IMG/VR virus record: IMGVR_UViG_3300037521_000317
Coordinates: 1 to 44,119 of that record
Strand: one strand, 5' to 3'
DNA from: a virus
Length of the DNA stretch: 44,119 nt
Below the pieces are notes generated by a model. It was not told the origin of the DNA and did no database searches. It saw nothing but the letters and a program-made list of their open reading frames with translations. The translations under genes were made by a program, and so were the position numbers. Of this stretch, positions 1 to 44,119 are shown piece by piece; position 1 is the stretch's first letter, and the number at the start of each line of letters is the position of its first letter.

Positions 1-127
1 AAACAATTTCGGATCGTTTCTATTTATACCAACATTGACACTTGTACAGGTTACAGAAGCCTCAATATGGAATGTTGCCCCTAACGGAGAGAATAATCAA
101 TTTATTTACACAGTGCCAGTTTTGAAT
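1..127. repeat. Terminal direct repeat, copy 1 (assembly overlap of a circular genome)
   Basis: Bases 1-127 are identical to 43993-44119. The repeat lies inside the tail sheath gene and the reading frame is kept across the join, so the sequence closes into a circle of about 43,992 bp. A length of exactly 127 matches a common largest assembler k-mer, so this is more likely an assembly overlap than a true packaged terminal repeat. Confidence 0.95.
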
Positions 128-808
128 GCGAATGCACAGACATGGTCTGATGCGGTTAATGATAATACAGGTACATCCTTCACCCTTCAGGGCGTTGCGG
201 GGGAATTCCCAGAGATGTCTCCTTCAATTATTGAAGCAACAACAGATTACTCAAAATCAAACAGTGTCCAGAATTACATGTTCCAAGTGTTTGATTTAAC
301 ACCAACAGTCACATCAAATTCAGATGCTGATTTCTTTGATAATCTTAAAATAAACTACTATGGTCAGACTCAATCAAATGGGATTATAGAATTTTACCAA
401 AGGGGAGTTCTTTTCGGTGGAAGCACAAATCCTTCTTCCTTAAACGTATATGCGAATGAAGCTTCCCTAAAATCATCAATAAGTACTGCTATTTTGAATG
501 CATTACTAGCTAACGGAAAAATATCCGCAAATATTGATGGTGAATCTATAATTTATAGTGTTATCACAGGTGTTATTAACGATTCTTTGGATAGTGGTAT
601 AATTAGTTCGGGAAAGACCCTAACAGTTCAACAAGAGGCATCAATATTAAGCTTAACTGGTAATCCGAATGCGTCAATAGCAGTTGAGAACTCAGGTTTT
701 TATCTTACAGTAACAGCGAATCCATCTGCGAACACGATTGATTATTTGTTGGTTTATTCAAAAGACGATGTTGTCAGGTCTGTTACAGGTATTCACAGCT
801 TAATATAG
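2..808 (+). CDS. Contractile tail sheath protein (DUF3383-like), C-terminal part
   Basis: This is the 3' part of the sheath gene whose 5' part begins at 43292. Joined through the 127-bp overlap the protein is 502 aa. Sheath subunits stack around the tail tube and contract to drive it through the cell envelope. The joined sequence has the beta-rich N-terminal pattern of DUF3383 phage proteins, starting VSIPQQRYVNI, and it lies directly before the tube gene, as in other myoviruses with this module. The frame is open from base 2, because base 1 is the last base of a codon. The TTG at 35 is not a real start. The stop is TAG at 806-808, and the next gene has a GGAG site 11 bases on. Confidence 0.88.
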   Translation, partial: NNFGSFLFIPTLTLVQVTEASIWNVAPNGENNQFIYTVPVLNANAQTWSDAVNDNTGTSFTLQGVAGEFPEMSPSIIEATTDYSKSNSVQNYMFQVFDLTPTVTSNSDADFFDNLKINYYGQTQSNGIIEFYQRGVLFGGSTNPSSLNVYANEASLKSSISTAILNALLANGKISANIDGESIIYSVITGVINDSLDSGIISSGKTLTVQQEASILSLTGNPNASIAVENSGFYLTVTANPSANTIDYLLVYSKDDVVRSVTGIHSLI

Positions 809-819
809 GAGAATAGAAT

Positions 820-1272
820 ATGTCCTGCATAATACAATCAGGCGTAGGATCGAAAGTTAGACTTATTGCTAGCACAACTTTTCCTACTGGTATTGATCTT
901 ACGAGTTTTGTTGCAGACCAAGATCCTATCACTGTTGACATAAACGAAATTTCTACATCAGAATTTGGGGTAAATGGTGATCAGATAAACACACCAAGGG
1001 GTAATAGTATAGTCGTTACGATTAGACTTATAGCTAATTCTGAAGATGATACCTCTATGAAGTACTTAGGTAATGCAAATAGAGCAGCTAAAAATAAAAT
1101 TATAGCAGCAGATTGTATCACAATGATTATTTCATACCCTGATGGACATACGGAAACACTTACTAAAGGTGTTCTTAATTCTTTTATGCCATCAAGAGGA
1201 GTTCAACAAGATGGTGGTTTTCAAGATGGTGAATATGGTTTTAGCTTTGAAAACATTCAGTACTCAGATTAG
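820..1272 (+). CDS. Putative tail tube protein
   Basis: A 150-aa protein immediately after the sheath gene, the usual place of the tube (major tail) protein on which the sheath polymerises. It is rich in beta-strand-forming residues with a central long loop around residues 55-75, and it ends with an aromatic strand (GFSFENIQYSD). The start is supported by GGAG about 9 bases upstream. It resembles DUF3277-type tube proteins in size and position, but I do not see a diagnostic motif, so the call rests mainly on synteny. Confidence 0.65.
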   Translation: MSCIIQSGVGSKVRLIASTTFPTGIDLTSFVADQDPITVDINEISTSEFGVNGDQINTPRGNSIVVTIRLIANSEDDTSMKYLGNANRAAKNKIIAADCITMIISYPDGHTETLTKGVLNSFMPSRGVQQDGGFQDGEYGFSFENIQYSD

Positions 1273-1280
1273 GAAATAAA

Positions 1281-1742
1281 ATGGCATTCGATAGTGGTTT
1301 AAGAGACCCAAAAGAGATAGAAATATCTTGCGGAGAATCAGGACAAAATAGAAAGTTTGTCATATCAAAAATGAGTGCTTTCGATGGTCGGAGAGTATCC
1401 TTTACATACCAAGCATCCGCGATTCCAAAGATTGGAGATTATCAGGAGAACGAAAAACTTTGTTTTCTCATGATGACGTATGTGTCCGCAATAGATAAAG
1501 ATGGAAAACAAGTGAGACTTGTTAATAAGGGTCTCGTGGACAATTATGTAGTTGATTCTGACACACTTATACGTCTTGAAAAAGAAATGTTGGACTATAA
1601 CACCCTTTTTTTGCCGATTGGAAACCTCTTAGGATTCCTTCCTCAATCTGCTCAGGAGATAGTGGAGGCAGTAAAACCTTTACTGGAGAAAATTGTAATG
1701 GAATGTTTGGTATCCTTATCTCAGAACGAATCTGCACATTAA
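1281..1742 (+). CDS. Putative tail assembly chaperone, first component
   Basis: A 153-aa, mostly helical protein between the tube and tape measure genes, the fixed position of the G-type tail assembly chaperone that wraps the tape measure during tube polymerisation. The last 40 bases overlap a second open frame (1703-1873) that lies in the -1 frame and is open back through a T-TTT-TTG heptamer at 1607-1613. Either a -1 frameshift makes a fused G-T protein or the second frame is read separately. The C-terminal half (FLPIGNLLGFLP, then a long helix) is typical of such chaperones. Confidence 0.6.
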   Translation: MAFDSGLRDPKEIEISCGESGQNRKFVISKMSAFDGRRVSFTYQASAIPKIGDYQENEKLCFLMMTYVSAIDKDGKQVRLVNKGLVDNYVVDSDTLIRLEKEMLDYNTLFLPIGNLLGFLPQSAQEIVEAVKPLLEKIVMECLVSLSQNESAH

Positions 1743-1873
1743 GAGAGTTAAAGGAATACTACACTCTAGAGGAATCTATGTATATGTTTGAAGCATGGTC
1801 AGTTAAAAGGATAAATGAAGCACTTCAGGCAAAAGAACAAGAAAATAAATTGAAGAGTAAGAATAGGAGGTAA
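1703..1873 (+). CDS. Second tail chaperone component, overlapping frame
   Basis: A 56-aa frame beginning MFGILISERICTLRELKEYY, in the -1 frame relative to the preceding gene, ending two bases before the tape measure start. The pattern TLRELKEYYTLEE is like the second (T-like) chaperone component found before tape measure genes. ATG 1703 has GGAG at 1685-1688, which is rather far, so translation by re-initiation or frameshifting is possible. It is too dense and too well placed to be untranslated filler, since the gap it fills would otherwise be 133 bases in a packed operon. Confidence 0.6.
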   Translation: MFGILISERICTLRELKEYYTLEESMYMFEAWSVKRINEALQAKEQENKLKSKNRR

Positions 1874-1875
1874 AA

Positions 1876-3375
1876 ATGGCAAGTAAGAAAATTTTAAGTA
1901 CCTTTGTCTTCCTATTCGAGTCAAACACTAAAAAAGCTAAATTGAACATAGATAAATTCAAGAAATCAGCAGACGCAACAGCAAAAACTTTGAAAAATAA
2001 GTTGAGAAGTGCAAACACGTCTGTTGGAGATTCATTCAGAAGATTGTCTGGAAAAATAAAAACAACAAAAGACAAGATGAATCAACTTAATACAAGTACA
2101 CAAAAGTTCAAAAGATTAATGGGTGCTGGTCTTGGTGTTGGTGCAACATTACTAGCATTAGGAGGATTAACGTCAATTATCTCCAGTACTGCTAACGAAC
2201 TCGACGCATTAGGAAAAGCGGGAAGGTCTTTAGACATAAATTCTGAAAAATTATTTATAATGGGGCAGAATGTTGAAAGAGCAGGAGGGTCAACGGAAGG
2301 ATTCATTGGTTCACTGAAAAATTTGTCAAGGATATTGGTAGAGGTTAGAAGAGGGTCAAAAGAATACAGTGAAGTTTTCGAAAAATTAGGTATTGATCTT
2401 AAAAGTCCTATACCTATAATAAACCAAATTGTTTCAGGTTTAGAGAAAATTGACGACAAAGCAACTCAAGTTGGTCTATTAAAAAAACTAAGAATAGACA
2501 CAGGTACAATTCAATTCTTGCAACAAGGTACAGATTTAATCGAGAAACAGAATCAATTTTTGATAAAGAATGGTCTCATATTCAAAGATCAGATTGACTC
2601 TGCAGAAAAATACAATGATTTTTTATCAGATATAGATCAATCATGGACATCAATAACAGCAAGACTAATTGATGATGTTAATCCCGCCGCAGAACTCTTT
2701 TCAAATATTTTGAAGGAAATTGCCACAAAAGATTTTAAGGATATGTCAAACAGCTCAAAGATTGCTATAGCTATCATGTCGGGTGGTTTGGTGGCTATAG
2801 GAGTAACATTAGCCGCTTTAGTAGTTTCTATAGTTGGTATTCCTGCGTTAATTGTTGCAGGGATTGCATCCTCTCTTGTGGCTCTTGTATCTGCTATTGC
2901 TTTATATAAAGATGAAATCGGAAAATTCTTCGTTGATGATTTAGGGGGTTTCATAGATGGATTGAAGAGTAAGATTAAAAGTTTTGACCAGAAAATAGTG
3001 AGTGCTTTTAATAAAGTAACATCTTTTTCGGGAAGAGGGGGAAGGGGTCAACAAGACTCACCCTTCAAGAATGAAGAGAGAGTCACACCATTCATTCGCA
3101 GTGACCCTAATCTTGCTAAAAATTCATTGAGGTTTTCTTCTCCTGCTGAAAGTGCTAACCGTGTAAGGGATATTCTTCAACAAACGGAGCAAAGGGCTTC
3201 AGCGTTATCGTCTGGTTCGGTATTAACATCATCTAATGAAAATAATATCCTGATTGAGAATATACAGATAAACACACAATCCACAGACGCTCAAGGGATA
3301 GCTGATGACATAAGAGGGGTATTGTCAGAAGAGCTTTCAAAAACTCTTAACGATTTTGATACAGGAACAAGATAA
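1876..3375 (+). CDS. Tail tape measure protein
   Basis: The 499-aa protein sets tail length and is later ejected with the DNA. It shows a basic helical N-terminus (residues 1-75), a hydrophobic segment near residues 80-105 (GAGLGVGATLLALGGL), long helical stretches, and a second hydrophobic pair near residues 295-345 flanked by Ala and Gly. The Ser/Asn-rich C-terminus ends in a short helix. A length of about 500 residues suggests a short tail, on the order of 70-75 nm at 1.5 angstrom per residue. It starts after a perfect GGAGG and follows the chaperone genes. Confidence 0.88.
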   Translation: MASKKILSTFVFLFESNTKKAKLNIDKFKKSADATAKTLKNKLRSANTSVGDSFRRLSGKIKTTKDKMNQLNTSTQKFKRLMGAGLGVGATLLALGGLTSIISSTANELDALGKAGRSLDINSEKLFIMGQNVERAGGSTEGFIGSLKNLSRILVEVRRGSKEYSEVFEKLGIDLKSPIPIINQIVSGLEKIDDKATQVGLLKKLRIDTGTIQFLQQGTDLIEKQNQFLIKNGLIFKDQIDSAEKYNDFLSDIDQSWTSITARLIDDVNPAAELFSNILKEIATKDFKDMSNSSKIAIAIMSGGLVAIGVTLAALVVSIVGIPALIVAGIASSLVALVSAIALYKDEIGKFFVDDLGGFIDGLKSKIKSFDQKIVSAFNKVTSFSGRGGRGQQDSPFKNEERVTPFIRSDPNLAKNSLRFSSPAESANRVRDILQQTEQRASALSSGSVLTSSNENNILIENIQINTQSTDAQGIADDIRGVLSEELSKTLNDFDTGTR

Positions 3376-3852
3376 ATGTCAATCCCAATCAGTATTGTTT
3401 CTATATTCAATCTGGATTTTGGTCAGATATTCCCTGAAGTTCAATACTTCACCGTAGTTGTAGAGGAAAATTCAAGAACGTTTGAACATCCATTAGAAGA
3501 TGGGTCTAGTGTCGTAGACCACAGTATAATTTTGCCTGTAAGGATTAATCTTAAAGCATTCCTTGGATTCAATGTATATTTTTCTACGTACAATAGATTA
3601 AGAGCAATATATCTTGCAAGGTCTACTATATTTGTTAAAACAAGGACAAGCATCTATCAAAATATGATCATTGAAAAGATGCCACATGAAGAGACGAATA
3701 AGGCAATGGAGTCTATATCGATAAACTTGATTCTCAAGGAGATACAGGTGGCACAAACACAAACTACATTCTCCCCTACGGACAATGTGGATTCTAGCAC
3801 TGTAGCCCGTGGAAGACAAACGACCACTGTTACAACGCCACCACTTCTTTAA
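3376..3852 (+). CDS. Dit-like baseplate protein
   Basis: A 158-aa protein directly abutting the tape measure gene. It contains the pattern of the Dit-like N-terminal family of myovirus baseplates: a VVEENSRTFEHPLEDGSSVVDH segment in which the E-H-x-L-E-D-G and V-x-D-H positions are typical, then a strand ending VRINLKAFLG, then YQNMIIEKMPHEE and a final strand SINLILKEIQV. In related phages this protein forms the ring joining tail tube to hub. The last 35 residues are Thr/Ser-rich and probably disordered. Confidence 0.7.
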   Translation: MSIPISIVSIFNLDFGQIFPEVQYFTVVVEENSRTFEHPLEDGSSVVDHSIILPVRINLKAFLGFNVYFSTYNRLRAIYLARSTIFVKTRTSIYQNMIIEKMPHEETNKAMESISINLILKEIQVAQTQTTFSPTDNVDSSTVARGRQTTTVTTPPLL

Positions 3853-3861
3853 GAGGGTATA

Positions 3862-4176
3862 ATGGCAAATAAAATTTCTTTATTAAAAGTACCTAATCAA
3901 AGTTTTTCTGTTCAATTGGATGACCAAAGATACGTATTACAGATTAAAGAAAGCAATGGGTCAATGTCTTGTTCTACGAGCATAAATGAGGTGGTTGTTT
4001 CATCAGGGGTTCTTATAGTGACGAATTCTTTCTTAATTCCATTCCCATATCTAGAAGGAGAAGGTGGAAATTTTGTTTTCACATCAGACAACGAAAATAT
4101 AATCTATTTTGAGAATTTTGAATCGTCTCAGTTTTTGTTTTATTTATCTCCCGAGGAGGTTTCTGCTGTCAGATGA
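3862..4176 (+). CDS. Baseplate plug-like protein (DUF6983-type)
   Basis: A 104-aa beta-rich protein. The N-terminal VPNQSFSVQLDDQRYVLQI and the central LEGEGGNFVF are the hallmarks I associate with the small plug protein of simple contractile baseplates, which closes the tube below the Dit ring. The spacing between the two motifs and the C-terminal F-Y-L-S-P-E-E fit that family. The gene overlaps the hub gene by four bases (ATGA), indicating coupled translation. Confidence 0.68.
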   Translation: MANKISLLKVPNQSFSVQLDDQRYVLQIKESNGSMSCSTSINEVVVSSGVLIVTNSFLIPFPYLEGEGGNFVFTSDNENIIYFENFESSQFLFYLSPEEVSAVR

Positions 4177-5000
4177 CTTCTATAGACCTTAGATTGCTAA
4201 GAGCATCTATAAATTTTGATAATCAGACCACAGTCTATGATAATCTTGCCATTCAGGCAGTTGGTTCAAAGACAGCGTCTCCAACAGAAAACACAACAAC
4301 GGTTAAAATAGCAAATATAAAAAATGAGACATTAAACAATATATTAACAAACTCAAGTCCTTTTGTTAAGGAAAGTGATAGGGTTAGACAATCTATAAAG
4401 ATAGAGGCAGGAAGGGTTTCCACGGGTTTGAGTACGGTTTATATCGGGGACATAACTCAAGTGAGCATGACTCAGAAACCCGACGTTTGGGCTGTTATTA
4501 AAGCATCAACCGCTCAATTTTTCAAAGGAGATTATGTTACAGTTGTAGGGGGTCAAGTTAACACCGTTAACAGCATATCAGAAATAGTCGCTGGTCAACT
4601 TGGTTTGTCTTTAAAGTTTGAGGCAGATGATAAGGAAATTACGAACTATTCTTTCTCAGGTTCACCGACGAAACAAATGCGGTTAATAGAGCAATTGGGA
4701 ACTTATGATGCTTATATAGATGATGACGAGCTTGTTGTTAAAAATCTTAAGCAACCAATTAATGGAGGAATAAAACTTATAAATAAGGACACTGGTCTTG
4801 TTGGGATACCAGAGATAACAGAATTCGGAGTTAAAGTTACTTTTTTGTACGATTCAACCGTTAAGACAGGTTCGAGGGTTAGGATTGAAAGCACTATTTA
4901 TGAGGACATAAATGGGGAATATATCGTATCGAAACTTGACTTCAATTTAACAAACAGGAATACGCCTTTTTATTATATAGCAGAATGTGAGAGATTTTAA
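4173..5000 (+). CDS. Baseplate hub protein
   Basis: The 275-aa protein is placed between plug and spike genes, the position of the trimeric hub (T4 gp27-like or P2 gpD-like) that carries the spike. Visible features are several beta-strands, a helix-rich insertion near residues 125-170 (SISEIVAGQLGLSLKF, MRLIEQLGTYDAYIDDDELVV) that is typical of hub proteins, and a C-terminal beta domain with GSRVRIES. Assignment rests on that pattern plus strong synteny with other DUF3383 phages. Confidence 0.72.
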   Translation: MTSIDLRLLRASINFDNQTTVYDNLAIQAVGSKTASPTENTTTVKIANIKNETLNNILTNSSPFVKESDRVRQSIKIEAGRVSTGLSTVYIGDITQVSMTQKPDVWAVIKASTAQFFKGDYVTVVGGQVNTVNSISEIVAGQLGLSLKFEADDKEITNYSFSGSPTKQMRLIEQLGTYDAYIDDDELVVKNLKQPINGGIKLINKDTGLVGIPEITEFGVKVTFLYDSTVKTGSRVRIESTIYEDINGEYIVSKLDFNLTNRNTPFYYIAECERF

Positions 5001-5001
5001 T

Positions 5002-5772
5002 ATGTCAAATGTACAGTTAAGTAGGAAGCTTGCTGAAAGCAGAGACACAACAGGACAACTCAGAAAGATATTACGAGAACATTCCAAAGATATCCAAAAT
5101 ATGATGCCTGCCAAGGTGGTATCATATGATAGAGGTAAAAATAGGGCTACAGTAGAAATATTAGTCAATGAGACAAGGACTAACGGAGAGCTTGTTGAAA
5201 GAGCTCAATTGGCTTCTGTTCCAGTTGTCCAAATGGGGAGTGGAGGTTTCGTTCTTTCATTCCCCATGAACGCTGGAGATCTTGGATGGATAAAAGCGAA
5301 TGATAGAGATATATCTACATTCCTTCAAAATCTTTCTATGTCAAGTCAGAACACATTCAGGACTCACAGTTTTAGTGATGGTGTATTCTTCCCTGACAAT
5401 GTTAAGACCCCTGCCAATGCTTCTGGTGACGATTCTCAAAACGTTGTTTTGCAATCTAGTAACGGGTCTGTTAAAATATCATTATCGGGTGAGGATATTG
5501 TTATTCAAGGTGTAGAGAATATTTTATTGAAAGCTAAAAAAGTTGATATTGATGCTGAAGAAACCACTGTTAAGAAAAACTTGACAATAGAAGGAGATGT
5601 TACATTCCAAGGGTCAGCAGTCGCAGAAGATGGATTCGATGTATCAGGAGGGTTCACAGTGTCGAGCGGTTCTGTTAATCTTGGAGGAAGTCGTCCTGTG
5701 GCGGGTGTTGGTGATACAACAAGCGATGGTGCTACGATTACATCAGGGTCTTCAACGGTGACCATACCATGA
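5002..5772 (+). CDS. Membrane-puncturing spike (Gp138-like)
   Basis: The 256-aa protein has an N-terminal OB-fold-like region (residues about 30-110: AKVVSYDRGKNRATVEILV, then SVPVVQMGSGGF, then AGDLGWIKANDRDIS), matching the Gp138 family of spike proteins. A repetitive beta region follows, with alternating small and charged residues (VKISLSGEDIVIQGVENI) suited to an intertwined trimeric beta-helix, and a Gly/Ser/Thr-rich tip. I chose ATG 5002; an in-frame GTG at 4987 overlaps the hub gene and is an alternative. The role is piercing the outer membrane on contraction. Confidence 0.75.
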   Translation: MSNVQLSRKLAESRDTTGQLRKILREHSKDIQNMMPAKVVSYDRGKNRATVEILVNETRTNGELVERAQLASVPVVQMGSGGFVLSFPMNAGDLGWIKANDRDISTFLQNLSMSSQNTFRTHSFSDGVFFPDNVKTPANASGDDSQNVVLQSSNGSVKISLSGEDIVIQGVENILLKAKKVDIDAEETTVKKNLTIEGDVTFQGSAVAEDGFDVSGGFTVSSGSVNLGGSRPVAGVGDTTSDGATITSGSSTVTIP

Positions 5773-6125
5773 CATTCTTAACATATGCGACTAATGAAGA
5801 TAATGATATATTTGTTGATGGAAGTAATAGCATTGTTCTTAAATCAGACGAGAACGCTGTGGCACAATCTTCTGTTCAAGCAGTAAGAGCCAAAAGAAAT
5901 GAGATGCCTTTTGCGTCGGAGGATGGTATACCTTATTTTGAGACTATTTTCATAGGAAACCCTGATATAGCTCAAATAGATTTTTATTACATACAAGAGA
6001 TCCAGAAAGTACCTAACGTTGTCAGAGTTTTATCTTTAACATCAGAAATAAAAGATAATGTCTACGAATATAGAGCAGAGATTGAGACGGTATTCGGTAA
6101 CACATTTATAGAGGGTGGCGTCTAA
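5769..6125 (+). CDS. Sheath initiator / gp25-like baseplate wedge protein
   Basis: A 118-aa protein overlapping the spike gene (ATGA) and followed without a gap by baseplate J. It has the order expected of T4 gp25 or P2 gpW relatives: an N-terminal DNDIFVDGSNSIVL strand pair, a helix including AVAQSSVQAV, a motif resembling the GE-P-F / G-I-P-Y segment (MPFASEDGIPYFE), and a C-terminal strand pair ending EIETVFGNTF. In known phages it is the first layer on which sheath polymerisation starts. Confidence 0.72.
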   Translation: MTFLTYATNEDNDIFVDGSNSIVLKSDENAVAQSSVQAVRAKRNEMPFASEDGIPYFETIFIGNPDIAQIDFYYIQEIQKVPNVVRVLSLTSEIKDNVYEYRAEIETVFGNTFIEGGV

Positions 6126-7327
6126 TGGTTTATGATTTTGACAATGACACGGGTACTATTATACCAGATACAGAAGATGTAAAGACAGAAACGCAGGATG
6201 AATTTAAGGCAATATTCGGGGATACACTGGACTTATCAGATAGTACGCCCCAAGGTGTTTTTATATCAGTAATAACACTATTCGTAGAGTTCATAGCAAG
6301 AAATAACACAAATATAGCAAACGCTATAAACCCTAATATCTCCTCAGGTGTTTTCCTAGACATAATTTGTTCATTTCTTGGTATTTTTAGGCTATCAGAA
6401 ACATTCTCTTTCTTCACTGTGCCAGTTAATGTGACTGGAGTGCCAAGCACAGTTATTCCTGCTGGCTCTATTGCCCAAACGAGCGAAGGCAATCAATTCC
6501 AAACGACAGCAGACGTAATTCTTAGTGCAGGTGGAACGGGTTCGATAGATTTTATTGCTGTTCTTGGTGGAGCGATAGAGTGTTCGGCGAATGCCTTGAC
6601 ACAGATTGTATCCCCTGTTGTAGGATGGGAGACAGTTGACAATCCTGTTGGAGCGACGTTAGGAGAAGAGCAGGAATCGGATATTGCCTTAAGGAAACGC
6701 AGAAATAATACACTGGCTCTTCAAAACTCTGCGACAGTTGATGCTATAGGGTCTTCCATTCAAAATGTAGCCAATGTGTCTCAAATATTGACAGCATTGG
6801 AGAATGATACAAATTTAACAGTAGTCAATAAAGGTGTGACTATGTCTCCTAACTCTGTTTATTTTGCTGTTTCAGGTGGCACAGATGATGACATATTCAA
6901 TGCTTTATTTATTAAGAAAAATCCTGGATGTAGGTTTGTCAATCAATTCAATCCAAGAGAGACAATAATAGTTGGTGAATTTGGTCAAGATTATGTGATA
7001 AAGTTTGATAGACCGACCGACATTACTATTCAAGTTCGTGTTACGATAAAAAGCACGACTGAAACAGACCCTGCCTCCAAGGTCAAACAAGCAATCATAG
7101 CATATGCTAATAATGAGATTGACGGTGAAATAGGACTAGGTCTAGGAACGGATGTGTCCCCTTTCGAACTCTCAGGAGCTGTTAATATTTTATTTCCATC
7201 AATAAATGTCAGAAAAGTTGAAATATCTAAGCCATCACCATTAGTATTTTCTACGGATGTTATAGCGATAAATGTATGGGAAGAGCCTATCATTACGGAC
7301 GCCAACATAACCGTTATTATAGTGTGA
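6125..7327 (+). CDS. Baseplate assembly protein J (T4 gp6-like)
   Basis: The 400-aa protein is the wedge subunit that forms the baseplate periphery as a dimer. The N-terminus (TETQDEFKAIFGDTLDLS, then STPQGVFISVITLFVEFIARNN) and the following GVFLDIICSFLGI are characteristic of Baseplate_J proteins, as is the central ETVDNPVGATLGEEQESDI segment. The C-terminal part has the usual alternating strands (ITIQVRVTIKS) and an FPSINVRKVEI motif. Length is normal for the family. It overlaps the gp25-like gene by one base. Confidence 0.88.
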   Translation: MVYDFDNDTGTIIPDTEDVKTETQDEFKAIFGDTLDLSDSTPQGVFISVITLFVEFIARNNTNIANAINPNISSGVFLDIICSFLGIFRLSETFSFFTVPVNVTGVPSTVIPAGSIAQTSEGNQFQTTADVILSAGGTGSIDFIAVLGGAIECSANALTQIVSPVVGWETVDNPVGATLGEEQESDIALRKRRNNTLALQNSATVDAIGSSIQNVANVSQILTALENDTNLTVVNKGVTMSPNSVYFAVSGGTDDDIFNALFIKKNPGCRFVNQFNPRETIIVGEFGQDYVIKFDRPTDITIQVRVTIKSTTETDPASKVKQAIIAYANNEIDGEIGLGLGTDVSPFELSGAVNILFPSINVRKVEISKPSPLVFSTDVIAINVWEEPIITDANITVIIV

Positions 7328-7334
7328 GGGTAGT

Positions 7335-8006
7335 ATGTCATCAACAATTCAACAGATAGGGTTTTCTAAGGACGTATCGAACGCTATATTATGGCAGTAC
7401 GATAAATCAGAAAATTTAAAGCAAGTATTAGATATCATAGAGGTAAATTTTAAAGAGGAATATCAGGATTTTTGGGAAGATTGGATCGATGATGTTTTCA
7501 ATCTGAAGACAGCAAATGCTTTCGGTATTTCTGTATGGCAGATTATCTTGAATCTCAATCTAGGAAGTGACCCGACAGATACAAGCGGTCAAAGTGTTTT
7601 CGGTTTTGGTCAATTTAACAAGAATTTCAATAATGGTAATTTTGCACTGAACACTGGGGACTCTTTGAATCTTACACTTGAGGAAAAAAGACTTGCATTA
7701 CTTTTAAGATTTTTGACGCTGTCTTATAGCCCTAACATACCAAATATAAATTTTATCTTAAAAGAGATATTTTCAACTGGTTTCGGGGATGCGTGGGTTT
7801 TAGACCCACAGGATATGACAATAAAATATGTGTTTGATTTTCCTCTAACAACTGGTATTATAACAATTCTAACACGTTTGGATGTTTTTCCACGTCCTGC
7901 AGGTGTTAGGCTGTTATTTATAAGTACTAATTATGCAAACTTTGGTTTTGGTAGTTTAAACAAAAACTTTGATAACGGTAACTTCATACAAGCGGGGTCG
8001 CAATGA
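7335..8006 (+). CDS. DUF2612-like baseplate wedge / fibre-connecting protein
   Basis: The 223-aa protein follows baseplate J as in other phages of this type. The N-terminal ILWQYDKSENLKQVLDII and the WQIILNLNLGSD segment fit DUF2612. Notable is an internal repeat: FGFGQFNKNFNNGNF near residues 92-106 and FGFGSLNKNFDNGNF near residues 203-217, suggesting two similar loops. It overlaps the tail fibre gene by four bases and probably links the baseplate to it, as P2 gpI does. Confidence 0.75.
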   Translation: MSSTIQQIGFSKDVSNAILWQYDKSENLKQVLDIIEVNFKEEYQDFWEDWIDDVFNLKTANAFGISVWQIILNLNLGSDPTDTSGQSVFGFGQFNKNFNNGNFALNTGDSLNLTLEEKRLALLLRFLTLSYSPNIPNINFILKEIFSTGFGDAWVLDPQDMTIKYVFDFPLTTGIITILTRLDVFPRPAGVRLLFISTNYANFGFGSLNKNFDNGNFIQAGSQ

Positions 8007-8971
8007 CAAATTCAACAAGATTCATAGTTAATCCTTTTGGTGTGTCAGGTTCATTGACATCTATACCAGATATTCCTAATCCTTCATTTCCTAATGAGGT
8101 TAATTATCTTGATGGATGGGGTCCTCTTTATGAAGCAGATCAAGCAGTCAATCCTAGTGCGTTAGATATTGACAGAGCAAAACACAATAGCTTATTCAAT
8201 GATGTAACTACATTTATAAAATATATGCAGGATAAAGGTGGAATACCTGAATGGGTCACGCCTGCACAAAATACTCCTCCACCAGCGTTGCCAACGGCAA
8301 AATCATACCCAAAGAATGCGATGATTCGGTACGAGGAGGGTGACGTTGGTACGCCAGATGGTGAAGTCTATATCAGTACGGTAGACGCAAACACGGAAGA
8401 GCCTACACAGGGGTCGAATTGGATATTGGGAACGACAATAGAAAGCACTGGTTCGGCTGTTAATATTCCTGATATGTTTGTTACGTATGAAAGATTGGGA
8501 AGTCAATTTGGACTAGCGTGTCCTTTATTGAGTTCTACTGTAGCAAGGATATTAATAAATACTATTGAAATTAATAATATACCTGGTGCTTCTTTATCTT
8601 CTAACATTGTTACTTTACCTATTGGTAGTTATCTTATAGATTGTGATGTTGATTTATTTCCGTTTAATGTTGGAGGTGATTTTGCATTGTCACAACTTTC
8701 TCTTTTTGATGAAAGTGCAGTTTCTCAAATATTACCTTGTTCTAGAGTTGAAATTTCACAAGGTTCTGCCAATGATGAAGGTTCAACATTAAAATATAAT
8801 TGTTATGGTGTATTTTCTTTAGTTTCTTCAACAAATATTGGATTTAGATTTATTTCAGATGAGCTAATGCCTAGTATTGTGGAGCCGTTTATGGGATCTA
8901 ATGGTATTGTCAATATTGCAATATCACAATCATGGCAAGCTTTACGTCTTAAAATTTGGAAAACATCATAA
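8003..8971 (+). CDS. Tail fibre / receptor-binding protein
   Basis: The 322-aa protein has an N-terminal baseplate-binding part (residues 1-85, with PFGVSGSLTSIPDIPNPSF and a helix near DVTTFIKYMQDKGG), a Pro-rich linker (residues 93-102), a small carbohydrate-binding-like segment (AMIRYEEGDVGTPDGEVYIST), and a C-terminal beta-sandwich from about residue 170 that ends LRLKIWKTS and looks like a jelly-roll receptor-binding head. Base composition changes sharply at the start of that last domain, from 60 G+C in 120 bases (8281-8400) to 32 in 120 (8521-8640), so the head was probably exchanged by recombination. Confidence 0.75.
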   Translation: MTNSTRFIVNPFGVSGSLTSIPDIPNPSFPNEVNYLDGWGPLYEADQAVNPSALDIDRAKHNSLFNDVTTFIKYMQDKGGIPEWVTPAQNTPPPALPTAKSYPKNAMIRYEEGDVGTPDGEVYISTVDANTEEPTQGSNWILGTTIESTGSAVNIPDMFVTYERLGSQFGLACPLLSSTVARILINTIEINNIPGASLSSNIVTLPIGSYLIDCDVDLFPFNVGGDFALSQLSLFDESAVSQILPCSRVEISQGSANDEGSTLKYNCYGVFSLVSSTNIGFRFISDELMPSIVEPFMGSNGIVNIAISQSWQALRLKIWKTS

Positions 8972-8991
8972 CAAAATTAAGGAGTTATAAA

Positions 8992-9534
8992 ATGAAAAGA
9001 TGGGCAACATTAGACGAAAATAGGAAAGTTTCGGTTATTTCTAAGAGCAGACCGAAACATCTTACTGAAAAAGAATTCAAAGATCAAGGTTGGATGGAAG
9101 TCTCTGACGATGTGTATGGTGGAGATACTCTTGGTCAAGATAATTCACCCGTTAGGACGCCACCAACGCAAGAAGAAATTGATAAAAAAATCAGGAAATC
9201 CATATCTTCACACTATAATATAGTTCTGCGTAAAGGGGGAAAGTTCAAGGGTCAAGATTTCCCTGTTGGCACTGACACAATTAAAAGCCTTGAGTGCCTT
9301 CGTGACGGTTATGTTCTTGCAAATATTGAGCCAAAAAAGTTCTGCTTTAGAACGAAAGACGATAACGTACACGTATTTTCAAATTCAGCAGAAGTTATAT
9401 TTCTTTTGAATGAGATTTACATATTAGTGGCACAAAATTCTGTAGCTATGTATAACAACATAGAATCTTTAAAAGAAGACTATTCTAAGGAAGCAGGGTG
9501 GAAAGACGGATTTGATTTGATGCCTGACGGGTAA
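8992..9534 (+). CDS. Putative tail fibre assembly protein (DUF4376-like)
   Basis: The 180-aa protein follows the fibre gene. I chose ATG 8992 because AAGGAG lies 8 bases upstream; upstream in-frame codons overlap the fibre gene. The N-terminus (MKRWATLDENRKVSVISKS) is the short beta segment common in fibre-associated proteins, residues about 58-70 hold a charged helix, and the C-terminal half (SSHYNIVLRKGGKFKGQDFPVGTD, then a long helix) looks like DUF4376. Likely a fibre chaperone or accessory, not demonstrated. Confidence 0.6.
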   Translation: MKRWATLDENRKVSVISKSRPKHLTEKEFKDQGWMEVSDDVYGGDTLGQDNSPVRTPPTQEEIDKKIRKSISSHYNIVLRKGGKFKGQDFPVGTDTIKSLECLRDGYVLANIEPKKFCFRTKDDNVHVFSNSAEVIFLLNEIYILVAQNSVAMYNNIESLKEDYSKEAGWKDGFDLMPDG

Positions 9535-9538
9535 CCAG

Positions 9539-9585
9539 CTGTTTCCAAAATGGAAACAACTCAACCCTTTCCATTTTGGAAACAG
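9539..9585. repeat. Long inverted repeat: 18-bp perfect stem, 11-base loop
   Basis: The left arm (9539-9556) and right arm (9568-9585) are perfectly complementary over 18 bp. Each arm can also fold on itself because it contains TTTCCA and TGGAAA separated by three bases. It sits between the last tail gene (stop 9534) and the tRNA (9589). No T-tract follows, so it may be a 3'-end protecting structure, a processing signal for the tRNA, or a protein-binding site rather than an ordinary terminator. Confidence 0.8.
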
Positions 9586-9588
9586 TTC

Positions 9589-9665
9589 TGCGGAGTAGAG
9601 CAGTCTGGTAGCTCGTTAGGTTCATGCCCTGAAGGTCGCTGGTTCGAATCCAGTCTCCGCAACCA
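9589..9665 (+). tRNA. tRNA with CAU anticodon, initiator-tRNA-like
   Basis: A 77-base cloverleaf with encoded CCA. Acceptor stem TGCGGAG/CTCCGCA; D stem GAGC/GCTC; anticodon stem TTAGG/CCTGA with loop TTCATGC (anticodon CAT at positions 34-36); T arm with TTCGAAT loop. The A11-U24 pair, the D-loop CTGGTAGCTCGT and the AAGGTCG variable region match bacterial tRNA-fMet. Unlike canonical initiators, position 1 is U and pairs with A72, the loop has G37 and C38, and the third GC pair of the anticodon stem is A29-U41. It could serve as fMet, elongator Met or Ile2. Confidence 0.9.
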
Positions 9666-9695
9666 AAAAAATAACATTTTTTTTAAGAAAAGTTG

Positions 9696-9724
9696 TTGAC
9701 ATAGTATAATTTGTGTGGTAGATT
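9696..9724 (+). promoter_or_regulatory. Sigma70-type promoter for the structured RNA region
   Basis: TTGACA at 9696-9701 is perfect, followed by a 17-base spacer and TAGATT at 9719-9724. A second -10-like element, TATAAT, lies at 9705-9710 but lacks a good -35. Transcription would begin near 9731 (or about 9717) and run into the gene-free region with several hairpins that ends in the terminator at 10141-10168. Confidence 0.7.
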
Positions 9725-9730
9725 AGTTTT

Positions 9731-10168
9731 GTCAGAGTGTGTGAGATACCTTTGATCTTAGTTAGATTTAAAAAGTCTATCCAAGAAATATCTATTGTTA
9801 AAATAATTTATGTACGAAAATTACATAATCAGAGTAAAAAACTGGTTATGTTAAGGAATACAGGGAGATTGGGTTTTTTGATTGACCTCTAGCTCCTGAG
9901 ACTCCCTGTATATACTATCAAGTCAGACCAATCTAGTACATCTCCGCATTAAATTGCCATGAAGTATATTTGGTCTGGCTTGGTCTGAATTAAGGTGTTA
10001 ATAAAAAAGGATTCACGACAATTACTTTCCATCGCATAGTTATGAATCCTTTTAATTGAAAAAAGAATCTTCACAGAAAAACTTTGGTCGGTAGACTGTG
10101 AAGATTTAAGCTTAATCTTTAGAAATTCTTCCTAAGAAACAGAACATCTTTTTGGTGTTCTTTTTTTT
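9731..10168 (+). ncRNA. Candidate structured non-coding RNA, about 440 nt
   Basis: No plausible gene lies between the tRNA and 10256. The stretch is bounded by a consensus promoter and an intrinsic terminator and holds a row of perfect stems: 9808-9814/9822-9828 (7 bp), 9858-9867/9902-9911 (10 bp), 9920-9931/9970-9981 (12 bp with one G-U), 10005-10015/10043-10053 (11 bp) and 10066-10076/10096-10106 (11 bp). The 8-mer TTGGTCTG occurs twice (9970 and 9980), so CAGACCAA at 9924 could switch partners. I do not recognise the family. It might be a regulatory RNA, an antitermination leader or a protein-binding scaffold. Confidence 0.6.
10141..10168 (+). terminator. Intrinsic terminator
   Basis: AGAACATC pairs with GGTGTTCT (one G-U) around a TTTTT loop, directly followed by eight T. 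It ends the transcript of the structured RNA region and insulates it from the lysis operon promoter 20 bases downstream. Confidence 0.85.
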
Positions 10169-10188
10169 GTTTAAATTACAAAAAAGTG

Positions 10189-10217
10189 TTGACTCGATAA
10201 ATAAAATCTGTTACTCT
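10189..10217 (+). promoter_or_regulatory. Promoter of the lysis operon
   Basis: TTGACT at 10189-10194, 17-base spacer, weak -10 TACTCT at 10212-10217. The upstream run AAAAAAGTG just before TTGACT is shared with the strong promoter at 22470, suggesting one promoter type in this phage. It drives the endolysin gene at 10256, which has an AAGGAGG ribosome-binding site. Confidence 0.55.
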
Positions 10218-10255
10218 TAATCTATAGCGTATAAATAATATTTAAGGAGGGTGTC

Positions 10256-10804
10256 ATGTTGGTAAGTATCAGTGGTATTAATCTTATAAAAAGGTTTGAG
10301 GGTCTACGCCTTGATGCATATAAATGTCCTGCAGGTGTTTGGACTATTGGTTATGGTCATACAAATAATATTGGAAAACCTAATGTTGAGCAGGGGATGT
10401 CCATAAACAAGAGCCAAGCCAATCTTATCTTACTAAGAGACATAATGAAATCAGAAGACGAAGTCGAAAAAATTCTTTCTAAGTATGACTCTGATATCTC
10501 TCAAGGGCTATTTGATGTGTGTGTCAGTTTTCAATTCAATCTTGGTGCATTGCATGAAGCCACATGGATTAAGTTATTTTTCAACAAGGATATCGGTACA
10601 GAGGCTGTCGTAGATTGGCTCTTAAAATGGTCAATGGTTAAAGATGGGAATGGGAAGAAAGTAAGGTCAAATGGACTTGTTAGGAGACGGAATGCCGAGG
10701 GAGAGATTTTGAGGATAGCAAGACACGATTATCTGAAAAGAAATAGATCAAGTCTATTTATCAGATTGGTTAAGGGTATTTTGGGGTTCTTAAGGAGAAA
10801 GTGA
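10256..10804 (+). CDS. Endolysin, T4-lysozyme-type muramidase (GH24)
   Basis: The 182-aa enzyme cleaves the MurNAc-GlcNAc bond of peptidoglycan at the end of infection. The catalytic triad is visible in the first 36 residues: Glu15 (FEG), Cys24 in the Asp/Cys position (YKCPAGVW) and Thr30 (WTIGYGHT), with the usual E-8-D/C-5-T spacing. No signal or anchor sequence precedes it, so release needs a holin. The last 20 residues are strongly basic and amphipathic (SSLFIRLVKGILGFLRRK), an unusual tail that could help it reach or disturb the membrane. It starts after AAGGAGG and is one base from the next gene. Confidence 0.93.
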   Translation: MLVSISGINLIKRFEGLRLDAYKCPAGVWTIGYGHTNNIGKPNVEQGMSINKSQANLILLRDIMKSEDEVEKILSKYDSDISQGLFDVCVSFQFNLGALHEATWIKLFFNKDIGTEAVVDWLLKWSMVKDGNGKKVRSNGLVRRRNAEGEILRIARHDYLKRNRSSLFIRLVKGILGFLRRK

Positions 10805-10805
10805 G

Positions 10806-11342
10806 ATGACAAATAACATCGTACACAAAGCTCTGTGTTTTGCTTATGAGTCATGTCTTGGGAAGAATAAGAAATACACATACGACCCTTATATTTTCCA
10901 TCCTATAAATGTTTCAACTATGATAAGAGACCGCGGATTTGGTAACGATGCTATCGCAGCCGCACTTTTACATGATTTGGTAGAATACACGGACACAGAA
11001 ATTGACGATATATATATCAAGTTTGGGAAAGTCATAGGAGATTTAGTTAAAGAGGTTACGGATAAAAATGTCTTTGTAGGCATGACCAAAAAGGAACAGG
11101 AAGATTTATATCTGAATCATCTATCGAAAGCCTCATACGTTGGGAAATCTATTAAATTGGCTTCTCTAATAGATAGCACAAAGGATATAATTAAGTATGA
11201 TGAGGATTTTGTAAAGTTTTACTTGCCAGAGTGCGAAAATCTACTTGAAGTTCTGGCAGATGGAGACCCTATTTTTTTAAAAGATATAAAGTGGACATTT
11301 TTTTTATCAAAAAAGAGATTGGAAAAAAGGATTAATAAATGA
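10806..11342 (+). CDS. HD-domain protein resembling MESH1/SpoT alarmone hydrolase, degenerate active site
   Basis: The 178-aa protein aligns by eye with small (p)ppGpp hydrolases: HPINV (His32), AAALLHDLVE (His56-Asp57, Glu60), then the FG...LV.EVTD helix pair and IKLASLIDS. In the family the last motif reads K-L-A-D with a later Asn. Here the Asp ligand is Ser120, the Asn position is Ser124, and the Asp after the VE pair is Tyr61. It may therefore bind a nucleotide without hydrolysis, or use altered chemistry. It sits between endolysin and a small membrane protein in the lysis operon, so it is expressed late. Confidence 0.75.
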   Translation: MTNNIVHKALCFAYESCLGKNKKYTYDPYIFHPINVSTMIRDRGFGNDAIAAALLHDLVEYTDTEIDDIYIKFGKVIGDLVKEVTDKNVFVGMTKKEQEDLYLNHLSKASYVGKSIKLASLIDSTKDIIKYDEDFVKFYLPECENLLEVLADGDPIFLKDIKWTFFLSKKRLEKRINK

Positions 11343-11491
11343 CCTATAAGTTAAGGGTACTATCAGGAATTTTGATGCTTATTTCCCTTGTCGTATTTTC
11401 TTCGGTAATTAATACCATGGAAATAATTGAAGAACGTGACACTGCTTTCGAAGAGGGAAGACTTTACGGATTAGAGGAAAGGAAAAAATGA
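11339..11491 (+). CDS. Small membrane protein of the lysis cassette
   Basis: A 50-aa protein starting MTYKLRVLSGILMLISLVVF, with one transmembrane segment (residues about 6-25) and a charged acidic/basic tail. It overlaps the HD gene by four bases (ATGA) and ends two bases before the holin-like gene. Its position and topology fit a spanin-type or holin-regulating protein, but there is no specific motif. Confidence 0.65.
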   Translation: MTYKLRVLSGILMLISLVVFSSVINTMEIIEERDTAFEEGRLYGLEERKK

Positions 11492-11492
11492 G

Positions 11493-12056
11493 ATGGACAT
11501 TTTAGGAATAGCAAAAGTAGTTGGTAAATTGGGTTTACCATTGATTGAAAAAGCGTTGGAGGGTCGTCTCAAGGGAAAGTCAAAATACATGGCGAAGTAC
11601 GTCCTAAATAGGTTAGCTGAAGAACTTTTCTCTGTACATGACACCCCACTACCTAAAAATAGTACGCTTGAACAAAGAACTATAGAGGTGTCAGCACAGC
11701 TATACGGTGTGGAGAATCAAAAAGACCACTACAAGGACAAGCTCTCAATAATTGAAAAAGAACTTGAAGTAATCATGTTATTATCAGCGAACACAAATGA
11801 GACCATGCGTAAGGAAATGACAGCACAGTCCACCCTCACAAGGCTATGGCGTCCCATTTTTGGCATCACCTATTCCGTGTGCTTTGGCATGTTTGCGTTG
11901 TCTGTGTGTGGTCTCATGGTGTTCAATAAGGTCGATACGCTTAACGCCATAGCGTCCATGTCAGGCGTGTTGGCGATGTTCTTCAGCACTGGTGCTGGTG
12001 TCCTCGGTGTGTATGCTTATGGGCGGAGCAAAGAGAAGATTGGAGGGGTGGAATGA
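11493..12056 (+). CDS. Putative holin (GTA holin 3TM-like)
   Basis: A 187-aa protein: a helical soluble N-terminal two-thirds, then LTRLWRPIFGITYSVCFGMFA and a second hydrophobic segment (SMSGVLAMFFSTGAGVLGVYAYGRS). The R-x-W-R-P-x-F-G motif before paired transmembrane helices is characteristic of the holin family of gene transfer agents and alphaproteobacterial phages. Expected role: releasing the endolysin. The 3' half is unusually GC-rich (94 G+C in 180 bases, 11821-12000) beside AT-rich neighbours, suggesting a mosaic origin. Confidence 0.75.
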   Translation: MDILGIAKVVGKLGLPLIEKALEGRLKGKSKYMAKYVLNRLAEELFSVHDTPLPKNSTLEQRTIEVSAQLYGVENQKDHYKDKLSIIEKELEVIMLLSANTNETMRKEMTAQSTLTRLWRPIFGITYSVCFGMFALSVCGLMVFNKVDTLNAIASMSGVLAMFFSTGAGVLGVYAYGRSKEKIGGVE

Positions 12057-12205
12057 TGAGTTATTCCGTTATGGGTGTTTTAGTTTATTACGGATTAGGG
12101 CTAGCATTTTCATTTTTTGTGATCTACATACTTTTTTATGATCGCGATAAAGATAGGGAGAAATACCACGAAGATATGATGAAAAAATGGGATGAGGGTG
12201 ATTGA
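12053..12205 (+). CDS. Small single-pass membrane protein
   Basis: A 50-aa protein starting MMSYSVMGVLVYYGLGLAFS, one transmembrane segment (residues about 7-28), then a highly charged cytoplasm- or periplasm-facing tail (DRDKDREKYHEDMMKKWDEGD). It overlaps the holin stop by four bases. The 16-base start context GAGGGGTGGAATGATG recurs at the gene at 12313. Possible antiholin or spanin partner; no homology recognised. Confidence 0.6.
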   Translation: MMSYSVMGVLVYYGLGLAFSFFVIYILFYDRDKDREKYHEDMMKKWDEGD

Positions 12206-12215
12206 GGGGATTAAT

Positions 12216-12242
12216 GCTGTTTTAGGGAGCAACCTAAAAAGC
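12216..12242 (+). terminator. Hairpin after the lysis cassette
   Basis: GCT-TTTTAGG pairs with CCTAAAA-AGC (10 bp with one bulged G, six-base loop) 10 bases after the last lysis gene. There is no T-tract, so it may only attenuate or stabilise the mRNA. The rest of 12206-12312 shows no gene. Confidence 0.35.
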
Positions 12243-12312
12243 AGTAAAAACAACCTATTAAGTGCAGAAAGTGGTGTTTTGGGAGCAGGTGCAAAACAAG
12301 GTGAGGGGTGGA

Positions 12313-12588
12313 ATGATGGATGAGAAAGAAATAGAAGCGTTATTAGTAAGTTTTAGAGATTCTGGGTTAAATGAGGATGTTTCTAAATTGATTATAAATT
12401 GTGACAAGTTTAAATTATTAAAATGCATGTCTTATCTTTTAGATTACCAAGGAGCTGATTGTGGAATGTCTGAGGTAGCAGATAGCTTAGAAGAGATATT
12501 AGATGTCGAACTGGAAGCCGTATATCATAACGGAGGAAGTGCTATTGTGATATTAAAGAAGGTAGACAGTCATGGACGACCCTATTAG
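12313..12588 (+). CDS. Small acidic protein, paralogue family A
   Basis: A 91-aa protein; ATG 12313 follows GAGGGGTGG. I recognise no known family. It aligns by eye with the proteins at 24136 and 30357: a first helix ending in D-S/M-G-L, then N/K-D/E-D-V followed by LIIN, a helix with repeated Leu and Met, then a shorter helix with LEEILDVELE and a final strand VILKK. The three copies are 12-18 kb apart, so this is a dispersed in-phage paralogue family. Confidence 0.6.
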   Translation: MMDEKEIEALLVSFRDSGLNEDVSKLIINCDKFKLLKCMSYLLDYQGADCGMSEVADSLEEILDVELEAVYHNGGSAIVILKKVDSHGRPY

Positions 12589-12814
12589 TTTAAATGAAAT
12601 CGAACATGTAATAATTGAACAATATTTAAAAAAAGTAGTATTAGAAATAGACGATATTTTAAAACGTCATAGATCTGAATGGTTAATATTTAAAGAATTG
12701 CCGTTTGTAGCGGGAATTCCTGTGTCAGTTGAATTGAATGGATATAATTGTGAATTTTACGTCGAAATAAATATTAAAAATAAGACAAAACAGGAGAAGC
12801 GGAGTGATGGATGA
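12572..12814 (+). CDS. Hypothetical protein, 80 aa
   Basis: Overlaps the previous gene by 17 bases and has AAGG nearby. An N-terminal helix of about 35 residues (EIEHVIIEQYLKKVVLEI) precedes a strand-rich half (IPVSVELNGYN, FYVEINIKNK). No family recognised. The tight overlaps on both sides make it credible as a translated gene. Confidence 0.5.
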   Translation: MDDPISLNEIEHVIIEQYLKKVVLEIDDILKRHRSEWLIFKELPFVAGIPVSVELNGYNCEFYVEINIKNKTKQEKRSDG

Positions 12815-13235
12815 AAATATAAATATTAGTAAAATTATACAATATGATTGTTATGATAAAATTTTAAAACTTGTGCAATACAATATTAGTATAAAACTTA
12901 GTGATTCTGAACGTTATGGTTGTGATGACGTTACTAGGATTGAATTGTACGGTGAAGATGGGAAAATTACATGTACTGAATATTATGATGTAAGGGGATA
13001 CATTGCCTATTCAGTACATTACGGATTCAGTGGTACTGTAATACACACTGAACATTATGATGAGGGTGGTACGGAGGTTCCAGAGTTCAACATGTGTTAT
13101 GAATTTACGGATGATGGAATAACCTTTGAAGCAAGTAGAGAAGATTCGGAATATATTATAACTATGTTGAAAGATTCTGGTTTAACACCATCAATAAAGG
13201 TAACAAACAATGAACCTGACATCAAAACGACTTGA
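12807..13235 (+). CDS. Hypothetical beta-rich protein, 142 aa
   Basis: Starts at ATG 12807, overlapping the preceding gene, with AGGAG about 10 bases upstream. It contains successive short strands with turns at Asp-Gly or Gly-Tyr (IELYGEDGKITCTEYYD, then RGYIAYSVHYGFSGTVIHTEHYDEGG), each unit about 20 residues long, reminiscent of repeated beta-hairpin proteins. The small gene at 14087 has one similar unit (IECYDQHGNIFMEI). Function unknown. Confidence 0.5.
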   Translation: MDENINISKIIQYDCYDKILKLVQYNISIKLSDSERYGCDDVTRIELYGEDGKITCTEYYDVRGYIAYSVHYGFSGTVIHTEHYDEGGTEVPEFNMCYEFTDDGITFEASREDSEYIITMLKDSGLTPSIKVTNNEPDIKTT

Positions 13236-13596
13236 ATTTCTTAAGAGTGATATTGGGGAAATATACATAGATGGGGGAGTAAGAATACATGGAGACTCTT
13301 TGCGTAATGCCAAAAAATTCTCTGATATGTTTTTAGAAGACATAAAAGAGGGATGGGAGAATTACAACGACAGCGGGGAGGTTTCTCTCTATTGGGTATA
13401 TGAAAGGGAGTATAATATCTTCATTAGGTTTTTATCTGAGGAAGAGGGGTATAAGGATGAGATTGTATGGGCTTACAGCACTAAGGGTTTACCTAGAAAT
13501 TTCACTGGCGAAGGGGTTGTGTCAGATATTTCAAGCTACGAGGGAAAAACGTTAATATCATTGCTAAAAGAACATTTTTCGAAGGACAAGAAATGA
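13210..13596 (+). CDS. Hypothetical protein, 128 aa
   Basis: Overlaps the previous gene by 26 bases and the next by four (ATGA). Acidic, with a central pair of strands containing Trp and Tyr (GEVSLYWVYEREYNIFIRFL). No recognisable domain. Translational coupling with its neighbours indicates membership in the 12.3-15.8 kb accessory operon. Confidence 0.5.
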   Translation: MNLTSKRLEFLKSDIGEIYIDGGVRIHGDSLRNAKKFSDMFLEDIKEGWENYNDSGEVSLYWVYEREYNIFIRFLSEEEGYKDEIVWAYSTKGLPRNFTGEGVVSDISSYEGKTLISLLKEHFSKDKK

Positions 13597-14078
13597 GTAT
13601 GTTCGAAAAAGTCGACCCAAGAGGAATTATTTGCAGGCATTTTTCTACCTTATACAACAAGAAGACAGACAAGCCAAACTGGTCAGAAATAGTGTTTTTT
13701 TATATCATGCCTTTGATAATTATTCCGCTTCTTGTTTATTATTTTGAACATACTATAATTGAAAAGACTACCAGTCTCCTCTTTCTGGGATTTGCTGTTA
13801 TGATTATTTTTTTGATTACTGCGTTGATGCTTTTAACGAATAGTCGGCAACTTTACGATGATTCAGAGAAATATGCAAACAGAGTTACTCTTATTGAAGA
13901 AACAGGAACTAACATCTCATTTGGTATACTTGTTTGTTTCCTTGGGATTATTTTTTCTATAATTTCAGTAGGGTCAGCTAGTGTGATTGTCACTTCTTTA
14001 GTGTATTATCTGTCGGTGATATTTGTACATATATTGTTAATGGTTAATAAGCGTATAGATAAAATAATTAGAGGTTAA
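13593..14078 (+). CDS. Multi-pass membrane protein, 161 aa
   Basis: About four transmembrane helices: residues about 29-48 (FFYIMPLIIIPLLVYYF), 60-82, 110-130 and 133-151, with a charged N-terminal 27 residues and a basic end (NKRIDKIIRG). It starts after AAGGA in an ATGA overlap. No family recognised. Candidate for superinfection exclusion or membrane remodelling only on the basis of topology and accessory location. Confidence 0.55.
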   Translation: MSMFEKVDPRGIICRHFSTLYNKKTDKPNWSEIVFFYIMPLIIIPLLVYYFEHTIIEKTTSLLFLGFAVMIIFLITALMLLTNSRQLYDDSEKYANRVTLIEETGTNISFGILVCFLGIIFSIISVGSASVIVTSLVYYLSVIFVHILLMVNKRIDKIIRG

Positions 14079-14086
14079 AAAGGAAG

Positions 14087-14275
14087 ATGATACAAATGGA
14101 TTATTTTGATGAACTAAAAAAGGTTACAAATATTGATAATATTGAGGGGTTTGATGTTATTGATTGTGATGTTAATATGAGAATCGTTAATATTGAATGT
14201 TATGATCAACACGGTAATATTTTTATGGAAATACGACCTAAAAATTTACGATATGGAATGGAGCAGAAGACATGA
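14087..14275 (+). CDS. Hypothetical protein, 62 aa
   Basis: AAGGAAG is only a few bases before ATG 14087; ATG 14096 has better spacing and would give 59 aa. Ends in a four-base overlap with the next gene. Its strand-turn-strand IVNIECYDQHGNIFMEI resembles one unit of the protein at 12807. Function unknown. Confidence 0.45.
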   Translation: MIQMDYFDELKKVTNIDNIEGFDVIDCDVNMRIVNIECYDQHGNIFMEIRPKNLRYGMEQKT

Positions 14276-14466
14276 AGCTGACAATGAAATCACTGAAAGA
14301 AAATATTGATCTTTTGAAAAAGGAGGTGAAGGATCTAAGATTGAACTTAGCGATGTGTCAAACAGAATTACATACACTTACACACGATCAGCAATACAGA
14401 AATCTACAGATAATGGGTAGGATTAAGACACTAGAGCTGAACGCTGATAAGGAGGACGAGAAATGA
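14272..14466 (+). CDS. Small coiled-coil protein, 64 aa
   Basis: Almost entirely a heptad-like helix (MKSLKENIDLLKKEVKDLRL, then LAMCQTELHTL), ending in charged residues. Overlaps the previous and next genes by four bases each. It resembles many small phage coiled-coil proteins but has no specific match I can name. Confidence 0.5.
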   Translation: MKLTMKSLKENIDLLKKEVKDLRLNLAMCQTELHTLTHDQQYRNLQIMGRIKTLELNADKEDEK

Positions 14467-14744
14467 TGCACTATAAGTGGGAAAAAGCAAAAGTGGTATT
14501 ACACCTAAGAGACGGTGTGTTCTATGACAACTATGGAAACATTTCTCATTCAAAATATTTTGAATCTGATGATGAGGCTGAAAAATCTATAATGGGACTG
14601 ACTAAATGTGTGAATTGCCTTAATTGTTATGATTGTTATGATTGTGAGGCATGTGTAGAATGCTATGATTGTTACGAGTGTTATTCGTGTGTTGAATCCT
14701 CTGGACTTGAGGATAGGGAGACTGTGTATAATACTCATCATTAG
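14463..14744 (+). CDS. Cys-x-x repeat protein, 93 aa
   Basis: Residues about 49-77 contain Cys at every third position for ten repeats (C-V-N-C-L-N-C-Y-D-C and onward), a strictly periodic tripeptide repeat. Such a period could give a narrow left-handed solenoid with a cysteine ladder, or a multi-site metal binder. The first 45 residues form a small mixed domain (KAKVVLHLRDGVFYDNYGNISH). AAGGAGG precedes ATG 14463. The amber stop at 14742-14744 is followed by 67 sense codons in the same frame that resemble another gene family. Confidence 0.65.
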   Translation: MMHYKWEKAKVVLHLRDGVFYDNYGNISHSKYFESDDEAEKSIMGLTKCVNCLNCYDCYDCEACVECYDCYECYSCVESSGLEDRETVYNTHH

Positions 14745-14948
14745 AATTACTATGTAATTACAGTAGTAGAACGATTGGACAAAATTGAGGAGTCTTTGAA
14801 GGTAATAGGGGAATTGTGTTCTTACATGTATGAAAAAGTATACGGTGTCTCTCATATTCAGGATTTCTTAGAAGAAAAATTTGGAATTAAGAATATATAC
14901 TACGACAAGAAGAAGGGAAAATACACCATGGTGAAGGATGAGAAATGA
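14745..14948 (+). pseudogene. In-frame extension / family-B domain after the amber codon
   Basis: Directly after TAG 14742-14744 the same frame stays open for 67 codons and ends in an ATGA overlap with the next gene. Its last 45 residues align with the C-terminus of the protein at 25297: G-E-L, then M-Y, then FLEEKFGIKNIYYDKKKGKY versus FMKETFGNNLRFDDDKGRYT. It could be the readthrough part of a 161-aa protein, a gene starting at a weak TTG or ATG (14827), or a remnant fused behind the Cys-rich gene. No good ribosome-binding site is visible. Confidence 0.5.
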
Positions 14949-15349
14949 CCAATCCTAAATGGAAAAATATTATTTGTACTCGGTTTCGTTATAATAAATT
15001 CTTTGATGAACTTCTTGAGGACAATCATTCTATAGATTTATTCGGTGAGGAGTCAGGCTGTTCTATATTGACTCTTCCACCATCATGGGCTATAGGCCAA
15101 CACACCTACACGTATATAGAATTAGAGTATGAAAAACGCAGAGAAGATGACGTCGATAAATTTTTGGATCTTTTTCTTAAGAAGTGTGAGGATGAAAGTA
15201 TACCAGTGGAATATTATAACAGGTATAATAATACCATGTATGATGATGACTATACGTACACTGAAGGTTTGCGTATACAGTTCGGGGACAAATATCAGGA
15301 TTTTACTACGGTAATGGGTGACGAAAGGGAGGAAAAAGTGAATGACTAG
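14945..15349 (+). CDS. Hypothetical acidic protein, 134 aa
   Basis: Starts in an ATGA overlap with the preceding open frame and overlaps the next gene by eight bases. Rich in Asp, Glu and Tyr (NRYNNTMYDDDYTYTEG). An N-terminal helix, a strand pair around HTYTYIELEYEK, and a helix DVDKFLDLFLKKCED. No domain recognised. Confidence 0.5.
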   Translation: MTNPKWKNIICTRFRYNKFFDELLEDNHSIDLFGEESGCSILTLPPSWAIGQHTYTYIELEYEKRREDDVDKFLDLFLKKCEDESIPVEYYNRYNNTMYDDDYTYTEGLRIQFGDKYQDFTTVMGDEREEKVND

Positions 15350-15818
15350 AAAAATAACACAAGAAATGAAAGATAAATGTTTAAAACTTTTGGAATGTGA
15401 TGAATTTGTAAAGTCTTACAAAGGAAATAAAGACCTTCAAGCTATAATGGTGTGTAATGAACTTGTTAAACGGGGTGAATGGAAAGATTCATTTAAGGAA
15501 TGTGAGAGTTCTTTTGATATTTCTATGGAAAAATGTTGTGATCTTATTAGACATACATTGAATGCTAAGGATAAATTTAAAAAAGCAGATGTTCATGGTA
15601 TGAATTTTGATCCCACATTAAGTCATTTAATAAAAGCACAAGATTTATTATTGAAAGCTTTTTTAGAAATACATAAAGGACATCGAAAAGTTTCTATTGC
15701 TTGTTATAGGTCTTGGGAAGGTGACCCTAACGCCAAAGTTGGCACGAGCGAGGGTGTTGAGTACACAGACCAAGACATAGGTATTGTTTTAAGAGGAGGT
15801 GCTGGTGGTGGAAAGTGA
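15342..15818 (+). CDS. Hypothetical helical protein, 158 aa
   Basis: Starts after GGGAGG. Mostly helical with seven cysteines; residues about 100-118 (HLIKAQDLLLKAFLEIHKG) form an amphipathic helix. The C-terminus ends in Gly-rich GIVLRGGAGGGK, and the coding sequence there changes to a less AT-rich composition. No known family recognised. Confidence 0.5.
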   Translation: MTRKITQEMKDKCLKLLECDEFVKSYKGNKDLQAIMVCNELVKRGEWKDSFKECESSFDISMEKCCDLIRHTLNAKDKFKKADVHGMNFDPTLSHLIKAQDLLLKAFLEIHKGHRKVSIACYRSWEGDPNAKVGTSEGVEYTDQDIGIVLRGGAGGGK

Positions 15819-15927
15819 TAAATGTAACCAAAACTCTATTTTTTACCCATTTCACAACGCATGTGTAACCAAAATGGCACTTTCGTACCCATACTAGAGG
15901 TGATACCCACAAGAAAAGGGCATTTGA

Positions 15928-16314
15928 ATGAGACTTCCTCTACTTGACAATAATGTCTTCGTTAAATTCGTAAAAGAAAATCCATTTCTTAAGACACATG
16001 AGATAGGTACGAATTTTAAAGTAACTCCATCAATTGCTAGTAAATATCTTAAAAGAAACGGAATGTTTAAAATATTTATATTTACGGGAAACCTACCAAT
16101 ATATGAGTATTTCTCAGTAAAAGTGATGAAAATTAGAGGTAAGATTATGTTTCTTATTGGAGTAAACCCTAAAATTACAGTTAAAGAAATTTCTTATAAT
16201 ATATGTATTTGCACTACGTCTGTAAGTGTATATATTAACAGATTCGGTATAAGCAGAAAGATTATAACTGAAGATGAGTACGAAGATCATCTACACCCTC
16301 ACTTTTATCGCTAA
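15928..16314 (+). CDS. Putative two-HTH DNA-binding protein, 128 aa
   Basis: Two segments look like helix-turn-helix units: residues about 10-42 (KTHEIGTNFKVTPSIASKYLKR) and 82-112 (VKEISYNICICTTSVSVYINR). The same double arrangement occurs in the protein at 27235. The 109 bases before it hold no gene but two copies of TGTAACCAAAA (15824 and 15861). Ribosome-binding site weak (AAAGGG). Likely a small regulator; target unknown. Confidence 0.5.
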   Translation: MRLPLLDNNVFVKFVKENPFLKTHEIGTNFKVTPSIASKYLKRNGMFKIFIFTGNLPIYEYFSVKVMKIRGKIMFLIGVNPKITVKEISYNICICTTSVSVYINRFGISRKIITEDEYEDHLHPHFYR

Positions 16315-16332
16315 GGATAGAAAGGATTACTT

Positions 16333-16731
16333 ATGCCATCAATGTTGATAAGCAGTGTTATGCATGTTTTCCAATACGTGTATTTTTATTCTATGCCTTT
16401 GTTAGGATATATTTGGTATAGTAATAATTTTTGTATTAGTATTGTTGTTTTTTTGGTATTAAATTTATTAGTATCTCCATTAATATATTATTTACTGTTC
16501 ATTATTTGCAAAGAACAAATGGGAAGATGTTTCATATCACGATGCAAGATATATAGCAAGAGAAATATTAGTCTGACACTGGGAATTCTAGATCTAAGAC
16601 TTTTTAGATGTGAAGTTGGAGATAAAGAATTTACTATCATTAGCAGGAAGGCTAAGTTTGTTATAGGTGGAGAGTTCGACGTTGTAAAATTGACAGATAA
16701 ACTATGTATACACATAGAGCCGAAAGGATAA
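16333..16731 (+). CDS. Membrane protein, 132 aa
   Basis: Two to three hydrophobic helices in the first 65 residues (MHVFQYVYFYSMPLLGYIW, then FCISIVVFLVLNLLVSPLIY), followed by a soluble half with Cys residues and short strands (GILDLRLFRCEVGDKEFTII). AAAGGA lies upstream. No family recognised. First of a run of membrane or helical genes to 17733. Confidence 0.5.
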   Translation: MPSMLISSVMHVFQYVYFYSMPLLGYIWYSNNFCISIVVFLVLNLLVSPLIYYLLFIICKEQMGRCFISRCKIYSKRNISLTLGILDLRLFRCEVGDKEFTIISRKAKFVIGGEFDVVKLTDKLCIHIEPKG

Positions 16732-16734
16732 TGT

Positions 16735-16938
16735 ATGAACGAGGAGCAAAAAAAGAAAATAAACCTGTATAAATACTGGATTGGTGTGACTCAAAATCAT
16801 ATTGATAATTATGTTACGATATCAAACTTAGGGTGTGATTATCCTGAGGAACTTTCAAAGTCAATATCAATGGCAATAGAAATACAATGTATGATCGAAA
16901 CACGTATGAAATCATACATTGAAAAAAATGGTAAATGA
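16735..16938 (+). CDS. Hypothetical helical protein, 67 aa
   Basis: Small helical protein (MNEEQKKKINLYKYWIGVTQ, then ELSKSISMAIEIQCMIETRMKSY) with a four-base overlap to the next gene; AAAGGA precedes the ATG. Function unknown; translational coupling suggests co-function with the adjacent membrane proteins. Confidence 0.5.
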   Translation: MNEEQKKKINLYKYWIGVTQNHIDNYVTISNLGCDYPEELSKSISMAIEIQCMIETRMKSYIEKNGK

Positions 16939-17546
16939 CATTCTTAGTTTTCTTCCTTGGCGTCGTATTGGGTTACATTTTGTTTCCCAACATGTCAGTG
17001 TTTGGTCAATCCTATTACGTGATATTCTACATAACAACCCTATCGTGTGCGTGTGCGTTGTCTATCCTTTCAAAGGATAAAAGGAATGTGTGCTGTGCAT
17101 TGATTCTCATAGCCAATTTTTTCATGTCTCATTATGCGTGGCAACTTGATCAGGTTTATCTTTTCCAATGTATGATCGATATGTTAACCTCCCTGTGCTT
17201 TTATTTATTAAGAGCATGGGGTTTTTCTTTTATTTTTTCACTTAGTTCATTTGTTGGATTTTTAGTGTATAATGGTTTGGTATGTAGCTCTCAGGAAAGA
17301 GATTTAATTTTTATTGCGTTTTCTTACCCTGATATACTTGCTATACTAGGACATTCTGCAAGTATTTTTCTTGGCTATAAGTCGGGAGACTTTGGAGGTG
17401 GAAAATTTATTTTCAGAATACGTTTACCATTTGTTGTGGCTATTAGCGATTGTTATAGACGTTTTGATATTTTACAAATCTTTCATATTTATAAAACAAA
17501 AAGTATTAACATGGTTAAAAAAGAAAGAGTAAAAAATGAATCATGA
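16935..17546 (+). CDS. Polytopic membrane protein, 203 aa
   Basis: About five to six transmembrane helices over residues 1-160, beginning MTFLVFFLGVVLGYILFPNM, then a basic C-terminal tail of about 40 residues (FRIRLPFVVAISDCYRRFDI and more Lys at the end). The first 60 codons are less AT-rich than the rest. No family recognised. Topology fits an envelope-modifying or exclusion protein. Confidence 0.5.
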   Translation: MTFLVFFLGVVLGYILFPNMSVFGQSYYVIFYITTLSCACALSILSKDKRNVCCALILIANFFMSHYAWQLDQVYLFQCMIDMLTSLCFYLLRAWGFSFIFSLSSFVGFLVYNGLVCSSQERDLIFIAFSYPDILAILGHSASIFLGYKSGDFGGGKFIFRIRLPFVVAISDCYRRFDILQIFHIYKTKSINMVKKERVKNES

Positions 17547-17733
17547 AAAATTGGAAGAAAGATTGTATAAAATGACAGAAACATTGACAACACTGCAGGC
17601 GGAAGTGCATACTCTAAAAGAACAGCTTAAAGAACAAAAAGATGAGAGAATTTGGATAAAGAGAACCCTGTACGGATTTGCGTTAGCTTTTGTGTACAGT
17701 ATTTTTGAAAAAATAAAAACAGGGACTTTATAA
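17536..17733 (+). CDS. Small coiled-coil plus membrane-anchor protein (XhlA-like shape)
   Basis: 65 aa: a coiled coil over residues about 3-36 (EERLYKMTETLTTLQAEVHT) followed by a basic stretch and one hydrophobic helix (RTLYGFALAFVYSIF). This coil-then-anchor shape resembles XhlA-type holin accessory proteins, but it lies far from the lysis cassette, so the call is only structural. Confidence 0.5.
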   Translation: MNHEKLEERLYKMTETLTTLQAEVHTLKEQLKEQKDERIWIKRTLYGFALAFVYSIFEKIKTGTL

Positions 17734-17735
17734 CA

Positions 17736-17822
17736 ATGGCATTAAAGATTGTTTGTTTTTTGACTTTGTCAGGTGTTACTTTTGAAGTATTATATCATAT
17801 ATTACAAAATATGATTTTTTGA
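17736..17822 (+). CDS. Possible 28-aa hydrophobic peptide
   Basis: A short frame (MALKIVCFLTLSGVTFEVLY then HILQNMIF) two bases after the previous stop. It would be a single membrane-spanning peptide. The ribosome-binding site is poor (AGGGAC about 12 bases upstream), so it may be untranslated. Confidence 0.3.
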   Translation: MALKIVCFLTLSGVTFEVLYHILQNMIF

Positions 17823-17856
17823 ATCAATAATAAAAATATAAAATTTTTTTGATTTA

Positions 17857-18210
17857 TCATGGGGACTGTCGTATACTTATCTGAACGATAGGAACTTCCC
17901 CTACATTAACTCCATTCGCTACTATCTTTATGGATTGGATAAAGCCTTCAAATAAGATAATTTGACCTGCCCCATCACCATTCGCGGTAGCTAATTTTGT
18001 GGCGTCAATAGAAACTGGAACGCCGTCGTTCTCAATAGAAGCATAAGGAGGGTCAAAAGTAGACATCTGTCTGGAGAAAATGTCGAAAGTACCTGTACTA
18101 GAATCAGTCTCAGAGGCTATCGCTATTTGAGTTACTAGAGAACTACTCTTTAATTTATCTTGTCCGATGATTATTTCGCCGTCAGAAACAGTAAACGGAA
18201 TAATTGGCAT
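17857..18210 (-). CDS. Beta-rich virion-like protein, 117 aa
   Basis: Leftward gene with AAGGA about 9 bases before its ATG. Predominantly strands and loops (IPFTVSDGEIIIGQDKLKSS, then FDIFSRQMSTFDPPYAS, then VGEVPIVQISIRQ), no Cys, acidic loops, resembling small capsid-decoration or fibre proteins rather than enzymes. It is divergent from the gene at 18242 (31 bases between starts) and convergent with the rightward operon. No family recognised. Confidence 0.55.
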   Translation of the reverse strand: MPIIPFTVSDGEIIIGQDKLKSSSLVTQIAIASETDSSTGTFDIFSRQMSTFDPPYASIENDGVPVSIDATKLATANGDGAGQIILFEGFIQSIKIVANGVNVGEVPIVQISIRQSP

Positions 18211-18241
18211 ATTATTGTCCTTAAAAAAGAAAGGTTAAAAA

Positions 18242-19108
18242 ATGAGTTTCCCCGCATCACAGAGTAACGCATATCAAACAATAAAACAAGGCTCGTCGCA
18301 AGGAAATAATTTTCTCCCACCAATACATAGATCTTGTCAACTTAATGCACTGAATCCTAGTAATAGAGCATGGTGGGGTGTAGGTGAAAACATTGTTTTA
18401 AAATTTGGTAACGTAGGAGGGGAGGTCATAAATAGAAGTTTCAATGGTAAGAAAGTATCTTTCAACGTAACAACAGCTGCGTCTACTCCTGGAACTCTAA
18501 CGATTACTGGTACATCAATTGACGTTTCTACAGGTGTTCCAATTGATTCTGATACTGAAATTGTATCTATACCAAGCGATATAACTTCCAGATACGCTTC
18601 AACAAAAACATGGTTGAGGACAGAAAGTATAGCTATATCAGGATTAGCAGATATAGTTTATAATGTTGAGACATTATACTCAGAGAGTGAAAACGGTAAG
18701 AGTTTTTCTATATCTGGTTGGGATTTAGAAGCACTTGACTCTATTGGGGGTTTAATGGAATTCACCTTTAGAATTTATAAAATAGAGAATTTGTCAGGTA
18801 ATGAATATAACAGAATAGAATTAGATAATATCACTGTAAATGGCAGTACCAAAAATATTGTAGATAATTTTAGATCAGGTGTTAGGAGTGAATCTTATCC
18901 CAATGATATAACTACTTTAAAGGCAAAATTTCACTATACTATGAAGGATTTTAATACTTTCTTCAATAACGGTGAGAATCTAGTAGATGGTTCTATTGGA
19001 AATGGGTTTCTTGTTTTAATTTCTGCCACCAATACAGATTCCTCCATAAATCCCCCAGACCCTGCAAAATTCGTTGATTATATTAACCTAATAATTAATG
19101 TTGAATAA
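18242..19108 (+). CDS. Beta-rich virion-like protein, 288 aa
   Basis: Starts after AAAGG. The sequence alternates Thr, Ser, Val and Ile strands with Asn/Gly loops (KVSFNVTTAASTPGTLTITG) and contains several aromatic strand ends, typical of jelly-roll virion or adhesin proteins. No signal peptide and no Cys beyond one near the start. It stands alone between the accessory operon and the XRE regulator, away from the structural genes, and may be a virion decoration moron together with its divergent neighbour. Function unproven. Confidence 0.55.
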   Translation: MSFPASQSNAYQTIKQGSSQGNNFLPPIHRSCQLNALNPSNRAWWGVGENIVLKFGNVGGEVINRSFNGKKVSFNVTTAASTPGTLTITGTSIDVSTGVPIDSDTEIVSIPSDITSRYASTKTWLRTESIAISGLADIVYNVETLYSESENGKSFSISGWDLEALDSIGGLMEFTFRIYKIENLSGNEYNRIELDNITVNGSTKNIVDNFRSGVRSESYPNDITTLKAKFHYTMKDFNTFFNNGENLVDGSIGNGFLVLISATNTDSSINPPDPAKFVDYINLIINVE

Positions 19109-19112
19109 AAAT

Positions 19113-19526
19113 CTACTCTTCTATAATAGACATTATCCTATCTATCTTATTGTTGTTGACAATGTGTTTGTGTTCAATTCCATTTTCATTCACACGCACA
19201 ATGCAGTAAGATAGATTTTCTATATTATGTATTGATATTTTTTCATCTTCACAGAAGAATTTTCTTTTTATGTATTCAGATATCATTCTGAAATATGACT
19301 GGTCTTTGGTGCAACAGAGAGCAAAATCATAAAGATTAACTTGTCCGTTTGTTGCATTTTGAATTCTGACGCATGTCTTCATACTGGGACTTTTAGATTT
19401 CCTTTTCAATATACTACTAACTATAGCACTAGCACATTCTATTTCATACCCCATAAGCATGCCGAACTGATGCTTATTTAGATTCTCATTTCTCATAAAA
19501 TTATTTATTTTTTCATATGCATTCAT
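19113..19526 (-). CDS. XRE/Cro-type transcriptional regulator
   Basis: I start this leftward gene at 19526, where AAAGGA stands 8 bases upstream; an earlier in-frame start lacks one. The 137-aa protein has a helix-turn-helix in residues 1-65: helix EKINNFMRNE, LNKHQFGMLMG, then SAIVSSILKRK, followed by SPSMKTCVRIQNATNGQVNLYD, a pattern typical of Cro/YdaS-like regulators. The C-terminal half is specific to this phage. It faces the exonuclease and Rep operon, so it probably controls replication and recombination genes. Confidence 0.7.
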   Translation of the reverse strand: MNAYEKINNFMRNENLNKHQFGMLMGYEIECASAIVSSILKRKSKSPSMKTCVRIQNATNGQVNLYDFALCCTKDQSYFRMISEYIKRKFFCEDEKISIHNIENLSYCIVRVNENGIEHKHIVNNNKIDRIMSIIEE

Positions 19527-19617
19527 TATACATCCTTTCAATTTAATCCTGATATTAATCATACATCATATTATCAAAAAAACAATAACTTTTTTTAAAA
19601 AAACTTGTTTTTTTATA

Positions 19618-19644
19618 TTGACTTTACCACCCTTAGTCTATAAG
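19618..19644 (+). promoter_or_regulatory. Putative promoter and operator of the exonuclease-Rep operon
   Basis: TTGACT at 19618-19623, then TATAAG at 19639-19644 with a short 15-base spacer (TAAGCT at 17). CTTA-GTCTA-TAAG (19632-19644) is a small palindrome overlapping the -10 and could be an operator for the divergent XRE regulator. A leftward promoter (TTGTTT, 16 bases, TATGAT) is also readable across 19560-19587. Confidence 0.45.
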
Positions 19645-19683
19645 CTAAATAGCAGGATATACCGAAGAATAAGGGGCTATACT

Positions 19684-20082
19684 GTGTTGCACTACATAAC
19701 TATAAATACCATTGATGAATTCATATCTAAGAAATGTCATATTGTAAATTATTCATCGCACAGATTGGCTTGGCTTCAATCAAAAAGGAAATACATTTTC
19801 CAGACAAAGAAAGGTGAATTCGTATGTGCCAATGATATGTGTGATATTTTTAATCTAATAGGTATATATGGTCTTGTTAATTTCTGTTTTATCCAGTCAA
19901 ATAATATAGATTATTATAGACACATGAAATTGGAAGAATTCCTTTATTATTCCTTCATCAAGGTAAAGATGTATGATGACTTTTTTCTCACAATTAGTTC
20001 TAAATTGATTGACAGTATATTTATTACCTATAAGCAAACAAGTGATTGTTTGAAAGATAGGGGAGTATACACAAAGCAGTAA
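19684..20082 (+). CDS. Hypothetical protein, 132 aa
   Basis: First gene right of the XRE regulator. I prefer GTG 19684 because AAGGGG lies about 10 bases upstream; the TTG at 19618 coincides with the promoter -35. Aromatic-rich sequence (SHRLAWLQSKRKYIFQTKKG, then MKLEEFLYYSFIKVKMYDD) without a known domain. Position suggests an early gene. Confidence 0.5.
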   Translation: MLHYITINTIDEFISKKCHIVNYSSHRLAWLQSKRKYIFQTKKGEFVCANDMCDIFNLIGIYGLVNFCFIQSNNIDYYRHMKLEEFLYYSFIKVKMYDDFFLTISSKLIDSIFITYKQTSDCLKDRGVYTKQ

Positions 20083-20120
20083 TCCATATTCACTCTAACC
20101 CCACGAAAGGGATATATTCC

Positions 20121-21233
20121 ATGGATAATAAAGATGGCGTTTACATATCAATGTGCGAAGAAGAATATCACTCGATAGATAGGTTGAGTTGCTCTGCAAT
20201 GAAAGATTTAATGTTGAACCCTTCTGTATTTTGGCACAGGTCTTGGATGAACCCTGATAGGCAGAAGTACAGGAAATTTTCGAAGGCATTTTCGTTCGGT
20301 AGAGCGTACCACACGGCAATATTAGAACCTGAAAAGTTCGATGAGAACTATTGTTGTGAGTACATAAAGGATGATTGTGTTCACCGACTAGATACCTCTA
20401 TGGAAGTCGGTAATAGATTGTCGGAACTTGGAAAGCCAAAGAAAAAACAGGGCGAGGATGCTTACCAGCAGGCTTTGAGATTACAAGACGAAGAAGAGAA
20501 AGAAGACCCTTTTTATCGCGGTAGGATATTGACGCTTGAAAAACATAAGCATAAAGAAGAAACGCAGGGTAAGAATGTTTTAACGCTTGAAGAATTCGAT
20601 ATGATAGCAAGGCATAGGTCTTATATATCGGAGAACGATAACCTTAACTTTTTGTTTGATGATTTTTTACCTGAGATAAGCATACTGTGGACGTGTCAGG
20701 AGACTGGCGTCAAGATGAAGGCAAGGCTAGATTGTCTTTCTCCCGACCATATATGTGACATAAAAACGTTTTCTATGATGAGACCAATAGGAAACAAAAG
20801 GAAAATAGCATCCTCTCAAATAATGGATCACAATTATCACCTACAGGTATTTACATACATAGAAGCAATGAGGCATTTCAAGCAAGGTTTAATAAACTGC
20901 ATTGATACGACAACTCCTTGGCACAAAACATTCTTTAATAGTATAAGAGATAATTATCTATCTAATCCTAGTGGGGATAATGAACCCTTCTACTTTCTTT
21001 TCTGCGAAAAATCTTTGATTGAAAATATTTTTGTCTATGAATTTCCTGTTCTTAAGACATCAATTGTTTCTAACGTGCATTCAGATGTTTATTCATTGGC
21101 AGAACAATCATACATAAAATGTTTGAGAGATTATAAACAACTATCGGATCATTACGATAATAGACCATGGAAAGATATGTTCATAAAAGTTGAGGGTTAT
21201 TGTGACGACTTTCCTGCTTATTATTTTGTATAA
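20121..21233 (+). CDS. RecE-like exonuclease (PD-(D/E)XK, DUF3799-type)
   Basis: The 370-aa protein degrades one strand of duplex DNA ends for phage recombination. Diagnostic features: N-terminal YHSIDRLSCSAMKDLMLNPS, the GRAYHTAILEPEKF segment (His64), the nuclease core ARLDCLSP-DHICDIKTF (Asp204, Asp213, Lys215), and a helix with Q-x-x-x-Y (HLQVFTYIEAM). A Lys/Glu-rich insertion lies around residues 105-150. It likely partners with the Sak4-like ATPase at 29275. Ribosome-binding site GAAAGGGA. Confidence 0.85.
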   Translation: MDNKDGVYISMCEEEYHSIDRLSCSAMKDLMLNPSVFWHRSWMNPDRQKYRKFSKAFSFGRAYHTAILEPEKFDENYCCEYIKDDCVHRLDTSMEVGNRLSELGKPKKKQGEDAYQQALRLQDEEEKEDPFYRGRILTLEKHKHKEETQGKNVLTLEEFDMIARHRSYISENDNLNFLFDDFLPEISILWTCQETGVKMKARLDCLSPDHICDIKTFSMMRPIGNKRKIASSQIMDHNYHLQVFTYIEAMRHFKQGLINCIDTTTPWHKTFFNSIRDNYLSNPSGDNEPFYFLFCEKSLIENIFVYEFPVLKTSIVSNVHSDVYSLAEQSYIKCLRDYKQLSDHYDNRPWKDMFIKVEGYCDDFPAYYFV

Positions 21234-21241
21234 TTAATGAT

Positions 21242-22237
21242 ATGGTAAGCACCATAAAAGTAAAACATATTGGGTCAGCATGGAATTTAACATTAAAATC
21301 CATTGTACCTATACCATTGCAATTTTTTACATCTCGTGTCCATGGGAATTTTTCTGAAAGAGATTATAAGTTATGGGTATTTTTGATACACGCTGTGTTC
21401 AAAGATCTTGATTACGATAGATTATACTCAATACCTATAAATGACATTCATGATATTTTCTCAAGGTACGGATGTGCTAAAAATAAGTCATGGATAAGAA
21501 TAACAGCAATAAATATTAACAACACTAGAGTATCATTTCCTTATAAATTTGGAGATGACAGGATAGAAGACAAGCTATACAATATACTAAATTTACAGTC
21601 TTTAAATGACGGATATTTAAAATTCAAAATACCTATAGAAATTATACGTATGATAAAATCACCAGAAAGATTTGTTAATGTAAGAACTGACCTGTTTCTT
21701 TCATTGAAAGGTAAGATAACAATACGTCTTTATTCAATACTTGAGGGAAACCATAAGTCTAAATACAATAAATTAAATGTCACTTCTCAAACACTTCTTG
21801 AATGGCTTAGCCTTTATGAATATGTAGATTTTAAAAGATTAAAATTCACAATACTGAAAAAATGTTTGCCACAGTTGCCAAAATATAAAATAGGTTTTGA
21901 TTATAACATAAAATTCATAAAGCACGGCAGGTCTTTTAAGGAAGTATGCTTTGATTTTTCAAAGACAAATCAAGAAGAATTCGAATCAAAATCAATCACA
22001 ACCATAATGAACTCATTAAGACCGAAAATAACTTCATACGGTATCATGACAGCACAAAAGGAAACATTACACCTCCTTGATATGGATAAAGTGCTGAATG
22101 ATTTTTTGACATACTGGGAAAAAACGGGAAAACCTGACTTTAAAAACTCCGCTAACAGCGTCTTTATAGGATTCGCCAAGAAGGTATTTTTGGACACCAA
22201 GGACAGTATAATAAAAGAAATTACATTAAATACGTAG
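21242..22237 (+). CDS. Plasmid-type replication initiator (Rep_3-like)
   Basis: The 331-aa protein shows the winged-helix initiator pattern of Rep_3 (RepA/RepB-type) proteins: SLKGKITIRLYSILEG (matching the usual S-x-Y-x-x-R-L-Y-E-L-L), then a helix ending LSLYEYVDFKRLKFTILKKC, then strands IGFDYNIKFIKHGRSFKEVC (the x-x-G-R-x-x-x-x-I-x-F end). Only 9 bases follow its stop before three 11-bp-spaced DnaA boxes and then three 21-bp iterons. It has no obvious Shine-Dalgarno, consistent with low, controlled expression. Predicted role: bind the iterons and recruit host DnaA and helicase. Confidence 0.75.
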   Translation: MVSTIKVKHIGSAWNLTLKSIVPIPLQFFTSRVHGNFSERDYKLWVFLIHAVFKDLDYDRLYSIPINDIHDIFSRYGCAKNKSWIRITAININNTRVSFPYKFGDDRIEDKLYNILNLQSLNDGYLKFKIPIEIIRMIKSPERFVNVRTDLFLSLKGKITIRLYSILEGNHKSKYNKLNVTSQTLLEWLSLYEYVDFKRLKFTILKKCLPQLPKYKIGFDYNIKFIKHGRSFKEVCFDFSKTNQEEFESKSITTIMNSLRPKITSYGIMTAQKETLHLLDMDKVLNDFLTYWEKTGKPDFKNSANSVFIGFAKKVFLDTKDSIIKEITLNT

Positions 22238-22246
22238 TCAACAGCC

Positions 22247-22277
22247 TGTGGATAACTTGTGTATAACCTGTGGATAA
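22247..22277. promoter_or_regulatory. Three tandem DnaA boxes (part of replication origin)
   Basis: TGTGGATAA at 22247-22255, TGTGTATAA at 22258-22266 and TGTGGATAA at 22269-22277. The outer two are perfect reverse complements of the DnaA consensus TTATCCACA. They are spaced exactly 11 bp, one helical turn, and lie right after the rep gene. Confidence 0.85.
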
Positions 22278-22288
22278 CTTTTTTCTAA

Positions 22289-22351
22289 AGTTTTTTTTGG
22301 AACGTTTAGAGTTTTTTTTGGAACGTTTAGAGTTTTTTTTGGAACGTTTAG
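22289..22351. repeat. Three identical 21-bp iterons
   Basis: Direct repeats at 22289-22309, 22310-22330 and 22331-22351, each an AG followed by eight T, then GGAACGTTTAG. The 21-bp length is two helical turns and typical of plasmid iterons bound by Rep_3 initiators; the T-runs supply an AT-rich unwinding region. Together with the DnaA boxes they form a candidate origin. Confidence 0.85.
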
Positions 22352-22469
22352 AGGCGAAAAACCCTTTAAAATCAATGGCTTAGGGGGTCGCAATAACTAT
22401 AATACTATTAATATAAAAGGACAGGTCAGAAAATAATATAAAAAAGTTAGAAAATAAAAAAAAAAGTGC

Positions 22470-22498
22470 TTGACTTATACCGAGCAGTATATTATATT
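22470..22498 (+). promoter_or_regulatory. Strong promoter of the 22.5-31.9 kb operon
   Basis: TTGACT (22470-22475), 17-base spacer, TATATT (22493-22498). The preceding A-run and GTGC resemble the upstream flank of the lysis promoter at 10189. The next gene begins 47 bases downstream with GGAGAG as ribosome-binding site. The origin lies immediately upstream, so transcription starts next to it. Confidence 0.75.
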
Positions 22499-22545
22499 GA
22501 AAGGGTAGCCAACAACGGTTACAACAAACCGAAGGAGAGTTAGAA

Positions 22546-22773
22546 ATGAGTTCAAACAATAAAGACGAAAAATCTAAGTTAATTGAATGCGTAAAACTAA
22601 TCGATAGACAGACAAGCCTAATCGCTAGGCAAGAAAAAGTAATCGAAGGACTGGAACGTTTAAACGACGTCCAAAAGTTAACAATCGATAGGCAAGAAAA
22701 AGTAATCGAAGAACTGGAACGTTTAAACAATATTCAAAAGTTAACAATCGATAGACGGGAGGGTAAGAAATGA
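22546..22773 (+). CDS. Repeat-built coiled-coil protein, 75 aa
   Basis: Contains two nearly identical 21-residue units (RQEKVIEGLERLNDVQKLTID and RQEKVIEELERLNNIQKLTID), preceded by a shorter relative. The units are three heptads, so an uninterrupted coiled coil is expected. The DNA repeat is 63 bp. First gene of the operon and overlapping the next, similar gene by four bases. Function unknown; oligomerisation is likely. Confidence 0.6.
   Translation: MSSNNKDEKSKLIECVKLIDRQTSLIARQEKVIEGLERLNDVQKLTIDRQEKVIEELERLNNIQKLTIDRREGKK
22627..22752 (+). repeat. 63-bp tandem repeat, two copies, within coding sequence
   Basis: 22627-22689 and 22690-22752 are near-identical and encode the 21-residue coiled-coil unit. 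Each copy contains GGAACGTTTA (22653 and 22716), the same ten bases as the iteron core 300-400 bp upstream. Confidence 0.8.
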
Positions 22774-22967
22774 CTGAAGAAAACAGAGACGAAGAGTTTA
22801 CGTTATTGAAAGAAGTAGTCGATAGTCAGAAGCGGGTAATCGACGAACAAAAGTTAAGACTCGATGAACAACAAAATGTAATAGACACACAAGATAAAAT
22901 AATCTCTGTTCAAAAGTTAAGACTCGATGGACAGGGAAACCGATCCAACAGCAAGAGGAAAAACTGA
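22770..22967 (+). CDS. Coiled-coil protein, 65 aa
   Basis: Related in style to its upstream neighbour: repeats of V-I-D-E-Q-K-L-R-L-D-E-Q (residues about 20-55) give a continuous charged helix. Its first 20 bases are identical to those of the DUF1351-like gene at 27780, indicating a copied translation start region. The end (GNRSNSKRKN) is basic. Confidence 0.55.
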   Translation: MTEENRDEEFTLLKEVVDSQKRVIDEQKLRLDEQQNVIDTQDKIISVQKLRLDGQGNRSNSKRKN

Positions 22968-22968
22968 C

Positions 22969-23118
22969 ATGACCAAGAAAAGCAAAAACGAAGAGTTAGC
23001 ATCATTCATTGTTAGGGACAGCGAAGACGGAGAAACCCATTTTGTTCAGGTTGAGTACAAAGATAAACCAGTGTACGGAGACAAAGAAAAGGAAGAACTA
23101 GAATCTTTCATTCTATAG
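22969..23118 (+). CDS. Small acidic protein, 49 aa
   Basis: Starts at ATG 22969 after GAGGA, one base after the previous stop. Sequence pattern E-E-L-A-S-F-I-V-R-D-S-E-D-G-E followed by strands HFVQVEYKDKPVYG and an acidic end. A start further upstream in the same frame lacks a ribosome-binding site. Unknown function. Confidence 0.5.
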   Translation: MTKKSKNEELASFIVRDSEDGETHFVQVEYKDKPVYGDKEKEELESFIL

Positions 23119-23135
23119 CCGAAAGGAGTTGTTTG

Positions 23136-23459
23136 ATGACTAGAGAAGAACTTTTAAAAAAGATAGATGAGGTCTACGAACTAGACTGTTTTGGAGTAAT
23201 AAACCTAGTTGAAGGTCTTGGATTGTCTTATTTAAGTTTTGACATGCTGTATGGATTATTTCTTTTGGAAGGAAACAAAACAACCATACATGTGGAAGCA
23301 AAAAGAGATTTTACTAATTATGGTATTGACTATCCTAGTGAACAAGAATGGCGTAAAACGTTTGTTGGATATGATTACTCTGTAGACCTAGATTGGGAAG
23401 GTGCTAATCGGTGGGTTAAATGTATCGATGATGATAAACACAAGGAGCAAGTTAGATGA
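23136..23459 (+). CDS. Hypothetical protein, 107 aa
   Basis: GAAAGGAG precedes ATG 23136. Mixed helix and strand with several Trp residues (EEQEW-like turn, DLDWEGANRWVKCI). It ends KHKEQVR, where the last residues are simply the translation of the ribosome-binding junction for the next gene, a feature shared by several genes in this operon. Confidence 0.5.
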   Translation: MTREELLKKIDEVYELDCFGVINLVEGLGLSYLSFDMLYGLFLLEGNKTTIHVEAKRDFTNYGIDYPSEQEWRKTFVGYDYSVDLDWEGANRWVKCIDDDKHKEQVR

Positions 23460-23638
23460 CTTATTCAAGTGCATTAAAAATCGCAAGCTATCGTACAAAG
23501 GATTTTAGGGCAAATGGGCTTAAGAAAAATTTGGAGGTACAATCATCACCAAGCCTACGATTTCATCTTCAGATGGCACGCAAACGTCTCTACGGTGCAT
23601 ACACATTCCAAGGATCAACAAAGGGAGATGTGAAATGA
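23456..23638 (+). CDS. Small basic protein, 60 aa
   Basis: Starts in an ATGA overlap after AAGGAGCAAGTT. Basic, no hydrophobic helix (KIASYRTKDFRANGLKKNLE). Ends in another four-base overlap. No family recognised. Confidence 0.45.
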   Translation: MTYSSALKIASYRTKDFRANGLKKNLEVQSSPSLRFHLQMARKRLYGAYTFQGSTKGDVK

Positions 23639-23868
23639 ATGAAGAAAATAAAAAACCGAAAGAAACGATTGAAGGCGTGGATACGACGGTAGAATCATCC
23701 TTTGTTGATTTTGTGTGCATTGCATTCATTTCATCAGGTCTTGTATTAGTCATGTTTCGTATTTTTCCTTTTGTAGGAATGACAATTAGCTTTACTAGTA
23801 TTTGTGTATGGATAATATACTATATACATCTATTTATTAAGACGAGAAAACAACTTAGGAGCAAGTGA
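23635..23868 (+). CDS. Two-helix membrane protein, 77 aa
   Basis: Soluble acidic N-terminus (about 20 residues), then two hydrophobic helices: residues about 24-44 (FVCIAFISSGLVLVMFRIF) and 47-68 (GMTISFTSICVWIIYYIHLF), and a basic tail (KTRKQLRSK). A helical hairpin in the inner membrane is expected. Function unknown. Confidence 0.55.
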   Translation: MNEENKKPKETIEGVDTTVESSFVDFVCIAFISSGLVLVMFRIFPFVGMTISFTSICVWIIYYIHLFIKTRKQLRSK

Positions 23869-23869
23869 G

Positions 23870-24139
23870 ATGAATTCTTTTGACAAATCTATGGACGTTT
23901 TAAAGCATGTGGATATTGTTCTTTACAATCTACTAAAGTCACGCAATAGACCAGAAAGTTTAAGACGACTTTGTTCAGAAGAGCATATGAAGTGCATGGA
24001 CTTGGCAACAGATGAACAGCATAAAATATTAGCTCTTCACGGGATAAAGACAAGACCAAAGGAATGTCAAGATGTTCTTAATGAAATGTCAGGAACTAAC
24101 AATGTTGTTTTATTAACTAATAAGGAGCAAGTGAGATGA
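23870..24139 (+). CDS. Hypothetical helical protein, 89 aa
   Basis: Preceded by AGGAGCAAGTGAG, one base after the previous stop, and ending in NKEQVR, the translated junction for the following gene. Helical with Arg-rich middle (RNRPESLRRLCSEEHMKCMD). No known domain. Confidence 0.5.
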   Translation: MNSFDKSMDVLKHVDIVLYNLLKSRNRPESLRRLCSEEHMKCMDLATDEQHKILALHGIKTRPKECQDVLNEMSGTNNVVLLTNKEQVR

Positions 24140-24420
24140 TTGAAACACGTATGGTCGAAATAGTAAAAGAATTACAAGATATGGGGCTTCATAAGGATGT
24201 TGCTTTATTATTAACAAAGATAGAAAAAATAGATCTTCTTGTTCTACTGTCCGTTACTTTAGAATGTTTAAGCGATAAGTATGGGATAGAGACTTTCCAA
24301 GAAGACTTAGAAAGAGCCTTACACGTTGATCTAGAAATGGCACAAGCGAACGATGAAGAAGACGAAGAAGACGAAAATGTTGTTCTGATCATAAAGAAGA
24401 AGGAGAAAGTGAATGTTTGA
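24136..24420 (+). CDS. Small acidic protein, paralogue family A
   Basis: 94 aa, aligned by eye with the proteins at 12313 and 30357: VKELQDMGLHKDVALLL, a Leu-rich helix (LVLLSVTLECL), a helix DLERALHVDLEMAQ, then an Asp/Glu run (residues about 75-83) and a last strand VVLIIKKK. The acidic run is unique to this copy. Coupled to both neighbours by overlaps. Function unknown. Confidence 0.6.
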   Translation: MIETRMVEIVKELQDMGLHKDVALLLTKIEKIDLLVLLSVTLECLSDKYGIETFQEDLERALHVDLEMAQANDEEDEEDENVVLIIKKKEKVNV

Positions 24421-24706
24421 AAGTATTAAGGAAAAAATGGAAAGAATAACAGCGGTAGACGGTGTTCTATCTGAATTATCAGGTAGTTACACAGAGTTTG
24501 AACTTGGAAAAATTCTTTCAGAGTCAACAGAAGGGCAAAGGTTACACCTTTTAATAAAACTGTTAGGTAACACAAGTATCCATTCAAAAGAATATGCAGA
24601 TCAAAATGTTGAGTATTGCATGGGATTGGGAATATTGGATACCGTCGCCTATAGAAAGAGTGCAATTGGACAAAAATACGCAAAACTTAAAGAAGGAGAT
24701 AGTTAG
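24413..24706 (+). CDS. Hypothetical helical protein, 97 aa
   Basis: Overlaps the preceding gene by eight bases, with AAGGAG upstream. Mainly helices (FELGKILSESTEGQRLHLLI) and a Gly-containing turn (YCMGLGILDTVAYRKS). No recognised domain; ends directly before the next start. Confidence 0.5.
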   Translation: MFESIKEKMERITAVDGVLSELSGSYTEFELGKILSESTEGQRLHLLIKLLGNTSIHSKEYADQNVEYCMGLGILDTVAYRKSAIGQKYAKLKEGDS

Positions 24707-24958
24707 ATGTTAGAAAAATTCAAAACCGTAATTGGTTTCGTATCAAAAGTAATGGAAGTTGCATCAAGTATTTTTATATCTTTTGTTATGGGATTTGAGA
24801 TAGCTCCTTTTCTAGTGGATGATATAAACAGTTTGGTAGGGACAATAATAATTTCGTCAATTTTTATTATTTCACTTAACGTATTTAACATAATATTTAA
24901 CATAAGTGATATTGTTAATAATATTGTTAAGAATATTGAGGAGAAGTCAGGTGAATGA
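24707..24958 (+). CDS. Two-helix membrane protein, 83 aa
   Basis: Two hydrophobic segments (residues about 17-38, VASSIFISFVMGFEIAPFLV; and 45-66, TIIISSIFIISLNVFNIIF) joined by a short acidic loop, then an Asn/Ile-rich helix and a charged end. AAGGAG precedes it. Possible membrane-associated accessory protein. Confidence 0.55.
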   Translation: MLEKFKTVIGFVSKVMEVASSIFISFVMGFEIAPFLVDDINSLVGTIIISSIFIISLNVFNIIFNISDIVNNIVKNIEEKSGE

Positions 24959-25241
24959 AGAAAGTGAAGAATGGATGAGCGTAGATGATACGAAAGTGAA
25001 ATTTAAACGAAAATACGGAGAGAAATACGACAAGCAGAGGATGGAGTTTTTAAGCATTATTGTTTGGGAATTGTCAAAAGTACATGAACAGTGTGAAGAA
25101 TATAAACATGTCTATGAAGGACAACCACCATACAGTGAAATATGGGATTCCTTTGTTAGGGAAATTTACAAGATGCAGGGTAAATTACGAAAGGAAATTA
25201 AAGACATCGGTGAAGATCTCGTACCACAACCAGACGCGTAG
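24951..25241 (+). CDS. Paralogue family C protein, 96 aa
   Basis: GTG 24951 follows GAGGAG and overlaps the previous gene by eight bases. Residues about 12-85 align with the N-terminal half of the next gene: K-x-K-x-K-Y, then Y-D-K-x-R-x-x-F-L-x-I-I, a Cys-Glu pair, then W-x-x-F and a long helix. Here the domain stands alone, whereas in the neighbour it is fused to a family-B domain. Likely a helical bundle; function unknown. Confidence 0.6.
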   Translation: MNEESEEWMSVDDTKVKFKRKYGEKYDKQRMEFLSIIVWELSKVHEQCEEYKHVYEGQPPYSEIWDSFVREIYKMQGKLRKEIKDIGEDLVPQPDA

Positions 25242-25248
25242 CAACACC

Positions 25249-25274
25249 CTCCCCTCTCAATCCTGAGGGGGGAG
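25249..25274 (+). other. Intergenic GC-rich hairpin
   Basis: CTCCCCTCT pairs with AGGGGGGAG (9 bp with one G-U, eight-base loop), a strong stem in a 55-base gap of an otherwise overlapping operon. No T-tract follows. It may be an mRNA processing or attenuation element. Confidence 0.6.
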
Positions 25275-25296
25275 ACACCAAGAAGGAGCAAGTTAG

Positions 25297-25899
25297 ATGT
25301 GTAATATGAAGAAGAAGGAATTGAAAATTAAATATCCGAATGAATATGACAAGGAAAGATTAAAGTTTCTGAACATTATTCATAAGAGTACGACTGAAAA
25401 TTTCATGGAATGTGAAAAGAACTATCTAGAAGCTCCTAAAGGTGAACCTTCTAGGAGAATGTGGTTTTTCTTTAAAAAAGAATGTACAACAAAAATTTCC
25501 GAACTTGATTATCAAATAAAACAAATAGAAAAGAAATTCGTCTTTAACTTCGATAGTGCTAGTGACTATAAAAAGAGTAATTTAAGCAATCTGGAAATAG
25601 CACTTGAGAAGATACCATTCTTTGATGAGTCAGTACTAAATAAATTGATGCCAAACATGGATTTCAAGGATGCACGCGAAGCTGTTGAAAACATTTCTAT
25701 TAAATTGGGCGGTTACCACGGTGATTATAAAGAGTGCAGGTCATTCAAACAAGCTGTCGATGTATACGGAGATCTTATGGGTAATATGTACAAATATAAA
25801 CCTTGTTACGTAGATAAATTTATGAAAGAAACTTTTGGTAATAATCTTAGATTTGATGATGACAAAGGAAGATATACCCTAGAAAAGAAGGAGAAGTGA
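25297..25899 (+). CDS. Fusion of family C and family B domains, 200 aa
   Basis: Residues about 5-85 match the whole protein encoded at 24951 (K-Y-P-N-E-Y-D-K-E-R-L-K-F-L-N-I-I); residues about 95-200 match the family-B proteins at 26284 and 26544 (FDESVLNKLMPNMDFKDARE, then KFMKETFGNNLRFDDDKGRY). It is thus a two-domain chimera of modules that also exist singly beside it. AAGGAGCAAGTT precedes ATG 25297. Function unknown. Confidence 0.65.
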   Translation: MCNMKKKELKIKYPNEYDKERLKFLNIIHKSTTENFMECEKNYLEAPKGEPSRRMWFFFKKECTTKISELDYQIKQIEKKFVFNFDSASDYKKSNLSNLEIALEKIPFFDESVLNKLMPNMDFKDAREAVENISIKLGGYHGDYKECRSFKQAVDVYGDLMGNMYKYKPCYVDKFMKETFGNNLRFDDDKGRYTLEKKEK

Positions 25900-25900
25900 G

Positions 25901-26287
25901 ATGAATAAAATATGGGACGTACTGTATGCAGAACCCTCGCAGAAGGAAACGGACAAGCTTCGAATCGAAGAAACACTATTAGTAGCCGCCCATAATGTTT
26001 GTGGGGGAAAGGGGAAACGGTGGAGTGAAGAGGAGAGACAGAAATATAGGGTTGATGCAGTGATGATTAAAAGTGCTTTAGCTCGAGCGGGGTACGCGAT
26101 TATCAATACAAATCGGTTACCACCTAATAACCCCTATGCGGATAAATTAGTCAGTTTTGTCGTACACCTGCACAGAAAGTATGCGAAAAGGGCAAAAAGA
26201 TCGGCTAAGAACTTAAAGATAAGTAATGGTAAATTTTTAAAAAGAATAATAGAAGAAGCTTTGGAAGAAAAGGAACAAGTGAGATGA
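25901..26287 (+). CDS. Hypothetical basic protein, 128 aa
   Basis: Starts one base after the previous stop, after GGAGAAGTGAG. Slightly richer in GC at its 5' half. Contains a Lys/Arg-rich helix (VVHLHRKYAKRAKRSAKNLK), suggesting nucleic-acid binding, and ends EEKEQVR, the translated junction for the next gene. No domain recognised. Confidence 0.5.
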   Translation: MNKIWDVLYAEPSQKETDKLRIEETLLVAAHNVCGGKGKRWSEEERQKYRVDAVMIKSALARAGYAIINTNRLPPNNPYADKLVSFVVHLHRKYAKRAKRSAKNLKISNGKFLKRIIEEALEEKEQVR

Positions 26288-26547
26288 ATCAAGAAGATAA
26301 CATGACAACACGCACCAAAAGAGCAGGTGAAATACTGCATGATTTTGACAAAAAAGTGTTAGTTAAATTCTTTCCGAAGATGAAATTCGAGGATGCTGTT
26401 AATTTGGTGAATGAACTTATTCAACTAATTTTGGAGATAGACCCAGAAGCATTCGAGTATTTTTTACAAGATAAGATAGGTGAAGGCTTAACATTTGACG
26501 AGAAGAAGAAGAAGTACACAATAACCAAGAAGGAGCAAGTGAAATGA
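26284..26547 (+). CDS. Paralogue family B protein, 87 aa
   Basis: Single family-B domain: FDKKVLVKFFPKMKFEDAVN, a hydrophobic helix, then FLQDKIGEGLTFDEKKKKYT. The C-terminal signature, a helix F-L-x-x-K-x-G followed by a strand ending in K-Y-T, recurs in at least four genes of this phage. Ends KKEQVK, the translated start junction of the next gene, with which it overlaps by four bases. Confidence 0.6.
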   Translation: MNQEDNMTTRTKRAGEILHDFDKKVLVKFFPKMKFEDAVNLVNELIQLILEIDPEAFEYFLQDKIGEGLTFDEKKKKYTITKKEQVK

Positions 26548-26831
26548 ATATATGCGATGAGATAAAAAAAAGCATTGCTAAAAGTATAAGTGAACTTCCT
26601 TATGAAGATGATTTACAACATGTTAAGTCTGCGTTTGATGAAACTACAATCCATAAAGTTTTACCAAACGGGGGGAAAGGGAAGGATGTGGAGACTGTCA
26701 AACACATTCTGATCATGATGCAAGAAGGTAGTGGGGTGGACTATCCGAGTCTTTTCGAGTTCTTGCAAGGTAAGTTAGGTAATGGCTACAGATGGGATGA
26801 AGAGAATCTTTGTTACACCATGAACACATAA
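26544..26831 (+). CDS. Paralogue family B protein, 95 aa
   Basis: A further family-B copy directly downstream: FDETTIHKVLPNGGKGKDVE, helix, then LFEFLQGKLGNGYRWDEENLCYT. It lacks the Lys-rich tail of its neighbour. ATGA overlap with the previous gene and AAGGAGCAAGTGA as ribosome-binding region. Confidence 0.6.
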   Translation: MNICDEIKKSIAKSISELPYEDDLQHVKSAFDETTIHKVLPNGGKGKDVETVKHILIMMQEGSGVDYPSLFEFLQGKLGNGYRWDEENLCYTMNT

Positions 26832-26842
26832 GGGAACGTGAG

Positions 26843-27037
26843 ATGAAAGAACTACAAAAAGTGAATAAAGATTTCAAAGATTTCGTATTGATAATGAAGT
26901 ACCTAGTAGGAAAGATAGACAAGCTGAACAGTTCAGAGGCAAAAGAAGGAAGAACTAACAGTTATGTGAAAAATAATAATGATATAGTTTGTGAAATATA
27001 CGAACACATAGAAATAACAGAGAAAGGGCATGAGTAG
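26843..27037 (+). CDS. Small helical protein, 64 aa
   Basis: I start at ATG 26843 after AAGGGAACGTGAG; upstream in-frame codons overlap the previous gene. Helical (MKELQKVNKDFKDFVLIMKY) with an acidic/basic pattern suggesting a coiled coil. No domain recognised. Confidence 0.5.
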   Translation: MKELQKVNKDFKDFVLIMKYLVGKIDKLNSSEAKEGRTNSYVKNNNDIVCEIYEHIEITEKGHE

Positions 27038-27233
27038 CATGGATGATAAAGAGACTATTAAGAAATTAGAAGCTGAAATAATTCAGCATAAGGGAACAAT
27101 AATGCATTTGAAGAAACGTAAGAAAAAGACTCACTTTACTGTTAACTCTTACGATGGTCAGATAGAACATTTAAAGAGTGTTATAAAGAAGAAATGTAAG
27201 AGGATAAATTCAATACGAGATGGGGAGAAGTAG
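27030..27233 (+). CDS. Small basic coiled-coil protein, 67 aa
   Basis: Overlaps the previous gene by eight bases (alternative ATG at 27039). Lys-rich helices (TIKKLEAEIIQHKGTIMHLKKRKKK would exceed a short quote; the core is LEAEIIQHKGTIMHL) flank a short loop. Possible nucleic-acid or partner binding; unknown. Confidence 0.5.
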   Translation: MSSMDDKETIKKLEAEIIQHKGTIMHLKKRKKKTHFTVNSYDGQIEHLKSVIKKKCKRINSIRDGEK

Positions 27234-27234
27234 C

Positions 27235-27729
27235 ATGAAGTATCATGGTAGTACTAAACTAACTAAAGAAATGATTGAAGAGTATATCAATGTGAAAGAT
27301 TCTGTATCTAGGGATGAGATTGCTAAACATTTTAATGTGAGTATCAATACAGTTGCTAATTGCATTAAAAGGCATAATATTTATGTGAAATTTAGAAGTT
27401 TTTCGTTAATAAGAACTATATTAACGAAGCAATTAATTGAATTGTATATAGAAACAAAAAACGAAAGGGTTAGCTGTGGTGGAATGGCAAGGCATTTCCG
27501 TGTGGGATTTAATATTATGAGTAAGTATTTGTATAGATATGATTTACAAGGAACATTAGATTCACATAATAAGTCAATTTCTAAAAATGACTATAGTTGT
27601 AGTATTTCATTAAATGTAACTGAAGAACAAAAAAAATATATTCATCAGATAAGTAATAGGTTGGGAGTTAAAAAAAGTGTGATCATAAGGAAAGCACTAT
27701 CGGAATTCATAGAGAGGGAAGGGCGTTAG
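27235..27729 (+). CDS. HTH-HTH-RHH DNA-binding protein, 164 aa
   Basis: ATG 27235 follows GGGGAG. Residues about 8-42 (SRDEIAKHFNVSINTVANCI) and about 58-93 (GGMARHFRVGFNIMSKYLYR) look like two helix-turn-helix units; residues about 112-160 form a ribbon-helix-helix (strand YSCSISLNVTEEQKKYI, helix SNRLGVKKSVIIRKALSEFI). This three-part arrangement is unusual. The first two units resemble the protein at 15928. Likely regulator of this operon or of replication. Confidence 0.65.
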   Translation: MKYHGSTKLTKEMIEEYINVKDSVSRDEIAKHFNVSINTVANCIKRHNIYVKFRSFSLIRTILTKQLIELYIETKNERVSCGGMARHFRVGFNIMSKYLYRYDLQGTLDSHNKSISKNDYSCSISLNVTEEQKKYIHQISNRLGVKKSVIIRKALSEFIEREGR

Positions 27730-27779
27730 ATGGAACGAAGACGAGCAAGTGTACACCCTAAAAAAATGGAGCAGACATT

Positions 27780-28787
27780 ATGACTGAAGAAAACAGAGAG
27801 ATAACCTTAACGCACAGTTTCGACATAAAAACAAACATGGATAGACTCAAGGAGTCTACCAGGGAAGGCATAAAGAAATACGATATCGTTGTCACGGAAG
27901 ACAACATCGCCGAAGCAAAGAAACACATGGCTAGCATCAATAAAGACAAGAAGGAATTCACTGACAAGGTAAAAGATTTCCTCTGCATCGTCAAAGGCAC
28001 AATATGTGACTTCAAGGAGAAAGGAAAGGAAGTCATTGAAGTTCTTGATGAGGCAAGAGATAAGATAAAATGCAAGGTTGATATATTCGAGGTTATTAAG
28101 CTAAATAAAATACTCTATATCGTAGAAGGATACCGTGACTCAGAATGCTCTGCACGAGGTATTGACCCTAATAAAATAGATATAAAAGACTTGATAATAT
28201 TGTCTGCAGTGTCTTCTAGCATGAATCTGTCAAATAAGACGAAGGAGTCTATAGACAATAGAATTCTATCCATTGAAGCGAAGATATTGAAAGACAAGAT
28301 AGCAGAACAAGAAAGAAGAAAACACGAACAGGAAATAGCAGAGAAGGCTAGGAAAGAAGAGCAGGATAAATTCCTAAAACTTGAGGCTGAGTTTAAAATA
28401 AAAGCTGAGAGAGACAAGGAAAGAGCTGTAGAGAGGGCAACGCTTGAGGAGAAAAGGCGAAACGACGAAGAGAGAAAGAAGGAGGAATCTCTAAAGCATG
28501 AGACTGAGTTCAAGACCTCTGCTGAGAGGGGAAAGAAGATCGTCGTTGAGAGGGAAAACATTAAGAAGAAAGAATGGAGTCTGAGAGAAGATAATAAAAA
28601 AGAAATAATCCAAAAGAAAGTAGTAGAAAACGGTAAAAAGAACTTGATTGTTACAGCAAAGTTCAGTATAGTTCGTAAAGAAGGTATGGAAGAGTCATCT
28701 GTAAAGAATAAGATTAATGAAATACTTATAAATTCAATTATAGGTAGATATTTGGTGTCAATTTCAGTGCAGGAGGAGACAAAATGA
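27780..28787 (+). CDS. DUF1351-like phage protein with coiled coil
   Basis: 335 aa. The N-terminal third matches DUF1351 in pattern: VVTEDNIAEAKKHMASINKD, KKEFTDKVKDFLC, then the IVKGTICDFKEK helix. Residues about 165-270 are a long Glu/Lys/Arg coiled coil. Members usually lie beside recombination genes, as here (Sak4-like ATPase downstream). GGAG precedes ATG 27780; a 17-codon frame (27730-27783) overlaps its start and could be a leader peptide. Confidence 0.65.
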   Translation: MTEENREITLTHSFDIKTNMDRLKESTREGIKKYDIVVTEDNIAEAKKHMASINKDKKEFTDKVKDFLCIVKGTICDFKEKGKEVIEVLDEARDKIKCKVDIFEVIKLNKILYIVEGYRDSECSARGIDPNKIDIKDLIILSAVSSSMNLSNKTKESIDNRILSIEAKILKDKIAEQERRKHEQEIAEKARKEEQDKFLKLEAEFKIKAERDKERAVERATLEEKRRNDEERKKEESLKHETEFKTSAERGKKIVVERENIKKKEWSLREDNKKEIIQKKVVENGKKNLIVTAKFSIVRKEGMEESSVKNKINEILINSIIGRYLVSISVQEETK

Positions 28788-29239
28788 CTGAAGAAAAAGA
28801 AATGAGTGAAGAAAATAACGACCTATACATAGCAATGATAGAATGTACAAAAGAAATAGTGTCAGTTTATATAAGAATGTATGGAAGTACTATTCCAACA
28901 GAAGAATTATCAGAGGTCATTAGTCTTGTTGCTAAAGCTCTTAAGAAAGAATTCGTCGATGAAGTTTTTGTTGAGAATATACTAGAATTAGACAAGTTCA
29001 AGGATTCAATCAAGGATAGCTATTTGGTTTGTTTGGAATGTAAAGGTAAATACAAATCTTTGAAAAGACATTTGATGTCAGTACATCAATTAGATGTTAA
29101 ACAATATAAGAAGAGATATAATTTGCCAGAATCATATCCTATGGTGAGTAAGAATTACTCACAAATAAGGTCAAAACTTGCCAAGGATTTGAAGTTTGGA
29201 GGAAGGAATAATGTGAAAGAAGATGTGAGTAAGAATTGA
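28784..29239 (+). CDS. Ros/MucR-family zinc-finger regulator, C-x2-C type
   Basis: 151 aa. The C-terminal half is a Ros/MucR domain: VCLECKGKYKSLKRHLMSVH (Cys-x2-Cys-x9-His-x4-His), then QYKKRYNLPESYPMVSKNYS and SKLAKDLKFGGR. The N-terminal half is helical and variable, as in host MucR. The family is a hallmark of Alphaproteobacteria, acting as silencer-like regulators. GGAGGAG precedes the start. Compare the second copy at 31076. Confidence 0.85.
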   Translation: MTEEKEMSEENNDLYIAMIECTKEIVSVYIRMYGSTIPTEELSEVISLVAKALKKEFVDEVFVENILELDKFKDSIKDSYLVCLECKGKYKSLKRHLMSVHQLDVKQYKKRYNLPESYPMVSKNYSQIRSKLAKDLKFGGRNNVKEDVSKN

Positions 29240-29274
29240 GTTTTTTTAGTGTTAACCAAATGAAAGGAAGTTTC

Positions 29275-30360
29275 ATGGAATATATAAAAGAAGATGAAAA
29301 GAGGGTGGTAATAGCGATATGCGGGGGATCTGGATCTGGTAAAAGTACTTGTTCTCTATCTATCAGCGAAGGACTTGTCGGGGATGAACCTGAAGATATA
29401 GTATACCTTATCGATACAGAAAACAGATCATCAATATATAGATCACAATTTAATTTTGAATGTATACCTATGAACCCACCATATAATTATAGTAATTTCA
29501 TAGGTATTATAGAATATCTTAAAAAAAAGGTAACAAGGAAATCTGTAATCATATTCGATACATTTTCGGATTTTTGGAGTGGAGACGGTGGTGTTCTTGA
29601 CCAAGTGGATAAGTGTGGAAAATCATCCATACATTCTTGGGGTAAGCCTAAGAAAGGAAATAGGAATTGTCTAGATAAATTATTATCATTAAATACACAT
29701 GTTATAATAAACCTATTCGCAAGACAGAAGATGACCATGGGGAAAGATGAAAATAATAAAATGGTCGTAACAAAAGATACTTTCTTGACGGCGGAACAAG
29801 ATCACGCCTTAACAAGGAAGTGTGACATGAGGATATGTCTCAATTTAGAATCACCAGGTACATTTACAATAGAAAAGGTTTGCGCACCTCTTATAGAGGC
29901 TGTTCTTCTTAGGGATTCTGACGAGGAGATTACTTATGAGCTTGGTGAACACATAAGAGAGCTATTAGAATCGAATTCTATAGCGGTTACACGTAGAGGT
30001 AAGAATATATTAGAACTCGCTAGAGAGGCTTGTCGTGATGGACTGGATGCATACAGGGGGCATTTTACGTCCTTAAAAGGAAGGGAACAAAGATTCATTT
30101 CAAAAACAATGAAACACCAAGAATTTATAAAGATTTCAAAACAATACGACGTTGATAGGGAAAAGAAGGAAAAAGTAGTTCTAAAGGATGGAGAGTATGT
30201 AAATTTTACTAAAGAACAATGGAAATCAATAGAACCCTTAGAAAGATCTGAAAGTTCAGTGATACCAATAGAATCATACAGGGATGACAAGGAAGCAGAC
30301 CAGTACGATGAAATGGATTACACACCAGACGTTGAAATGGAAAGGGAGGAATTAGCATGA
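29275..30360 (+). CDS. Sak4-like RecA-fold ATPase / single-strand annealing protein
   Basis: 361 aa from ATG 29275 (GGAAG upstream; TTG 29236 is an unlikely earlier start). Walker A GGSGSGKST at residues 17-25, Walker B VIIFDTF near residue 95, then LNTHVIINLFARQKM and a basic-acidic C-terminal region. This matches the AAA_24/Sak4 group of phage recombinases that anneal single strands together with SSB. Partner of the RecE-like exonuclease at 20121. The acidic tail is typical of SSB-interacting proteins but unproven here. Confidence 0.75.
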   Translation: MEYIKEDEKRVVIAICGGSGSGKSTCSLSISEGLVGDEPEDIVYLIDTENRSSIYRSQFNFECIPMNPPYNYSNFIGIIEYLKKKVTRKSVIIFDTFSDFWSGDGGVLDQVDKCGKSSIHSWGKPKKGNRNCLDKLLSLNTHVIINLFARQKMTMGKDENNKMVVTKDTFLTAEQDHALTRKCDMRICLNLESPGTFTIEKVCAPLIEAVLLRDSDEEITYELGEHIRELLESNSIAVTRRGKNILELAREACRDGLDAYRGHFTSLKGREQRFISKTMKHQEFIKISKQYDVDREKKEKVVLKDGEYVNFTKEQWKSIEPLERSESSVIPIESYRDDKEADQYDEMDYTPDVEMEREELA

Positions 30361-30656
30361 CTGAAGAAGACGAAGAATACATATATTTCTTTGAAATGAT
30401 GCGTTCATGGGGAATTGGATATGATGTTACTGAAATGATTATCAGTAAAAAATCAAATCTTATGAAGGGTATGATTGCATTTATGGAATGTTTCAATGAA
30501 GAACGTTTAGAGTACCCCGACAATTTGAAAGCTCCTATGGAAAAAGAACTAGGGATTGAATTAGAAATTAAAAATTCAAGTTTAGGTAGATTCGGTGAAT
30601 GGCGTGGTGATGGATGTCGTGGTGAAGTTTTAAATATTAAGGAGAAATCAGCATGA
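30357..30656 (+). CDS. Small acidic protein, paralogue family A
   Basis: 99 aa, third family-A copy: FEMMRSWGIGYDVTEMIISK, a Met-rich helix (MKGMIAFMECF), MEKELGIELEIK, then a Gly/Arg-rich end (GEWRGDGCRGEV). Its coding sequence holds GAACGTTTAGAG (30501-30512), identical to 12 bases of the origin iterons. ATGA overlap with the Sak4-like gene. Confidence 0.6.
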   Translation: MTEEDEEYIYFFEMMRSWGIGYDVTEMIISKKSNLMKGMIAFMECFNEERLEYPDNLKAPMEKELGIELEIKNSSLGRFGEWRGDGCRGEVLNIKEKSA

Positions 30657-30850
30657 GTATTGATAATATAATGTGGATACTTGCTATATTTGCGTTTGTA
30701 GGTGTACCAGTTATATATAAGCTTTCAGAGGTAATTACTATGCAAATAAAACGAAAATCACTAAGAATATTTTTAACGTGGATTGTGTATTCTTTTGCTA
30801 TGTTCTTCTGTTTTGCTATGTTTTCCTTGTTGACCTTGACGATTATTTGA
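30653..30850 (+). CDS. Two-helix membrane protein, 65 aa
   Basis: Two transmembrane helices: residues about 5-23 (IMWILAIFAFVGVPVIYKL) and 40-62 (IFLTWIVYSFAMFFCFAMFS), with a short basic loop (IKRKSLR). AAGGAG upstream. Unknown function. Confidence 0.55.
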   Translation: MSIDNIMWILAIFAFVGVPVIYKLSEVITMQIKRKSLRIFLTWIVYSFAMFFCFAMFSLLTLTII

Positions 30851-30866
30851 ATCAGGAGTTCTTGAA

Positions 30867-30983
30867 ATGAAATTCATTAAAGAGTTATTGAAAGAATATC
30901 CAATAGTATGGAAAATTGTTGTCTTAGTACTAGTGTTAGATTCTATAGCTATAGTATTAACTTTTATTGATTTATTAGCATAG
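30867..30983 (+). CDS. Single-pass membrane peptide, 38 aa
   Basis: Short gene with a good AGGAG 10 bases before ATG 30867. Sequence MKFIKELLKEYPIVWKIVVL, then VLVLDSIAIVLTFIDLLA: a basic amphipathic start and one membrane helix. Third small membrane protein in a row; unknown role. Confidence 0.55.
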   Translation: MKFIKELLKEYPIVWKIVVLVLVLDSIAIVLTFIDLLA

Positions 30984-30988
30984 AAATA

Positions 30989-31039
30989 CAAGGGTGGGGA
31001 CAGATTGACCCCTCCCTTGAGTCCGTGACGATTTGTCAC
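30989..31039 (+). promoter_or_regulatory. Two hairpins before the second MucR gene
   Basis: CAAGGGTGGGG (30989-30999) pairs with CCCCTCCCTTG (31009-31019), 10 of 11 bp, nine-base loop. It is followed by GTGAC-GATTT-GTCAC (31025-31039). They lie in the only sizeable gap of the operon's 3' part, 37 bases before ATG 31076. They may act as an attenuator or an operator for MucR autoregulation. Confidence 0.5.
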
Positions 31040-31075
31040 AAAGTTAAACGTAACCCTCCTGAAAGGAGAAATAGC

Positions 31076-31522
31076 ATGAATGATGAAGTGAATAAAGATA
31101 AGTTGATGCATTTAACAGTGAAGATTTTTACTTCGTATGTATCTAATAATGAGTTAGAACCAGAAAAATTTACAGATCTTTTGAAGAGTGTTTATGATAC
31201 TCTTTCAGGATTACAATCAGGAGTATCAAATATTGGATCTCTTCCCGCCGTACCAATAAATGAATCAATCAATCCAGATTACCTGATTTGTCTTGAAGAT
31301 GGTAAGAAGTTTAAGTCTCTAAAACGGCATTTGCGGACTCACTATGGCTTATCTCCAGAGGCGTACAGAGAAAAATGGGGGCTTCCCAGCGATTATCCGA
31401 TGGTTGCACCAAGCTATGCGGTCAAACGCTCTATGCTTGCCAAAAAAATGGGACTTGGGCAGAAAATGGGAAATGGTGCGAGTAATAAAGTTACGGAGGT
31501 TAGAGATGAGTCAGAAAAATAA
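31076..31522 (+). CDS. Ros/MucR-family zinc-finger regulator, C-x2-D type
   Basis: 148 aa from ATG 31076, which has GAAAGGAG upstream. The C-terminal zinc-finger domain reads LICLEDGKKFKSLKRHLRTH, so the second metal ligand is Asp rather than Cys, as in MucR itself; then AYREKWGLPSDYPMVAPSYA and SMLAKKMGLGQKMG, very close to chromosomal MucR. The more GC-rich codons in this domain (31280-31470) than in the N-terminal half suggest the domain came from a host gene. Confidence 0.88.
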   Translation: MNDEVNKDKLMHLTVKIFTSYVSNNELEPEKFTDLLKSVYDTLSGLQSGVSNIGSLPAVPINESINPDYLICLEDGKKFKSLKRHLRTHYGLSPEAYREKWGLPSDYPMVAPSYAVKRSMLAKKMGLGQKMGNGASNKVTEVRDESEK

Positions 31523-31856
31523 TGAAGAATTGATTGATTTCTTACAGAATGAATCTGAATTCTCACGATATATTATTCGTGACTTTGAGATGAGTGTTAT
31601 TGAGAGGGTATTTGATTATTTTTCATACGATTCATGGAGAGTTGTTCTTGAATTCTTACAAAATGCACATAAAATAAGCTCAGAGGAACATCCTGTATTG
31701 TACGAATTACTAAAGATGAAGATTGATAGCCATTTGTCGTTAGACAGGAAATTAGGAAAATATATCCTTTCCAAGAAAAGGATTGTAACGGAAAGTGAGG
31801 CAGAAGACTTCTGTGGTAACTATTGGTTATTCCCAGTTAAAGAAACTTCAGAATGA
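31506..31856 (+). CDS. Divergent family-B-like protein, 116 aa
   Basis: ATG 31506 follows GGAGG within the MucR gene's end. The region ELLKMKIDSHLSLDRKLGKY followed by ILSKK fits the family-B C-terminal signature (helix, hydrophobic strand, K-Y), with a further 25 residues after it. Last gene of the rightward operon; converges on the leftward gene at 31867. Confidence 0.5.
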   Translation: MSQKNNEELIDFLQNESEFSRYIIRDFEMSVIERVFDYFSYDSWRVVLEFLQNAHKISSEEHPVLYELLKMKIDSHLSLDRKLGKYILSKKRIVTESEAEDFCGNYWLFPVKETSE

Positions 31857-31866
31857 TTAATATTTA

Positions 31867-32280
31867 CTAAGAAAAAGAACAAGAGAATAATTTAGAAAAA
31901 AAGCTACGGGACTTAACTGTTTGTTCATTTTCTTTCTCTTGTTCTTTTCTGTTATGTGTGATATTTGTAAGAACATCATCATGCGGAATTATGTCATCAA
32001 TATTCGAACTGTAAGATGTAAAGACAAAGTTTGAAATACATTCTTGAGAAGGAGTCTCAGGTGTCTTATTTGTACTGGAATTAAAATGAAATATCTCCTT
32101 AAATGTCATATTTTTGTAGAAACTAAGCCGTGGCATGTATTTTTGATTAAGACCTTGTTTTTTGTTATTAAGTGATTTGGCGTAAATATTTTTTGGTATA
32201 GGGTTCGACTTTGAAACCATTAATTTAGGTCTGTCGATATTTTTTCTAGGTATTGATAACGAAAGTCTGGTCATTGTCAT
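31867..32280 (-). CDS. Hypothetical basic protein downstream of the repressor, 137 aa
   Basis: Leftward gene with a clear AAGGAG 7 bases before its ATG at 32280. Low-complexity, Lys/Asn/Ser-rich, mostly without predicted secondary structure in its first half (SIPRKNIDRPKLMVSKSNPI). The C-terminus is basic and aromatic (RSFFSKLFSCSFS). An inverted repeat (31873-31887 and 31934-31948) lies in its 3' end. Second gene of the repressor operon; may be an antirepressor partner, not shown. Confidence 0.55.
   Translation of the reverse strand: MTMTRLSLSIPRKNIDRPKLMVSKSNPIPKNIYAKSLNNKKQGLNQKYMPRLSFYKNMTFKEIFHFNSSTNKTPETPSQECISNFVFTSYSSNIDDIIPHDDVLTNITHNRKEQEKENEQTVKSRSFFSKLFSCSFS
31873..31948. repeat. 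15-bp inverted repeat at the convergent gene ends
   Basis: AAAAGAACAAGAGAA (31873-31887) and its exact complement at 31934-31948, loop 46 bases, inside the 3' end of the leftward gene. It could stop transcription from either side where the two operons converge. Confidence 0.55.
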
Positions 32281-32293
32281 ACTCCTTAAAAAG

Positions 32294-32322
32294 TCAGTTA
32301 TCCGGAATTTCCGGATAACTGA
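32294..32322. repeat. 29-bp perfect palindrome (3-base centre)
   Basis: CAGTTATCCGGA, three central bases, then TCCGGATAACTG, extended one more pair on each side. It lies between the repressor gene stop (32350) and the start of the downstream leftward gene (32280). In the leftward sense it is followed by CTTTTT, so it may be a leaky terminator, or it may be a repressor binding site. Confidence 0.75.
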
Positions 32323-32349
32323 ACCATATTACCGACATCGGGAAAATGG

Positions 32350-32688
32350 TCAAAGTCTAGTTTCTCTATTCAACAAAGCCCTGCAATATTCTCTTGTGCT
32401 TCTTAACTCTACGTTTGTCATTCTTGATATGAAGGTAAACATCTCCTTTATTTCAGGTATGAAACTTGGCTCTAATATAGTGTCATCTACAATGTAATCT
32501 ATGCTAACGCCTAAAACATCACATATTTTTTTAATGTTTCTAACGCTTGTGAAAGGCAAATCTTTAATCTCGTAATTGCATACATTCCTTTGTGTAATGT
32601 TAGACTTCCTAGATAGTTCTGATTGAGTCATGTTTCTGATAATTCTTAAGGCTCTTATTTTAGATCCTATTTTTGTATTTTTTTTCAT
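32350..32688 (-). CDS. XRE-family (cI-like) repressor
   Basis: 112 aa. Helix-turn-helix in residues about 8-62: GSKIRALRIIRNMTQSELSR, then SNITQRNVCNYE and IKKICDVLGVSIDYIVDD, which is a classical XRE domain with its final hydrophobic cap. No peptidase domain follows, so it is not a LexA/lambda-cI type cleavable repressor. It is divergent from the terminase operon, with promoters overlapping (32700-32747), suggesting it holds the virion genes off and regulates itself. Confidence 0.82.
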   Translation of the reverse strand: MKKNTKIGSKIRALRIIRNMTQSELSRKSNITQRNVCNYEIKDLPFTSVRNIKKICDVLGVSIDYIVDDTILEPSFIPEIKEMFTFISRMTNVELRSTREYCRALLNRETRL

Positions 32689-32699
32689 GTAATTAACCC

Positions 32700-32728
32700 T
32701 TTACAGTTTCATTAAATTATTGTATATT
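32700..32728 (+). promoter_or_regulatory. Rightward promoter of the virion operon
   Basis: TTTACA (32700-32705), 17-base spacer, TATATT (32723-32728). It overlaps the leftward repressor promoter. A direct repeat, 12 of 16 bases, at 32707-32722 and 32738-32753 (31 bp apart, about three helical turns), covers the promoter and is a candidate repressor operator. Confidence 0.7.
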
Positions 32729-32747
32729 GTAGCACAGGTTTAGTAAA
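32719..32747 (-). promoter_or_regulatory. Leftward promoter of the repressor
   Basis: On the complementary strand, TTTACT (32742-32747) and TACAAT (32719-32724) are separated by 17 bases. The -10 elements of the two divergent promoters overlap, so only one can be used at a time: a simple switch design. Confidence 0.65.
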
Positions 32748-32780
32748 TTATGGCTCAATTATTAACAGCGGATATTAACA

Positions 32781-33323
32781 ATGGAACAAAAAACACCAAA
32801 TAGACAGACGTCGAACAGACGCTCAGAGGCAACGGTAAGGGAATGTTTCGATGGAAAATTCAACAATGTAAATTGTAGTAAAAATGAATTAAATGACGAT
32901 CAAAAAAATGATTTGAGAGAATTCGCACCTTTTCTCAAAACACTAAGACAACAAGCTCACCTTGTTGGCGTCACAGAACACTCCTTACAAATGATCTTAG
33001 ACAAGGACGAGGAGCTAGCGAAGTATTGTAGGAGAGAGAAATCCCTAAAAATTGCCAAAATGGGTCAGGTTCTTTACCAGAAGGGCATAGATGGTGACGC
33101 AGGCTCACAAAAATTCTATCTTGAGAAAATGGGGGGATATACCGACGAATTAGAAATAATAGAAACAGAGAAGAAATTCCTCACGCTTCAAGATATGTAT
33201 CCAAATGATGTTAATAACATCAGCGATAAGCAGAGAAGCGCTGTAATTGAAGAATATGAAAAAAATAAAGAAAACGAGAAAGAACACCAAGAACAAAAGG
33301 AACAGGAAAGGAAAACGACGTAA
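32781..33323 (+). CDS. Terminase small subunit
   Basis: 180 aa upstream of TerL. The pattern TLRQQAHLVGVTEHSLQMIL (a helix-turn-helix) followed by KIAKMGQVLYQKGIDGDAGS and QKFYLEKMGGYTDELEI is typical of small terminase subunits, which recognise the phage DNA start site; the FYLEKMGGY motif is particularly common. The Lys/Glu-rich C-terminus (from residue 150) is a charged tail. Weak ribosome-binding site (GCGGA). Confidence 0.75.
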   Translation: MEQKTPNRQTSNRRSEATVRECFDGKFNNVNCSKNELNDDQKNDLREFAPFLKTLRQQAHLVGVTEHSLQMILDKDEELAKYCRREKSLKIAKMGQVLYQKGIDGDAGSQKFYLEKMGGYTDELEIIETEKKFLTLQDMYPNDVNNISDKQRSAVIEEYEKNKENEKEHQEQKEQERKTT

Positions 33324-33718
33324 TGAGTTATGCAGAAACGTACAACGAATACGAAGAGGATTTTTCAGAGTTTAATTCGCCCTACAATGCCGATGAGGTA
33401 GACTATGATAAGTGGGATATTTGCGAGATTTGTCAACTAGATTGTGTGGAGGCAATAAAATACAGAACTGATAAAGAGTCAATTGATATTGAAGAGGTTA
33501 ATTTTTTCGGAAATATTGAGCATTCAGCAGCCGTTTATGGGGCTATAGGTATACTAAGATTTTTAAAAGATAGGTATGTAATGTCATGGACAGAAGAAAA
33601 TAAAGACGGTCAAACTGCACTAGATTTATGCAGACAACAATGCGAAGAAGACACTAGGGAAGAGTGCATAGAATTTCTTATGAAAGTTTCAAAATCAGGT
33701 ACGAGAAATGTGAATTAA
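33323..33718 (+). CDS. Ankyrin-like protein between the terminase subunits, 131 aa
   Basis: The acidic N-terminal 45 residues precede two to three ankyrin-like units: ICQLDCVEAIKY, EVNFFGNIEHSAAVYGAIGI followed by LRFLKDR, and NKDGQTALDLCRQQCEED with a final helix. The N-x-x-G-x-x-x-x-x-A-x-x-G and G-x-T-A-L-x-L patterns are those of ankyrin repeats. It overlaps the TerS stop and ends directly at the TerL start. A protein-binding role is likely; whether on the phage or host side is unknown. Confidence 0.55.
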   Translation: MSYAETYNEYEEDFSEFNSPYNADEVDYDKWDICEICQLDCVEAIKYRTDKESIDIEEVNFFGNIEHSAAVYGAIGILRFLKDRYVMSWTEENKDGQTALDLCRQQCEEDTREECIEFLMKVSKSGTRNVN

Positions 33719-35062
33719 ATGCAACTTAATCCATTCTTAAGAGATTTCTGGCAGGACACACGTGCTATTAAAGTACTGTTTGGAGGAAGGGTATCAACGA
33801 AGACTCACGATTCAGTAAGAATGTTGATATATATTGCAACTATTGTTAAAACTGTCATTGTATTTGGGCGTCAATATAAGTCTAGCATTGATCAAAGTAT
33901 CTATACAGTTATAAAAAATGTTATCATGGAAGAAGATTATTCTACTATTTTCAAGATATTTAAATATAAGATTGTTTGTTTAGAAACAGGAACAGAGTTC
34001 AGGTTTGTGGGTCTAGAAAGGAACACAATAGGTCTAAAGGGTCTAGAAAATGTCGGTATATTCTTGTTAGAGGAATCAGAAGCCCTTACAAGTGAACAGT
34101 GGGATTTGATAGAGCCTTTGGCTAGGAATGAAGGCTCATTTATTATTTTGATATTCAACCCGAGATTTGCGACGGATTTTGTATATACAAAATTTGTACT
34201 AAACACTCCTGAAGATTGCATCGTACAGCATATAACTTACAAGAATAATCCTTTCCTATCAGAAAAGATGAAGAAAACAATCGAAAGGGTCAAGAAAGAG
34301 GATTTCGAGAAATATGAGCATGTCTACCTAGGTAAGCCTTTATCTTCTAGTCAGTTATCCATTATAAAGCCTGAATGGATAGAGGCAAGTGTTGAGGCGG
34401 AGAGCGTTTTGGGCGTAGAAATATGCGGTCGCACGTCTTCTGGCTTTGACATAGCCGACACAGGCGGTGACAGGTGTGTTATAGTTTGCTCTAAGGGTGG
34501 TAGTGTGAAATACCTTGAGTCATGGAAGGCTCGAGAAGATGAATTGCTTATGTCCGTTGACAGAGCATACACCATATCAAAGATGCAGGGATGCACAATT
34601 ATTGTGTATGATAGTGTGGGTCTTGGGGCATGCTGTGGTGCGGAGATAAACAGGAATAACAAGAAGCAGACGTACGTACAAGATATGATACGAGCTGTTG
34701 GATTTAACGCGGGTTCAAGGAAAATATACAGAGGTGAATCTTTAGTAGAGCATTGTAGCAATATTAAAAATAAAGATTTCTATTCTAATCTTAAAGCTCA
34801 GTCTTGGTGGAATGTTTCTGATAGGCTAAGACACACATACAATGCTATAAATGGAAAAGAAGAGCCAGACATGTCTAAAATAATATCAATCAGCAAAGAT
34901 ATTAGTTTTTTAGAAAATCTAAAAATAGAACTCTGTACGCCAGAGAGACAGTATGATGATCAGGGTAGAGTGAGAGTCGAAAGCAAAAAAGATTTAGCTT
35001 CAAGAGGCGTCCCCTCGACAGATTTAGCTGATGCGTTTATAATGTCCTTATGGAAAAGATGA
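33719..35062 (+). CDS. Terminase large subunit
   Basis: 447 aa; the ATPase-nuclease that packages DNA into proheads. ATPase: Walker A GGRVSTKT (residues 22-29), Walker B IFLLEE (114-119), and a coupling segment LIFNPRF. Nuclease (RNase H fold): Asp244 in SGFDIADTGGD, Asp298 in IIVYDSVGLG and Asp435/Asp438 in STDLADAF. The pattern is of the Terminase_3/6 group (PBSX-like). It begins one base after the preceding gene's stop, with no good ribosome-binding site, so it is probably coupled. Confidence 0.93.
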   Translation: MQLNPFLRDFWQDTRAIKVLFGGRVSTKTHDSVRMLIYIATIVKTVIVFGRQYKSSIDQSIYTVIKNVIMEEDYSTIFKIFKYKIVCLETGTEFRFVGLERNTIGLKGLENVGIFLLEESEALTSEQWDLIEPLARNEGSFIILIFNPRFATDFVYTKFVLNTPEDCIVQHITYKNNPFLSEKMKKTIERVKKEDFEKYEHVYLGKPLSSSQLSIIKPEWIEASVEAESVLGVEICGRTSSGFDIADTGGDRCVIVCSKGGSVKYLESWKAREDELLMSVDRAYTISKMQGCTIIVYDSVGLGACCGAEINRNNKKQTYVQDMIRAVGFNAGSRKIYRGESLVEHCSNIKNKDFYSNLKAQSWWNVSDRLRHTYNAINGKEEPDMSKIISISKDISFLENLKIELCTPERQYDDQGRVRVESKKDLASRGVPSTDLADAFIMSLWKR

Positions 35063-35075
35063 AAAGGTTTAAATT

Positions 35076-36587
35076 ATGAGAAAAAAGAAATGTAAACACA
35101 AAAAATCACCAGAAATTAAGAAAAACATCCAAAAGAATAAAACAATGTTCACGTTCGGGTCAGACAAGGTATTGGGTAGAGGAACAACAGATTCAAGAAA
35201 TCCAAATTCGGCTATCAGAGTGAATCCAAATTCTTTTCAAATAAAACAACCTAATACAAAATCAATTTTGTCAGATTCACACACATCAGATTCTAGTTTC
35301 TCTAATTGCCCAAGTACATTCGGAGTTTTTGGATTTAACGGACTTAACCCAGAATTATTGGCATTTTTTGCTAATCAATCATTTATTGGTTATCAAGCAT
35401 GTTCTATATTAGCACAGAATTGGTTAATGGATAAAATATGCAGGGCACCCCCTGAAGACGCATTGAAAAATGGGTATGAACTTAATTTTTCGGAAGAAGT
35501 TGATCAAAAAGTCATTGACAAGATCGACTCTGTTGACAAAATTACCGACATAAACAAGTACTTATTAAATGCAGAGTATTATAGACGCGTATACGGTTTA
35601 AGTTTGGCTCTTTTCAAGGTGGATTATAAAGATAAAAAGGCATATGAAAAACCTTTTAATATTGATAATGTTAGAGAGGGTTCTTATATAGGAATTAAGC
35701 AGGTTGACCCTAGCTACGTATCCCCTATCTTGACGTCAAGAGGTTTGACAGACCCCGCATACATAAACTACTTTGAGCCAGAATTTTGGCTCATAAATGG
35801 TGTACAATACCACAAGAGCCACTTTTATGTGTCAAGATATGCCCCAGTGACTGACATATTGAAAAGCGTTTATTTGTACGGTGGTAAGCCTCTGGTTGAG
35901 ATGGCGGCAGAGCGTGTTTACGCGTCAGAACAGAGTATGAACGAATCACCAAAGCTACTTTTCACAAAAAGGCTTAAGTTAGTTAAAACAGATATGCAGT
36001 CTCAAATAGGAAATGCTGAATTCCAAGAGAAAATGCAAATATTGTCATCATTTGCAGATAATAATGGTGTGTATGCTGTAGATAATAACGAAGATGTTCA
36101 ATTCCTAGATACAGATCTTGCAGGAATAGACGATATTGCATTCAATCAGTATCAAATGGTCGCCGCTATTGCATGGATGCCCGTAACGAGGCTTCTAGGG
36201 ACAAGTCCTAAGGGGTTTAATGCTACTGGAGAGCATGAGATAAAGCAATACTATGATTCGTTGGAGGTCATACAGCAAAAAATATACACTCCTATATTGA
36301 GAAAACACTATGATATATTACTAAGGTCTTTGGGTAAAAAGGACATAGAAACACCTGAAATCATATGGAATCCTCTAATGTCCCCATCGGAAAAAGAGCT
36401 ATCGGAGATAAGAAAATCGAATTCAGAGACAGACAGAAATAATTTTGAAATGGGCGTAATAGATTCAACAGAAATTAGGCGTAAACTATCGGAAGACGAA
36501 AATAGTGGGTACAACAACATTGAAATAGTTGACAAATCAGAACTGGAAGAGACAAAGGAAGTGGAAGCATTAGAAAATGGCGAATAA
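35076..36587 (+). CDS. Portal protein (DUF1073-type)
   Basis: 503 aa. After a Lys-rich, disordered 70-residue N-terminus, the order is typical of DUF1073 portals: FIGYQACSILAQNWLMDKIC, RVYGLSLALFKVDYK, the ILTSRG.DPAYINYFEPEFW region, HKSHFYVSRYAP, and the wing helix GTSPKGFNATGEHEIKQYYD. As the vertex channel for DNA it pairs with the terminase just upstream. AAAAGG precedes the start. Confidence 0.88.
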   Translation: MRKKKCKHKKSPEIKKNIQKNKTMFTFGSDKVLGRGTTDSRNPNSAIRVNPNSFQIKQPNTKSILSDSHTSDSSFSNCPSTFGVFGFNGLNPELLAFFANQSFIGYQACSILAQNWLMDKICRAPPEDALKNGYELNFSEEVDQKVIDKIDSVDKITDINKYLLNAEYYRRVYGLSLALFKVDYKDKKAYEKPFNIDNVREGSYIGIKQVDPSYVSPILTSRGLTDPAYINYFEPEFWLINGVQYHKSHFYVSRYAPVTDILKSVYLYGGKPLVEMAAERVYASEQSMNESPKLLFTKRLKLVKTDMQSQIGNAEFQEKMQILSSFADNNGVYAVDNNEDVQFLDTDLAGIDDIAFNQYQMVAAIAWMPVTRLLGTSPKGFNATGEHEIKQYYDSLEVIQQKIYTPILRKHYDILLRSLGKKDIETPEIIWNPLMSPSEKELSEIRKSNSETDRNNFEMGVIDSTEIRRKLSEDENSGYNNIEIVDKSELEETKEVEALENGE

Positions 36588-37416
36588 TGACAATGATGAT
36601 GAGATTATAGCTGAAGGCGGTATACTCCCCCCTCCTATTTCAGTTTTCAACGATTTCAATAAAACTTATTCAGATTTTTCAAAAGAAATGTTTGCCATTT
36701 CCCAAAAAGCCATAAATAGGATTCTTGAGAAATCAAAAACCATAGTGGGAACAGGTAAGAGCTTGTCCGTGATGGCAGGAAATGAGCTTGATGATCTTCT
36801 TGATGACTTAGATTCTTTGGTTACGAATAAAGTGCCAAAAGATATGCAGGATTTGTTCAATAAGACCAATGAAACATCGAATCAGAGATTTAGTGCTAGC
36901 ATGGGTAAAGTTTCAAAGAAATTTAGACTCGGAAAAACATTTACCAATAGAAGAATAAAAGAGATAATGAGAGCATCCATAAAAACGAATGTAGGTTTGG
37001 CTCGTTCTCTGTCTCAGACTCAATATAAGAATATTGAGGAGTTGATATTCAGATCAATTCTAAGCGAGCAAGGGGTAAATATGATAACGTCTAAAATAGT
37101 GGAGCAAATACCAGATATCAAAAACAAAACACGAAAAAGAGCCAATTTTATTGCACAAGATCAAACCAGAAAAGCATACAATAATCTGTCAATAGCAAAG
37201 ATGGCTTCTGTTGGGGTAAACGAATTCCAATGGTTTCACTCGAATGCTGGAAAAGTACCCAGACCTTTCCACAAAACAATGTCGCCCGCGGGTCTCAATA
37301 GGGGTATATTTTCCATAAAGAACCCGCCAATCATTGATGAGAAAACAGGAGAAAGAGGTTTCCCTGGTCAACTTATAAATTGCCGTTGCTTTCCAAAACC
37401 CGTTATAGTAGTGTAG
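36577..37416 (+). CDS. Mu F-like minor head / morphogenesis protein
   Basis: 279 aa overlapping the portal gene by 11 bases. The C-terminal half has the Phage_Mu_F signature: RANFIAQDQTRKAYNNLS, MASVGVNEFQWFHS, then VPRPFHKTMSPAG and finally GFPGQLINCRCFPKPVIV. The N-terminal half is helical. In relatives it attaches to portal and capsid and may be ejected with DNA. Confidence 0.85.
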   Translation: MANNDNDDEIIAEGGILPPPISVFNDFNKTYSDFSKEMFAISQKAINRILEKSKTIVGTGKSLSVMAGNELDDLLDDLDSLVTNKVPKDMQDLFNKTNETSNQRFSASMGKVSKKFRLGKTFTNRRIKEIMRASIKTNVGLARSLSQTQYKNIEELIFRSILSEQGVNMITSKIVEQIPDIKNKTRKRANFIAQDQTRKAYNNLSIAKMASVGVNEFQWFHSNAGKVPRPFHKTMSPAGLNRGIFSIKNPPIIDEKTGERGFPGQLINCRCFPKPVIVV

Positions 37417-37425
37417 GAGAATATT

Positions 37426-37713
37426 ATGAGAATTGAGATAAATGAAGAATTATTGCTTGAAATGTTATCAGATGTACAGCATGAAATATGGCGTGTATCT
37501 AAGAATCGTCTTTTAAGTGTTTTGAAGGATGGTAAGATTCCAAAAGAAAAGTTAGAGGATTGGGAAAAAAATTGTGACAAGGATTATAAAAAATTGACGG
37601 AAGAATTGAAAGAGAAAGATAGGATTGTATCTAGAAAGTTATTACAATGTTTTATAACATACCTAAAAAACAACGGATATGAATATGTCAAGTATGATGC
37701 AAGGAAAAGATAG
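37426..37713 (+). CDS. Hypothetical helical protein, 95 aa
   Basis: GGAG upstream. Helical and charged (EINEELLLEMLSDVQHEIWR, then IVSRKLLQCFITYLKNNGYE). It overlaps the next gene by about 30 bases. No known domain; placed in the head gene block but possibly a recent insertion between F-like and scaffold genes. Confidence 0.5.
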   Translation: MRIEINEELLLEMLSDVQHEIWRVSKNRLLSVLKDGKIPKEKLEDWEKNCDKDYKKLTEELKEKDRIVSRKLLQCFITYLKNNGYEYVKYDARKR

Positions 37714-38920
37714 CGAAAGAAGTTTTGACGGTAACGGATTCCTTCAGGTAAAAGGAAATCCTATAACGAAAGTTTGTGTTTCTGATTACCTTGGTCGAGA
37801 AATATCATCGGACTTAGAGCCTGACAAGGTATACAAGGTATTTAGACCTCCTGAAGTACTAAAAGACCCTGAGACAATAAAATCATTCAAATTATTGCCT
37901 GTTACTGATGGTCATGAGCATTTAGGGGCTAGAGAGGACGGACTAACCCCTGCCGAAGAGAAGGGTGTAGATGGGACTATAGGGAGTGATGTTTTCTTTG
38001 AGGATGGCTATTTAAAAGCGGATATTAAAATATTCTCAGAAGCATTGAAAAGAAAGATTCAATGTGGTAAAAAAGAACTATCAATCGGATATGACAAAAT
38101 TCTAGAGAGGCGTTCAGGAAATTTTAATGGTGAGGATTATGAATTTGTCTTTACAGCAATGAGAGGTAATCATTTAGCTGTAGTTGATAAGGGTCGTATG
38201 GGCCCCGATGTTGCAATTATGGACAGTAAAATATGTATTATCATGAGAGATCGTATAATTGTTGAAAAATGGCTTGACGTAAGCAAAAAAGTCATACATA
38301 ATCAGGACGAAGCTAACAAAAAGGGGGAAAAACAGATGCCAGATAAGGAAAACGAAGAAATGGAAGACAAAAAAGATGAAACAATGAAAGAAAATGAAGA
38401 CGAAAAGGATAAAACTGAAGACAAAAAAGACAAGGAAATGTCAGACACAGACGACACAAATGACAGGTTCGAAAAAAGAATGAAGAAATTTGAAGAGGAT
38501 GTAGGAGAATTAAAAAGTCTATTCAAGGCTAGAGGTTCTTCAGATAAAAAAACTTCAGACTCTGAACTAAAAGACAAAGTAAAAAATATTGTAACAAATC
38601 ATATGGATACGTTAAAGAGTGGTTTCTTAAATGATGCCGTAAAGGATTTGCAAGAAAAGACAGATCTTGCCTCTAGAGCCTCACATCATATCGGTGTATT
38701 CGACCATTCCGACATGAACACAAAACAGGTTGCAAGATATATCGTAGATAAGGCAGGATTAAAATACGTTAAGGATGGTCAAGAGATTACAGCTTGTAAA
38801 GTTTTACTTGACACACAGGGAAAGCAAAAAGAGTATGTTGTAAATGGTAAATCTTCAGATTCTATCGGTGTTAATCTAATCGAAGAGAAAATGAACGCAG
38901 AAATCAATAAAGGTGTGTAA
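37679..38920 (+). CDS. Capsid maturation protease / scaffold (DUF2213-like)
   Basis: 413 aa (start uncertain; in-frame ATGs at 37679, 37685, 37694 and 37697). N-terminal 170 residues match DUF2213: FDGNGFLQVKGNPITKVCVS, DHEHL-like VTDGHEHLGARED, KKELSIGYDKILE and the diagnostic AMRGNHLAVVDKGRMGPDVA. A very acidic/Lys region follows (residues about 215-275), then a helical C-terminus, giving a protease fused to a scaffold. Expected to act on the prohead interior before DNA packaging. Confidence 0.8.
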   Translation: MNMSSMMQGKDSERSFDGNGFLQVKGNPITKVCVSDYLGREISSDLEPDKVYKVFRPPEVLKDPETIKSFKLLPVTDGHEHLGAREDGLTPAEEKGVDGTIGSDVFFEDGYLKADIKIFSEALKRKIQCGKKELSIGYDKILERRSGNFNGEDYEFVFTAMRGNHLAVVDKGRMGPDVAIMDSKICIIMRDRIIVEKWLDVSKKVIHNQDEANKKGEKQMPDKENEEMEDKKDETMKENEDEKDKTEDKKDKEMSDTDDTNDRFEKRMKKFEEDVGELKSLFKARGSSDKKTSDSELKDKVKNIVTNHMDTLKSGFLNDAVKDLQEKTDLASRASHHIGVFDHSDMNTKQVARYIVDKAGLKYVKDGQEITACKVLLDTQGKQKEYVVNGKSSDSIGVNLIEEKMNAEINKGV

Positions 38921-38922
38921 AG

Positions 38923-39438
38923 ATGTCAGCTACTTTTCAAAAAACTGTACAAAGATTTCAAGGTTCAGGTGTTACTGGTTCTCGTAGAAAGGCTGGAGAC
39001 CCTTTTAGGGCAGAGCCTTACTTATTAAATTCTACGGCGTCAGGAGAGCCAAATATTATAGGATTTGCCTATACAATCTTGCCAGGAACGTCGGGAGACC
39101 TTAATGTAGATAATACACAGGTTACAGTAGGTGGAACTGGTGTTTTCGCAGGGATACTTATTAACCCTAACGTGTATCCATCACAAGGGTCATCACTTGG
39201 AGTACTAGAACCAACATTAGAAGTCGCAAACGGTATTACAGGTCAATTTTCGACAATGGGTGAGTTTTTTGTTGGTATAGGTAACGCTGGCACTCAAGGT
39301 GAAGGTGTACATTATAACGATACAACAGGATCACTTGGTGCAGGTGATGCCGGTGTTGGGGAAACGCAAATAGTTGGAGCAGAAATAAATTTAACAACCA
39401 CTTCACCAGGAATTACTTGGATTAAATTAACAGGATAA
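38923..39438 (+). CDS. Capsid cement / decoration protein
   Basis: 171 aa, beta-rich, Gly/Thr/Asn-rich (GVFAGILINPNVYPSQGSSL, GQFSTMGEFFVGIGNAGTQG), lying between scaffold and major capsid genes. That position and pattern fit the structural cement protein that often precedes DUF2184-type capsids. No catalytic motif. Confidence 0.72.
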   Translation: MSATFQKTVQRFQGSGVTGSRRKAGDPFRAEPYLLNSTASGEPNIIGFAYTILPGTSGDLNVDNTQVTVGGTGVFAGILINPNVYPSQGSSLGVLEPTLEVANGITGQFSTMGEFFVGIGNAGTQGEGVHYNDTTGSLGAGDAGVGETQIVGAEINLTTTSPGITWIKLTG

Positions 39439-39452
39439 AGGAAAATATAATA

Positions 39453-40661
39453 ATGGCACAAATGGGTAATGTAAAGCAATATTTTGGAGGCGGAACCAAC
39501 GTATCCGATCACAATACTGTTACATTTAACAGGACAGGAAGAGAATATTCTCAGGTTGATATTGCTTCTAATGAAAATATCGAGCAATATTTACCATTCC
39601 TTTCACAAATGGGTGTGTATGCCTTTTCAAAAGAGGAGTTACAAAATGCAGGATGCAGTGCATCATTTGCAGGATTCGACGGATACGTTGGTGATGATTT
39701 AACGAATATTGTTTTAAAACCTAATCAGGGTATCCCTATACAGTTCTTACAAGTTCTATATCCTGGAGTTGTTAAAGCTGTAACACAGCCTAGAGGGATT
39801 GATAACGTAGCAGGTGTAGTGACTCAAGGTGATTTTGCGACATCTCAAGTCGCACAAAGAGTTCTTGAGCCAATTGGAAATTCCAGACCATATCAGGATA
39901 ATGAATTAACTCAAGTTACTAATTACAACTATAATATTATTACAAGAGATGTAGTTAGATTTGAAAATGGGTCTCAAGTAGGATTCTTAGAACAACTAAT
40001 GGCTTCAAAAATACAAATTAGCCCTATGAATGAGACAAGAATGGCGGCACTTGAATCGTTAGAAATAACAAGGAATGCTGTTGGTTTCTTTGGTTATTCT
40101 GCTAGTTCAACTTTTTCAAACACTTTCGGTATATTAAACGACCCTGAACTATTTACATACCAAACAGTAGCTTTGGGAGGTGGTGGTCAAACGGAATGGG
40201 CTGACAAAACATATCTAGAAATAGTTGCCGACATAAATTTCTTTGTTCAAGGTCTTCTTGATCAATCTGGTGGAGTTGTTAATCTAGTAGAAAAAGATGT
40301 GTCAAACAGGTCTACTTTATTGTTGTCCCAAGCAGTTATAGTTAACCTTAATACAATATCAGAATTCGGACGGTCTGTTAGGCAATATATCAACGAAACT
40401 TATCCAGGTATGAGGATTATTTCTGCCCCAGAATTAGACGGTGCTGATGGTGGTGAGGATGTTGCTTATCTTTATGTGGATAAGGTAAACGATGGCTCTA
40501 CCGATGGAGGCAATACAATAATGCAGATAGTACCTGTTAAATTGCAATCATTTTCAGCTGTACCTGTACTTAAAAATTCTGTAAAATTTGCATGGGCTAA
40601 CGCGACCGCTGGCGTGATGGTTAAAAGACCATATGCCGTTTTCAGAGCTTCAGGTATATAA
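39453..40661 (+). CDS. Major capsid protein (DUF2184-type)
   Basis: 402 aa following the cement gene. The internal pattern fits DUF2184 HK97-fold capsids: QGIPIQFLQVLYPGVVKAVT, QVAQRVLEPIGNSRPYQDNE, a segment AALESLEITRNAVGFFGYSA, and the C-terminal VAYLYVDKV with KFAWANATAGVMVKRPYAV. AAAGGA upstream. It should be the most abundant virion protein. Confidence 0.85.
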   Translation: MAQMGNVKQYFGGGTNVSDHNTVTFNRTGREYSQVDIASNENIEQYLPFLSQMGVYAFSKEELQNAGCSASFAGFDGYVGDDLTNIVLKPNQGIPIQFLQVLYPGVVKAVTQPRGIDNVAGVVTQGDFATSQVAQRVLEPIGNSRPYQDNELTQVTNYNYNIITRDVVRFENGSQVGFLEQLMASKIQISPMNETRMAALESLEITRNAVGFFGYSASSTFSNTFGILNDPELFTYQTVALGGGGQTEWADKTYLEIVADINFFVQGLLDQSGGVVNLVEKDVSNRSTLLLSQAVIVNLNTISEFGRSVRQYINETYPGMRIISAPELDGADGGEDVAYLYVDKVNDGSTDGGNTIMQIVPVKLQSFSAVPVLKNSVKFAWANATAGVMVKRPYAVFRASGI

Positions 40662-40676
40662 AGGATAATATTTAGT

Positions 40677-41048
40677 ATGTTTATTTTTTCAAAAAAACAA
40701 TGTGACACGACTTATAACGTTTATGGGAAATCTGGTGGACGTGGTGTTTCGATTCTCAAAGGAGGAATTTTAGTCAAAGGTCTTCAATCGGACAGAAACA
40801 GAGATGGATACGCAGTTACGGAAGTAAGTAAAGAAGAGTACGATCTTTTGAATGCACATCCAGTTTTTCAACGTCATAGAGAAAGAGGTTTTCTTGAAGA
40901 GGGCGAAAAATTATCTGATAAGAAAAAGATTTTGCCTATGTTAAGTGGAAAAGACCCATCAGCTTTAATGACAGAGAAAGACTTGTCTGATGGCAAGAGT
41001 ACTTCCACCCCTAATATAAGAAAGATTATGCCAAAAGCTAAGGAATGA
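40677..41048 (+). CDS. Hypothetical head-region protein, 123 aa
   Basis: Lies between capsid and adaptor genes. First half (strands STYNVYGKS-like, ILKGGILVKGLQSDRNRDGY) could be a small beta domain; second half is Lys/Ser-rich and probably flexible. AAGGA precedes the ATG. No family recognised. Confidence 0.5.
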   Translation: MFIFSKKQCDTTYNVYGKSGGRGVSILKGGILVKGLQSDRNRDGYAVTEVSKEEYDLLNAHPVFQRHRERGFLEEGEKLSDKKKILPMLSGKDPSALMTEKDLSDGKSTSTPNIRKIMPKAKE

Positions 41049-41051
41049 TTA

Positions 41052-41480
41052 ATGACGGAGATTATTCTAGATATTCCTTTGTTTCGTCTAAGATTCCCTC
41101 AATATGCGGATGATTCGGTTTATACTGATGAGGCTATTCAAAATCAGTATGAAGAAAACAAGTGCATCATATCCAATATTGTCAACAGGAATCTAAGCGA
41201 TGAATGTCTAGAAAGATCTTTATATCTTCTCCTTGCCCATACTCTTTTCTTCATATTGAGGACAAACAAAGGTATAGATAGTGGTAGGGTTTTGTCATCT
41301 ACAATTAAGAACATATCAGTCACCAGAGAATCCACTAGATTGAGTTCTGATTCTGAATATTCAGATTGGTTGAAACAAACGCTATACGGACAAAAACTTA
41401 ATATGATTCTGTACGTTCATAGTAGAGGAGGACTCTACACAGCGGGGAGTCGTCCAAAAAGATTATTCTTTGGTCAATAG
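41052..41480 (+). CDS. Head-tail adaptor (DUF4054-like)
   Basis: 142 aa. Pattern FRLRFPQYADDSVYTDEAIQ near the N-terminus is characteristic of DUF4054, a head-completion protein (gp6-like connector) placed after the major capsid in this module. Helical middle (LERSLYLLLAHTLFFIL) and a C-terminal GQ-ending loop. Confidence 0.78.
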   Translation: MTEIILDIPLFRLRFPQYADDSVYTDEAIQNQYEENKCIISNIVNRNLSDECLERSLYLLLAHTLFFILRTNKGIDSGRVLSSTIKNISVTRESTRLSSDSEYSDWLKQTLYGQKLNMILYVHSRGGLYTAGSRPKRLFFGQ

Positions 41481-41482
41481 AA

Positions 41483-41974
41483 ATGGTAGATAATGTAAAG
41501 GAATGGAAAAAGCTATTTTTTTTCTTACAAGAAGCTAACGAACATAATGTAGAGGTAGGATTCTTTGAAAATTCTAAGTATCCCAGTTTAGGTGACACAA
41601 AAGGTAAGGATGTTTTGGTTGGAGATGTTGCAAGGGCTAATGAATTTGGTTCGAGTAAACAGGGTCGACCTCCTCGCCCATTCATGAGGAACGCACAACT
41701 TGCAAATAGTGCTAAATGGGCAAAAGTATTAGAGAAAAAGTTAAAAGTCGCCACAACAAGGAAAAATTATCAAAATTCTATGCTATTCGTTGGTTCAGTA
41801 ATAGAGGCAGATATAAAGCAATCAATAGAAGATTTTCAGAAGCCATCTTTGGCAGAGTCAACAATAAAAGCAAAAGGTTTTCCTAAACCATTAATTAGCA
41901 CAGCTATTATGTTGAATTCTGTTACACATCAATATGTCAAGTCCAAAAAAGGAAGTAAAAATGATAAAAAGTAA
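41483..41974 (+). CDS. Neck / tail-completion protein, HK97 gp10-like
   Basis: 163 aa. NVEVGFFENSKYPS followed by VARANEFGSSKQGRPPRPFM matches the usual V-A-x-x-x-E-F-G and P-x-R-P-F-M segment of gp10-like tail-completion proteins. A helical C-terminal half follows. Overlaps the next gene by 14 bases. Confidence 0.75.
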   Translation: MVDNVKEWKKLFFFLQEANEHNVEVGFFENSKYPSLGDTKGKDVLVGDVARANEFGSSKQGRPPRPFMRNAQLANSAKWAKVLEKKLKVATTRKNYQNSMLFVGSVIEADIKQSIEDFQKPSLAESTIKAKGFPKPLISTAIMLNSVTHQYVKSKKGSKNDKK

Positions 41975-42323
41975 TGAAATAAAATCTATTAAAGCAGCAA
42001 TAAATTCTTATAATTTGGTATCTATAAATAAAATAACAATGGAAGATGGTATTAGACTGTTCTGTCTTGTTGAGATTTTAAGATCGTTTGATATAGATTA
42101 CGAAAGTGTTAGAAGCTGTAATGGTCTTGATAGAACAGGAACCTATATAGAAGAATTGAATTCATATTTTAAGAAACAAGATGAAACATTGAAATATAAA
42201 CCATCGTTTGAAGTGCAAAAAGAGATTATTAAAAAAAATCCAGACTCATCTTTGAAGGTTAATCCTCTTGTTCCTAGAGAGGTACAAAAAATACCAAATA
42301 ATAACAATTCGTCAAATGTTTAA
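41961..42323 (+). CDS. Hypothetical neck-region protein, 120 aa
   Basis: I start at ATG 41961, which has AAGGAAG upstream; an upstream ATG at 41934 is in frame but inside the previous gene. Helical N-terminus (SIKAAINSYNLVSINKI), charged disordered C-terminus with Asn and Pro. Unknown; may be a connector accessory. Confidence 0.5.
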   Translation: MIKSNEIKSIKAAINSYNLVSINKITMEDGIRLFCLVEILRSFDIDYESVRSCNGLDRTGTYIEELNSYFKKQDETLKYKPSFEVQKEIIKKNPDSSLKVNPLVPREVQKIPNNNNSSNV

Positions 42324-42325
42324 TT

Positions 42326-42700
42326 ATGAGTATACCAATACCAGGATCTAATCTATTTGAATTCGCTACTGACATAATAAATACGGATTCATTCGATTAT
42401 TTTAAATTCAATAGCAGATCCACTAATTTAGTGGGGAATTTCATAACTGTTTTCGACAACCCTGTCACTTTGCAAGGAAGTGTTCAGCCTGTTCAAACAA
42501 TAGAGATGAAAAAGCTTGGGTTGAATTTTAAAAAGCAGTATATCACTATACATGTTTCTACTAATATACTAGACTTTGATAGAGGGACGTCTGGTGATGA
42601 AGTGGTATTTGGTAGTGAAAGATATAAAGTTGAAACATCAGATAAATGGTTTGACATTGACGGATGGCAGGAACTATTATGTGTTAAGATTACTAATTAA
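42326..42700 (+). CDS. Putative head closure / stopper-like protein, 124 aa
   Basis: Beta-rich: TLQGSVQPVQTIEMKKLGLN, FKKQYITIHVS, RGTSGDEVVFGSERYKVE and DKWFDIDGWQELLCVKI. The combination of G-S-V-Q-P, S-G-D-x-V-x-F and D-G-W matches small collar/stopper proteins that lie between DUF4054 and the tail terminator in phages with DUF3383 sheaths. Role by synteny. Confidence 0.65.
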   Translation: MSIPIPGSNLFEFATDIINTDSFDYFKFNSRSTNLVGNFITVFDNPVTLQGSVQPVQTIEMKKLGLNFKKQYITIHVSTNILDFDRGTSGDEVVFGSERYKVETSDKWFDIDGWQELLCVKITN

Positions 42701-42729
42701 TGTCAGGAGATAGGATCTAGAGGTTTTTT

Positions 42730-43278
42730 ATGATTAAGTCTGAAAATACAATATGGCAGATTATAATATCTAACCTTCAAACACTACTGACTGCTAGAGG
42801 TTTTACGGGTTTTGATATATTGCAATCGTATCAACCAACAATACAAGGTGCAGAGGTTACTGATGCAATATACATACATAGACTATCAAAAGAACGTATA
42901 GGATTCCAATCAAGAAAATATACGTATGATAGTCAGAGTGATACATTAACAAAGACAGAAAGTTGGTTTTCCAGAGACAATTTTCAATTGAATGTTCTCT
43001 TAGAAGAAGATGTATCAGACACTAATGCTCAAACTTCTCTTGATGTAATTAAGGGTTGTCTTTTTATCATGCAAAGTTTAGAATGGGTTCAGGCATTAAA
43101 AGAAGAATGTGTAGGGATTTTCAGGATTCCACAGATTGTTGTTAATTACATAGATGATGACCATGGTGAGTATTATAAGGACGATTTGTTAGAATTCTCC
43201 TTAACTTATGAAGAGAGTTTTGATTTAGAGGTTATTCAGGCTGATATAAATGGACAGGTTGTTTTGATAGACGATTAA
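42730..43278 (+). CDS. Putative tail terminator protein
   Basis: 182 aa immediately before the sheath gene, the usual place of the terminator that caps the tube and sheath at the head end. Visible: a long N-terminal helix (TIWQIIISNLQTLLTARGF), a strand DAIYIHRLSKERIGFQSRKY, and a C-terminal strand LLEFSLTYEESFDLEV. The F-x-L-x-x-x-x-x and F-Q-S-R-K-Y pattern is shared by LIC12616-like neck proteins. Confidence 0.65.
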   Translation: MIKSENTIWQIIISNLQTLLTARGFTGFDILQSYQPTIQGAEVTDAIYIHRLSKERIGFQSRKYTYDSQSDTLTKTESWFSRDNFQLNVLLEEDVSDTNAQTSLDVIKGCLFIMQSLEWVQALKEECVGIFRIPQIVVNYIDDDHGEYYKDDLLEFSLTYEESFDLEVIQADINGQVVLIDD

Positions 43279-43291
43279 AAGGGGTTAATAA

Positions 43292-44119
43292 GTGTCAATT
43301 CCACAACAAAGATATGTGAATATAAATTCTATCGTATCAGGGACTTCTGCCGTTCAACAGAGAGAACTTATACTAAGGATTTTCACGACCAATGAATTAG
43401 TCCCGACGACTGGTTCATCTCCAGTAAGTGGGTTGGTTGAATTTACTTCTCTAGGTGACGTTGGAGACTATTTCGGTGATACATCGGAAGAATTCCTAAG
43501 GGCTACATTCTACTTCAATTTCATAAGCAAAACAGGCGTGAAAGCGGACAAGATAGGATACTATAGATGGGCAGATGTTGACACAGCCCCTCAAATATTC
43601 GGGGCATCACAAACACAACTCCTAGCAGACTTCCAAGCAATCACAGATGGTTCATTCTCTATTACATTAGGTGTTATATCTGAAGACATAACTGGTCTTA
43701 ATTTTAGTTCAGATACGTCTTTAGAGGATGTCGCTTTAAGGGTTGAAAGTGCTATCCAAGCGTCAAATGGTGATGTGTTATTCACTGGTAGTACAACAGT
43801 CTTCAATGCATTGGGTTCACAATTTAATTTTGTAGGTGGTGCTACAGGTGCTAACATCATATCTGTCACACAAGCCCCTTCTGGTACTGATATACTGACT
43901 CTTTTGGGGTGGAACTTAAATACAACTGTAATCTCAAACGGTATCGCAACGCAGACAATAACAGAAGTCCTACAATCTTCTTTAAACAATTCAAACAATT
44001 TCGGATCGTTTCTATTTATACCAACATTGACACTTGTACAGGTTACAGAAGCCTCAATATGGAATGTTGCCCCTAACGGAGAGAATAATCAATTTATTTA
44101 CACAGTGCCAGTTTTGAAT
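43292..44119 (+). CDS. Contractile tail sheath protein (DUF3383-like), N-terminal part
   Basis: GTG 43292 follows AAAAGGGG. The frame is open to the last base of the window and continues at base 2 of the window through the 127-bp overlap. The joined protein is 502 aa. The N-terminal domain (PQQRYVNINSIVSGTSAVQQ, then RELILRIFTTNELVPTTG, then LGDVGDYFG) is typical of DUF3383 sheath proteins; the C-terminal part at 2-808 holds the tube-facing domain. Annotators reading the linear sequence would split this gene wrongly. Confidence 0.88.
   Translation, partial: MSIPQQRYVNINSIVSGTSAVQQRELILRIFTTNELVPTTGSSPVSGLVEFTSLGDVGDYFGDTSEEFLRATFYFNFISKTGVKADKIGYYRWADVDTAPQIFGASQTQLLADFQAITDGSFSITLGVISEDITGLNFSSDTSLEDVALRVESAIQASNGDVLFTGSTTVFNALGSQFNFVGGATGANIISVTQAPSGTDILTLLGWNLNTTVISNGIATQTITEVLQSSLNNSNNFGSFLFIPTLTLVQVTEASIWNVAPNGENNQFIYTVPVLN
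43993..44119. repeat. Terminal direct repeat, copy 2
   Basis: Identical to bases 1-127. Removing one copy gives the true circular sequence. Confidence 0.95.

Follow-up and report, generated by a model that had tools for sequence, protein, structure and literature searches.

The replication locus

The window analysed here is the complete stretch of 44,119 bases in IMG/VR virus record IMGVR_UViG_3300037521_000317. It contains a gene for a replication initiator of the Rep_3 type (rep), directly followed by a group of origin-like elements. These features, together with the neighbouring and regulatory genes referred to below, are the following:

19113 to 19562, minus strand: candidate regulator, a small protein judged helix-turn-helix (HTH)/Cro-like by eye and encoded divergently to the exo-rep operon
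19618 to 20082, plus strand: first ORF of the putative rep operon, unknown function
20121 to 21233, plus strand: PDDEXK nuclease resembling exonuclease VIII (DUF3799), ending 8 bp before rep
21242 to 22237, plus strand: Rep_3-type replication initiator of 331 aa with two winged-helix domains (WH1, WH2) and a C-terminal helical tail
22247 to 22255, 22258 to 22266 and 22269 to 22277, minus strand: three DnaA boxes at 11-bp spacing
22291 to 22353, plus strand: putative iterons, a tandem array of three identical 21-bp direct repeats
22391 to 22470, no strand assigned: A+T-rich stretch, putative DNA unwinding element (DUE), located by nearest-neighbour stability
22470 to 22498, plus strand: promoter-like TTGACT-17-TATATT reading into the operon at 22546, 10/12 consensus matches
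29236 to 30360, plus strand: AAA_24/Sak4-like recombination ATPase
32350 to 32688, minus strand: XRE-family repressor (PF01381, 33.6 bits; phrog_8, phrog_3), divergent from the terminase and head genes

The exonuclease VIII-like gene and rep are probably co-transcribed. Since the sequence preceding rep (21225-21242) carries no clear Shine-Dalgarno motif and the ATG follows a TATAAT hexamer at a distance of about 8 bases, translation of rep may be coupled to that of the upstream gene or may be leaderless. Promoter-like sites in the region overall were not enriched over shuffled sequences. The small ORFs at 22546-22967 consist of coding units that recur as 63-bp repeats (22620, 22683, and 22859), and the stretch GGAACGTTTAAAC, which resembles the iteron core, occurs twice (22653 and 22716).

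Two XRE repressors had been proposed for this genome in the initial annotation. This holds for the protein encoded at 32350, whose match to the Pfam family HTH_3 lies above the cut-off, whereas the protein encoded at 19113 gave no significant family match and its HTH was recognized by eye only.

The Rep protein

The assignment of the 331-aa protein as a diverged Rep_3-type initiator is supported by its sequence, by profile comparisons, and by the fold of its AlphaFold model. In single-protein Pfam searches, the matches to PF01051 (Rep3_N; residues 33-167) and PF21205 (Rep3_C; residues 188-239) occur in the right order along the protein and score 21.6 and 17.2 bits, slightly below the respective cut-offs of 22.4 and 21.1 bits. 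A tblastn search of plasmids yielded a full-length homologue, the annotated replication initiation protein of Methylomagnum pRS11DPr3 (27% identity over 95%, E = 3e-28), which itself scores above both Pfam cut-offs. A genome scan revealed 17 loci with matches to Rep, mostly on short contigs and belonging to Rhodobacterales, other alphaproteobacteria, and Methylococcales, the best of them with 31-32% identity. Two of these contigs are self-closing, at 6.6 kb (L006) and 5.2 kb (L009). Among solved structures, a profile built from 16 Rep sequences matches mini-F RepE (5e-9) and R6K pi (7e-8).

The AlphaFold model (mean pLDDT 79) comprises two winged-helix domains and superimposes on RepE54 with a Z score of 18.6 over 210 residues and on pi with a Z score of 18.1; a Z score of about 18 was also obtained with 8aan and 8ac8, complexes of a Rep protein with iteron DNA and a single strand of the DUE. 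Homologues, family profile, and fold thus all agree with the winged-helix Rep_3 protein that had been suggested initially. Rep is nevertheless strongly diverged and lies on a very long terminal branch (3.48). Its C-terminal tail is the part best conserved with the Rhodobacterales group (up to 43-45% identity, compared to about 34% for WH1 and 30% for WH2). A DnaT-like, helicase-recruiting function of this tail, suspected from the sequence FLTYWEKTGKPDF, was not supported by searches of the PDB and Pfam with the tail only.

No relatives of Rep were found by tblastn in 50,697 phage records, nor in IMG/VR with patterns derived from the single protein or from the alignment, a type of search that can miss distant relatives. 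Rep also matches phrog_2172 (E = 1.6e-5), a PHROG without assigned function that may consist of phage Rep_3-type initiators.

The putative origin

The three DnaA boxes read TGTGGATAA, TGTGTATAA, and TGTGGATAA, all with TTATNCACA on the minus strand, and the first begins 10 bp past the rep stop codon. Their starts at 22247, 22258, and 22269 are exactly 11 bp apart, as had been described initially, and three boxes this close together did not occur in any of 300 simulations. The strict DnaA box is found five times in the 44 kb, three of them at the origin, with approximately 3.2 expected genome-wide. The adjoining direct repeats have the sequence TTTTTTTTGGAACGTTTAGAG; all three copies of the earlier description were recovered and end two bases further downstream than first given. 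The perfect-period run extends over 44 positions in the window, whereas 30 simulations with an order-1 Markov model gave runs of 9-14. Other good copies of the 21-bp repeat are absent from the window.

About 40 bp past the repeats lies the least stable duplex of the origin region, which reaches the 96-99th percentile of duplex instability for the genome. This putative DUE includes two A+T-rich repeats spaced 21 bp apart, at 22425 and 22446. The features of an iteron-type origin are therefore present, namely tandem repeats of approximately 17-22 bp near rep, DnaA boxes, and an adjacent A+T-rich DUE. Because the 21-bp repeats are unlike the iteron motif of homologous plasmids, it is from this layout that we infer binding of Rep to them.

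Comparison with homologous replicons

The closest homologues of Rep (27-34% identity) are encoded by small Rep_3 replicons of Rhodobacterales and Methylococcales (L006-L018 and Methylomagnum pRS11DPr3). To compare their origins with that of the phage, we asked which repeat period scores best next to rep at each homologous locus. Where the upstream sequence was long enough, the best upstream period is 20-22 bp at nearly all loci, matching the 21 bp of the phage, with the reservation that L011 has equal, low scores for 21 and 24 and that several other loci score only 0.60-0.67. The origin of these replicons is situated upstream of rep, whereas that of the phage is downstream, and none of the homologous loci has a comparable repeat array downstream of rep. 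Most of them contain an exact TTATCCACA on one strand upstream of rep, usually a single one and mostly on the rep-coding strand, while the phage boxes are on the opposite strand.

A conserved GGGGACAgATTCAGC-like iteron motif with a period of 20-22 bp precedes rep in L002, L004, L006-L009, L012, L015-L018, and L021, loci that span alpha- and gammaproteobacteria. The phage differs in this respect, since its 21-bp repeats do not match the motif (p = 0.29, an approximate value for a motif hand-aligned from 12 loci) and the window contains neither an array of the motif nor a site above chance. Either the diverged Rep has gained a new specificity or another protein binds the repeats. We favour a new specificity because the DnaA boxes and the DUE flank the repeats, and the strong divergence of Rep makes such a change plausible.

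Phage genome and host

The window carries a complete set of phage genes, encoding the large terminase subunit (TerL), portal, head morphogenesis protein, protease, major capsid protein, sheath, tape measure, baseplate, fibre, endolysin, and holin; the structural genes are those of a contractile-tailed phage. The element is most likely a temperate phage of the myovirus type. TerL is 42-44% identical to those of Gofduovirus (Edwardsiella phage Edno5) and Obolenskvirus (Acinetobacter phage BP10). In contrast to the window, Edno5 has an integrase and BP10 a replicative helicase. A tRNA-Met (CAT) gene is located at 9589-9665 between the tail and lysis genes, and an HD-domain phosphohydrolase gene (10806-11342) adjoins the endolysin gene. 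The small protein encoded at 14463-14744 contains a dense run of cysteines (CVNCLNCYDCYDCEACVECYDCYECYSC), and the ORF at 32781-33323, in the position of the small terminase subunit, matches DUF2660 weakly and below the threshold (21.6 vs 25 bits).

Identical ends of 127 bp (1-127 and 43993-44119), both inside one tail sheath gene, close the map on itself at 43,992 bp. The length of this overlap resembles an assembly k-mer, and contig L006 closes with exactly 127 bp as well. Closure was therefore rejected as evidence for a plasmid, also because circularly permuted virion DNA, which also fits the map, would close in the same way; we counted this against the plasmid reading. The metagenome contig L023 matches 12,054 bp of the window with a single mismatch; such a 12-kb stretch, 99.99% identical, is present in metagenome 3300043165.

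The host is probably an alphaproteobacterium, judging from gene content and despite a G+C content of 35%. Two ROS/MucR zinc-finger regulators (28784-29239 and 31025-31522; 103 and 149 bits) are encoded in the early operon, and the relatives of the one that was searched further occur mainly in alphaproteobacterial plasmids and phages. The GTA-type holin, the similarity of the exonuclease to those of Erythrobacter phages, and the Rhodobacterales homologues of Rep point in the same direction. A distant relative of the major capsid protein (26-27%) was detected in 4 of 385 alphaproteobacterial genomes and names no host.

Integration, partition, and inheritance genes

Family models for tyrosine integrases (PF00589), serine recombinases (PF00239), and protelomerases (PF16684) had no match in the window, while the controls were positive, and no recombinase or transposase was present among the scanned non-structural-looking ORFs of at least 150 aa. 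On a record that closes on itself, these results bear out the lack of integrase, transposase, and protelomerase noted in the initial annotation. The same is true for ParA (PF13614) and ParB_N (PF02195), which were likewise without match in the window with positive controls. No toxin-antitoxin or partition family was found among the small ORFs of the window, no dif-like XerCD site at up to 3 mismatches, and no second initiator, phage helicase, primase, or polymerase was recognized in the window.

Among the larger IMG/VR records with related terminases, a tyrosine integrase is encoded in 44 of 49 and Rep3_N in none of the 49, counts that are biased, as many of these records look like prophages from isolate genomes. 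As the window has no integrase, it therefore stands where an integrase-bearing relative would, with a plasmid replicon in its place.

Lacking partition genes, the element could be stably inherited only at a moderate copy number or by means of an unrecognized system. Partition systems are common in phage-plasmids, yet they are no requirement for being one; the lack of both partition and toxin-antitoxin families is unusual for a low-copy plasmid.

Discussion

A plasmid-style initiator with an adjoining start site, in a phage genome lacking recognizable integration machinery, suggests that this phage probably lives as a plasmid. We consider it likely that the prophage persists as an extrachromosomal circular element, i.e., as a phage-plasmid of an alphaproteobacterium. 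Counted against this reading are the mismatch between the repeats and the plasmid motif, the lack of a partition or toxin-antitoxin family, and the long branch of Rep.

The arrangement of the locus suggests how such a replicon could work. Rep would be produced from the exo-rep operon, the start of which diverges from the HTH-like gene at 19113-19562, and its two winged-helix domains would bind the three iterons just 3' of rep, while host DnaA would occupy the three neighbouring boxes, which are helically phased. Rep and DnaA could jointly melt the A+T-rich DUE, where the host helicase would be loaded, perhaps with the help of the C-terminal tail of Rep. Copy number might be limited by the supply of Rep and by iteron pairing. 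Given that neither a further initiator nor a helicase or primase was recognized, the same origin may also serve in lytic growth, during which the exonuclease VIII-like and Sak4-like proteins would make concatemers. A more specific version of this proposal can be put forward only tentatively: a single re-targeted Rep_3 protein and a single origin downstream of rep could maintain the prophage and also drive lytic replication, with no genes for partition, resolution, or addiction; copy number would then be controlled by a phage repressor acting on the exo-rep operon instead of by Rep autoregulation at upstream iterons.

The most serious alternative is that Rep and the repeats constitute a vegetative origin only, used by a virulent or otherwise maintained phage that captured the initiator from a small plasmid in place of an O/DnaB-type module and forms no stable plasmid prophage. 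The lack of a partition or toxin-antitoxin family, the great distance of Rep from its plasmid homologues, and its position as sole recognizable initiator beside recombination genes, as in early lytic modules, are in line with this explanation. On the other hand, the XRE repressor divergent to the late genes and the mostly integrase-bearing, temperate relatives of the terminase speak against it, and small replicons of high copy number can do without partition genes. We regard an exclusively lytic origin as unlikely.

Less probable still is that the repeats are operators for another protein, for instance the regulator encoded at 19113 or at 32350, and that Rep acts elsewhere. Their dissimilarity to the iteron motif common to the Rep homologues would be accounted for, but their period equals that of the homologous iterons, they are flanked by DnaA boxes and DUE, and the window offers neither a plasmid-type iteron site above chance nor additional good copies of the repeat; the divergence of Rep, moreover, allows for altered specificity. 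Integration by an unrecognized route, such as a diverged recombinase, host XerCD, or homologous recombination, would reduce the Rep origin to an accessory. Many small ORFs without a family and the recombination genes leave some room for it, yet the negative results with the tyrosine and serine recombinase models, with the longer non-structural-looking ORFs, and with the search for dif-like sites make this explanation very improbable. The plasmid prophage remains our preferred reading.

Comparison with known systems

In the iteron plasmid RK2, oriV contains five iterons and trfA lies far from it. The winged-helix initiator TrfA works together with host DnaA, as is proposed for the phage Rep. 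The succession of DnaA boxes, iterons, and A+T-rich DUE in the phage is also that of RK2/RP4 oriV, which differs by its four DnaA boxes (PMC4980987) from the phage with three boxes, three iterons, and a directly adjacent rep gene. With mini-F RepE and R6K pi, the phage Rep shares the fold of residues 16-247, whereas identity is only about 15% and the phage protein has an extra C-terminal helical tail of approximately 80 residues.

Phage P1 encodes parAB, phd/doc, Cre, and a separate lytic initiator, RepL, and its oriR is located upstream of repA. In contrast, partition, addiction, and resolution genes were not recognized in the present phage, and its origin is downstream of rep. What the two would have in common is maintenance of the prophage as a plasmid through an iteron initiator and DnaA boxes (RepA and oriR in P1; PMC4980987); the size of P1 is given as about 94 kb in one source (PMC10999674). 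The phage-plasmid of Tritonibacter mobilis and related roseobacter elements resemble our phage in size (about 42 kb), circularity, the presence of a C1-type repressor, and their alphaproteobacterial host, and are kept as plasmids (PMC10090143). They have parAB, yoeB-yefM, and a P4-type primase, or RepABC (PMC10090143), whereas the phage has a Rep_3 iteron replicon and no recognized partition or toxin-antitoxin genes. A branch of the Quimbyviridae with RepA and antirepressors but without integrase has been inferred to be episomal (PMC8008677), and plasmid replication genes have been described as very rare in phages and frequent in phage-plasmids (PMC10879196).

Phage-plasmids are thus already known, and the present phage adds a further, fairly compact one: a probable alphaproteobacterial phage-plasmid on a minimal Rep_3/iteron replicon of the small Rhodobacterales/Methylococcales type, from a lineage in which the terminase relatives mostly integrate. 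It provides a compact system for studying how a single initiator and origin could act in plasmid inheritance as well as in phage replication, how inheritance of a phage works in the absence of recognizable partition genes, and how an initiator changes its iteron specificity while the 21-bp period stays. With its downstream origin, divergent iterons, and no recognized partition genes, it is a reasonable experimental target.
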